A DNA stretch of 64,000 nucleotides from Bolinopsis microptera (taxonomy: Eukaryota; Ctenophora; Tentaculata; Lobata; Bolinopsidae). The notes under the pieces were generated by a model. The model made no database searches. It worked only from the letters and a program-made list of their open reading frames with translations, and was not told the origin of the DNA. Positions 1 to 64,000 of the stretch are shown here, piece by piece. How positions within the stretch are numbered: the stretch's first letter is position 1; each line of letters opens with the position of its first letter. A program made the position numbers and the translations under genes. Location: positions 15,953,837 through 16,017,836 of the forward strand of contig NC_087073.1 in the NCBI RefSeq assembly GCF_026151205.1, read 5' to 3'.

Positions 1-232
1 AGGTCCCGACAACGAGGGTGCTTGTTGTAAAGGCACAGTATATTTTCAAATAAGCCTTCACTTGCCAAGAGAGTTTAACCAAGCGTTTAATGTAGCTGGC
101 GGACCCATCTTTAGACGAATCAAGAGCGGTCAGGAGAGTTTTTAAGAGCGGATCTGCTATATAAAAGGTTGCCAATAACTTGCCAATAAGTAGCCGTATT
201 TTGTCATCATAATCGGAATCAACAGGTGACAT
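1..232 (-). CDS. 5' end of an unrecognised protein-coding gene, cut by the window edge
   Basis: An ATG at 232-230 on the minus strand opens a frame of about 77 codons that stays open to base 1, so it continues outside the window. The start reads MSPVDSDYDDKIRLL, followed by leucine-rich, probably helical sequence (for example GKLLATFYIADPLLKTLLTA) and a basic stretch near the edge (YIKRLVKLSWQVKAYLK). There is no signal peptide and I see no recognisable motif. The frame has fairly even amino-acid use, unlike the low-complexity open frames elsewhere in the window. It could be a first coding exon whose donor lies to the left. Function is not assigned. Confidence 0.45.
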   Translation of the reverse strand, partial: MSPVDSDYDDKIRLLIGKLLATFYIADPLLKTLLTALDSSKDGSASYIKRLVKLSWQVKAYLKIYCAFTTSTLVVGT

Positions 233-1600
233 AGTTTACAGATTCAGTGTACGTGTATAATGTATGTGTGTATACTTTGAAGTGTACATTGTACAAGGCC
301 GTCTAACAATTACACGTACACAGTGATGAGCTCGTCTTATTGTAAATAGAAACAGCAGATAAGGGAGAGCTCTACACAAATGTAAACATATATAAACGTA
401 TGCAAAATGTGTAATATGTGCTTTACAAATGTTCACTTTATCTAGTAGGAAACCGCTATTTTTGATAGTTGCATGAATGCGATCAATACTCTTTTTTGAT
501 CAGTATAATTTATTAAAAATCAATTTCTTTTTGGTGTGATCACTTGAGTTCCGCCAATCCAGCAAACTGCTGATATTCAGCTTACATATTGTAAGGTAGT
601 GCAGCCTGTTTGAAGATACATGACAAAGACATCAATTGCAAACCTAGCAATAAATCACAGGTTTTACAGCATTTATGCAATAACAACCATCTACATGCTC
701 ATAATTTCTAGATTTAAATATGCTGATGCGGTGATCTTATTCATACATGATCATCTCCAAACTTGATAGATGATTATGGTAGACAAATCAAGATAAGACG
801 TTGTTAGTTGAACATATATATATAGGAGATGTGCAACCAACCAGCTTTATTTGTTTTATCTGCCCGTCCTAAAAGAGCTTATATAATTGTGTTAGACTGT
901 ACTATAGTGTATAGTGTATAATGCTAGATTAATGTAAGATTACTAATATATTTTGCATGAAGGTGCATTTGTGGCCACGCCAAAGAGAGAGATGGCAAGT
1001 TATTATATAATACGTTGTTTTTAGACTGAGAGGGTGTGTACAGTTATTCGCAATATTATAGTCGCTATGAGTCTTCATTTCTTACTCTTGATGTAAAGAA
1101 GTTTTTGTGATGACGTTGAACACTAAGTGTATCGTATTAGATGCAGATTCAGTACAGAATCCTTACAGAAAACTGACATATTATTTTACACAATAAGTAT
1201 ATTTTAATTGGAAACTTTGTACCAACAAGTTTTAAAAAATAAAGCTCTGCTAGATTTTAGAGCTGCTCTACTATAAATAATGTATCCATAAACATTCTAC
1301 GATTAGAAATATGTTCCTCATGACAGGAGTACTTGCTAAGTTAGCTAGTACTCCCAGTACTCATTACTCAGTACTCAGTACTAGTACTCATTACTCAACT
1401 ACTAGGCTGAAGCAAATTCTACCGCTCCGACCCACTGTATTCCTGATGCATCTTCAAAAAGCATGTGCACTTTTCGAAGCTTTTAAATGCTATCAACTTA
1501 TCAGCGACCTTGATTTACCACTGTTGATAATCATTGCTAAACATGTACTAAACCATCATGTTACACACCCCCCCTCCTGACACATCCCCTACCCAATAGA
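233..1600. other. Intergenic, nothing recognised
   Basis: AT-rich DNA between the minus-strand gene at the left edge and the first coding exon of the acyl-CoA synthetase. It should hold the promoters of both divergent genes, but no core element can be defended by eye. A short run of ACT-type near-repeats (GTACTC/AGTACT) lies at about 1327-1395. The open frame over 1311-1580 has no family features. Confidence 0.4.
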
Positions 1601-4600
1601 ATGCAGGAGTTAGATATAGACGAGAGTATCTTGGTGCCGGCCGCCCTTACAACCAGCGCCCTAGCCCTCTCCTACGTCATGTACAGACAAGCCTTCTCTC
1701 TCCCACCCCGCCGAGCTCTGCCACCTCGTGAGTATTAAGTGTTCCAGCTATACAGTGGGGAAGCATGCTGTGAACGTCTGGTACTAAGAAACTATCAAGT
1801 AGCTGAACCTGATCACATTCAATAAAGTTAACTAAACAATAAAAGCATGTATATTGAGTAAGGTTCAACAGATTTCGAATCCGAATATTTTCCGGTATTA
1901 AACCTATTCAATGGTTTCCGGGATCGTAATTACAGGAATTTTTCACTAGTTGAGCTGACATTTCAATGCTAACATATTATGACTTTATGAAGAGCATAGT
2001 GTATCTCGACCTCTGGTAGCTCCACACTGTTTCCTAGCCTACACTTTATTTCAGAACTGACGAAAGAGGTAGACGCAGCCACGTGCGAGAGAACCTCAAT
2101 AATACCCGACCTAGCCCCAGAATATCTTGACAGGTGGAAAGAGTTTAAGACTGCTTATGATTGTTTTCAGAATGGATTAAAGATCAGTCCTCACGGCCGG
2201 TAAGTAATTATTAGCTCCTGAAAAATATTTTCAATTGAATCCCGGAAATTCTTTCAAGGGTTGCCAGCAAAAGCCGGAATTTATTGAAATTTCGGACCTG
2301 ATTTCTGGGTTGAAACATGTTTTCTATGACGAAATAGATGTTGTTTTAAAGGCTCATAATGCTTCACTTAAATATTGCTAGTTTGAAGAATTTTGCCAAT
2401 AATTCCCGGCCATGCAAAGGGTTTAAAACGAAAAGCTTTGTAAGCCAATTAGGCAATATTTGACATCCGAGCAGGCTTATCAGCAAAGATAGGCCCAGAA
2501 CAAGTTTGACGTTGCCGGCTGCTGTTCACATTCATTTCATCTCCACAATATAAGCTTCTGAATGGGTTTAAAATTCGATTACCACTTGTTCGAACATAAT
2601 CCCAACTTGTCCGGTACCAGTAATGTACGTACCTGGCAAGGGTTGGCTATAGAATCCCATTTTCTGGTATTCCCTGGAAAGATAATTCCCGCGTCATAAC
2701 TCAGTTAATATCATAAGATATTGTTCACCGCATGCTCTCAGTTAATATTATATGCTGTCCACCGCATGCAAGCTCACGAGTAAACGTAACAATGTGTCAG
2801 GTGTTTGGGAGAAAGACCGGGACCCGATCAGCCATATGGCTGGCTAGACTACACTGAGGTATCAGAAAAAATAAAACGAATGGGCTCTGGGCTTATCGCA
2901 TCTGGGTTTAAACCTGGTGAGTACAATAGTATACTATATATTCCATATTATAGTCATGTATACTTATAGTGTATCTATATATAGTGCTACAGAGAACATA
3001 TCTCCTTCAGAAGCCTAGGTTATGTTTTATACTGATTTGTTACTATGTTATATCTTTATATTATAGTAAATTATGTTTAAAAGTCATGAAAAAACGTAAT
3101 TAATTATGGGGAAATTCAAGGAGATGCCCCTGACTCCATGGCAACACGTGCGTGATCGATTTATAAAACCAAATTAGCAAATGACATTATTACACAGAAA
3201 TGTTGAATAACTTTGGCTCTAATACGTTACTTTTAAAACATCGAGTTTACTATTATCTGACATCTAGCACTATCAACACCAGTCCCTCCGATCAGTATTG
3301 ACCGGTTATATGTTGTCTTGACTAAAACAGACGTTTGACTAAAACAGACGTTTGACTAAAACAGACGGGGTTCATAAATCACAGTTTAGCACTTAGTATA
3401 CTAATACAGCTCTTTAGTCTTTAGGTATGGCTCACTATAGTTCCTCCGTAAGTCTACACGATTTACGGAGTACAATTGTTGTGTCTAAACTCTAAACGGA
3501 TCCACCCCATTCCTAGAAATCGCACTATATTACTATTAAAGACTAAAAGTTAAATAAAATGATTTAAAGAAAGAAATCCAATACTTTACTCAACGCCATT
3601 CGGGAATGTTAGTCCATCCAAATAAGAGAGTGTAATGACGTCATAAAAAATGTATTTAGTATTTACATCATGTAAAAGTAATTTAATTAGCAGTAAATGA
3701 ACTTAAAAGGCATCAGTAACGGAAGTACCAGCGTCTCTGCTGTAATAAAACATGAGAATTACGTTATTTGTTTACCTGGTTTGTTGATGGAACTTGGGAG
3801 CCAAGCCAAATTTTCTAATCGCACACGAACGGCGAGCCTTAAATTTTCCCCATTCCTGAGCTATAAAATCAACTCGTGATAAACGTACTAGCTTCAAGAT
3901 ATTTTCTTAGATAACTCTTATTTATAACTCCTATTTATCGAATTATCGGTGTTAAAGTAGCGAACTTACGTGTCTACTTGACTTAATTCACCTCCACAAC
4001 AACAATTAGATATACAAGAAGCTGAGTACAACTGTACAAGACGTGATGTAAAATGAAATTACAGAGTCGTTAATGAACTTAAAATACCAGATCAGTAGGT
4101 GAACATCTACCGGTGGCTCCGTTGTAAGACATGAAAATTACGTAATAGTTGTTTACTTGGTTTGATATTATTGGGAGCCTAGCCAGGTTTATAATAGGAA
4201 ACACGAATAATTGTTGTCATGGGACGATGATTTCGACGGGCGTTGCAACAACCTAGGTAAATCATTTCCGCATTTTTGAGTATTTCATAAACCGTAGAAA
4301 GTTCAAGCCGTTTCTACGTTATTAATTGGAAGAGACTATTCCTTGACAATTGAGACTTCTCGGACACCGAATTTACTTGGTGTGATAATTATGTGGAGCC
4401 TAGCCAGTTTTATTATAGAAAACACGAATATTGAATTTTTCTCATTTCGAGCTATAGCGGTGAAATTAGGCTTTTCCTACAAATACAATAAACCATAATA
4501 AAGAAGGCTATACCTTACTAATGCCAATCTCATGAGTTTTGAAAGAGCGAATCCATTACGTCAATGGACTTTATTCAAGACTAATAGTTCACCTCCAGAA

Positions 4601-7600
4601 CGACTTAGAAGCATGAAGTTGTAGTGATGTGATGTAAAATGAATTCACTGCTCTTGCGATTAATTAACTTACAATACCACCAGTAACTGAAGTACCAGTG
4701 TCTCTGTGAATTACGTGATAGTTGTTAAATGTTAATCCACTATAAAATTATCACCGATCAGGGTCATATTATGACTAATCTAACAAATTTTATGAACGAG
4801 AATAATCGTTGTCATGGAACGGTGACATCAACGGGCTTTAACTACATTATTTAACTACATTTCCTAATTTGTCCGAGAAAGCTCGAGAAAAATGGTGTTT
4901 TTGAAAGAGCTGTATGAGTTAAAATATTCATACCTTTTTCATTGAAAACATGCAGTTTTTCCAAGGATAACATAATTTATCGGGACAATGATTTACAAAC
5001 AAGCAAGATATTTTTACTCATCCGCACAAATTCCAACGTTAGTGGGCCCCGGTAAAATACCTGTTGGGACTCAGTTAACTGATCATTGGATACAATGAGG
5101 CTGCCTATCCTATGCTATCGTTTTTAGGGTTACTAGAAGTAGTTTCTTTGAAATATACTATTTTTCTTTAGAGAATATTTTGCATTTAATCCAAGGTATA
5201 AACTTTTGGAGTAATGGTGCTTTTCCAAGAAATATAATAATATGATCGATTGCTCGATTGGACCACAACTCCACATTTTATTTTATATTTCTTTGAAATA
5301 AGCGCCCTATAATCCTTCAGGGTTGCTAAAGGCACCAAGCACCGTTCCTCCATAATATGTAATATATTTTCTTTGAAATATACTATTTTTCTTAAAAGTG
5401 GATATTTTTATTCTGTACCTAAGAAATAAAATTTTGGAGGAATGGTACTTTTCAAATAAATATAATACAATTGATTGAATCTAAACCACAACATCAATTC
5501 ACGTTACTTATATACTTATTTGAAATAACAATAACATCATATTCATAATCCGTAGAAGAATTCTAGCCGTTTAAGCAGCAATTTTTCTTTAATGAGCTTT
5601 ATTTAAGAATTCTATCGTTGTCAATATCAAAATTGCAAATCTTTAACTCGAAAAGCATCAGGACTATTCGGCCTCAAATCTCGATGTTTTTTGTCCCTCT
5701 CATTTTTTATCCCTCATGGTTAAAGTCATGGTGGTTAAACAAAATGCGGTGTCTTCAGTAAAGACTAGAGACCAACGTTTTCTTATCATCAACCCTGGAA
5801 ATTCAGTAATATCTCTCTCCAGTCTACCCCCATCCTACTCAATATCATATTTCGGCTTTCAAAGACTGGTATATCTCTAAATATACCATTCATTTGAAAT
5901 TAAAGTCACGTTCGTTATGACTTCATGATGAGTGTGTGTAATTTTGTAGACGCCAGCGCAAACACAAAGAATCAAGTGCAAATATTTCCATATTTGATAT
6001 AAAAATTACAAACCTACTCAGAATGCACTACAGTTGGTGCTGGTTGGCAGGGTCCCAACTTAATCCTCTTTTCCCCCAGGTCAGGACACGCTTGTGGGTA
6101 TCTTCGCACAGAACAGTGTTGCGTGGCACAGCACTATGCAGATGTGTAACCACTACAGCATGGTCCTCGTTCCCTTGTACGACACTTTAGGTGAACAAGC
6201 TGTTCAGGTGAGGAATGGCATAAACTTGCCTGTTATATAATCTACAGTTTTCATGGTGTCGCATGTAGATTCTACATGCGACACCATCAAAAGTACGGGT
6301 TGCTAATGGAAGATAAAAATTACTTTCAGAGCAGAAACTGTCCAGAGTTTTAATTTGATTAATTTGGGCCTATAACGTCAGAATTCAGAAACTTGATAAT
6401 ATACAGTTACTGATATTATCGTCGGGCCAAAGATCAAAGAAAGGATGTTTAGACGGCCGTATATTTTCTCTTTTAATGAGCACTGTTCCAAAAAACAGGA
6501 CGCTTTGTTCTGAGGCCTGAATATTATAAAATTGACGCATTTTTTGCGATTTGCAACCTTGCAGGCCATAACTGTAACCGATTCATACCCGAAATAAAAT
6601 TTCAAACTAATACGATTTTAATTATCGCGTGACCCTCTTAATCTTATCAGAACTGTAATAAAAGGAGCGAAGCGTGATGTTGATGTAGAGTCATGAGACA
6701 GTACTCCCAGGAGGCCTTGTTTGACTTATGACCCATTATCGTATTTTTAAGGGTTTTAAATTTACCTACTTTCCGTAGAATTATGAAAATATATACTGCA
6801 AAGGTCCGACCACTGATAAGACCGCTAATTAAATGATAATTAACGCCCTGTAACAAGATTTTTGAACGAGTATAACAGGTTGCGTGAGGTCTATACGATA
6901 AACGACCAAATAAACGCAATTACGACTTATCAGAAATGCAAATTAGTATTTAATTAATTTATAGGGTGTTTATTCAAAACAGCAGCTACCAAGCCTCATT
7001 TCACTTGCATTTCGGTGACCTGATAATAATATAATAATTGATAAGAAAATGTCCCTGTTTATTGTGCAGAGCAAAGTACGCTTGTTAATTGTACAATTTG
7101 TGATGTTGGCAAGTTGCCATGTTTGCCCCCCCCCCCCCCCCCCCATAGAAGTGTCTGCAGGGTTCTTTCTTAAGCCACTGAAGCTGTGAGATATTATGAA
7201 GTTATAAGCTTCCGCTGTATAAACTTCAACTGTATTTATATTAATTCCTAATGTTGCAACCAGGTAATTAAAATGCTTTTTTCCTCAGTTCATACTGGGT
7301 AAGACGCAGCTGAAACTAGTATTCACGGACAGTAAAAGACTAGACATCCTTCTGAAGTACATCACAACGGACTCTAGTGTTTCAGTTATAGTGCTGACTG
7401 ACGGGACTGCTTCTTCCGACCAAGAGGTATTTCAGCACCTTCTTTAGCAAAACTTCTTGCTATAAGATCACTGTCTATGATTCTGCACGTCACATGATAT
7501 TTGTGTATATAACTTATAAGATTTGTGCCCCTGGGACTCAGGTTTGATATCTGAATCTCCTTTAGGAGCTGAGAAGGAATAGATTGTGCTTGCTTTCTGA

Positions 7601-10600
7601 AAAGTGGTGCTAAGTGCGAGCTAGGACTGCGCCCTTAGTAGTACTAAGTGCGAGCTAGGACTGCGCCCTTAGTGGTGCTAAGTGCGAGCTAGGACTGCGC
7701 CCTTAGTGGTGCTAAGTGCGAGCTAGGACTGCGCCCTTAGTGGTACTAAGTGTGAGCTACGACTGCGCCCTTAGTGGTACTAAGTGCGAGCTAGGACTGC
7801 GCCCTTAGTGGTGCTAAGTGCGAGCTAGGACTGCGCCCTTAATGGTGCTTAGTGCGAGCTAGGACTGCGCCCTTTTCGACTTAGTGACTTTTTCATCGCT
7901 AATAACCAACTGCGGACAGAAGTGTGTCTACGCACTATGCTTGCTTTCCTACAGTGTACAAATAGTACTTCTTCCTTACCAAAATTAACGCCCTACTTAA
8001 GATACTTTCTATTGTATTCGGAATAAGTCACCATTGCTACCGGCTACTTCAGTTTGATAAACCATCAATCTTTAACACAGTTAAATTACCAGGCAGCAGC
8101 GTCGGGGGTTGGTATTGACATCAAGTCTCTTGCTGAGATTGAATCACTCGGAGAGAAAGCGCTCCAATCCTTCTTACCTCCTGTTGCTTCAGATGTAGCT
8201 CTGATTTGTTATACCAGTGGTACCACTGGCCTGCCCAAGGGAGCAATGATCACTCATAGTAAGTCCCGTTTATTAATATTTACACAGTCATGGTACGTGG
8301 TGTTTAGGACTTTGGGATTGTTCCAGATTATGATCTTTGTATATAATTCGTTTTCGTATTTATTCTCTATTCCGTTGCAGAAGGTGACAAAATTCGCACG
8401 AATAATTTTGTTGCATTCTTTCTCAAGACCATTCTAGATTAAGTTTATTTCAGCAATAGATTTAAAACGTTAATTTAAGTCACGTATTCAAAATATAGAA
8501 CTCGCTATAATTCAATTCGATTTTTAAAACTTTGGATCAGTCGCTTTATTGGTACCGCGACAATTGACCCCCCGACAATTGACCCCCCGACAATTGACCC
8601 CTATGTAATTACACTGGGGTCAATTGTCGCGAAATCTAGGTTTTAGTACGACAATTGACCCCCCGACAATTGACCCCCATGTAATTACACTGGGGTCAAC
8701 TGATCGGGTTAGCCTTAGGGTCAGGGTCCTGGATCAGGATCCTGGGTCAGGGTCCTGGGTCAGGGTCCTGGGTCAGGGTTAGGGTTAGGGTTAGGCCGTT
8801 AGGGTTAGGGTTAGGGTCAGGGTCAGGGTCAGGGTCCTGGGTCAGGGTAAGAATTAGGGTTAGGCCGTTAGGGTTAGGGTTAGGGTTAGGGAGTTAGGGT
8901 CAGGGTCCTGGGTCAGGGTCAGGGTTAGGGTTAGGGTTAGGGTTAGGGTTAGGGTTAGGGTTAGGGTTAGGGTTAGGGTTAGGGTTAGGGTTAGGGTTAG
9001 GGTTAGGGTTAGGGTTAGGGTTAGGGTTAGGGTTAGGGCTAGGGTTAGGGTTAGGGTTAGGGTTAGGGTTAGGGTTAGGGTTAGGGTTCTGGGTCCTGGG
9101 TCAGGGTCAGGGTCAGGGTCAGGATCAGGATCAGGGTCAGGGTCAGGGTCAGGGTCAGGGTCAGGGTCAGGGTCCTGGGTCCTGGGTCTTGGGTCCTGGG
9201 TCCTGGGTCCTGGGTCCTGGGTCCTGGGTCCTGGGTCCTGGGTCAGGGTTAGGGTCAGGGTCAGGGTCAAGGTCCGGGGGGTCAATTGTCGGGGGGTCAA
9301 TAGTCGGGGGGTCAATTGTCGGGGGGTCAATTGTCGCCCACCCGCTTTATTGTGTTTACCTACACATAGACACTAACATGCAGAAAACTTTATCTCGGAT
9401 CTGCATGAAAGGGTAAAATATACTAAATGTCATAACATTTGCTGAAACCAAGGAGGCAAAAATCACAACACCACTTTCTGACCTTCTCCAGTTTTTCAAC
9501 GAAAAAATGCTGTTCACAGTGAAAATCACAACACCACTTTCTGACCTTCTCCAGTTTTTCAACAAAAAAATGCTGTTCACAGTGAAAATCACTTTCTGAC
9601 CTTCTCCAGTTTTTCAACAAAAATAAGCTGTTCACAGTGAAAATCACAACACCACTTTCTGACCTTCTCCAGTTTTTCAACAAAAATAAGCTGTTCACAG
9701 TGAAAATCACAACACCACTTTCTGACCTTCTCCAGTTTTTCAACAAAAATGAGCTGTTCACAGTGAAAATCACTTTCTGACCTTCTCCAGTTTTTCAACA
9801 AAAATAAGCTGTTCACAGTGAAAATCACAACACCACTTTCTGACCTTCTCCAGTTTTTCAACAAAAATAAGCTGTTCACAGTGAAAATCACAACACCACT
9901 TTCTGACCTTCTCCAGTTTTTCAACAAAAATAAGCTGTTCACAGTGGAAATCACAACACCACTTTCTGACCTTCTCCAGTTTTTCAACGAAAATAAGCTG
10001 TTCACAGTGAAAATCACAACACCACTTTCTGACCTTCTCCAGTTTTTCAACAAAAATAAGCTGTTCACAGTGAAACCTCCGTCCCCAGATAATGTAGGCT
10101 CAGTATGCGGGGTTATTATCAAGAACCTGTGGGGATTCAAAGTGGACCACAACGATGTCTTCATATCCTACCTCCCCGCCGCTCACGTCTACGAATTTGC
10201 AATGGAGTGTTTCCTCGCATCCCTCGGTGCCAGCATTGGTTTTTATCAGGTGAGTTTCTTATAACTATCCCATATTGTAACCCACGTGTCTTCTTCAGAT
10301 AACGTATTCATGACCTGTCTGGGAATGGACAGGAACATCCAGCCGTGGCCCCATGGTAAGGATGACTGTATGTTATCGTATCTACCTGCCGCTCACAGCT
10401 ACCAGTATTCTATGGAGTGCTACTTTGGGCTGATTGGTGGCAGTATTGGGTTCTATCAGGTACTCTGATTAGTTCTGTCAATATGGCAGGAATCTTACTG
10501 TTCAGTGCGCTGGATTGATCAAATCGTAATCCGGAATGTTGGGATCATGTTTAGAATCGTCGTATTGATTGATGGATCTTGTTATGATTCAGTACAATCC

Positions 10601-13600
10601 CTACAATGAACGGTGCTTAGGACGGCCTTTTTTAGTCTTCAGGTATCCCAATCAGGGGGTTAGCGACAGACAATTTCGTCCCTAGATGAGAATACTTATA
10701 ATTTTCTACATCAGTTGGTGATTTGTAATGTTCAGTTTGTATTGTTATGTCGATCGATTAGAGAATAGAGTGATACAATTGTATTGATTGTCAGAATGGC
10801 TAGCTTTATCAATACTACCAATCTTATGAATTCTGACGAAAAATCATCTGACTCGAATGAGAGCATAATGTCGAATATGAGATTTGAAATAACTTAATCC
10901 AATCATTTTATATGTGTTGCCATGTTTATGTATGCAACGTGTCTTCGTGTAATGAGTTTAACAAACTAGTTTCTTAACACATCAATACATTTATTTATAA
11001 CCGATTTCGTACATCGTACGAATTGGAATGTACCTAAATTAGTGATATTATGTACTATATCTTCAAGAAATGTTAACCCATGCCATGTATCTTCATTTAA
11101 TCGATACAAAAGAACAATATTTTCAGTATCACGTGCATAAAAACACAGACATACACGTGGTGCTGTGCCAGGGTAGGCAATGACCAATTTGCTTGCAGTC
11201 TTGAATCCCAAATGGCAAAGCGCCAAGATTGTTTTCCCCAGAAAATTCTAGGGGAGTCTAGGTCGTTCTGGAAGCTTTGAAAGGGCTAGAAAAGGGCCCG
11301 AAGTTTCCTGTTGTTGACGTTGTCTTTCACTAACTCTACGGCGCATAAAAACATACATGCATAATATTATGAACATGCATAATATATTATGGCGGACAAG
11401 CTACATTTCTCTGAGAAATATCCATAAATTCAACATAATTATTCAATGCTATATTCAAGTTTGAACTTACTTTAACGAGATTTATGAGATTTAAAAAGGT
11501 GCACATTATGATGATCACCATGGCCAGTGAACTTTCAAAAGTTGTTTACATTCTCAAACCTCCAAATCACGTCCTTTATCTAACATAACACGATTGTACA
11601 TGTAGACAACAGCCTAGATTTCATACGAAATTGTTAATTCTTTGCTGTCAAGTTGTCTACAGGCTGCTTATTCAATGTAACAATTAATAATCATGTATTC
11701 CGTTATTTGCTAGAATATAAAACAAGACGTGATTGACCGTTACTGCATGTATAATGTGTATAATTCTGCTACTTATAAAACTCAGCACTGGTAATGTGCT
11801 ATACATAACAACACAGGACCATGAAATCAATAATGTTGTGAATTGGAAATCATTAATTTCGTCCCAACCCCACTATTTATTCCCCTTCCCCTGCTCAATC
11901 ACCTCATACTCTACAGGGAAACATTAAGCTGCTACTGGACGATATCGCTCACCTGCAACCCACAGTATTCCCGTCTGTACCACGTGTGTTGAACAAACTC
12001 CACGACAGAATTATGGAGGGTATTGGACAGAAACCCGCTTTCGTTCAGTGGCTGATCGGCAAAGCTACGGAGAGCAAGCTCGCAGAGGTTTGGATTCTCA
12101 TCACATACTTCTTAGAAATTCTCTTGTATTTCTTGGCACCGATCTAATTGTTTTGCAAGTCATATTGCTGGAATGATAATACTTTGTGGCTAAGGTAAAA
12201 GGTTACAAATATGCGGAAGGTATATCGTGTCGCGTTCGTCATGCATAATTTTCCATAATTTATGTTGATATTTCTGTAATAACGGTGGAGATCCTTAGCC
12301 ACATGGGCCACAAATTGAATATTTTAAATGGCTAATGGATATTTTTAGCACACTGTTTTTAACTCGTCGTTTGAGTCATAAAGTTAACCTTTAAACCTAA
12401 ACAAAATATTTAAAACATTTTTAATTTCTTTATAAAACCGAGAATAATATGGAACTGGATCTGAGTAAGACTGTGCCCCATTTTGTCCCAAAAATAAACA
12501 TAATAAAACGTCGATAATTATAGATCTGTAAAACAGCACCGATTATAGCATCCTGTATTTCTTCAGGTAGAACAAGGTATATGCCGACAAAACTCAGTGT
12601 GGGACTACCTGATATTTAAGAAGATCAGAAAGCTGCTGGGAGGCAACATCCGGCTTGTCATCACTGGGTCAGCCCCCATTGCTCCCAGTGTGTTGCAATG
12701 GTACGTGGAATCTTAGGATCTTAGGATCAGTATTCGAATATCTTGACTCCTAGATATGCCGACTGATCGTATTTTTTATTGTGTTGCTCTGCAGGGTAAA
12801 GTGCTCTGCACTTTGCAACCACAATCAAACCTGATTTGGTCATGCTGGAAATGCACTAATATTTAAAATGAGTGAAATATTTATAATTTCTCATATTGTT
12901 GAAATATTAGATTTTAATATAACGCTCCATTGTGTTCTACGGAATCTCACCCCACGATTACCCTCCAGGTACAGATCAGTATTAGGATGTTTCGTGATAG
13001 AAGGGTACGGACAAACAGAAAACTGTGGTGTGGGAACTATGTCCATGTACGGAGACACCATCCCAGGGCACGTGGGTACACCCGCCCCCGGTACCAACAT
13101 TAAACTTGATGACGTGCCCGATATGAACTATAGGGCCAGCGAGGGCAAGGGCGAGGTGGGTTTATTATGGTATTTTCTTATCTAGGATGTTTTAAATACT
13201 GTCACGGAACTAGTAAATACTTCAGCCCTTAAATTCCTCAATACGTTCCTGTAGCAGTAATTTACCAACCGTAGTCGTACGCGTATAAATCGTTTTTGGC
13301 AATCTTTAATTGCCCTTATCAACATCTCTGCAGCCAAATTGATCGCACAATGAATTACCAAGGTCTACTTACCTAGTGTGCAAAACTAAAATTCCTCAAA
13401 GGTACGTGCAACACAATTAGTGGTGACACACAAAACCCCCGTTATTTCCATATCAGGTTTCATTCCTTTTAATTTGCTCCTGCTTCTCGATGCACAGTTT
13501 GGATGCTATTTTGGAATACAAATTTGGGTGAATCATGAAACACTTAAGTTTTTCATTGACTCCTGCGCTGACGTTGCTTATAAGTTAGCCTGATTTAGCC

Positions 13601-14686
13601 GATGGAATAGAGTAAACAACGTAAAATTGGATTAGTATGTGATTTTTCGGATAACACAACATATGAACCGGCCATATAAAGAAGGTTTGAAAACTGTAAA
13701 GTCAGGAATAGGAAAGGGCTCCGTTATTCGCGTGTAAAGACTTGAGAATTTCTTCTAATCACTCCATTCCTCATTTTTTATCTAGACACTTATTTTACTT
13801 CGGTGTATTCCAACAGCCACAATGTTACACAAGTGCAACCAGCCAATTACAGGAAGCCGAAGGATTAAATTAAAGAGTTCCTCACCATTTCAATATTCCG
13901 TTTTAACCTAACCTGTGTAAATCAGCGTGATTGATTTACCAAATACCAACTATCTGAGTTGTGTACATGATAGTCTCTGCCTCTACACTGTTGGAATGGT
14001 TATTGTTCTATAAAGTTAACATATATGTACGGAACACAGCTGTTGGACAATTTCCACACAGCTGCCTTCTCAATTCTTCAATAGTCACGTACGTACTACG
14101 TATGTTATAACTCTATTATTTTCAGGTTTGTCTCAAGGGGCCGATCGTATTCAAAGGATACTATCAAGACCCAGAGAAGACCGCAGAAACGATAGACAGT
14201 GACGGCTGGCTGCACACCGGGGACATAGGAACATGGACCCCACATGGCTGTCTCCAGATAATCGACCGTAAAAAGAACATCTTCAAGTTGGCTCAGGGAG
14301 AATACATCGCCCCAGAGAAGATAGAGATCGCGTACGAGGGCAGCCCTCTTGTCGCACAGTGTTTCGTCTACGGTGACTCCTTGAAGGCTACCCTTGTTGC
14401 AGTCGTCGTGCCTGAAGAAGCTGCTGTCAAAGCTAAATACGGAGAGAAAGTTACCCTCCAGGAAGCTTGTGGAAAGAAGGAAGTGTATGATGAGGTGATG
14501 AGCGAACTGGCCAGGATCGGTAAGCCCGTGTTGAAAGGATTTGAGCAGGTGAAAAAGGTGCACCTTCACCACGAACTCTTTTCTGTAGAAAACGACATGG
14601 CGACGCCAACATTCAAGAAGAAGAGGGTTAACATCGCAGGGAACTTTAAGGGACAGCTCGCTAAGTTATATGAGGGCCTTGATTAG
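1601..14686 (+). CDS. ACSL: Long-chain-fatty-acid--CoA ligase (ACSL type), 11 coding exons plus one alternative exon
   Basis: Activates long-chain fatty acids to acyl-CoA via acyl-AMP at ER or outer mitochondrial membranes. Exons by splice site and phase: 1601-1727, 2055-2199, 2801-2916, 6080-6207, 7289-7426, 8093-8258, then 10089-10249 or 10299-10459, 11917-12087, 12567-12700, 12969-13155, 14126-14686. With either alternative exon the sum is 2,034 nt, or 677 residues, close to the usual ~680-700. Exon 1 encodes a short hydrophobic anchor (ILVPAALTTSALALSYVMY). Exon 6 carries the AMP/ATP P-loop YTSGTTGLPKG. The gate exon carries YLPAAH. Exon 10 carries EGYGQTEN. The last exon carries the FACS signature region (DGWLHTGDIG, IIDRKKNIFKLAQGEYIAPE). 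It ends in TAG 14684-14686. All phases join without a stop. An exon upstream of 1601 is not excluded. The introns are loaded with repeats and insertions, described separately. Confidence 0.93.
3318..3367. repeat. 17-bp tandem repeat, 3 copies
   Basis: Three consecutive copies of TTGACTAAAACAGACGT in ACSL intron 3; the last is slightly altered. Confidence 0.8.
3690..5490. repeat. Diverged direct repeats in ACSL intron 3
   Basis: Related segments recur near 3695, 4073 and 4667, each beginning with an ATTAACTTAMAA-like stretch followed by CAGTAAC or CAGTAGG and a variant of GAATTACGT. A second pair near 5150-5250 and 5365-5475 shares TTTCTTTGAAATATACTATT and a GGAATGGT-type stretch. They look like old degraded repeats. 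No coding sequence was recognised in this 3.2-kb intron. Confidence 0.5.
6253..6287. repeat. Perfect 17-bp-arm palindrome
   Basis: Left arm ATGGTGTCGCATGTAGA (6253-6269) and its exact reverse complement at 6271-6287 are separated by one base. It lies in ACSL intron 4, soon after exon 4. Confidence 0.85.
7606..7874. repeat. 34-bp minisatellite, about 8 copies
   Basis: The unit contains TAAGTGCGAGCTAGGACTGC followed by GCCCTTAGTG, repeated about eight times with few differences, in ACSL intron 5 soon after exon 5. Confidence 0.9.
8551..9343. mobile_element. Non-autonomous inverted-repeat element carrying a telomere-like array
   Basis: A 793-bp insertion in ACSL intron 6, flanked by the 8-bp direct repeat GCTTTATT (8543-8550 and 9344-9351). 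Both ends carry oppositely oriented copies of CGACAATTGACCCCCC: several on the left (8557-8690), several reversed on the right (9278-9337). The centre (about 8715-9275) is a G-rich array of TTAGGG mixed with TCAGGG and CCTGGG variants; an almost pure TTAGGG tract covers about 8930-9085. No protein is encoded; open frames through the array are repeat artefacts. An 8-bp target duplication fits hAT-like and some other cut-and-paste superfamilies. The superfamily is an inference. Confidence 0.8.
9459..10076. repeat. 63-bp minisatellite with splice-acceptor-like unit, 10 copies
   Basis: Ten units of about 63 bp (some lose ~8-12 bp) end just before ACSL exon 7a. Each contains TTTCTGACCTTCTCCAG, a polypyrimidine tract ending in CAG that resembles a 3' splice site on the gene's strand. 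Because 63 is divisible by 3, both strands show long open frames here that are not genes. Confidence 0.92.
10089..10249 (+). CDS. ACSL: ACSL alternative gate exon 7a
   Basis: A 161-nt exon preceded by CCTCCGTCCCCAG and followed by GTGAGT. It enters in phase 1 (completing AAT after the last A of exon 6) and leaves in phase 0. It encodes the segment from NVGSVCGVI through DVFISYLPAAHVYEFAMECF to SIGFYQ. This matches the fatty-acid gate region (human-type LPLAHMFE) that lies after the P-loop in ACSL enzymes. It is the better match of the two copies, keeping the aromatic-Glu pair (YE). The 63-bp minisatellite ends about a dozen bases upstream, so its last unit abuts the polypyrimidine tract. Confidence 0.9.
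10299..10459 (+). CDS. ACSL: ACSL alternative gate exon 7b, a duplicate of 7a
   Basis: A second 161-nt exon with acceptor CACGTGTCTTCTTCAG and donor GTACTC. It has the same phases as 7a and homologous content (NVFMTCLGM, DDCMLSYLPAAHSYQYSMEC, SIGFYQ). Only 49 nt separate it from 7a. Because 161 is not a multiple of 3, including both exons would shift the frame of everything downstream, while either alone keeps it. The Glu of the gate motif is Gln here (YQ), so the two isoforms should differ at the substrate tunnel. The next exon starts at 11917 with GNIKLLLDD, in phase with either copy. Confidence 0.88.
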
Positions 14687-14744
14687 TATTTTGAAGTGGT
14701 CAGGGTGTATGTACCGTGTTATATCGGATATCGTTAGTACAGCG

Positions 14745-14750
14745 AATAAA
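14745..14750 (+). promoter_or_regulatory. Poly(A) signal for ACSL
   Basis: AATAAA 59 nt after the ACSL stop codon, the expected spacing for a short 3' UTR. Confidence 0.6.
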
Positions 14751-15990
14751 ATTGATACATGTTTTTACCATGTGATAACTGAATTGTTGATTACGTAGTG
14801 CCTACTGCCTGATAGAAGCAATTATTATCCTAATCAGATTATGAAATCGCCACTCTCTTTTCACGTCTCGTTATGTTGATTTATAGGTTTTTTTGTCGCG
14901 CAACAACAACAATAGTTGGCGCAGTTAGCGTCAAATACTCAAGATCTCAGTAACAATTTACTAATTTGACCAATTCCAATATCTTCTTACACGGTTTCCT
15001 GGTCTGTTAGGTATCTAGAGTATACATCAGTCGCTGTGTACTGTGTAGTGTATAGACAGAGCATACATCTTGTATTTTTACTAGCTGCTGTATTTTGACA
15101 TCTGAAATGAATGAGGTAATGACTTGTTCTGTGTTCAATGAGAAATGTGAACCAGATACCGCATTTTTTAAATTAGTAGCAGTAGTAGTAGTAGTAGTAG
15201 TAGCGACGGAGATGTGTGCATTGCTGCGCTCAGCGATTACAGTAGAACCGGAAAACATACTGGAAGTAATGCATAACATAACATTTTCTGCATAATTGCA
15301 TGCGTTTCATGAGAGTGGTGGTTGAAAAAGAAGTAAGCATTGATTTTTTGTAGTTTGATGTTTAATGATATGATAGTCAATATAAATTATTTACTTCGTA
15401 AAATTGTATCTGTTGAAATTTAACTTATCAAACTGAAGGTGAGGGTATTTGTTGACTATAATAAAGCATTTAAATGGCGTTTTAAATCGTTGTAAAGTGT
15501 TTATTGTGATCCTAAGGATTAGAAACTGACAAGATTGGATATGATAAAGACCAAAGAGAAGATGAAAGTATCTTGACTCATGACTCAGAGTGGTATTGGA
15601 TGGAAGGATTGTGCTTATATTAGTGTGATTAATCGATATGTACACAGCTTGTTAGCACCGAAATGAAATAGTTTTTGCGTGTTGATACTTGATATTTAGT
15701 ACTTGCTAAAATTTGTATTGTAAACTTATGTGTGCTCACTTGTCGAGGTCATTCTATCTGCAATTTGAAACCGAATTCTTTATATGGTTAGTGGCTGATT
15801 TAAGATAAAACATCCAAAAACACGCCCCTTTCAAATCAGATGATGTTGTAACGTAACGTAGGGCGCCGCGGATAAATGATAATATTATATGAAAATCGGA
15901 TACATCCTATCGAGTAACTGCGCGTTAAAAATAATGCGCGCGTATATATACGTCACTTCATGAATGCAGTTTGTTTATTCTTTTATTTTA
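14751..15990. other. Intergenic; one TAG microsatellite
   Basis: No gene was recognised between the ACSL poly(A) signal and the left end of the transposon. A (TAG)n trinucleotide tract lies at about 15174-15203 and accounts for short open frames there. Confidence 0.5.
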
Positions 15991-16249
15991 GTAAGGGGAA
16001 AAGTGGCATTCCGTTGGATCGGTTTGTTCACGACGATTTCTCAACGGAATATGGTAGTTAAGACCCTTACGAACATAATTAGACTTGTTGCCAATTTTGT
16101 ATCTCGCCGCCACACCCTTTTTTTGCCACGCCCATTTTGAGGGTCTCGCGTGTAGTGAAAATCAGAGTTTTTGATAATTTTGGTCGAATTAGTCATGCTA
16201 TATATCAAACTAGGGGTATTAAGACTCGAGAAACACGTTGCAACTATCT
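15991..16249 (+). repeat. Left terminal inverted repeat
   Basis: 259 bp. From GTAAGGGGAAAAGTGG inward through AGACCCTTACGAACATAATT to GAAACACGTTGCAACTATCT it matches the reverse complement of 23479-23747. The inner boundary is sharp: similarity stops after CAACTATCT. Confidence 0.92.
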
Positions 16250-16629
16250 ATTTTAGTCTAAAACAATTCAAAATCAACATTTCGATAAATTTTATTGAAT
16301 TTTAATCTTGAAAACAGGAATAAACAAAGTTTCCCATCTCAAGGTACTGAAATGATATTTAAAACAATCAAATCTAGTATCATTGTTAGACTGAAAAATA
16401 CTCAGAATACCATAGGCATTTGGTATAATAGAGAAACATCATAAAACAAACTCCTCGCCAAGTGTAAACACGCTGGCAGTGAAATAAACAAGGTACAATA
16501 TACTGACGAAATATGGTACAATTCGAAATTAAAGTGCACTTCATAACCAAAATATCCATATATATTGTGTTGATGCATTTTGATCATAGTTCATTAAAAT
16601 TTGTTCATTGTGAAGCACTTCATTTAAAG

Positions 16630-19600
16630 CTAGTCGACGGTTTCAAACATACTATCTTCGTTATCGCAGTCTATGCATAAACAGGCTTCTGAACACCTTT
16701 GATTGTTTTTGTGGCAACCACATTGGTTGTTCACGCACTTGTTCTTTTTACATTTGCAGGTTATCATCTCTATACAAAATTCCGGTGCAGGTAAAATGTC
16801 CGTCATGACAGCTGCCAATCTGCCATCTTCAATCTTCCACCCCTGGTCTACAGAACAATCGGGATCGGAAGTGTGGGATGAAAGCTTAAAATTGAACGTT
16901 TCCACATGAGTGTGACGTAGTTTGCTCGTTTTATATGGAATTTAAGTGCTGCTTCCGTTGGAGGCAGGACTTCTCCATCTTCCTGATGTTTGGAATATAG
17001 CTCCCATCTCAAGGAGCCAACGTCCTTGACATTAGAGTATCTATTGAGATCGTCTTGTCTCTTTATATACAGTTTTACAGTGAACAAACTAAGACAGTCA
17101 ATCACATCATGTGCGATTTCTTCACCTCCACCGAACAGTTTCAGGCCTCTCATCATAGCTTCGTCATCGGCAAACAAACGAAGTGTTTTTAACGCCCTTG
17201 ATTTGGTGATTTTGTTGAACCTGCCTGTGTAATCACATCCCGTGAAAATGTAAGCTCCAAGGAGGGCCTCGCATAAACTTAATCCAAGAGAATTCACCAC
17301 CGACTTTATTGGGACTACTTTTCTTTTTTTACTCGTTATCAGCTCAAATATTATGTCCATACCAGTTACCTGCGTTGTAAGATATATAGCTAGTATAAAG
17401 ACATCGGTATCTGGAGATACTATCCGAAATGTCGGAGGGTTCACAGCATCAGAGCTAAGCTGCCTGATAATGCACAGCAAAAGTGTATCAGCTTCGTGCT
17501 GGCTATGTGTTTCAATTTCCCACTCTGGCATATTTGATAGTATCTCAGTTCCTTGCACAATGATAAACAACTTGTGCAAGGAACCTAATTCAGCCATGAC
17601 CATCTTTGAGAAAAACTGACACATGATTTTTTTGTTCTCTGGGTGAGACATAAGCTCCTTAAGTTTGATGTTTTTGATAATGGTCCGCTCTGACAGTTTG
17701 TATTCAATTTGATTTTTGTGTCTGTCACACCATGTCTGTTTCTTCAAATTGGACAATGATTGGTCGTAACGATCAAATACTAAGACAACCTTTGGATACA
17801 GAGAAGTTTCGTCAATAATCCGTTTAGTAAATTGTTTCGAAAGATCTTCTAGTGTAACAATATCTGGAGACATTTTCAGCTGGTTTGCAATACCCATACC
17901 GTCAATAACAATAAAGTCCTGCGATGGGGAATGTGATGATTTCTCTGTTGAAACTCCGACGTGACCAATTATATCATTGAAAAAGTCAGACTTGTCAGTG
18001 CACTTCAATAATCTTCCTTCAGAGTTGAACAAAGAGTGAGGAACCACGGTAAACTCGTAAGTCTTCACCAGTTCTGCAACATCCAGGCTTGATCTTGAGC
18101 GTGATATTACGAGGAGACGTGTCATTAGCCCTCGCTCCTCTCTGAGTTTAACAATCTTTTCTGTGGTCTTGATCGTTATGGCTTTATTCAGAGTCTTGAA
18201 GGTTTTCAGTTTCCGTTTTGTTAATGTTTCCCATATAGAGACGTTTGTTTTCGACCCTTCAAATCTTTCAGTTGTGAAATCATTCAACATTACCTCCCCA
18301 ATTTCTTTGATGTTCAGTATCTCCATATCGTCTTTCAGTACGGTGTGAGACATCACATTGAACACTATTTTGGTCGTCTTCAAGTCAACATCAAGGAAAT
18401 CAACTAACGCAGCTTTGTAAATTTGGACTCGTTCGGTGTGGAACTTTTTATAACCATTTGCGTCTTCATAATGAATATGGTTTGTTGTATCAGGATTTGA
18501 TGTCTCAAACTGCTTAGTAAATTGCTCCCGCAGTAATCGTTTAATCGGTGCAGTTAAAACGTACGTGTCAATTCCTTCGTCTGACAAACCTACTATCCCT
18601 CCCATCGACTTAAGCTCTTTGTTAACTTGCTCAAGACAGTGGTCCACTCCTATCGCTACGAAAGGCGCTTCAGTTTTATTACAACAAAAATTTTTGGAGA
18701 GGAATAACCACGTTGCTGGATCTTCGGTTCGGAGTTTATTCATTGAGGACAAGTACACAGGTGTCATTCTGGCGTAGTTTTGCAAATCCAAAGCAAAGAA
18801 GTATTTTGTGAATTTATCCAATGATACTAGGTGTAAGTTCCAAAGTTGTTGCCTTGTAGCTCTCATAAATAGTAACATTGTTTGTATCATTTCTAACACA
18901 TTATTGAGAAACTTTCCCTGTTTCGGAAGATCTTCCCTGAATGTCTGGAACTTTGAAAAGATTTTACCCGACTTCAATTCCTCGATGAGCTGATTATGAC
19001 AGGAAGGCACATCTTGTAAGCCTGTTCTCATCTTATGCAGAATGGGACCGACAATTTCTTTTACCTTTTCCTTAGATTCATCGTCAGTGTCCAGAAATTG
19101 ATCGTATAATGTCTGAAAAATGGACGTGTATAATATCAGGCTAGCAGCCACGCACCGTTTCATGTGCTTTCCTTCTAGAATCTTCCCTATGGCTAATGGA
19201 CCGTAAATACCGCAGTGACTGAACAGCTTCTCGAGTCCACTATTGTCAATATATTTCCCAATAGCTCTACACATAGCAAAAACTACATGTAACTCGCCCA
19301 TCCTGAATATGAAGTGATCTCCGATATCCCCTTTGGAATACAACTGTATCGCCTTTATGTACAGCTGCAGATCTAAAGTGACGATCGTTTTTTGATCTGG
19401 TGTGATTTTTGTAGATATGCCTTGGCACATCTTCAATGCTGTATACAGTGTCGACCAATCTGTAGGCGGTGACTTTATAAGAGGAAGCATTGCAATGTTT
19501 GTGACCCCAGCTTTGGAACAAAGTCTCGCGTTGTATGATTTCTAGGTAAGTGTAAACTGATTTTCTTCATCATATAGCTGTTGTAAGCCCCAGGTTTCGT

Positions 19601-22600
19601 CGTAATGTTGATATCTTTGCTCGTCAACACATACAGTTCCACGATACTTCGGAAGAGGTGGAGATAACATCTTTGGGGGGTAACATTGCTGCAGCTTAAC
19701 GTTGAGATTGCTCCGTGTGTCATCATTTTGAGTTGATGATACCCTTGACAACTTAATCACTTGTTCTCCCAACTTAACATCATTCTGGAAAACTGTTATC
19801 AATGTACCATGGAGCTGACCTTTCCCATCTTTACTGTCCCGCTGGAAATCAGAGTTATCAATGGCAAAATAGGGTCTTGTTTTTTTGCAGATTGTTAAAG
19901 GCACGTAGCAGTTGTTTTCATCTAAACAATGTACCTTGGCGTAACTCTCGATGCAATCTTCAATGAGCTTTATTTTTTTGTAGTCTTCAGAAACGTTAAG
20001 GCCCTTCGTTTCCGTAATAATCTTTTTGCTCCGAGTACTGTTGTGGATGGAGAGTCCTAAACCAACAGAGAAAGGGGTTTCATTACTGTGGAATCGCTGT
20101 TGTGGGCCATTAACATCACCTTTGGCTAAGCTTCTTCTCACAGATCGATCACTTTTCGTGTTAATGGAGATGAGCTGACACAGCATATCTATTGTCTTGC
20201 TGGTTTCTTTAGCCTTAAATTGTGTAAGATCGCCGGTAACATCACCATACAGCAGCCATTTCAGAAACGATTTCAATTCAATAGGAGACTGGAATGAGGT
20301 AAAATCTCCTGTAAACGTCCATTTGCTTAGCTCTGCGTCCTCCATCGACTTTCGAATCACAAGTGCTGCCTTACGAATATTCCACATATTAAGATCCTCA
20401 ATCAATGCATCAACTGCAAAAGAGACAACTCTAGTAGAACATACAGTATCAGGACGATTTTTTAGTGTGTTCGGGATGAAGACTATACCACTTAGATTGT
20501 CAAGAATCAATTCCTTAATGTGCTTTTTAAACTTATTTGCTCCAAGAACACTCTCATCGACAGGAACATGGTGCGAAAAAATGGTGACGTACTGTTTATG
20601 TAGCTCCTTGGTATTGGTCCGAAAGTCTCTGTAACCGACAGTCTCGCACTTATCTAATAGCCAAATAAGAAACTCAAGGTCTACGGCCTGTCCTGGCTCG
20701 GTACTCTGCACCCTCTTCTGTTCAATTTGATCGGCATTTCTCTCTGCTTCAACCAAACACTTCTTATGATACATGATATCTCCAGCAACCGCATCTGGGA
20801 CAGCTCTCAAGCGAATCCCAAGCTGTTCATCAGTAGTGACCCTAGCAATACGACAAAATGATTCACTTACAGGGAGAGTGAGAACGAGATGCAGTGTATC
20901 AGCTGTCCCCAGGCAGAACACACACGATCTGCGAACAGAAATAAAATAGAATCAATTGAACTCCTGAATTTATTTTTAAGATTAATAATAATTAACAGTT
21001 AATTAGGGTTAATATTTATCAATTACATCACCAGCAACACGGCTAAACGGACACAAGGACAATATCACGAAAATAAACCGAAACGGACTCAATCACGCAC
21101 ACAGGGACAATATCACGCAAATAAACAGACTTTATCACGCACACAGGGACAATATCACGCAAAAAACGGACTTAATCACGCACACAGGGACAATATCACG
21201 CAAATGAACAGACTTTATCACGCACACAGGGACAATATCACGCAAATGAACAGACTTTATCACGCACACAGGGACAATATCACGCAAATGAACAGACTTT
21301 ATCATGCACACAGGGACAATATCACGCAAATGAACAGACTTTATCACGCACACAGGGACAATATCACGCAAATGAACAGACTTTATCACGCACACGGGGA
21401 CAATATCACGCAAATGAACAGACTTTATCACGCACACGGGGACAATATCACGCAAATAAACAGAGTTGATTACGCACACAGGGACAATGTCACGCAAATG
21501 AACAGACTTTATCATGCACACAGGGATAATATCACGCAAATGAACAGACTTTATCACGCACACAGGGACAATATCACGCAAATGAACAGACTTTATCACG
21601 CACACAGGGACAATATCACGCAAATGAACAGACTTTATCACGCACAAAGGGACAATATCACGCAAATGAACAGACTTTATCACGCACACGGGGACAATAT
21701 CACGCAAATGAACAGACTTTATCATGCACACAGGGACAATATCACGCAAATGAACAGACTTTATCACGCACACAGGGACAATATCACGCAAATGAACAGA
21801 CTTTATCACGCACAAAGGGACAATATCACGCAAATGAACAGACTTTATCAAGCAAATAACGTACTCCTACACGAACAATTATAAGATAACACAATATGAC
21901 CTTGTTTTAATTATTATCAATTTAAAACAAAAAGTGCTGCAGTCTTTTAAATCTAAAACTGACCTGAACACTGAAGACGGCAATGCTTGAGATCTTGTTA
22001 GTATTCCTTCATGAGGTTCAGGAGAGATGTGCGGGGGATCTTTATTAGCAGGCTTTCCTGGACCACGATTTAGCTGACAGGGTTCTCCTGAGAAAATAAA
22101 ATAATCAATACGCGTTTTGCATTTAATTCTATGTTTGCAACTGTCAGACAGCGACAGGATGCACAATTATGTAATTTTCATAAATTAAATTTAAAGGACA
22201 AAAGGCACCTGTAAAATTTTGAGTCAGTATATTTTTAAATGCCTTAATTGGTAATCAGAATCCAGTAAGAAGATGGTGGCTTAGTAAATACGTTGCATAA
22301 ACTTTATACAAAAAGCACATAGACCGTACCTGAGTCAATCGATTCTTGGTAGCGCCGTTTGCACCGTTGAAGTTTACTTATGGAGCTGAATTCCTGATAA
22401 CAGATGCGATGATACCAGCCAGATAGCAGGTCAATAGCAGTTTTGCCAGATTTTAGGAGAATTTGGCACGTCTCCAGTACCTTTTGGTCTCCCCAAGATG
22501 CTCGATCATGGACATTCTTAAGAAGCTTGTCGATAATTTCGACACTGCTTGGGCAACCTAGAAACAAACACAATTAACTTATACATATAGTAAGAGGACA

Positions 22601-22874
22601 TAAATTAGACCATGTACGATGTTTACACTGCAATATCGATATTCGGTACTGCACATTTGAAAGAAAAAACTGGACGATTACATAGCAAATGTTGTTGCTG
22701 ATATTAATTCCTGCAACTAGTTATTCGTATACAAAAGTTTTGAAAAAACAAAGCGGGATATATATATATCAATTTAAACTTACTTTTTGTTTGGTTGCCA
22801 TGCACCTCTTGGCAAAGAATGCAGTTATCTAGTGTAAAGTCGACCCGACGACGTTTCAATTTAGACAAGATCAT
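16630..22874 (-). pseudogene. Transposon-encoded FEN1/XPG-like nuclease with N-terminal zinc modules and C-terminal CXC cluster; one stop and one frameshift
   Basis: Four exons join in phase: 22874-22784, 22557-22330, 22087-21964, 20928-16630. Two zinc-type modules come first (CILC...WYHRIC; CVFC...MYHKKC). Exon 4 is open for ~460 codons to TAG 19544-19542, continues in the same frame for ~897 codons, then needs a frame change near 16848-16868 to reach an in-register CXC tail (ITCKCKKNKC ... CLCIDCDN). Numbered from the Met at 19490, the nuclease acids follow FEN1/XPG order: VIDG (D530), FDRYD (572-576), HEAD (E666, D668), SPDTDV (D694, D696), GCDYT (D753). From memory, this resembles a family common as uncharacterised proteins in cnidarians and other invertebrates. 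Two lesions only: recent decay, recoding, or assembly errors. A minus-strand AATAAA lies at 16296-16291. Transposase function is inference. Confidence 0.82.
21040..21858. repeat. 42-bp minisatellite inside the transposon gene's third intron
   Basis: About 19 units containing AATGAACAGACTTTATCACG and CACACAGGGACAATATCACG, between the donor at 21963 and the acceptor at 20929 of the transposon gene. The unit is a multiple of 3, so both strands are open across it (14-residue periodic frames). These are not genes. Confidence 0.93.
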
Positions 22875-23478
22875 GTAATAGCAATACTCTGAAAGTGAGG
22901 ACGGTTAAATTAAATTTAAAAACTTACAAAAGTAAAAAGTAAGTTCGATTGAATTCGAATTCTAACAATTTCTTTGTGCACAAATATTCATGGCATTATA
23001 AAAAGTTGAAAAAAGAGCACACGTACCGATTGCAGTTCAAAACGAAAAATGTGAGAGATCTTCGTCTATCGGGCATCCCTGGGGAAGGCAGGGCGGGCCT
23101 ACGCCCCATACACTTCGAGTTTAAGTCTTCCTCCACAGAGCATTCCGATAGTATGAGCCCAGCAAGTTAGAGATCATCTTATCCCATCGTGCATACACAA
23201 ATATATGTGTAATATATATGCATATATGCAGCGTGGGAATGCCAGGGACTGTCTTTTGCTTAATGTCTAATTGTTTACCAGACTTTGTGAAACCAGTTAA
23301 CTTTAGTATTTGAACATTGTAATTAAGTTCTTGAGACTGAATAATTAAACAAAACGCTAAATATGGAAATATGTATTCGCAAAGTACTCATGTAACTGCA
23401 CCCATTTTATCATAGTTAGTTTCATTCTAATCTAGATAATATCAGAGAACGCGGTTCCTGAGCACATTGGCTTTAAAC

Positions 23479-23747
23479 AGATAGTTGCAACGTGTTTCTC
23501 GAGTCTTAAAACCCCTAGTTTGATATATAGCATGACAAATTCGACCAAAATTATCAAAAACTCTGATTTTCACTACACGCGAGACCCTCAAAATGGGCGT
23601 GGCAAAAAAAGGGTGTGGCGGCGAGATACAAAATTGGCAACAAGTCTAATTATGTTCGTAAGGGTCTTAACTACCATATTCCGTTGAGAAATCGTTGTGA
23701 ACAAACCGATCCAACGGAACCCTTAAATCGACCACTTTTCCCCTTAC
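23479..23747 (-). repeat. Right terminal inverted repeat
   Basis: 269 bp, inverted copy of 15991-16249. It carries about 10 extra bases near its outer end (around CCTTAAATCGACCAC). The short plus-strand open frame at 23615-23809 is a by-product of the TIR. Confidence 0.92.
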
Positions 23748-25038
23748 TATTTCGGAATTTTGAATCTATCTTTCGTTGGGACGGCACGCCGCACGGTATT
23801 GATATTTGATTTCTCTGGTGACTTACTTTGGACCACTATTCAATGAATGCTCTCTGAATTCAACGAACATGGTCTGCTGTGACAAAGACAAGTCACAAGT
23901 GCCGTCGATTCTGAGAATTGTCCCAATCCTTGCTCTGTTTTCTGCTTATTATTAGTACGTGCAGCTGACAGCTGTGTTACAGCTGACAGCTGTCCTGTAA
24001 TAATATAATATGAGAAGCGAACAAGACGATCACTAAGTCATTACAAACTGAGATCGGATTCCTGGAAAATGTAACAATCGTAAACTGCTCCATTTTTCGG
24101 ACACAACAGTGAACAGGGCCGGCGTTACGAGATATCAATTACTGGGTAATTACTTCTTTTCGACATCTGCATCAATCCTTAGAATGTGTCACTACAATCA
24201 TACTAGAGTAATCAGCAAATGTCAACAAACGTCACCAGGACCGGAGTTGTGGTCTCCGAGTCGGTAATCACACTATATAGTGACAACACTATATAGTGAC
24301 AAGCACTTTATAATGACAGCTGATCTTTTTCATTATATAGTGTGCAAAACGCACTATATAATGACAACACTATATAGTGACAAGTTTATCTTATATCGAC
24401 TTTTCCTTACTTTTCTTTAATTCTACTTTTAGAACACACGGCTAATATAATATTAGCCGAATTCAACTCGTTTTTACCAAAAACTAGCTTATATGCTGTA
24501 AATTGGACAGTGAACACCTATCGCCATCATCAACATGGAGTTGTTCGCCTATTATAAAGTATAAAAACTTAAAAACAATCACACAATTTGTGAACAGGAC
24601 GATTTAAATGAATTCTAGCTTCAAGACCGTTATTAAACTGGTTACAGATAGTATCGTCACTTTAAGTAGAAAACTACTTATGAATTGTGACTTGTGTACT
24701 GGAATTGTAGTTACTGCTGTAGGTAATTGTAGGTACTGCTGCTCTCGTAGTTAGCTTACAGCTCTGTATGGTAAGTTTGGTAATTTATATTCCCACTTAT
24801 TCTCAACGTTGTTATCGTATGTCGTATGTGAACACCATTATATTGATCTCTCCCATATTCAACACAATAGAGGCTTACAGGGGCATGGTACGACATCATC
24901 GGCACATGCCAAAACCCTCTTACAGTATGTCTCTTTTTCTCTGAAAACACACATTCTGTTCAACATTTTATTGTGTGCTAATATAATAAAGCTGATAAAG
25001 AACTCTTTTCTCTTACCTCTTGTTTTTCTTTCACACAG
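23748..25038. other. Intergenic or 5' region of the sulfotransferase; short palindromic repeats
   Basis: No coding exon was recognised. At about 24270-24385 there are repeated ACTATATAGTGACAA motifs (self-complementary CACTATATAGTG cores), and near 23960-23998 tandem CAGCTGACAGCTGT palindromes. A start-containing first exon of the downstream sulfotransferase should lie here; ATG directly followed by GTAAGT at about 24769 gives the wrong phase. Confidence 0.45.
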
Positions 25039-28000
25039 GTTTCCTTGGGACGACAACTAACTCAAATGCTGCAGTTATTGGATTTCTTGTTTTCATAATA
25101 CTCACTGTTTACTGCTATGCCCTTTTGCAGATCTCACAGCCAATCGAATCTTCGTTGACTAATAGTAAGCTAATTGTTTTTCATTATCTTACACTTCTGG
25201 CATGGGCACCAATGAACATTATTTCACATAAAATCCGATTCCTGAAAAAATCACATATTAATAACTTATGAACAGAAAGTAGCTTAGGAATCAGATTTGT
25301 AAAACGATTACCATTAACTGCTGAAAACGATTAGGTGCTCCGGTGTTCCGACCTCAGCTGACTCTTATTCTCTCCCAACAAAGATCGGGTTCCAGTTGGC
25401 TGGGCTCCATTTTCAACTCCGATCCAGAGATATTCTATCTGTTTGAACCGCTACACACCAAGATATATCAGTCATCATCCCTCCTTCTCTCCACTGTCGA
25501 TGCTCAGGTTTGTCTGTTTGACCAGAGAATCTGGCTGCATCGTTCTTCAGAGTGGTATCTCTAAACAGGCTTTCGCCTTTCATGTTCTTCAGTCTTCACA
25601 CAATTATCCAATAGAATTAGACGTCTTTCTCGAGCGTAGGCTCTCCGGAGCTGATGTGGATATTTCACAAACTAAATGTTTTGTAAATTTTCGTTTTATG
25701 GTGTGGCATGGCTTCATATAGAATTAGAGTTTTACAGCCACTCAGGCAAGATTGTACGTAGAGGTATCGAGTCAGTCCTATTTTTAGGTTGAAATTCTCC
25801 ACAATATTTGCACCTGCAACTTTGACAGCGAAATACCTTCTTATGGTGTTTTGGAGCACAGCAGTGTGGGGCAACGAGCTCAAACTTTGCTCTACAACGT
25901 GGATACAGGTGAAGTATATTAGTTTCCTCGTTCACACAAAACATAATTCGTGATTTATGATTTAATTGGAAATGCCGAAGATAATCTGGTTACTTTTAGG
26001 TTACCTTCGGGACCAGTGTTTATCAGCTAAAGCAAGAGTAGCTAAAGTGGTCAAGATAGCAGACATTTACACGTTAGAAAGACTGCAGACCAAATACCCA
26101 GGGTGCGAGTTAGATGTGGTCCATCTTGTTAGAGATCCGAGAGGTTCCGTCAACTCAAGGATGGTGAGAAACGCCTCTTATGAGTATATTTCTATTGAAT
26201 ACTCGACATTGCATGATTGTTTGGTCTTTCATTTGAGAAGTTTTGATTGTATATCATCGAATGGAACGACCGCTTGATTTGAAGCAAAAGACTATTAAAT
26301 TAACAAAGGACGCTATCGAATTAAATAACTTACCTGCACAGCCTATTAGTAAAGATTCTTGAATGCGATGGTCATGGGGACAGAGATACTGTAAGTTCCT
26401 ATTCCGAGGAGCGATGAGCTAACACCTCTGCTGTTACCTTATCTTGTGCAAACTTTCTGATATCTCGAATTAAATAAAGACAAATTTAACGATACGTAAC
26501 GAAGTAACAAGATAAACAGGGTGGGGATTTAATCCTTGTTGAAAATATTCCTACCTTCTGATTGGTTCATCCGCGTCACTACGGATGTTCTGATTGGATC
26601 GCTGCTCGATCACATGATCAATCTGCTAGCCGATAAACATCGAGCAAGATAACGCATCGTCCACTGAGCATCGAGTAACATAATCATGTGATTTTATTGT
26701 CAGCCATTCATCTTCGGGCGAAGTAACAGTGCCAGTGTCGACGTAATAAGCAATCCTCTGACACGAATCACGATACTGCTTATCTCTCTATATATTCCCT
26801 TATCTTTTCCTAGTCTCTTGAAAATATGTCTGCTATATATGATAACCTACCACGATAGAATTTTCTAGACGTTTAAGTATGCATAGCGTATAATGGAGGT
26901 GGGTTATGGCAGTGCAACTCCAGAATTAGAGTGGTTGTTTTAAGATGATTGGTTAATTAATATAAATATAATGTCGATGACCCAATACACAATAGAAGCT
27001 AGGTAGAAGATTATTTATTTATTCGATAATTCTCACAATTTTAAGCGTCCGATTCTGTAGTTCCCGTGTCTAGAGGCGTCTAGAGGCGTCCGATTCTGTA
27101 GTTCCCGTGTCTAGAGGCGTCTAGAGGCGTCCGATTCTGTAGTTCCCGTGTCTAGAGGCAGCATTTCTGAACAAAGTAAAACCAGGACAAAGTTAGGTAA
27201 ACTCAAGATTGAGAAGTTTTGCCTCAGGGAACATTCCAGAGGTTCTTTCCCGGAGAGGTGACAACAACGAACTTTACAGTGGAAGATGTGAGCAGGGCTG
27301 CTGGGATTCTGTGTGAGGATCGGACCAGGTTGGTTAAGGGGCTGCAAACTTTTCATCGAGCTAGGAGACTTCTGACCGTCAAGTATGAGGATGTGAGTAA
27401 ATAAACTTTAATCAACTTTATAAAATTCAAAATTGAGGCCAAGGCTCATTTATATAGTCTATTGGAAATAAACTTGATATTAATTTAAATTTTTGTAATA
27501 TGCTAACAATCTGTTACTGTTAGAACAAAATATGTATCAAATGTATTTATAAGTATATATAATCGGAACTTTGAACTTGAATAAATGAATACTGTCGTTC
27601 AATGACAGTCATCATCAAGTATGATTGCCAATTAACGTCCCTTTTTCTAGATAGCAGAAGATCCTATAACATCGATCAAGGATCTATTCTCACAACTGGA
27701 CATCACATTCTCGATCAGCGTGTACAACTACATTCTAGAGTCCTCCAAAGTAAGTTAGAGCTCATTGATTTGGAACTTTGATCCCCAGTAGTAGTACGGT
27801 AATGACCTTCTGACCATGCAATCCTTCCGTCAGTCATACTTCGATTAAGCTGAAGGGTGTAATTAAAATCAGTCCTAGCAAAACCGATGAGTTCAATGTT
27901 TTCCCCTTTCTCAATTCTCAGGCATCCAGCATAGAGTCTGGTGGGTATGACACAATGAAGAACTCCCGGGCAGTATACAAAAAGTGGATGCAAACCATGG

Positions 28001-28080
28001 AAACCTCACACGTCCAAGCAGCAACCGTTGCTTGTTCTGAGCTGTTAAAAACTCTGAACTACAACACCACACTCTCCTGA
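25039..28080 (+). CDS. Golgi carbohydrate sulfotransferase, CHST1/3/7-like (5' exon and one internal exon not placed)
   Basis: Predicted type II Golgi enzyme transferring sulfate from PAPS to a glycan. Supported exons: 25039-25164 (membrane segment AAVIGFLVFIILTVYCYALL), 25335-25507 (5'-phosphosulfate loop SQQRSGSSWLGSIF, then YLFEPLH), 26000-26163 (3'-phosphate motif HLVRDPRGSVNSRM), 27228-27392 (ending LLTVKYED), 27651-27749 (ITSIKDLFSQLDITFS), 27922-28080 (KKWMQTME ... stop TGA). Phases agree within each run, but 25507 ends in phase 0 while 26000 needs phase 1, so an exon of length 1 mod 3 is missing between them. No sense-strand candidate is convincing. The first exon with the start codon is also unplaced. 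If the missing exon is truly absent the gene is damaged. Family assignment is firm; substrate is unknown. Confidence 0.82.
27045..27159. repeat. 41-bp tandem repeat, about 3 copies
   Basis: Units starting at 27045, 27086 and 27127, each with GCGTCCGATTCTGTAGTTCC and TCTAGAGGC, in the sulfotransferase intron shortly before the exon at 27228. Confidence 0.85.
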
Positions 28081-29218
28081 TAACTTATCACTTCTTGCAT
28101 AATTTATGTTTTTATGATTTGCTCCTCTTCACAAGTTAGACGATTACAATAGCAGGGACACGTGGACTGCCGTGCATGACGAGGCAAGCAGCCGCCGAGC
28201 AGCTACTCAAATAACCGGGCCATTCTCCTTTTCTGATATCGGTTATCGTGTTTTACACGTCTGTTTAATATAAGTGTCCACAGTATAGTTGATTTGCTTG
28301 CTTGAATACCTGGACAATACTTCCTATCGTGACGTTTTAATTAGAATTGTAGGCTGAAGCAGTAGACAGATAGATACGAAGAAACAGCCGCTGTGTTATA
28401 TTGAGGTCGATTGCTTGTTATACAGTGTTACAGAGTGTTCTAAGTAAATTATCATTAGCTCTATATATAAGCTGTGTAATTACTTGTTACAAGATCAGAG
28501 GATAATTTTCTCTTAACATTGACCTTTGTACCTTGATGACATATCGTCTTTACCGTCACCATTTACCAGTTATCCTCTTATAGTCAGTCTTCAGAGCACA
28601 TTTACCTCCACTCTGTATGTTCTCATAGTTCATTTCATTTGTGGGACCTTTTAATGGTGTTTCTGTTTGTGGTTAGAAACCTGATCAGTGGTATTTTACT
28701 GTGAAATTACAAATCGACTTTACAACTCACACTAGACCGTAGAGCCCCCTGTACTTACTATTCTCCTAACTTTATCCTAAAACTTTGTCTGATTGGACCG
28801 ACCGACTCTACAGTAATCGGCAACTTGTTTAATTAAATCTATTTTGATTAAGTTTAATGTGTGCGGTGAGATTGTCTGATAGCGTAGTCTCAGTTGCAAT
28901 TGTCACTGCTGACTACTCTTAATCTCGCTTCTGACCTAATCAATTTGCTGCCTTGACAATGGTCTTTGTATTTGTATTTTGTACTATGTTGGATAAATTT
29001 TTAGATGCATCTAATTACAGCTCTTAATTTCAGAAAGTATACGTTTTGAATTGCTTGTTTAATCTTTTTACACTTTTTTATTGATTAAAATTAAAATGTC
29101 CGAAATTGATGGAACTAAAATATTTTTGCTCTCCAATTACCTGTCAATAATTCCAGCCTTAACTAAACAGTACACAGCTAAACCAGTAACAAGTTGAGCG
29201 CCCCCGGAAATGTGAGAG
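28081..29218. other. Intergenic, nothing recognised
   Basis: AT-rich spacer between the sulfotransferase stop and the next gene's start. No coding frame, RNA gene or repeat stands out. Confidence 0.4.
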
Positions 29219-32200
29219 ATGACGACACTACTAGAGCGCCCCATAAGAGAGGACCGGAGTGTTCCACCCACAAGAGCACCCCGACCTGTAACTCTCAAAC
29301 CTGTCGAGGATGAAACAGACAAACCTCGACAAGTTTACCGTATCAGAAAGTCAGACTACGTCAAGTTACCTCCTATCAAACCCAAAGGTTAATAATTCTT
29401 CTCAACTTTGACTTTCGATGAATAGAAGTTAAACAGTCGATCACGATCCCTCATTTTCTCCCCTACCTTGAAATCCCCTCTAATAATCATTTAAAAACAG
29501 CAGCGAAAGAAATACACCGGTATGATGAAGACAGAAGCTTGTGTGATCGGGTTGCCGACGAGATTCTTCTAGATGAGCACATGCTAGATATAGAGAGGTA
29601 TGTTGAGCAAATAATACCATCCTTTATACTTATGCTTTTCACTGACCATACTGTTTAATACAAAATCGTTATATCATTTTTCCAGGTATGTAAAAGATCT
29701 TTTGCCTGATCTTGCATCGCATCCTGCTAAAATTAGAGAAACTATACGATCACCCACCATGATCAGTGAAACAGATCTCAGTCTTTGGAAAGGCGGAGCC
29801 GGCAGAAAGGGGGCACATGCAGCTGGCCACCAAAGGGTAAGTTAAGGGGGCCTATTTTATTGTGTTAACGATTCTTCTTTTAAATCTGGGTATTTTTGAT
29901 AATTTCGGTTTAAGTTTGGGAATCTATCGTTATTCGAAGTTGCGTTTATCTATTTCTTTTTTCGACAGAAGGGTTCACATTTGCCGATAAGCGCTTTGTA
30001 TAATCTGGGGCAAGCACTGCTCACCGTACAACAAGCCAACCTGAACAGAGACCTTCTCGAAAAAGAGGTTACTATTTTTCAAATATGTATTTTAAACCTT
30101 TCTTTAGAAGAAGCAGAAGTGTCCATTCAATCTGAACGCCAATCCGCTGCAGCTTTCCAAATATCAGCCATATTATTATTTATTGCCTGTTATTGCAATC
30201 TACATATATATGTATATATTTTCATGGTGCAGCGAGCGAAAAACTAATATTAATTTGCACGTTGAAACCTAACTTAACTGGTAACACTCGAACAGTCAAC
30301 CACATATTTTAACGTCACCTGATTGCAGGTGGAGATAAAGCGTATCCTGGAACAACACCGTCCCATCCTACTCAGAAGTCTGAAGAACTGGCGAACGTTA
30401 GGGAAAGATGCTAAGATGAGACGTGAAAGGTTGGCGATTGATGGAGCTGGATTTGGCGGGGACGAAGGTGATAGCATGGGCTCTCCTCTTGGCAGGTAAT
30501 CTGAGAAATGTTGACCTTATATCGCTTGGTTCTGTACTATTCTCATAAACCTGATTGTAGATTTAATAATACCTTACTACGGTACTACGATAAGATCAAA
30601 CCATTCCAATTTCCATTCACTGTAATTGTTCTCAATTCATTGAGAGATTAGACGTTATTCATACAGGATACTTTATGTCAGAACATAGAATCAAGAACAC
30701 TTTCTGAATTTGTATGAATCGTGAGTTGTGACTGTGATGTATATTTCTACATAGTGGTTTCTGAATTGCATGTTCCATACAAAATACTGCATGCTTCTTC
30801 TACATAACTACGATATAGCAGCATATCTGCAAATAGGGACAGTGCCCTCGGGGACAGTGCTCTCGGAGACAGTGCTCTCGGACTGTGGGAATCAGGGGAT
30901 CAAGACACCGACTACCTGCCCTCACAGCGAACCCTGGTGACAGGGGAGCAGGAGAGAGCTAACCTCCTTCACAGTTTGACGGAGGGAGAGTTAAAAGAGG
31001 ACACTGAGGATACCACGGGTAGGATTATCTTACTTAGTTATTTGATTCGTTCAACTCAATCTTACTGGTTAATCTTACAATCTGATCCGATAAATTAACC
31101 AATTGTTTCATTTATCTATTTGTCTTTATTTGACTAAACATGATAGGTTTTTTGTATTTCATACAGAGACAGAAAGTCCGGAATATGGGGACTCCAGTGG
31201 TGAGGCTGACAATGAAGACGATAGTTCTAGTGATGACGATATAAGCCCCCTTCAGGTACATATTATTCATATCGGCACAATGGGAGAATATTAACTAAAC
31301 GATTTCTCAAATGGCAGATCATACTTATTGCCATAATATTCGTGGTAAAGTTCATTCAATAATTTTCTTATCTTAATCAAAGCATGCAACCCTCAACCCT
31401 CTTTAGTTTAATTCACCTACGGACACAACTCCTTCTACCTCTACGATGGCATCTACTACACCACCTCAACCCACTCCTGTTTCCGCCCTCGAAGTGAAAC
31501 AAGAATCTGCCTACATCCCCTCACCTGAACCAGACATATTGCCAACTCCGACACCAAAGCTGCAGAGCAGACAAAGTCTACCTGCTGTTTCTGCCATGTC
31601 CGAGGACTCCCTTCGACCTCCTCACAGCAGTGACATCCCCCACTCCGGCAAGGTTTCCTCAGCATGAGAAACTTAGTTCCTTGTTAAATGGTGCATGTCT
31701 TTGTCACTGATCGGATATCCGACGTATTTTTTTTCAAAATGGAACCCCGACTTTGCATGAAGCATTTTTACTCTTTGTTAGCCTTTTGCCTATTTTGCAT
31801 GTTTTTGCCAATAATGAGCACCGGCTTGATGTGAAATGCATGAGTTCACACAATTTTACAGCAATTCGTTTGTAGATAAGATATAGAGACTATAGAACGA
31901 GCGTACACGCTCTCATTTGATGCCTACAAGCACAACAAGCATGATATATTCAAGCTACCATTTTAAACCATGTTTCACACACTTAACGGCTACTGCATCA
32001 ATTACTGAAGAAACTAGACTGTAGCCAGTCAAATCAAATCCAGTGTGTATCGCAGTGGAGATGCTTCCATTCTGTTCCGAACACATGAACGCTCAAACAA
32101 AAATTAAAAATCATGTTCCTGAAGTTTCATGAAACCGTCAACTGCATTTGTAGACCAGTGGGACAGATCGGAGTGTGCTGGCTCCAAGTGATGATATTTT

Positions 32201-35200
32201 GGGGATCAATGCCATGTTGAACGATACTGACGACGAGGAAAAAGGAGAGGGGGAGTTAGGGGGAGAAGAGGATGAGGATGAGCAGGAACACAATTGGTCC
32301 TCAGAGGTAGTGTTGCAACAACACGCTTTATTGTCTTACCACTTCAAAATCTTATACGATCAATTCTGTTCTTTTAGTTTTATTGCCTTTGATCGCTTTC
32401 TAGTACTACAAAGAACAAATTCTTGCAAGGAATTTGTGTACTTAACAAGATCTTCTGTTTCATATATTATATTAGACTGCTTTGTGCGATGATGCCGCAG
32501 CTTTAGAAAATGGCGGCGAGTAGTTCGTAGTGGAACATCAAAATGTGTATTATTCACACCATAGTTAGATCGGGAGTATATGAACAATATTTAGAGAACG
32601 CTTCTTATATTTCAGGATTCCTTGTCAGCAACAGAAGACGATGACCTTGATGAGACTCCGCCTGCTGTTTGTAAGTTTTAGTGTTCATTAACATGGTGAA
32701 ATACAAATCTATTCACTGATTATCATTAATTAAATATGAAATCACCGCTTTAGTATGGTCCAATACTCAATACCAAACGATTAATTCCAGTATATCAGAT
32801 GTTTACAAGCCTAAAGTCAAAACGCCTACTCCAACACCACCTCCGACGCCTCCCCCAGAGCCACCTGTTATTATAGTGGAGAAGACTCCCACACCCCCAC
32901 CTCCCGTTGTTACAGCTCTTACCTCCCCAGGTTCCCTTTACTTCTCAAACATTTCTTAGCTGTCTATTTTTCGAACTGTTACGTGTTCGCATAAGACTAA
33001 GCCCTGTTTGCATTTTAAACATGCGGTCTCAGCATTGAACCTACGATTTACAATTAAATGCCATGATATTTTTGTGGGTAAGGGTTTGATTTCAAGATGA
33101 CCAGCCGTTTCCAGCGAAAAAGATTCTCGCGAAACCGCCGGCTCGTGTAACCATGCAGCGCCTTGCTGAGGACGACTTTATCAAGGGCAAGATGGCCGAG
33201 GCAGCCGCCAGGTAATGGTATTTTTATATTTATCTTACCGGGATTCTGTCTTGACTTATCCATCGATCTGGCGGTATCTAGAAAATGTTTTCCTTACATA
33301 TCGATCATATAGGAACATCATATTTGTGATGGAGCTCAGGAGCTGATTGATGGGTAAGTTAAGGTAGAATATTCCCTTATTGCAGAATGTAATTGTGATT
33401 TGGTGCATGTATTTTAGAGAAGGCGAAGCTCGCTCCACCTCCTCGTACGAAACGCCTTACTTTTATGGAGGAAGAGATGCTCAGGCAGATGAAAGAGGAC
33501 CGTCAGTTGGAGAAACAGGAGCGCGAGCGGTAATTCGTACACCTTCTCTTTGTAAGGACATGACATCCTCATAGCCCTGGCCTTCTGTATATAGTTTAGA
33601 GAAATAGAACAGAAATGTGGAATAGAAGACTCCGTAGAACATTTTACACCTGTCTGTTCTGCACTTTTGAGCTCCCTCAAGCTAGTGCATCTTCTTGTTC
33701 TTTGTGCTGTTGATAGACAACCAGTGACTACTGCAATTCTTACGTTCCCAATCTATATCTTGACCACCAATTTTCAATGCTATTAAAATCACTTAAAGCA
33801 CAAGCTGATAACATTTTAAGCAGAGCCGAGTTCAAGTCATGCACCCTGGCAGCAGAGCTTGAAGAAGTTTCCTGTTTTACAGATGTGCTTCTAAACAATC
33901 TGTTCGTTCATTGATTTTGAGAAGTTTCCTGTACTACAGAAGCGCTTCAGCACAAGCTGGTCTTTTATCGATTTAAAGAAGTTTCCTGTTCTACAGAAGC
34001 GCTTCTATACAATCTGCCCGTTCACCAGTTTGAAGAAGTTTCCTGTTTTTTTTACATACGTACTTCTAAACAATCTGTTCGTTCAACAGTTTGAAGAAGT
34101 TTCCTGTTTTTTACAGACGTACTTCTATACGATCTGCCCGTTCACCAGTTTGAAGAAGTTTCCTGTTTTTTTACAGACGTACTTCTAAACAATCTGTTCG
34201 TTCAACAGTTTGAAGAAGTTTACTGTTCTACAGAAGCGCTTCTATACAATCTGTTCGTTCAACAGTTTGAAGAAGTTTCCTGTTTTTTACAGACGCACTT
34301 CTATTATCGATACAATCTGTCCGTTCATCAGACTTTTTATCTCCGCAATTTAAAGTATCGATACAGAACTAACAAGCACTTATTTACATTTTACTGATTC
34401 TGCTTGAGTCACGTGCTCCGATCTGATTGTGTCTGGACGGTCTCCGCGAGTGTTCATTGGTGGAGTAACAGACCGCCTTATTATTTCATTAGTCAGAAAA
34501 GTGGCCATAAATCATGTATGTAGTGTGTCCAAGTGGTGAGAGCGCCGCGGCTGATAACAGTTTCGTGTAATTGTTTTATTCTATTCTTGCGAGCTCCGAT
34601 GATCAATGAGACTGCAGTATACGTTCTTCAGATTTAGATATTGTTGCGATATCTTTTTGTGGACAATTGCTTTGAAAACAGGAAATCGTGGATCGTCTGT
34701 GCTTGCCTCTGAGATTGACATTGGCTTTAAAAGCATCTGATACTTAACACTACCAGTAAGTTCTCACCTATGTTCGTAATACTTCTAACAATCCACCTGA
34801 TTGCATACAATAGATTGTTACTAATACTTTACTTTAATCATCATTATTCATTCTATCCGGGCAAATTAAAAGCTTTCTTACGGTGAGCGTTTTAATATTT
34901 TCAATGAAAATTGTTGCGTGATCATCAGAAATAAGTAGCTCTGATTCACTGATAGCAGGATAGATACATTTAACAGTTAAATTTGATACTAACCAACAAT
35001 GATAAAATGTGGTGACTGAGTCATAAATCTTCAAATATTACGCGAAAAAGCATGCAGCTTTACTCTCTTCCATCGCTCAAAGAGATCTGCATCGGTGCAT
35101 CCGGCCACAATCACCGACAACTTTTTAATCAAGACGGCATATATTGGACATTGGTGTTTCTAAATCCATTTCCCACGATACAAGCTGGTGTTTCTTTTGT

Positions 35201-38200
35201 TTTACTTTTTCCTTGCTTTTCCTCTATACGTTGAAGTAAGATTGTGTGGCTACAGTTGATAGTACCACTATAATGGCTCTATCCGCTGCTGTGGATGATG
35301 ATTTTGATAGAAGGGTCATGTTATCTATTGGGTTACCCTTCCTTTTGAAGAGAGTAACAAACAAATTCAAGCAGAAGTAAGTTGTTATGAAGTAGAGCGA
35401 AAGAGATAATGGCCCAAAATGAACCTCGACCTTGTATTTGGTGTTTACCATGTGATCTTTAGTTCTCATAGATATTAAATTAAGATCACAAATATGTACT
35501 GTTAATCTAATTGTAGTCTGTAGAGTGACTGTTGCTGATCGCTGATAGCATCAGGCTATATTAAACTGCTGATTTTCCATTCTGCTAGGTCTATATTTCT
35601 GACAATAGTATTGACTACTGATGTAATCTTCAGCTATTCCCTCATTCAACGTTGTTGTAGTAATTTTATACCAGCTGTTATCCTGGTTTCTGCAATGTTC
35701 AGACTTGCATTTTTACAGATGATGGTGTAACATCTAACACCGGGAAATCAGACTCGTTATTTCTACTTTGGCATGATTTCTAACATTTCCCCCCTCAGAG
35801 CGAAGCAGCGGGCAATTGAAAAGGCTCTGGAAAAGGAGATGGAAGAGGTAATGGAATCCCAGAACAGTGAAGAACTGAACGGAGACGAAAATGTTGATGA
35901 GATCCTTCAGAGATTTACTATAGTGGATAAGGGGAGACTAAACTATCTTAACAAGATCTTCAAAGATTACCAGGCTGAGGAGGAGCACCCCTACCTTACA
36001 CACCAGGTTTATTAACTGTGTATTAATTGTTAGCACAGAGTATTCTCTTGTTATTTGGTGTAGTGGGTGAACTTGGAGATTTAAGACCGTGTTTGTTTGC
36101 GTGCAGATCCCTTCTTCTTGTTTCAAGAAAAGAAGATTAGTAATTCGCTATTCTGCTATTTGTGAACGAGGACTGTTTAAAATAGTTTACTTTTCTTAAA
36201 GCACCGTTGTCCCTGATATCAAAATTAACTTAATGTAAATCTTTCAGGAGATGAAAAGGGCGCTGTCTCAAATGAAATCCTGCACCAAAATCACACGGAA
36301 ACAACTGAAGTTCATCGAGTTACTCCTCGGACTCAAAAAAGAGAAAATTTCGTTCCATACGTTTGCCGTCATGGCCACTCTGATCGATCACATGTCTCAT
36401 AAAGAGTAAGTCGTGACCGCAAGATTGCAATCGCTGAATAGGAATATTTAAAGTTGAATTTTGGTTTACGAAACTTGGCACTAAGTTATTCTGAACCGGT
36501 TAAATCAAAAATTGTATTTATTGAAATTCGAATTGTCCGAGTAATGAACGAATGATATTCAATGGTCAGCAAATTTTCGTCGCATGCTATTTGCGTACAC
36601 TCGACACGTACAATTCCTCACTGTAAATAAAATTGATAAAACCACAAATCGCATCTTTTAACAGTCTTGAGTCTTCATCATGTTTCAATTTTAGATTTTA
36701 ACTATCCTGCATTTGTCATTCATTATGCATTTCTGTACTAAAAGTGAATCACGCACTAAACACGCTAACATTTTAAAAGACTGGTTTAAAAAGAAGGGAG
36801 TGGTGTTTTTGGAAGAAATGTTGGATCTGAACTTTCCGTCGAAGATTGCTGCTTACAATCATCTGTTTGAGCTTATGAGTTTGGCGGAAAGATTTTCAAC
36901 TTTTCCGCCATTTCTCGGTGCGACCAAAAATAAGCCCATCAGAATTATTGTCATCATGAAACCTAATACTCTAATATATGGTTCTAAATTTCAGCCCGGC
37001 GACGCTGGCAATGTTCGACAGCATTGATCTGACCAGGCTGGAACACGATCTGCCTAGGTTAAAGGTTAGTTTCAGATCTCTTCAATCGTAATGAATAATA
37101 ATAATCATATTTAGTTATAATAATCCATGTTTTATCAATTATATTTCGTCAAAAGCTTTCAAAGGTCGTTAAAAATAAGGTTAATTTGTCAATGTCCCGA
37201 GTAGGCTCGGGACATTGACATTACTATACTTGGGGGGGGGGGGGGGGTCCAAGGGGAACTTTGGGGAACTTTGGGGAACTTTGGGAAAGTCCCCCAAGAT
37301 TTCTGAAGTTCCCCAAAAAAAGTTCCCCAAAACTCCCCAAAGTTCCCCAAAATTACTAAAAATTTACTTTAATACCCAAAATATACATTAATGCCCATTA
37401 ATGTTAACATGTATGTTATTATAAGGTATAATCTTAACTTATTTGTTGATACTTGCAGCATGATAATTTTTTTGGCATGACATTTTTTTTGGGGAATTTT
37501 GGGTAACTTTCTGAAGTTCCCCAAAAAAATTTCCCCAAAGTTCCCCAAAATTCCCCAAAATTATTCAAAATTTACATTAATAGCCAAAATATACATGAAT
37601 ACCCATTAATGTTAACATGTATGTTATTATAAGGTATTAAATCTTAACTTACTTGTTGATACTTGCAGCATGACTCAATAGAGCTGTAAGTTATGCCTTA
37701 CTATCTGATTTTTTGCATTACATTTGGTTCAACTCCTGTATCATCATTTATAATTGCTCGGTGCAATTCAAATATAGTTATGTTTACTGCTCAATTTTGT
37801 ATGAATTCTATGCAGAGCACGTATAGATATGTAAATATATAAAATAAACGAAAAGAACAAAAAACAATACCTACAATCATTGGTAGAATCTGATAATTTT
37901 TTTGGGGAACTTTTGGGGAATTTTGGGGAACTTTGGGAAAGTCCCCAGGTTTCCTGAAGTTCCCCAAAAAAAAGTTCCCCAAAGTTCCCCAAAGTTCCCC
38001 TTGGACCCCCCCCCCTATACTTATAGTGCCACTCGTTGACTCGAAGTTAAAAATTCATCTTTAAATTATGAAGATGACATTACAAATATACAAGATCTTT
38101 ATAATTATTATATTACTGATAATGAAATTACTGTAAAACCCCTCCAGAGATTATTTCACTGCGTAAGCGAACGAGACGTGTTCGGATGGCCAAAATTGAC

Positions 38201-38588
38201 TACCACAGCGATGGAGATAGAGCTGTTGGCCGCTTGCGTTCCCGAAAGTACAAGAGTTAAAATAATTAAAGAACTTGACCCGGACGAGGTCGGCGAGGTG
38301 CGTCTAAAACTTTTGTCCTGTTTTTATTATTATTGATGATTAATATTATGTTGATTTGGTCTTTTATTGATAGCGATACGTAGACCGTAGCGAATATGGT
38401 GAAAATAACGAAAAGTTTATCTGTCTTTAAACTAGAACGGCGGCAGGACGACCGCTTCACGTACTTTAAGTCTAAAAGTATTGTCTCTGTTACGTAACGC
38501 TAAAATATACGCCCGTGGAACTCCCGCGTTAGGTAGAAAAATAAACAAGCAAAACGTCCTGGCTTCAGGAACCAATGAGATGCAATAG
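29219..38588 (+). CDS. Unrecognised ~830-residue acidic, partly disordered protein, ~18 exons
   Basis: Start ATG 29219 (in-frame TGA just upstream). Exons: 29219-29387, 29501-29597, 29686-29836, 29969-30067, 30329-30495, 30837-31018, 31167-31255, 31407-31652, 32154-32306, 32616-32670, 32799-32930, 33097-33211, 33418-33529, 35799-36006, 36248-36405, 36995-37064, 38148-38297, 38436-38588 (TAG). Residues ~1-230 are basic and helical; exons 6-11 are Ser/Pro/Thr- and Asp/Glu-rich with polyproline-type PTPTPPPTPPPEPP. Exons 13-14 are charged helix (MEEEMLRQMKEDRQLEKQER); exons 14-15 could be a degenerate EF-hand pair without canonical loops. The phase at 33211/33418 does not match: an interposed 41-nt segment (33313-33353) fixes the phase but adds an in-frame TGA. 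All other junctions join cleanly. I do not recognise the family. Confidence 0.72.
33860..34325. repeat. ~60-70-bp minisatellite with acceptor-like unit, about 7 copies
   Basis: Imperfect units built on GAAGAAGTTTCCTGTTTTTT, then ACAG, then ACGTACTTCTAAACAATCTG and TTCGTTCAACAGTTT, in the 2.3-kb intron 33530-35798. Most units contain a T-rich tract ending in ACAG, a 3'-splice-site look-alike on the gene's strand. Confidence 0.85.
37232..38014. mobile_element. Non-autonomous inverted-repeat element with 8-bp target duplication
   Basis: A 783-bp insertion in the intron before the exon at 38148, flanked by direct repeats CTATACTT (37224-37231 and 38015-38022). Ends are inverted: a G-run followed by GTCCAAGGGGAACTTTGGGG on the left and the complement ending in a C-run on the right. 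Subterminal DNA is packed with TTCCCCAAA/TTTGGGGAA arrays. The interior has two copies of a ~115-bp segment (about 37355-37470 and 37566-37680) sharing CATTAATGTTAACATGTATG. No protein is encoded. Confidence 0.8.
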
Positions 38589-39477
38589 TTAAGAAGAACG
38601 ATTTCCAAAAGGTGGTAAAGCATTACTTAAGAAATGCTTAGCTAGAGGTTTCAACTTTAATCTCAGATGTAATTCTGGTTATTTATATTATCTGAGAGCT
38701 TTGAAGGGGGCGATGAAGAGGGGCAAAAAACAAGAGAGGAAGCTGAAGAAGTGTAGTTATGAATGTGAGCCGGGGTACCAGACACTGCGTCTCGTCCTTC
38801 AAGGACAAGATTATTGATAGTATCAGACAGATTAAGAACGTTGAACTACCTTGAAATTGAAACATTGTAAATTACAAATATTTTTCACACAATTGCGGTG
38901 CAAATTTTATTTCTTATAATTTTCACGTACCTTATGAGACATATTTATGTTCTACATAATTCCGGTGACCTAAATGATTTGGGAACGAAAATATTGGAAT
39001 TTTTATCGAAAACCGCCATATTTCGCCACAAATCCCCAAATCATGGTATTTTGGGATTTTTTTATCTCCTTATTTTACAAAAAATGAAACCCAATATTTG
39101 AGAAAATTAAATACAAAAATCTTTTAGTGTTCATTAATTGTTTGATGAATCATATTTATAACTTACTATTTTGATCAGCTGATAGTAAATCAATAAAGCC
39201 ATAACTAAGGAAAATACGTGAAAAATAATTTGGGGAAAATAATGATGTTGACCCCTAAATTTTGGTAATCCGAAAATATGGTGTTTTTTTTTTCGAAAAA
39301 CCACCGACTTTCGTACCATTTAAATATGTCTTGCAAGGTATATAGAATAAAACAACGAGTATAAAATGTTATATATTGAACAATATAGATTAAACAATCT
39401 TATATTTCAAAGCAATGTTAAATTTTCATATTGGATTTTAATTTATCGATAGAAAATAAATAGTTCAGTTAGCTGTT
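38589..39477. other. Intergenic, nothing recognised
   Basis: AT-rich spacer between two convergent genes: the plus-strand gene ending at 38588 and the minus-strand nitric oxide synthase. Confidence 0.4.
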
Positions 39478-39483
39478 TTTATT
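39478..39483 (-). promoter_or_regulatory. Candidate poly(A) signal for NOS
   Basis: AATAAA on the minus strand about 250 nt beyond the NOS stop codon. It is the nearest one seen. Confidence 0.35.
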
Positions 39484-39732
39484 CTCAGAATTAGCATATC
39501 TAGATATTGATGCGGTAATTACAAAAGATTTTTCAATAATTTTGGTTATTAGTTTTTGTAAAACACCTTTTCATAATCAGTAACGTATGTCAAGTTAATT
39601 TTCATGCGCATGCAAAGGCGTAGCTTTACGTGTAATGAACTGTTATTATACACGCATGGCCTCCATACATTTGCATCAGTTCTAGCGAACAATACTTTAT
39701 CTTAACAAAACTGTTACAAGTTTGTAAAATGT

Positions 39733-42700
39733 TCAACCGAATTTCTCCTCCTGGTACCGCTTGCGACACATCATCTCCTGTAGCGAAACACACCCTTGCT
39801 CCAGTAGAGTCTTCTCCAGCTGACCCCTGACTCCACCCACCGCCTCACTTCCTCCACACGAGTACATGTAACCACCATCCCGAGACACTCTAGCTACAAC
39901 CTCTCCTTGCTCTGCTATGAGATCCTGGACATAACCCTTCTTTGCTAACACTGTCGTGAGACCTGTTTTTCTCACTGCTTTCCAATTTTGACCGGGCATC
40001 TTGAAGTTAGGCTCTGTTCTCGAGTAGGCTGCTACGAGATCTTGGACACGACTCTTCTTGAACATTTTCTTAGCCTCTATTTTTATCTCTACTCTCCCAT
40101 TTTGACCGGGTTTCTTGCAGTCTGGCTCTGATCTTGAGTAGGCTCTGAAGGTCTTTATGTTCAGCACAGTAGCAGCACTCTCCAGCAGTGAGTTAAGGAA
40201 ATCATGTTCTTTGTATCTGCAGCCGTGGAAGATGAAGATGGGTCCTGTCTTAATGCCTGTACGGGCAGCTCGTTCCCGGGCATCGATAAACGACATGAAG
40301 GGAGCAAAGCCAGATCCAACTGACACAAGAAGCAAAGGGAGTCTTGAGTCCTGTGGCAGCCTCATCTGCTCGTCACCTTTGGAGAGGTAACCCTGAATCT
40401 TCTCGCCCAGGGGTGCTTGTCTCACGAAATCAGAGGTCAATCCTCTGACCATCTTACCGTCACTCATGAATTCATGCAAGGCAATCAAAATGTTCAGGGT
40501 ATGGCTATCATTTTGACACGAGGCTATACTAAAAAGTCGTCTCTTGATTGTGGGTATTTGCCCGATGAACTTAGCGCTGTCCAATTCTTCTAATTGATCC
40601 TCCCTGCTTGTTTTGTGTCCGTTCTCACCATTTTTGTCGTCTTTCTCAAGGGTTTCATGTAAATTAGCTGGTATTTGTTTGAGATCTGCCACATTGCCAA
40701 AGAATTCGTCTATGGTAAGTCCTGAATAATTGGGATTCCATTGTCGCCAAGGCTCATGGATCGCTATCTTTTCTTCGATTATTAACGGGATACTGCTGAA
40801 AGGAACATCAGAAAGACGTCGCACGATCTTTTCTTTAACAGATGATAAGTTTTTAGGGAAGATTCCTATGTGTTGTCCAGGAAGAAAGAGTAGCATGTCA
40901 CGTTTGGGATCGGCGTTATAAGATAGAGTAAGCAAATAGTACTTCTCTGATGCACCGTCCGGAGACAGGCTTTTCTTTGCTTTTACCGTAAACTCGAACA
41001 TCTTCTCCGAAGGACCTATTTCCTCTTGGAAACACTCACTCAGGCTTCTCTTGTCCGAGTACCGCCATCTGTAAACTTTGTCTAAGGTCGCACCTTCAAT
41101 AGCAGTGTCCTGTGGCCGTCCACTCAAAGGTAAGTAATCCTTGCAGCATTTCTCATACAATGCTTTAATCCAATTGTCGAATTCTAGCTTTTGGTTCCCT
41201 TGATCGTCGCCGAATCCAACTTCAGTGATGCGCGTTCCTCCCCCGATCTCCATTTCTCTATCAAGGGTCTTTCCAAAATTTGCAAAAGTTTCTATGTACT
41301 GAGAAGATCCCAGTCCAAATACTGCGAACTGCATGCCGTCAAAACGATAGGATTTGTTGAGGAGGTTCCTGTGGAATTCCTCCGCCATTGAAGGGGGTCC
41401 TCCTTCTCCAAAAGTAGAAGCAATGGCTATAACGATGTCAGAGCAATCAATGCACTTCTGAAGGCCGTCTTTATTGGTAATTGAAGTGATTGGTAGGATA
41501 GACGCGCTAAACGCCTTGACGAATAGTGACTCAGCGGTCCTAGCATAACTCAAAGCGGTGCCCCCTTCAGTGGCATACACTATGGTCGCTCGTTTTCTTT
41601 CTTTGAAACGTTCCCTCATCATTTCAAGGCATTTCATGACCGTTGTAGCCAACGCACGAAAAGATACTTTGTTCCGACGTTTCCTGAAGAACATCTCAGG
41701 GCCTGGCTGGTATTCATAAGATGGTGACAGGGTATACCGTAGCATCTCCTGATGGAAGGTGGGTACCAGACCACCTGACATTGGTGGAACCACCCAGAGC
41801 CAATCTGTAGGACACCCTCCTCTTGTCCTCATTTCTTCCTTCATAAATAGGTGGAAACTGTCTGAAAGTGTAAAGTGATCCGTCATGGAGACGCGAGCAA
41901 GTTTGAAGCTGTGGTAAACTGCCCTTGTCAGTTCCGTAGCCACTGTACATTTCCAATAGGTAGAGTTCTTCGAAACATCCAACTTTAACGCCCTCCCGAT
42001 AGGTTCCATAAGATTGTATCTAGACTCAGCCAGCAGATTCATTATGGAAATCTCAGTGTCCTGGAAGAAACCGGCGACTTGATTGCAGGTATATTGGATA
42101 CCTCCTGCCTCTAACATCATTGAGCTTACTGAAGGTATTGCATACCATTGTAGACCCAGCTTAGTAATTTCTGGTTCTGTGGGATGAGTAATATCGACTA
42201 CATACCCTTTGATGTCATTCGGTATCTCAAATACCTCCGTATTTTGGTTGGCATCCGTAATTATGATGGGGAGTAACTCAAAGTTACCCTCCTTTATAGG
42301 CTTCCAGCCTAAACTCTTGGCAAGGTTGGCAAGATAAACGTTCTTAGGGTCACCAATAACATCTCCATTTTCCTTTTCAAAACCTGCGAAAGCGAGCAGA
42401 ACACCATTCCAAACTCTTATTCCCGGTGTATCTTTGGCTTCCATGTATCGTTGACGAAATACAATGGCAGATGGGTTTACCTGACCCCCATTATACGACA
42501 CCCTCAGATTTCTGCAGATAGCATCGAAGACGTCTCGACAAGATGATGCTTTTCTTGCATCAACTACTGTCAAGGTTTTCCAGAGGTGTCGCCCGACGCA
42601 GCGTGGTGCGTTCCTCCAGGCAGTTTTAGCGGCCCAGCTGAGCTCCTCAGCAGTGTGCTCGTAATCACCGGTGGCCTCCATCGTACTTAATGCCTGAGTT

Positions 42701-42951
42701 ACTCTAACTTTCTTTGTTAAGATGGGGTTACAGAGTTCCAAGTCAGCGTAATAGTTATCGAAGAACTTGTTCATTTGGACGATGGCTTCTGCTTGAGTGA
42801 GAGGACCCCGTCCGCTAGTTAGCATCTTTGAGCCTTGGCAGGGTGCCCAGGGTCCGAACTTGTCCCGACTATCTTTGTGTAGAGAATCAGTCAAGGGTAC
42901 TGAAGCATCACATCTGAAGTCATTCAGTTCTACGTTCTTCTTGAACGACAT
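39733..42951 (-). CDS. NOS: Nitric oxide synthase, intronless
   Basis: Makes NO and citrulline from arginine using NADPH, FMN, FAD, heme and tetrahydrobiopterin. The open frame extends up to an ATG at 43020 (1,095 codons), but a TATA box at 43033-43026 would place transcription start near 43000, so the second Met (MSFKK, 42951) is preferred. Counting from the longer frame: heme Cys141 (RNAPRCVGRH), substrate Glu304 (SVSSMMLEAGG), pterin-site Trp region (DWLWVVPPMSGG, ~407), basic calmodulin-type helix ~447-478, FMN loop YATEGGTA (482), FAD motif RLFS (828), NADPH-site GSGFAPF (~902). It lacks the autoinhibitory FMN-domain insert of constitutive vertebrate NOS, and the first Cys of the zinc CxxxxC appears absent (FGPWAPC). 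Residues 960-997 and 998-1036 are tandem copies. No intron interrupts it, unlike its neighbours. Confidence 0.93.
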   Translation of the reverse strand: MSFKKNVELNDFRCDASVPLTDSLHKDSRDKFGPWAPCQGSKMLTSGRGPLTQAEAIVQMNKFFDNYYADLELCNPILTKKVRVTQALSTMEATGDYEHTAEELSWAAKTAWRNAPRCVGRHLWKTLTVVDARKASSCRDVFDAICRNLRVSYNGGQVNPSAIVFRQRYMEAKDTPGIRVWNGVLLAFAGFEKENGDVIGDPKNVYLANLAKSLGWKPIKEGNFELLPIIITDANQNTEVFEIPNDIKGYVVDITHPTEPEITKLGLQWYAIPSVSSMMLEAGGIQYTCNQVAGFFQDTEISIMNLLAESRYNLMEPIGRALKLDVSKNSTYWKCTVATELTRAVYHSFKLARVSMTDHFTLSDSFHLFMKEEMRTRGGCPTDWLWVVPPMSGGLVPTFHQEMLRYTLSPSYEYQPGPEMFFRKRRNKVSFRALATTVMKCLEMMRERFKERKRATIVYATEGGTALSYARTAESLFVKAFSASILPITSITNKDGLQKCIDCSDIVIAIASTFGEGGPPSMAEEFHRNLLNKSYRFDGMQFAVFGLGSSQYIETFANFGKTLDREMEIGGGTRITEVGFGDDQGNQKLEFDNWIKALYEKCCKDYLPLSGRPQDTAIEGATLDKVYRWRYSDKRSLSECFQEEIGPSEKMFEFTVKAKKSLSPDGASEKYYLLTLSYNADPKRDMLLFLPGQHIGIFPKNLSSVKEKIVRRLSDVPFSSIPLIIEEKIAIHEPWRQWNPNYSGLTIDEFFGNVADLKQIPANLHETLEKDDKNGENGHKTSREDQLEELDSAKFIGQIPTIKRRLFSIASCQNDSHTLNILIALHEFMSDGKMVRGLTSDFVRQAPLGEKIQGYLSKGDEQMRLPQDSRLPLLLVSVGSGFAPFMSFIDARERAARTGIKTGPIFIFHGCRYKEHDFLNSLLESAATVLNIKTFRAYSRSEPDCKKPGQNGRVEIKIEAKKMFKKSRVQDLVAAYSRTEPNFKMPGQNWKAVRKTGLTTVLAKKGYVQDLIAEQGEVVARVSRDGGYMYSCGGSEAVGGVRGQLEKTLLEQGCVSLQEMMCRKRYQEEKFG

Positions 42952-43025
42952 ATTATCTGGGTACAAAATATTAGTATGTGATAAGAAATATAAATCCTGT
43001 TGAAACAAGGTAAGGGACATGAAAG

Positions 43026-43033
43026 CTTTTATA
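43026..43033 (-). promoter_or_regulatory. TATA box of NOS
   Basis: TATAAAAG on the minus strand, about 75 nt upstream of the preferred NOS start at 42951 and 6 nt upstream of the first in-frame ATG. A CAG-ended pyrimidine tract (TTGTTTCAACAG) at about 43013-43002 leaves a 5' UTR intron possible instead. Confidence 0.5.
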
Positions 43034-44679
43034 CATTTATGTAATTGCTTTGCAGGTGTGTAATTAGAACAGTAATCGTTTTTATAGATCGGAGAATTTG
43101 TGAAAATTACACTCAGGGTGTTTCATAATAAGGCAGTACAATATTAAAAACTTAATGACTGTAGTCATCGTGCCAGCCTCGACCTGACGTAACTGAACTG
43201 ACATTAACTACCAGTAAACAGATTGTCAGATTCATTTTCAATAGCGAATGATAGTGCCACTTGAGCTGGCCGGTGTTCTCCTGGCTCCTGAGATTTGAGA
43301 ATATAGCCATACATCTTCCAACGCTAATATTCAATACGCTTCCGCAGTATTTCAACTGCCATTGGAACTGCCATAGAAAAATCTTTATGAATTATGACGT
43401 GAACGAATTCCCCTAATTATCGTGCTCAGATCATGGTATTAAAGGGGTTTACACCAAAACAGGGGATTATGTCGGCCAACCGAAATGACCTCATAGGAAT
43501 TTCAGTGACCATCTAGCGCACCGTTTCCACACCAAAAAATTTTTATTCGAGAATACCTATTTCTGTAATCGAACATTTCCTGGTTAAAGTGCATTTTTCG
43601 GAAAAGCATAATTTGTTTTGTTGAGATATAAGTCAATCATTTGATGATATATCAAGCTGAAATGTTGCACGAAGTTTATTCATATCTTGTTCAAGATGTG
43701 TGTAAAATCTTGATATCGTATCTAATCTGAATAGGCTGTGTTTCTATAAAATTCGTAAAGTCAGTTCTTACTTGAGCTGGACTTTACAAATCAAAGCTAT
43801 GGCAAACAAGGCACGTCAAATGGCCGCATGGGTATTAAGTGTCTTCCACACCATAAGTTCTACTATCATGTTGACACTATACAAGTCCATGGTACGCCGT
43901 TTACTCGAATAGTAATTCTGCTGCCCATTATGAAATCCTTACTATATATAAAGCGAGACGATATATATGGACACGTTCATTTGAGTTTGAGGATATTGGT
44001 AAACAAAAATAATAGCGTTTTCGACGATAGTGGATTAATTTTAACATCTATTAACCTAGCACGTTCAGAAGTTCTGAAAATTAGCCACGTAACCCATAAT
44101 CCCATATGCACTGCTCAGAAAGAAAATCTATTGTTGTTAGGCACTATAACGTTTCAAATGTCACATTTTGTATGACTTAGTTAACTGCAGTTGTCTAATT
44201 ATCATTCCTTGGTCTGAAATATAGTAGATTAGGTCAATCTAACAATTATGATGCAACATTGGTTAAAGGGCACGGATCGAACAGTTACAAGGCAATATTT
44301 GGGTAACTTTGTCACACTCAGAATACATCCCTCTATTCTAATGTGAGGTGTCCTCAAAACCCTTTTAACTCATTATTTGATGGTTGATCTACCAACCATA
44401 GCCCTAAAATATGTTGTTTTGAATAGTTAGCTAATACAGGCACTTGGTTATTGGGAAATGAGGTTAATTCTGTCACAATATATGGAATTTTAAATTTTGG
44501 GCGAATTATTTATATCTGATTTTGGTTTGAAAGGCGGGAAAACTTTATATGATGACAATGTAGTTGATGAAAGTTAAGATAAGTTGATGTTTACATTGTC
44601 ACAAAAAATGATACGAAATCGTAAATAGGTTTAAAATAATGATTATAAAATGAAATAGTCTCCTATAATTACTCTTATA

Positions 44680-45400
44680 ATAACTGATGTGACAAAATAA
44701 ACATGTCTTGCCCCTATTTTGAAGATCTATATATTCTATAACTCTATTAGAATTCAACATTCTTTCAGAAAAAATTGGTAAAATTATATTGTCCAGAACA
44801 TCAGAGCTCAAGTTTAACAATTTTAGGTTAAATTTGTCAAAGTCACTAAAAATGTGACAAAATTAACTTTTCCCGCCCCAATAATTTCAAGATAGTGTGT
44901 AAAAATTAGCATAGGTGATAGGCTGCTTTATTACCTATATAAATCAATCCAAACTACAACATAATATATGTTAATGTGATGACGATTACCTAACTCTAAT
45001 AATAACTGATGTGACAAAGTAAACATGTCTTGCCTCTATTTTGAAGATCTATAACTCTATTAGAATTCAAGATTCTTTCAGAAACGATTGGTAGAATATT
45101 GTCCAGAACATCAGAGCTAAAGTTTAACAATTTTAGATTAATTTGTCAAAGACACTGAAAATTTGACAAAATTTACTTCCCTGCCCCAACAATATCAAGA
45201 TAGTGTGTAAAATTGGAATAGGATGCTTTATTGCCTATATTAATCGATCCAAACTACGAAAAAGATCTGTTAATCTGATGACGATTACCTAACTCTTATA
45301 ATAACTGATGTGCCAAAGTAAACATGTCTTGCCCCTATTATGAAGAACTATACCTATATTAGAATACTATGTAACTTTATCATCAAAAAAATTTCGATAT
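44680..45400. repeat. ~310-bp tandem repeat, about 2.3 copies
   Basis: Copies start near 44682, 44998 and 45300. Each has AACTGATGTG, then ACAAARTAAACATGTCTTGC, then (in the first two) ATTGTCCAGAACATCAGAGC and GATAGTGTGTAAAA. The third copy is partial. Confidence 0.85.
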
Positions 45401-46363
45401 ACTAGTTATTTTGCCAGCAAGGAGCTAACAGAGTTATAATAATTTTGTTGACGAAATTACCCTATTTTTGACCATGTTGCGGTAGTTTAATTGTGACACT
45501 GTTAACATATTACCGCCCGATATTGATTTATGTCACTGGTGCATGGTACTAGCAGTGTTGTTTGATCCATAGTAAGTAAAATAAGGGGTTTAAGCTGGTA
45601 TATCATTATTTGTTAAATTTCACACATGTTCAGATATCATCAAGATTATGTGACAAAGTAAACTTGTTTATGCCTTGTGTGTTTTAATTCCTTACGACTA
45701 TATGATATAATAACAATTCCTAGCACTTCCAGGCCATCAAATAAACCTACACTATTCAGCATTGCTTACCAGGGTGCCCTAAACATTCTTCACATATTTT
45801 CTTAAATGTGTGACAGAATAAACCTGAGTGCACCTAAACCATCTAACAAAAAAAGCCGGCAAATATGTAGGTAATGGTCATATTATGTACCCATCCAATC
45901 AACTGGACATTCAAAAATTTGGTCAAAAACGGCAGCAAGGGGTCCATATTTACTCCGTCACATGTTTATAGTGTGACGATGCAACCATTTCCGTGCCGGC
46001 CGTATTTAAGCGATATCTTATCACCTGATTAAGATATCGTTATGTGACAAAGTTAGCCTAGAAGATGAGACGATTATCCTAACCATCAAGGGTTTGTGTA
46101 ATTTTATAGTGTGACAAAGTCAACTACACTGTGCTTTTTAATAGGGTCACTTATATTTACCAATATCCTCAAACTCAAATGAACTTGTCCATATATATCC
46201 GAACCATTTTACTGACACCACGGCATCAACTTTAACACAACTTTCCGCAAAAACCGTGAATGATATACAACTTAAACTTTTTTGACTGGTTCAAATTAGG
46301 TAATTATCCAATTAACTGATTCTCTGACGTGACAATTTTAGCAGCAAACGTTTTGTCATTGAT

Positions 46364-46452
46364 CATATTTATATGATCAATGACTGCAGATAGAAGGCTG
46401 CAGATTCACCAAGAGTGTTTATAAACACTTTTGGTGAATCTGCAGCCTTCTA
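46364..46452. repeat. Hairpin cluster
   Basis: A short palindrome (TGATCATATT/TATATGATCA, 46364-46383) is followed by a 62-nt inverted repeat, 46391-46452, with 31-nt arms starting TAGAAGGCTGCAGATTCACC and one mismatch. Confidence 0.85.
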
Positions 46453-46555
46453 CGATATTCACAACTAAATATATTCGACAAACAAGAACTGAGATTAGCA
46501 GTTAAATATTTGATGAAGCGTTCAAGTTATAGGAATGTGCTGTCAATACCGAGCA

Positions 46556-46591
46556 ATGGATTCCCAAAAGTTGCTACTTTTGGGAATCCAT
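46556..46591. repeat. 16-bp-arm hairpin
   Basis: ATGGATTCCCAAAAGT and its exact reverse complement around a 4-nt loop. Confidence 0.85.
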
Positions 46592-49500
46592 CGGTTCAAT
46601 TTTAGAAAGAAGCATTACTAAAAGGATACTCCCATCGACCATAGAGTTTTCTAAGGCTTGATTGTTGCAAGATAACCATTAAGTTAGGGCATACACGTGG
46701 AAAATATTGGAAAAGTTGGTCAGCCATAAGCGTCATCTAGTGACACTCAACAATTTGAAAAATCTTTTGTAAGCTGGTTTAAGTCAGAATTGTCTGTACT
46801 AAAATGAAAATTTGGATCCCTGAATCTTATGTCGTAAGATTATCGCGAGCCGCCACGCACCCTTAGAAATAAGCTAAGAAAAATTCTTCAACGTGAATAT
46901 TTTACTTATCAGACGGAGCTGAGATTAATAGTTAAATATTTCATTAAGCAACGAGCAGTTCAAGTTATAGGAATTTGCTGTCAGGTTTGAAGCCTTTTTG
47001 TTTTTGTCCCAAGGGGTCGTTCACATATTACGTTTATTCCAAATGCTTACGGTTGATTACTTCAAACTTCAAAGGTAGATCTGATGGGTACCACCAGTTC
47101 AAGTACTAAAGCATGTTTTTTTCGCAAAAAGGGCATACATCCTTTTTGCTTATATGATATCGACGACAACTCGAAAAATTAGAATTTAAGGGTATAATAT
47201 GATGCTTCATAAGTTGTAGATATTTATGGCCATTGCAAACAGTTTGCACCTAGTCTCTGTTACCTTAAATTTATCTAAATTTATAACCAACCTATATTTA
47301 TTTTCTCCAAATTAACTAATATGTAGCTTAAGGCCAATAAATTTGGTTCACAATAAATGTTGGTAACCATAATTTGAGTCACAAATTTTGCAAATTTTTA
47401 GTCTACAACGATTTTAGTCACATTTTTCGACTTTTCGAGACCATTTTCCATCCATTAATTTGATTTTTCCATTATTTAGCTAGTTTTTCCCGATTTTGCG
47501 CATAAAGTCATACTTTAAAATTTAACGTCAGGCATGTTTATTAAATGGTTTGTTGCAATAAAGAAATAAAACAAATCATTTGTATAATAAAATGCCATCT
47601 AATCTATCAATTCGGTAATGAGAACCCGTCTGACAATTACATTATATTAAATATAAACAATGTAAGCTCAATATTATTCATGTCATATAATATGCTCTAC
47701 TGAAATTTTGGTCTGCTTTTAAACTAGTCGCCAAAAAATTTAGTCTCAATAAATGGTTTAAAACAATTTTAGTAAACATTTTGACTAAATTTATGATAGA
47801 CTAAATTTGTCGTTCTTAAGGTAAGCCAAAAATCAAATTTTTGCTAATAGTTCGAAAAGTAGGTGTTTTAGGTCATATATTTCTTCCTAAGTTGTATATA
47901 ATTGTGATATTTGCAGTCTGAGCACTTTCAAACCATCATTCGCCTGCCATAATATGATCAATGCAGTCATTTTGTAACCCCTGTTGGGCTCTTGAGCTTC
48001 CTAATGGCATAAATATATTTGAAAAGTTTGGTTGTTAACACCTGATGAAAATGTGCTCTACACCTTTAAATAGAATCAACTGACGATTTTTCCGTGTTAA
48101 AACTTTTTTGGAGCATATTAGTTATTTTGGCCCAGTTTCAAAAACCCAAATCACGTGATAATTTTTCGGGCGAGTGAAATAATATGAACACAAATTAACA
48201 TGAGTTTCATTAGAGCATTAAATCGCGGTGTGCGTCATTACAGGATGCCATTTTACTATGGAGGCTTCAAATAAGTTAAATTTTACTTGAATAACGAATT
48301 TAAGGATATGGTATGTATTCAGTATTAGGTAATAGTTATTTTAATGTGGGTATAGTTGTAGGTATATGCTCCTATAAAATCACTAGATTGGGCATATAAT
48401 GCGTTCACAAAATAAAAACCATTACTACCCATGCAATTAGTGCTACCAAAATATAAATTTTGATAACTGCACCACTAATCAACTAATCGTCAATTTCCGT
48501 ATACTATGAAATGCATGCAATATTCCCAAAAATAATTGAACTCTTGTCCATGCCATGTATTCATTGGCAGTTGGTGCAAATACCAATCTTCTCTCCAAAT
48601 GTGATTATCTTGATCGTGTGTTATTGACGTGAAATTCGGGAACAGAAATCTTCTTGAAAATCTATAAATAGAATGTAAAACATTCTTCAGGGCGGTCAGT
48701 AGACTACCTTGTGAGTTGTAGTATGTAGTCATCCGTGCCAATAATCAAAATATTGATTGTAATGCTGAGCACTTTTACTATTATATTACTGACACTGTCA
48801 ACACTACTATGTAACAAATAATTCGGTCCCACTATTAAGCATTCGCTAAGGATTTTCTCTTGGGCCCTGAGAATCTGGAAGTAGGATCATTCTATGTGTT
48901 TTTTCTATGCTGATTCCGAAACAACCCCATGACATAGGGTTAAAACGCTTCCCTGAGGAGTTATGAGTAAAAAAACTGGTTTGGTCACCTGTGACCTGAT
49001 AGCCTAGTAAACAATATATTTAATGTTGCCATGGGGTGGCTAGTCACCATTCATCACTAGTTTTACTGCCTCTTTATATTTTATATAATATATTATATTA
49101 TAGGTAACATGTGCTTAATAACTTTAAGTTTAATTGATTACCATTTATACGTTTACCTGCATTAAGAAACAAGTCTGGTTATGCAACTGAAAATATGCGA
49201 TTAATGCTTCATTTTAAATAAAGTTCATTTGTCACCTATTGAAATTCTTTGTCGGGTTGAACAACTTTATTTTAAATCTAAAGCATCGAAACCATGGAAA
49301 CCTTACCCTACCTACTACCTTGAGAGAGGCCCCTTCAAAGGACTAACTTCGTCAGGTATTTTGCCCTCAGTCAGGTATTTTGCCCTCAATGTTTCCCATG
49401 ATACTGGCAAACCAGGCAGGCTTGATCGGTAGTAGTAGCTGAGCAGTACTTTTCCAAACAACTTGGGTAAAATGGTCCGTCGATTCCCAGCCAATATCAT

Positions 49501-50678
49501 CATCTTTACTAAGTGTGAATTAAAAAAATAAAAGTTTGCTACCCACTACCCAGTGGTATAGGAATAGTTTTCTTCTTGGGGGGGCAAAATCTTAAAGTTT
49601 TTATAATGTAGTACGCGTTGTGCGCCACAGCCGGAATTTCAAAAATTTCATGTCATTCGTTGTTATTGAGAAAAGTTTGATATGCAGCCCTTATACAATT
49701 TTGTGCAGTAAGGAGTCCGGGCAAAACATTCAGTGTCGAACATTCCTGTAAAAAAGTTGAAGGTTGTGGCAGGATGGCCGAAAGATGCATCAAGTCAAAA
49801 TTTTATTGGCAAAATAGTAGTAATATAATTGTAATGCTTTTGGACACGAAGGGAAACACATAATGTAAGGCTTGAAATCTTCGTAAAAGTACATCATTAG
49901 AGCCTCAAATTATTTGTTATATAGTAGTGTTGAAAGAATTAAAATATATAATAATAATATAATTGTGTACAGTTTGCCGAGGCAAAGATTTTTGAGCATT
50001 TGCTCGTGCAAAAGGCCTAGAAGCAATTTGGCAATAGAGATCATTTTCAAACACAGTTTCAAGGCCGGTTTAAATAATGCCATTTTATGCATACTAGGGC
50101 CTGCCAGTAGTTCATGTGAAATGAGTCTAAAAGGAACGAGAAAAGGAACACACATTGTAGTCTATTGGGAAAACTTTCAGCGGATTTGCTATCAGGATGA
50201 AAATCTGGCAATGAGAAATGATAAATCCAGCAAGATTTTGTTGTGCCTCGGGGAAGACAATGAAAACAATGAAACCATGGAATAATTTATTTTCAATACC
50301 GTTATGAATCTTGACCCTTGTTGTTATATTATGACTATTAATATAATTTATTATTTACATTGATGCAAAATATGGTGATAATATGTTATTATTAATACAT
50401 TATATATAATTAATATAATGTAATTAATACATGATTAATATAATTTTAATGGACATAGCATATTATGGTACTATAGTCGTCGTTACGTTCCATCTAACCA
50501 AAGCTTACCGACCATTCTGATAATCCTATGAGTACGCCGGAAACCATATGCTAGTCAGATTGCTGGGTTACTGTACTTAGAAAAACAAAAAACAATGAAA
50601 CCTTTTAGGGGAGTAAATTATTACAAATATTAATATTGATTACATTACTACACATATTACTATACATCTCTATTTCAG

Positions 50679-50762
50679 ATTTCTATATTCGACTTCATCC
50701 TGTTCACCCCATTCTGGGTCTACCTACATGACGGAATAATAGACAACCCTTTCAGAGAAATC
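50679..50762 (+). CDS. Orphan exon encoding a membrane-type segment
   Basis: An 84-nt (28-codon) open segment with acceptor CTCTATTTCAG and donor GTAAGT, both strong. It encodes a hydrophobic segment (SIFDFILFTPFWVYLHDGII) and then DNPFREI. No partner exon was found in the window, so its gene, if real, has distant exons or this is a chance match. I do not recognise the protein. Confidence 0.35.
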
Positions 50763-51413
50763 GTAAGTTTCTCAATCTGTGTTTGTAATAATTATATAAG
50801 TACATACTACATAATTGTAATAATCATTGATTACTAAGACTTTCATAAAGCCCTGACAATTAGTACTCCTGAATCGTTCGTTTGAAAATTTTTAACCATA
50901 TTCCCATGGATCCAAACTGAAATGTTTGGTCGTAATTTTAGTAATTTTAATTTTGGTTATTGATTGCAATAATTAAATTTAAAATGCCCTGGATCATGGA
51001 TTGTGGCTCAGAGGATCCTCAGCAGCTACGTTTAGAGAATTACTCTTATCAAACATGGATTAGCAATGACAAAATGTTGACGCATGATTGATAATTATTG
51101 AAAATCTACCTGGAATAAATAGCACTAAAATTAAACGTTCAACTGTCAAAAGTCTGTTTCACGTCATCTAATTCTACAGAGTCATCACTGATGGAAGCAA
51201 TTCCTACGAAGTATCACATTCCAATATAACAGAATGATATTTTTCATCTCCTTTTGTGTTGAATATTGTTGGATATACTGGTGGTTGCTGCCAGATCTGT
51301 TTATACTTTTCATCTGATGGTTGGTCCACAATCCACACAGTAGTTAAACGGGTTGTATTCAGGCGGTACTTTTACGGCTAGGAACTTAAAGCATGAGGTA
51401 CTCTATCTCGACT
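50763..51413. other. Nothing recognised
   Basis: Spacer between the orphan exon and the 3' end of the minus-strand peptidase-lectin-sushi gene. Confidence 0.35.
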
Positions 51414-54400
51414 CTATAAACAAGCGCAAGATGTCTTGAATTTACCGCCTCCCCCTGTTTCTATCATCTTACAAGAGCAGGTGTTGTAGTGACAGTCTGA
51501 CTCACTGGTGGAACCTTCGCTAGACGTCTTTACACCTGGACACGTGTTACAACCTGAAATACAAAGTGTTAATAGCAGGACTCCTCTGTGAACGCATTAT
51601 TAAATCTTATTTCCAAATAATCTTTCATTGCGAATATTTTTAAATTGTGAAGTGATCCTTTTTCCATTTAATTCAATTATATCAATGTCGATAAGGGCAT
51701 TAAGGTTGACTTGAATGGAAGAGTTGAGTGTGATGAGAAGGTAGGGTGGTTGAAACTGACCATTTGTTCCACTGTCAGCATTGTCCCCTCCGGCCATCCA
51801 GTGGGAAGTGGGACAAGTTTCACACCCCTCCTCCGTGTAGTAGCTCCCTCCCGGACACGACCCTGTTACAAGAGTATTCTTAAGGCTTCAACAGCTTGTA
51901 AAGCATGTGTATTCATGAATTCCCCTCTTTATACCAGCAAGATCAGTACTGAAGTCAGAACTTAATGAACATGTAGAATCTCTGACCCTAAGACACTGTT
52001 CCTTCTAAAACTACAAATCAAAATTAGAACTGTTACCTGATCTGAGCCTGCACTCAGGGACATCCCCCTCCTCAAGACTGGCCACTTTGCACATGACAGT
52101 CTCGTAGCTATCCATACATATCTCACACGTGATACTGTTCTGACCAATGAGTTCGTAGCCGTTGTTTATACAGGTTACCGTTATAGTGTTCTCCCCTCCA
52201 GAAGTCAGGATAGCATTCGGTACCTGGTAATGATGATACCTTCAGTTAGAGCTTTAGAGGTTCTGTACTATTATCCATTGTATTAATGTGATCCTTGATG
52301 TATGGAAACCATCAGAAGATCTTAAGGGGCCGGGGCCGGGGGCCGGGGGGGTCTTAATCAAAATTCTCTCGAAATTTACTTTTTAAATGTTTCTGATAGA
52401 GGGGAGTGATATCTATTAGCTGCTTTTGGTCCCATGGAAAAATATTGTTCCTAGCCAAAATTATCGCCGGTCAAAGGTCAGCGCTTATGTGTAATTGTAT
52501 TGCGCTAGCGATTTTCAATCGCGCGCCCTGAAAATCGAGTCTTAAAATCTATCTTCTCCTACATTTTTTGAGCAATCACCCTGAAACTTCCAGGATATGT
52601 TTTAGGGATCATTTAGAAGAGATCTGTCGAGCCGAATTTTATGATGGGCTTCAGAAAATTTTTTATTCGATTTTCAAAATCTTGGACTTCATTTTTTGAC
52701 GATTTTTCCAGGTCCAACATTTTCAAAATCGAATAAAAAATGTTTGGATGCCTATCTTAAAATTCGGCTCGACAGATCTCTTCTAAATAATCCCTAGAAC
52801 ATATCCTGAAAGTTTCAGGGTGATTGCTCAAAAAATGTAGAAGATAGATTTTTAGACTCGATTTTCAGGGCGCGCGATTGAAAATCGCTGGCGCAATACA
52901 ATTACACATAAGCACTGACCTTTGAGTGACTTTGACCGGCGACAATTTTGGCTAGGAACAATATTTTTCCATGGGACCAAAAGCAGCTAATAGATATCAC
53001 TCCCCTCTATCAGAAACAACTAAAAAGTCAATTTCGAGAGAATTTTGATGAAGACCCCCCCCCCCCCCCCCCCCCGGCCCCCTTAAATCTGAATAATTAC
53101 TTCTTAGCGTTATCTGCTGATAATAATTCTACATAGGCATGGAAATATTCAGTATTCACCTTGAGCTCGTTGCACGTGTTGCATTCAGGGGCATCATTGT
53201 TAAAACTAGTCCCAGTACAAGTCAAAGTAGAAGACCCCTCTATTACAAACCCAGAGGAACAGGACACGGTGATGACCTGGCCTGATGTGGCTGGCTGACT
53301 AGCCCCCGTTATCTCTGCGTTATCTACCGTTATGACGGGACATGCAGGCAGGGTACAGGTCGGGGTATCCACGTTAAATGTTGTACTTTGGCAGATCAGC
53401 TCGGTATCCCCCTTTATCAGGTAACCGTTGTTGCAAGTAACTGTGATTGTAACCCCGTGATTAACCGGCTGGCTTGGGGTTATTTCTCCGTTATCTACAG
53501 TGATAGGGGAACATTGCTGGATCTGACATGTTGGCAAAGTTCCAAAATCCGTCCCGTCACAAGTCAACTCGCTGTTTCCACTTATAGTGTAACCATTGTT
53601 ACAGGTAACAGTTATTGTTTGTCCTGAACTGGCTGGCTGTGTTGCACCTGTTATCTGAGTGTTATCTACTGTTACAGTAGTACAAGTGCTAGCAGACACA
53701 GGGTTGCAAGTTGGAGAAGAGCCGCTGAAACTAGTTCCAGAACAAGTCAGGGTCGCGGAACCTGATATCTCAAACCCTTGGTTACAAGTGATGGTGATAT
53801 CTGTCCCTGAGTTTACTGGCTGTGTTGGTGTTATTGAGCCGTTATCCACCGTTATTGCTGTGCACTGCTGCTGTTGACATATTGGCATAGTTCCAAAATC
53901 CGTCCCATCACAAGTAAGCTCACCATTCCCACTACTCAGACTGTATCCATTGTTACAGGTGATGGTGATAGTGACATCAAAGTTTACCGGTTGAGATGGA
54001 GTTATCTGCGCATTGTCTATTGTCACAGTAGCACACTGTTGGATGTCGCATGTTGGCAAAGTTCCAAAATCCGTCCCGTCACAAGTCAACTCGTTGTTTC
54101 CACTTATAGTGTAACCATTGTTACAGGTAACAGTTATTGTTTGTCCTGAACTGGTTGGCTGTGTTGCACCTGTTATCTGAGCGTTATCTACCGTTATTGC
54201 CGTGCACTGTACTTGTGACGGTGCTGAATCTGAAAAAAAAGTATCTAGTCATACAATATACATAAGTGTAATAGTCCTCGCTGCTCTATGTTATTTTAAG
54301 TTCTTATACCTCTCGCACCAAACTTGCTCACCAAAACCCCTAAACTCCTTCTATATCGAGGGGTGAATAGTTTAACATAGTTCCCGTACCTGAGCAGCCA

Positions 54401-57400
54401 CCCTCCTCTGTACAGCTACAAGTAGGTAGATCCTGGTCCCACACCCCCGCATTACAGGTCATAGTATTGGCTCCCTCCAGGGTGTAACCAGAGTTACATG
54501 TTGCTGTGGCTATTGTACCGTATGTTCGGGCGGTGTTGTCGAATGTTATCGCTCCGTTATCTACTGCCGTGCTGATATCCCAGCAGGTAGCTGAAAATGT
54601 GGATTAATTTTAGTTCTTAGGTCATGGTCTCTGATCTTTAAAATTTTAACCGGGCAGTACTGCAGGAGTCCTCCTGTTATATTTCTCACTAAAAATTTGT
54701 TGCATCCCTCCCTACTAGATATTTGGTGGAGGGGTTTTACTGCATCCCCCCCCCCTACTAGATATTTGGTGGAGGGGTTTCACTGACTTGCTCTGCTGCA
54801 CATCCCTCTTGCTACATAAGTTAGCGAGTTCTTGAAGGTCCAAACACCGCTGTTTTTGTTCACCATTCCATACTTGCCGCCAGTGAAACTTGACGATGTG
54901 AAGTTGACGTAGTTAACTGGTGTGTAGTTATCTACCCAGTTGTACTGTTCGTCTTTTAAAGGGTCCCTGGGGTTTGATATTGTGTTGTTGTCTTTATTTG
55001 ATTAAATTAACTGGCAGATTCACGCCTGTTTTTCGGATTGTCAACCTTAAGAAAGTGAATATTATAAGAAATGACTCACTCTATACCGATCCATATGAAA
55101 TTGAACTTATCATTGCTCTTTACACCCGGAACCAGAGCTTCAACCTTCTCCACAACCTGGCGGGGTAAATGCCTACATATCCAGTCAATTTGTATTTTGC
55201 TATCATAGTAACTGATAATATAAGGTTCTATTTTACCTCCTGGTTATGTTTCTGGGTAGGGATAACAGCCAGGTCCCAACCCGTACCCATAGCTTGACAG
55301 GATGCCTGACAGTCACCTTTAGTCCCCAACTTGGCGTCCAGACAAAACTCGTACTCAAAATCTGTCGAGATGTAGGCATCAACTGCTGATATTTCCTTAA
55401 ACTGGAACTATTCAAAAGGTTGCAAGAAAGTGGGTGGTCCTTGTAAAAGGAGCACTGCTCCCCACAATAAGACACATTAATGTACCTCTTCTGGTGATGG
55501 CGGTCATGTAGTATGCCTCATTCCAGTAATTGCAAGAATCCAGATTTCCGTCTCGTGCCAGGTTGATATAACCATAATCACCCCAGTCCGTTCCGTAGCT
55601 GTAAAGAGTTAAACAGTTAAGTAAGGTGTGCAGATGCAGTAGGTGTGTGAAGATTGCTCACGTTGTAAAACTAGTCACACTTGCAACTCTTGTCATACTT
55701 GTAAAACTTGTGGACCCTACCTGTTCTTGACTCGAATGGTAGTAGGGGTGTAACCTACAAGCAACATAGCATGAAGGAGGGGCTCACTTGCACAGAGACT
55801 GTCTGACCAGGTTCCTGCAGGACCGACAAGTTTACAAATGGTTTTCAATAAACCGGTTATTAGATTGTTGCAATATTCTATCACTATCAGACAATATAGG
55901 ACGCATCAGCCTGATCGTGATTTCAGTCGCTGAGACACAAACGCCAGAAAATCTTACTATTTTACCTCCGGAGTAGGAGAAAATCTTACTATTTTACCTC
56001 CGGAGTAGGAGAAAATCTTACTATTTTACCTCCGGAGTAGGAGAAAATCTTACTATTTTACCTCCGGAGTAGGAGAAAATGTTGTTGCTGATGTAAACTC
56101 CGATAGATACTGGTGAGACATTGAGGGCGGCGAGAACACTGGCCTCGTTATTTCCTGCCGGATACCAGTCCGTAAACCATATCTTGGTCATGCGGTTATT
56201 GGTCCCAGTTTCAATATCAGAAGTGTAGGTACATGGTTCATCTGAAAGTTATTTCGAACTGAGTTTTTAAATGATCTATGAAGTTATCAGGTAAGAGTAA
56301 CATAAATGTTTGTTAGTTTTAAATCTTGATGCAGTTGATATCGACAAAAAGACACATTTTAGGCACATATCACGTACAATCAGCAGTGTAGGGGTGATCA
56401 GAGGCGTATAACATGAACTGTCTGAACTTGGTCATCTTGTACCCATCATTAGTTGTTCCTCCTGCGCATCCAGAGTAGGAGAACGTGCAGTCTACAAAGT
56501 ACTGCTCAGAGAACTTAGCGAACTCTCCTGTCAGCTTCTTGTACAGTGCTTCTATTGTACACGTCTGGAAACAGTCGTGAAATGTGGTTTTTCAGGGGTT
56601 TGTGAAGCAGATAGAAAGTTACGACTTTGAATAAATTGTTACTTTATTTAAACTGTTGAAGTTCAGAGCGCTAAACATAGAGTTCTGGTATTACACGCCT
56701 TTAAATTTGATATTATTTAATGTAATAGAGTAAATAGTAAGATGAACCCATGATTTCTGCTTGAGGCACACCGTGTTTGAACTCACATTGGGAAAGCTCC
56801 AGCAGGACCCGCAGGAGGCCTGTTCTCCTGGCGTGTGTAATCCAACAGTTTTCTCCCAATAATCGAAAGTAGTTTCAGTTGATCGCTTTGAAATGTGGTG
56901 TTGTGGTGGTGAAGATAAGGTTGTCTTTGGTATGATATCAGTTATATTCAGTCCCAAATTGTAAGGTGCTGTCCGTGTTGCGTACTCTTCATCGTTCTGG
57001 TGTTTAGTTAATAGTTATTGTTTGCAGGTTGCACTTCTGATACAAATATCCGTTATTCAAATTAACCGTTATATCAAAGTCAATCGATTTTGCTCAATAC
57101 ACTTAAATTTAAGTTAATTAAACCTTCTCCTTCGTTATCATAAGCATATTTGATAAGTTAATAAGTAATAATTGTTCTGCATCGAAAATATATTGTCATT
57201 CATATGCTTGTAGACGCACAAGGACAGTCAGTCTGTTTAAACTTTCCAACATCACTCCCTCTGTATTTTCATCTACAGTCGTTTTAGATGATATGAATCT
57301 TCCCCAACGCTGACTTAGTGAAAATGGTGGGGTTAGCTAATAATTGATTGCCATGAGAAGTTTTCTAACGAAGAATTAAAGACTATCAACCATAAAATCA

Positions 57401-57619
57401 GTTCTATAGCGTTCTTAACCAATTACCAAATTTTAGGAAACTGTAGAAATAATTCGTACAATCATAAGCTTTCATTAACCTTCTGTCAGCATCATTGATC
57501 GGTCTGATTCCCCATCTGTTGAGAGTGTTCTGAAAAAGTTTATTTGCTTCTATTGTAACTTCTGTAGAATACAGTGATTGCAGTACCATGGTGAGAAGCA
57601 GCAAGAAACGAATCCTCAT
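51414..57619 (-). CDS. Secreted papain-family cysteine peptidase fused to C-type lectin, ~8 sushi domains and GCC2/GCC3 modules
   Basis: Exons: 57619-57480 (signal peptide MRIRFLLLLTMVLQSLYS), 56996-56787 (Cys motif GEQASCGSCWSF), 56564-56378 (EQYFVDCTFSYSGCAGG), 56241-56062, 55802-55721 (catalytic His LLHAMLLVGY), 55598-55486 (catalytic Asn KNSYGTDWG, across the junction), 55385-55237, 55156-55080 and 54966-54788 (C-type lectin fold: WIGIEDPLKDEQYNWVDNYT), 54590-54390 (sushi 1), 54229-53160 (a 1,070-nt exon with about six sushi units, each with TVDN and TCNNGY-type motifs), 52223-52037 (last sushi), 51862-51761 and 51553-51414 (CPGGSYY / CNTCPGV modules; TAG). From 56996 onward phases join cleanly (959 codons). 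Exon 1 ends in phase 2 while 56996 needs phase 0, so a short propeptide exon is probably missing. All catalytic residues are present. It is likely extracellular, perhaps carbohydrate-targeted proteolysis; that role is inference. Confidence 0.85.
52322..53086. mobile_element. Fold-back element with TTAA at both ends
   Basis: A 765-bp near-perfect palindrome in an intron of the peptidase-lectin-sushi gene. The left ~360 bp (from TTAAGGGGCCGGGG through TCTGATAGAGGGGAGTGATA and AGATCTGTCGAGCCGAATTT) are the inverse of the right half, which ends in a C-run, GGCCCCC and TTAA. TTAA at each edge fits insertion by a piggyBac- or Kolobok-type system. No coding capacity. Confidence 0.85.
55939..56077 (-). 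repeat. 32-bp tandem duplication of a 5' splice site, 4 copies
   Basis: On the gene strand the unit is an exon end plus donor: CTCCTACTCCGGAG followed by GTAAAATAGTAAGATTTT. The four GT donors begin at 56061, 56029, 55997 and 55965. The first keeps the peptidase frame into the exon at 55802. Confidence 0.9.
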
Positions 57620-60602
57620 TTTTCATCGAGGTACACTGATTCAGGGAAGACCTACGAGATTGGATTTATGCTCATTTATCTTTTCCTTCTTTCTATTTAG
57701 TTTTTCACAACAAACTTGATCAAGGTGTAAAATGTTAACATGTATTTCATTTTTTGGATTAGGATGCAAAAATAATGACTACGGAAACATGAGCAACAAA
57801 ACGGAACAGCTAAGCAGCAACAAACAAAACCTTCGCATTTTCAGTGTTAGTCACATACATATTACCCGTAATAGTACTACCCTTCTTTGATAAAGCAACA
57901 ATAGCTGTTTTATTTGGTGACTTTAATGGTAGGGCTTGCTTGATAGTAGCACACAGTTGGGCTGTGCTTGTTATCGGAAAGCTTGTAAAGTCCCACGATT
58001 AAACAGAATGTATGAAGTTTGAACTTAATCAGTCCGTGATATTATGATATTTGTCCATGATATCAAAATATAACATGCATGATGAGCTGATACATATAAT
58101 GAATACTATATACTACTATAAAACAATTATTAATAAAGATAAAAAAGATATTTTGCGCCTCCTAGTACCTCAGCAATCAGCTCGCTTTGCACGTTTTAAA
58201 TTATCAATTTGTGCTCCGAGTGACGAATCTACTAAATTTTAAAACGAGTGAGACTACTTCAGCTATCATGAGACAAAAAAGAAAAACGCTGGGATATTTT
58301 CAACCAAATCAGCAAAAACCCGCCTAAATCGATAATTAAATTACAAACGATCTGTTAAAAAGGATAATACTATATTTCCATTCCGAAAAGATTTCGAAAT
58401 TTCGTTAAAATCCAAAAATTGGATCGATCTCGGAGTTTTAAAATTCTGCTTCAATGTAATCAGACCTTTCTGCATCAACACTCTGACAACTAAACTACGT
58501 CACAAATATTTCTTACTGTCACAACTCAGAGTTGTTCGGTAGAATTGCCATTACCAACAGACTGTTTACTAGACTGGACTAAGGAACTATGATTATATAT
58601 ACCTACTGCTTTCCCTTGACAACCCCCATGATACTCATACAAGCATCCATAAAATCCCTTACAGAACGGCTCCAGTGTGTCTATAAACGTGGTATCTGAG
58701 TGACGTAGTCACGAGGTACTGTCACGTGGTATGACCCGTGATAGTTCTTAGCCATTTAGAGGGCTGATACACCCTGGTGTATCAGTGTTTTTTTTACTTC
58801 CTTGCACTTTTTTACTTCCTTCCACGCTTCAACCTGGAGCTCGCCTGTCATTGATACTTATGAAAATACAGTACGTTTATAACGGAGGTCACATGAACAA
58901 CACCAAGCATCCATTGATATGTTAAGAAATCGCCACGTGATACGTGATGTCATGCACGCTACCTGTCAGGCCTCTCATTGGACAATGAACACTTTTGAAG
59001 GTGTGAAAAATCAGTTTTTCGGTATTTTCGACCTCTTAGTTAACTCCAAATTTCAAATTTTTGGTCGTAAACGGTAAGTATCACCGTGAACCTGAGCCGT
59101 GCTGTAAGTAAATTATAAAACTGCTGACAAAACTCGTGCCTTCGGCTCTCGTTAGGTCAGCAGTTCTATAACTAACCATATAATCATATTATAAACATGA
59201 TCCATGGGCCAGCATTTTAAAATTGCTGTATCATACGTAATGTCAGCAAACGTCACTGCCTAACTGTCCTGATTAAATCTATCCATCATTTTAAGATTGT
59301 GGATATTATCACAGTTCATAGGCGAACACTGCATAGCTTCGAACGTCATTGGACATCATCGACTTTTATTTGTACAGTCCTAATGTGTACGTTGAAACCT
59401 TTAGACGTTGAGTGCTCTGTAATCATGGTCTGGCTAAATAGTGACAAAAAGTAATGTAAATTGGTCAAATCAATATTATAAGAATTTGAAAGCAACAAGA
59501 ATAAGATTTTTTGACAAATTTATAATTTGATTTGATTCCTAAGTTTCGAAGTCCGAAGATCTACTGTTCAACTTTATAGACAGAAAACGTACTTCGTAGT
59601 TAATATATTCGAAGTAAAGCAGAATATTCTGGTAAAAACAAAAGACAAGTAACAAAGGTGAACAATGTACGTAAGGTTTTACTTTCACAATAAAATTATC
59701 GTAACAATTATATATAGTTTAGACGGATATACTTTTATCTAGTTTAGCAATTGTTTCACTAACAGTAATAGCTGAGAACAAACACGGTCACGTTTTAACA
59801 TACACTATTAACGAAATGTTTGCATATCATAATTTCGTTCCGTGTCAGATATTCACACTCCGTAAAAACGCTGCTGATCGAACGGTTAGAGTTGATAGAC
59901 ATAAAACAGTGTATACTGTATAGCAATACTGCTTCAACCATTACCAAATTATATCTTCGGTCCTTTCGTAAAACTGTTTAAATCATTAAACTGTTAAATC
60001 ATCACATTTATGGAAATATGATCAAATTAATATAAATTAAAAAGTACCTAACAGGATTCAAACTGATAGTAATCAGTAATGGTAATGCCGCTGCTTAATC
60101 TAGTTGCGAAAGTATCACGAATTCAAAACACAAACAAGTATTAATGACAAATGATTAGTAATAACTGAACACCCCATAACTACTATTACTGGTCACTAAT
60201 TACCTTAATTTGTATGCACTGTTAAAACAGACTGAAACCAGACACTGATTTTGACATTTAGACAGAATAAACAGAACTTTTCCTAACGATCTGACTACCG
60301 AAGTGTTTATGATACGGACTACAGTCAATATTACTGGTAAATTTTCCTCCAATTAAATTAGGTTACAGTACAGGTCCATATCATTCTCCCAGAATAGTTT
60401 CAAGTTTGTTCATGTAATTTGTCCATTTGCAATCAATCACCTCAACAATCTTTACAGTTTTTTACAATCATCCCAAAGTTTATTTCCGAGCCTAACTGTT
60501 GCCATTTTCCAAATCAAGTGAATTGGCAAAATGTTCAGTAAAATTTCGACCTAACCGTAAACCTATATAGTTTCCAGCTGATAACTAACGTCTCGTCTCC
60601 AG
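57620..60602. other. Intergenic, nothing recognised
   Basis: AT-rich DNA with no convincing exon. A short inverted repeat (CTGATACACC/GGTGTATCAG) followed by a T-run lies at about 58765-58795. Exons of the plus-strand gene at 60603 should lie here or further left but were not identified. Confidence 0.4.
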
Positions 60603-61015
60603 GAGAGAGAAGTGGTGTCGCCAGTTCACCGAAAGTGGGGTGTGTCGGTGCTGTGGTTGCCGGAGAACCATCAAAACGCTCGAGAACCTCGTGCTAGTCC
60701 TGCCTCTGGGTGTGGCAGTGAACGTTCAACTCCTCCAGTCTACATTGAGGATCCAAGTAAGTCATCATTCGTATAAACCATTTAAGCATTTACCAATGAT
60801 TACCTTTTTGACAATGGAATTCAACCAAATGCTGGAGATGTAAATAAGATATTTGCCGTGTGACAGTATTGTACTTAAAATATTACTAGTAATTTCCCAT
60901 GTGACCCTCACTATCCAATCTCTCAGAGATGAGAACGGTGCAAGGTGAGCCGGACTATTCTGATGAGGAGGATGACGATACGGAGGGTATCGTAAACAGC
61001 GATGATGAGGACTGA
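60603..61015 (+). CDS. Last two exons of an unrecognised protein with an acidic C-terminus
   Basis: Exon 60603-60756 (acceptor CTCGTCTCCAG, donor GTAAGT) and terminal exon 60927-61015 (acceptor ATCTCTCAG, stop TGA). Read in phase 0, the first encodes EREVVSPVHRKW ... SERSTPPVYIEDP and joins in phase to KMRTVQGEPDYSDEEDDD ... SDDED, a Ser/Pro then Asp/Glu-rich tail. A second frame of the first exon is also open and Cys-rich (WCRQFTESGVCRCCGCRR), joining by an acceptor two bases later to the same tail. The first is preferred because its composition blends with the tail. Upstream exons are not found. Confidence 0.5.
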
Positions 61016-61435
61016 TAACCATGGCAACTACCGGCAGAAGATGCAGAATGCATCCTGTTTATATAACAGATAGTCACGTGTTCTAGCAGATAGTCACGTG
61101 CTCTAGCATGAGGAATTGATACTAATTTCTGGGTCTATTTGTACTATTGTAATCGGATTTTGGGAACCGAAAACCTTCATAAGCTGATATTGACATTGTT
61201 GTTATGGCTTAATTCAAATTGTGGTATGAAAAGATGTATTTCATATGAGAAAGAAAACGTCAGATTAAAACATCATTAAATATGAAAGGGGAGTTTTTAA
61301 ATTTTGGTCGTTGAAAATTGAACTGATTTGGTTTACTTTTAATCTCCAATATTCTGTTAACAATATCCTCATAGTGTTCACTATCAACTATACCAAGGCA
61401 AATAATCGTATATTTGGAGCGGTGCTCATGTTTCA

Positions 61436-61486
61436 GCGACTGCATAGCGACTGCATAGCGACTGCATAGCGACTAGACTGCATAGC
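61436..61486. repeat. 11-bp tandem repeat
   Basis: Three to four units of GCGACTGCATA, with one broken copy. Confidence 0.85.
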
Positions 61487-61758
61487 ACGCTTAATTAAAT
61501 AGTTTGCGATTTGACATACAATTATACAATATGTTCGCGAACATGATTATAGTGTACCGGTACGCTTGTTGGCGTTACTTGTATGCGCGGGTTTTTTTGG
61601 GTTACTTCGCAAGGTTAGGCTTCGCTCTTCAGAATATTATTTTTACATGTTCAATGTTGCAACAATTAATCAGCTCTGGAAGATTTATGTCAAATCTAAT
61701 TAATAGTTATAACATTGAATAAACTGTACTTTTGTTTCATTTACATTATAATTAAGCT

Positions 61759-63620
61759 TGTATCACATCGTGACGGTCGTTTCACTATAGTGAGAGTTTG
61801 AACGATACAGGGGTGTAGAGTTTGAACGATACAGGGGGAGCCGCGCACTCGTGCGTGGCGGGTCATACAACGTATGACAATATTAAGCATTCAGTTTGTA
61901 CTTGTAGCGCGATGCGTTACTTTGCCGCGCCACGCACAAAGAGAAGAATTGTTTGATGCGCGGCCGGCTCAGTCTAGTAGTACATCGCGCTACAAAATAC
62001 AGCTCAAAGCAACGTCTTAAATTTTGCCCTAATTTAATTTTTATCACTTATACCAACTCCGATTATAATATCCACCAAGCTTTTCGGACAATTTTTAAAG
62101 TCCTATTGGAAGGTCTTTCGCAGATCGAACGATCTTATTCTTATTCCAGGAATTACTGGTCATACGTTGTATGACCCGCTGCACATGCACACGAGTGCGC
62201 CGCGCGGCTCTCCAGTATCGTAGAAACATCATGCACATGCATTGCATTATAAACAATTAACAATTAAGTGAAACGATAATGGGGGTCACGGCGTGATATA
62301 AGGAATTACCTGGGGCCGGGACCTCAGACTATTTTGTCATTATATATAGTTGTGTTTGTATCACGTCGTGACCCCATCGTCGTTTCACTATAGAGTTTCT
62401 ACGATACAGGCGGGTCATACAACGTATGACAACAGACGGGTATATATATAAAACTAAAATGTAAGTATGAACCACAGAATAATCGTTTAATATCATAAAA
62501 GAGCAATACAATGGCAGTCTGAACTAATATAATAGCACACCAGTTCACAGTTAGACCTAGGCAAAATTGAAAGAATTGCAAAAAAGAAATTTACATTAGA
62601 AGTCGGAAACCACATACGGCAATAACTAAATTATATTACCAATTACTGTTGGATGAATTTGTATCATGTTGCGACCCCCACGGTCGTTTCACTATGGTCC
62701 TTTATCGTCCTGACGATACAGGGGGAGCCGCGCACTTCGTGCGCGGCGGGTCATACAACGTATGACAAGGATGAATCGAGGATTCAGAGGTAGTCATGAC
62801 ACTCGCATCGCTTTGTAGCGCGATGCGTTACTAGACTGTGCCGCGCCGTGCACTCAATTATGCTTCTCGCTAGATCGGTTCACATATCCATGTGTATACG
62901 CGTACTGCGTGACGCGCTTGTTTCACAAGTTCTTTGCCGCCTACGGCGGTCGCGCGCTACTGCAAGCGAGAGGGCTCTGGTTAGAGCAACTAGATCGGCG
63001 AAATGCGCTATACTGTGCCTCGCCGAGCTGAGATGAATTGACATGTCGTCAATTAAGCATCGCTCGATTTTACCACCCAATAATTAAATATGATAATCTA
63101 ACTCACAACTCAGCGCGGCTCTTGTAGCGTATACGTCACTTTTGTAGCGGGATGCCGCACCGAGCTGCGATGAATTGACATCGTCAATTAAACGCGATGT
63201 CACTTCTTTCCAATTGATGAGCAGCAGTTTCTTTGCACTATAGTCCTCGCCTCCTGTGGTGTGTTACCTGGGGAATAGAGATTCGGCGGAATAACAGGCT
63301 GAGCGCGGCCCAGTAAGTGGAGTGTGGCCGGGAGGCGGGCGCGCGCCACTGCAAGCGCAAGGGTTACCTGGGGACCCCAGGCTATTATGTTCATAAACAT
63401 TATATAATATGAATAAAGATTTGGCGGAATGACAGGCTGAGCGCGGCCCAGTAAGCGCAAGGGCTCTGGATAGAGGCAAAGCGAGCCTGTGCACTGTGGT
63501 CTCCAGGTAAATTGTTGATTGTATCACGTCTGACGTAGTGACCCTCATTGTCATTTCATTTAATGAAAGCCATGATATAGATACAGCCGCACATTCGTGC
63601 GCGGTGTGCATACAACGTGA
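61759..63620. repeat. Cluster of four related GC-rich inverted-repeat elements
   Basis: Related heads start near 61759, 62357, 62660 and 63520: TTGTATCAC followed by a variant of GTGACC, then CGTTTCACTATAG, a GATACAGG motif, GCCGCGCAC...GTGCG and the palindrome GTCATACAACGTATGAC. The first copy has a matching inverted tail (GTCATACGTTGTATGACC near 62160 and GTGAAACGATAATGGGGGTC near 62270-62290), making it a ~540-bp inverted-repeat unit. Near 63292-63318 and 63421-63455 a segment with ACAGGCTGAGCGCGGCCCAG is directly repeated. No gene was recognised from 61016 to 64000. Confidence 0.7.
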
Positions 63621-64000
63621 GGCAACTAGTTTATAGTAGAGGCTCTTACGGGCAAAAATACGTGTATTCTGCTAAGAGTTTAGAGACCTAACCGCTAATT
63701 AGACACAATAGTATGATGAAGGATCGATAATATGTTAAGAAGTATAAATTTGGCTTTATTAGTCACATGCTATACCAATGCGCGTTTTAAACTTTGGCAG
63801 TATATTATTCTAAGGCAAATAGAGTAATCATAATCATATTTTGTCAGCAATAAGATCACATTATTTTCTATTTGGTGTGAAAATATGAGCTAGAACGGAC
63901 ATAATCTCGCTGAGTTATAGCTGTTTGAAATTTATGATGAACGCATGGGTGCCAATTGATAACAACTAAATGCTTTTGCGCGTCTAAAATTTGGCAAAAA

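Follow-up and report, generated by a model that had tools for sequence, protein, structure and literature searches.

A 7.8 kb mobile element in the genome of Bolinopsis microptera was found to carry a single gene whose protein combines a conserved D-D-E set of acidic residues with a FEN1/XPG-like nuclease region and a CXC tail. The element most likely represents a new AcademX family, set beside AcademX by published description. The window, the whole stretch of DNA that was analysed, is 64,000 nucleotides long and corresponds to positions 15953837-16017836 of C2 in the source genome, which is 264.7 Mb. A sequence-only reading of the window had proposed a transposon in which a FEN1/XPG-type nuclease fold, followed by a CXC tail in the only protein, stood in for a DDE transposase. 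The association of nuclease and CXC tail in the one protein of a mobile element is supported by the present analysis. The replacement of a DDE transposase is not, as the same polypeptide has the conserved D-D-E set and the element fits AcademX as published.

The search for other copies that had been suggested earlier was carried out in the source genome, the query being the initial 410 bases of the element as originally delimited, and gave at least 42 matches. Five of these, among the matches listed, covered the full query length at 99-100% identity, and the remainder were shorter or more diverged. Four complete copies (the window copy, L010, L011 and L012) aligned with 99.3-99.6% identity over about 7.6-7.7 kb, L012 having a rearranged right end. 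The fifth, the C10 copy (L013/L014), has ends about 15 kb apart and appears to be split by inserted DNA. The element is a recently active, multi-copy family. The long, near-identical terminal inverted repeats (TIRs) that had been claimed were present, with arms (16009-16253 and 23475-23719) that are 98% complementary. The limits first assigned, 15991 to 23747, correctly located a mobile element but not its exact edges, which lie at 15989 and 23749 (Table 1).

The dinucleotide TA, also recorded in the earlier reading, lies outside GTAAGGGG at nearly every end seen, isolated ends included, and is therefore part of the TIR. Its role as the target duplication was ruled out, since it is the 3 bp outside the TA that are duplicated, exactly so in 8 of the 9 insertions with both ends examined. 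These comprise the window copy (ttt), L010 (tta), L011 (ttt), the split copy L013/L014 (gtc), a 374-bp element, L016 (ata), and three non-autonomous copies read from their flanks, L058 (tta), L059 (gag) and L060 (taa). The ninth insertion, L012, had cag on the left and, with its rearranged right end, no exact 3-bp pair. The fourth flanking base was mismatched in all four insertions scored for it (window, L010, L011 and L016), and the diverged TIR matches L015, L017, L018 and L019 were left out of the duplication scoring. Of three elements from other families in this genome, two had an exact 3-bp duplication, L044 (aga) and L046 (tag), both lying between TIRs, and none was found at the ends of the third, L045. 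Fixed 3-bp duplications are the expected product when a DDE transposase carries out paired strand transfer.

Table 1. Positions in the window of the element, its target duplications and the parts of its gene.
Feature	Position	Strand	Basis
Whole element, 7761 bp, ends TAGTAAGGGG...CCCCTTACTA	15989..23749	.	
Left target duplication, 3 bp (TTT)	15986..15988	.	
Right target duplication, 3 bp (TTT)	23750..23752	.	
Left terminal inverted repeat	15989..16253	+	
Right terminal inverted repeat	23475..23749	-	
Exon 1, Met start and first Cys module	22784..22874	-	gene model of intact L011 mapped to window
Exon 2	22330..22557	-	splice sites and L011-based gene model
Exon 3	21964..22087	-	splice sites and L011-based gene model
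Exon 4, large, with Cys/His module, DDE-like region, nuclease and CXC; disrupted in window copy	16630..20928	-	
DDE-like region, approximate limits	18252..19889	-	L011 exon-4 residue numbers converted to window by hand
D365; D527; E774	19857-19859; 19371-19373; 18630-18632	-	L011 exon-4 frame, converted by hand
FEN1/XPG-like nuclease region (VIDG, VFDRYD, HEAD, SPDTD, TGCDY)	16917..17954	-	approximate, hand-converted
CXC (Tesmin/TSO1-like) domain, frame-shifted relative to upstream part in window copy	16657..16761	-	hand-converted
In-frame stop TAG in window copy; sense codon in C12 copy	19542..19544	-	
42-bp minisatellite in intron 3	21039..21884	+	

Among the matches listed, 24 further loci (L020-L043) share roughly the first 115 bases with the element and then have a different interior, for which the per-column agreement among them is about 0.87-1.0 over the first 960 bases. 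The far ends of these copies were not found within loci of 2.2 kb; longer loci were then taken for three of the 24 (L058-L060), and these copies, 2.9-4.1 kb long, were followed to a far end with an 18-base perfect TIR match. Only terminal sequence is shared between this non-autonomous family, with its 24 loci, and the element, with 5 (among the matches listed). It has the appearance expected of a family that the element's protein mobilises in trans.

The C12 copy (L011) has a single frame of 1438 codons that runs from the second Cys/His module through the CXC tail, and three upstream exons with GT/AG borders extend it to a 1578-aa frame with a Met start and without an inner stop. The C5 copy (L012) likewise has an open frame of 1438 codons, while one stop and one frame break were found in the C6 copy. 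In the window copy, the TAG codon at 19542-19544 leaves the first of the three DDE acids in a separate frame, and a 5-nt insertion near 16862-16866, absent from the C12 copy, shifts the CXC part out of frame. Because of these two lesions, the window copy is, as far as its sequence indicates, probably not autonomous. The change of frame before the CXC part, formerly put down to splicing, is accounted for by the same insertion. The minisatellite in the third intron has about 20 units in the window copy and forms a shorter array in the C12 copy.

The N-terminal Cys/His modules described earlier could be read from the protein, and the Tesmin/TSO1-type identity of the CXC tail was upheld by Pfam, where PF03638 matched the window piece with an E-value of 1.3e-6 and 29 bits, compared with a curated cut-off of 23.5, and matched L011 at 24.6 bits, also over the cut-off. 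The CXC was the only match above cut-off in the Pfam searches. The sole match in a profile search of the PDB was the CXC of LIN54 (E 0.032), and a sequence search of the PDB returned one row at chance level. The CXC cysteine pattern is common to the element protein and the LIN54/Tesmin proteins, although the LIN54 chain shows two CXC units and the element protein one. The LIN54-type site is TTYGAA; it was looked for in the TIRs of the element and none was present.

DDE-like, nuclease and CXC parts also occur in distant families of the same genome, seen at L045, L046, L047, L048, L049, L180, L181, L184 and L185, with open frames of 1568 codons in L045 and 1557 codons in L046. Residue conservation was read from an alignment of nine rows that represent about five lineages: L011/L044, L045, the group L046/L049/L181/L185, L180 and L184. 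Rows L046, L181 and L185 are mutually 91-95% identical, and the other pairs mostly about 20%. L044 was represented by the first of its two frames; L047 and L048, which are visibly close to L045, were omitted, as were L182, L183 and L186 of one seven-locus set.

The five FEN1/XPG-like motifs of the earlier reading were confirmed in the protein and are kept in the distant relatives. Common to the rows are VID, a strand motif that includes a D or E and has Y at its end, E-A-D, D-x-D and G-x-D. The acids D1017, D1155, D1181, D1183 and D1240 were invariant in all eight rows covering them; E1153 is replaced by D in L184, and the second motif carries E in L046, L049, L181 and L185. No Pfam DDE or XPG model matched L011 or the relatives scanned, and for the XPG family this held at E-values up to 5 in L011 and four relative frames. 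In an HH comparison run at a low threshold, a profile built from L011 and nine of its relatives was aligned with 89 archaeal FEN1 frames (the usable ones from at least 119 archaeal-type stretches) over 286 columns with the five motifs in register. The score of 22.2 was weak: of 200 column shuffles, 2 equalled or beat it, and the probability was 1.2%. Against six pieces of XPG/FEN1-family proteins, the score was again weak (20.5, equalled or beaten by 1 of 200 column shuffles; probability 1.3%), and the E-values of the two comparisons, 0.038 and 0.044, were weak as well. The profile set against the archaeal frames leaned towards the EAD motif, since an [EH]EAD match was required: three of the seven loci of one set entered it (L181, L182 and L185), and L180 (LEAD) and L184 (DDAD) were dropped. 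An AlphaFold model of the nuclease region, made from the single sequence without an alignment, had a mean pLDDT of 37.2, too low for the model to be used. The order and register of the motifs, more than the score, make a remote kinship with FEN1/XPG likely. The acidic motifs follow the same order as in the FEN1, XPG, EXO1 and GEN1 nucleases, with which the HH alignment is in register; the element protein differs from them in having no Pfam XPG match, in its weak HH score and in the location of the domain inside a transposon protein. Relatives were also looked for in viral and prokaryote contigs, where none was confirmed. The nuclease of AcademX elements is of the XPG type.

The statement that the protein has no DDE transposase had to be abandoned at the level of motifs. 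A D-D-E set follows the N-terminal modules and precedes the nuclease region, and it is conserved both in the protein and in its relatives: D365, in the context IDN, in 4 of 4 covering rows, D527 and G552xxH555 each in 7 of 7, and E774, in the context DxxxE, in 9 of 9. Of the invariant columns listed for residues 376 to 965, only D527, D770 and E774 are acids. In each relative examined, whatever of the core falls within the open frame is present, the frames of L180 and L185 starting after D527, and the DDE-bearing relatives in the same genome, at about 20% identity, also carry nuclease and CXC parts. The Pfam family DUF6589 gave weak matches in two of six relatives (best E 5.6e-4, below the cut-off); the name was not found in the literature searched, and the family may be an unrecognised transposase core.

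We assign the element with considerable confidence to the AcademX lineage of the Academ superfamily, as a cut-and-paste transposon in which a DDE transposase and a nuclease are fused. This placement was matched to AcademX by published description and follows from 1) 3-bp duplications and a nuclease, as passages of PMC10045372 report 3-4 bp target duplications and an encoded nuclease for AcademX, and 2) the counting of Academ among the DDE (DDD/E) superfamilies in parts of PMC10294476 and PMC9587614. The duplications agree exactly at 3 bp, the nuclease agrees at the level of motifs and remote profiles, and the DDD/E catalytic residues agree at the level of motifs. The AcademH lineage, of the same superfamily in the published account, differs in encoding a helicase and in its 9-10 bp duplications (PMC10045372, in part), whereas the element has 3 bp and Pfam scans of its protein gave no helicase domain; the relevant passages of PMC10799480 speak of AcademH helicases only. 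The Kolobok lineages KolobokE, KolobokD and KolobokP likewise join a DDE transposase to an extra nuclease, but the portion of PMC9587614 that treats them gives other nuclease folds and TTAA duplications. The TA at nearly every end would suit a Tc1/mariner-like element with TA target duplications, but the TA belongs to the TIR, the three bases outside it are the ones duplicated and are varied (TTT, TTA, GTC, ATA, GAG and TAA), and Pfam scans showed no mariner domain, so that this reading is hardly credible. A separate new superfamily, related to Academ but outside it, is also improbable. The weak, below-cut-off DUF6589 matches and the comparison with Academ by description would allow it, but the duplication length and the nuclease are those given for AcademX in PMC10045372, and at 7.8 kb the element exceeds the 5565 bp mean of bivalve Academ consensus elements, which according to a section of PMC10294476 are themselves among the longest there.

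The same evidence bears on which part of the protein transposes the element. In favour of the FEN1/XPG nuclease acting as the transposase, with a middle region that has no DDE function, are the counterparts of the FEN1-type acids, five of them invariant, and the single-sequence AlphaFold model of the DDE-like region, made without an alignment, whose mean pLDDT of 34.5 was too low to show a DDE fold. The D-D-GxxH-E set is, however, equally conserved across relatives of about 20% identity, and fixed 3-bp duplications are what paired DDE strand transfer would leave. Moreover, the nuclease and the 3-4 bp duplications are described for AcademX in PMC10045372, and PMC10294476 and PMC9587614 place Academ among the DDD/E superfamilies, and we give the nuclease-as-transposase reading little credence. 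The sequence evidence is best explained by cutting and joining of the DDE type, with integration at a 3-bp stagger, and most likely the DDE part would transpose the element while the nuclease processes DNA beside it.

In the proposed mechanism, the product of one spliced gene would join Cys/His modules, a DDE transposase core of the RNase H type, a nuclease of the FEN1/XPG type and a CXC domain. The DDE core would cut and join the ends, and the Cys/His modules, the CXC or both would contact DNA. The nuclease might trim or cut branched intermediates, for example by cleaving the second strand during excision or by acting on flaps left at the 3-bp gaps, or it might act in the manner of a host repair enzyme. 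The retention of the nuclease acids across distant relatives argues that the nuclease is needed. A stricter division of labour, in which the DDE core performs cleavage and transfer of one strand, the FEN1/XPG site makes the second-strand cut or removes flaps, and the nuclease is obligate and not accessory, is conceivable but doubtful.

What appeared to be a nuclease-only transposon is a family with clear limits and recent activity, which most likely belongs to AcademX and has natural uninterrupted copies. Because relatives within the same genome keep both acidic sets at about 20% identity, the family offers a practical means of studying the function of the AcademX nuclease.
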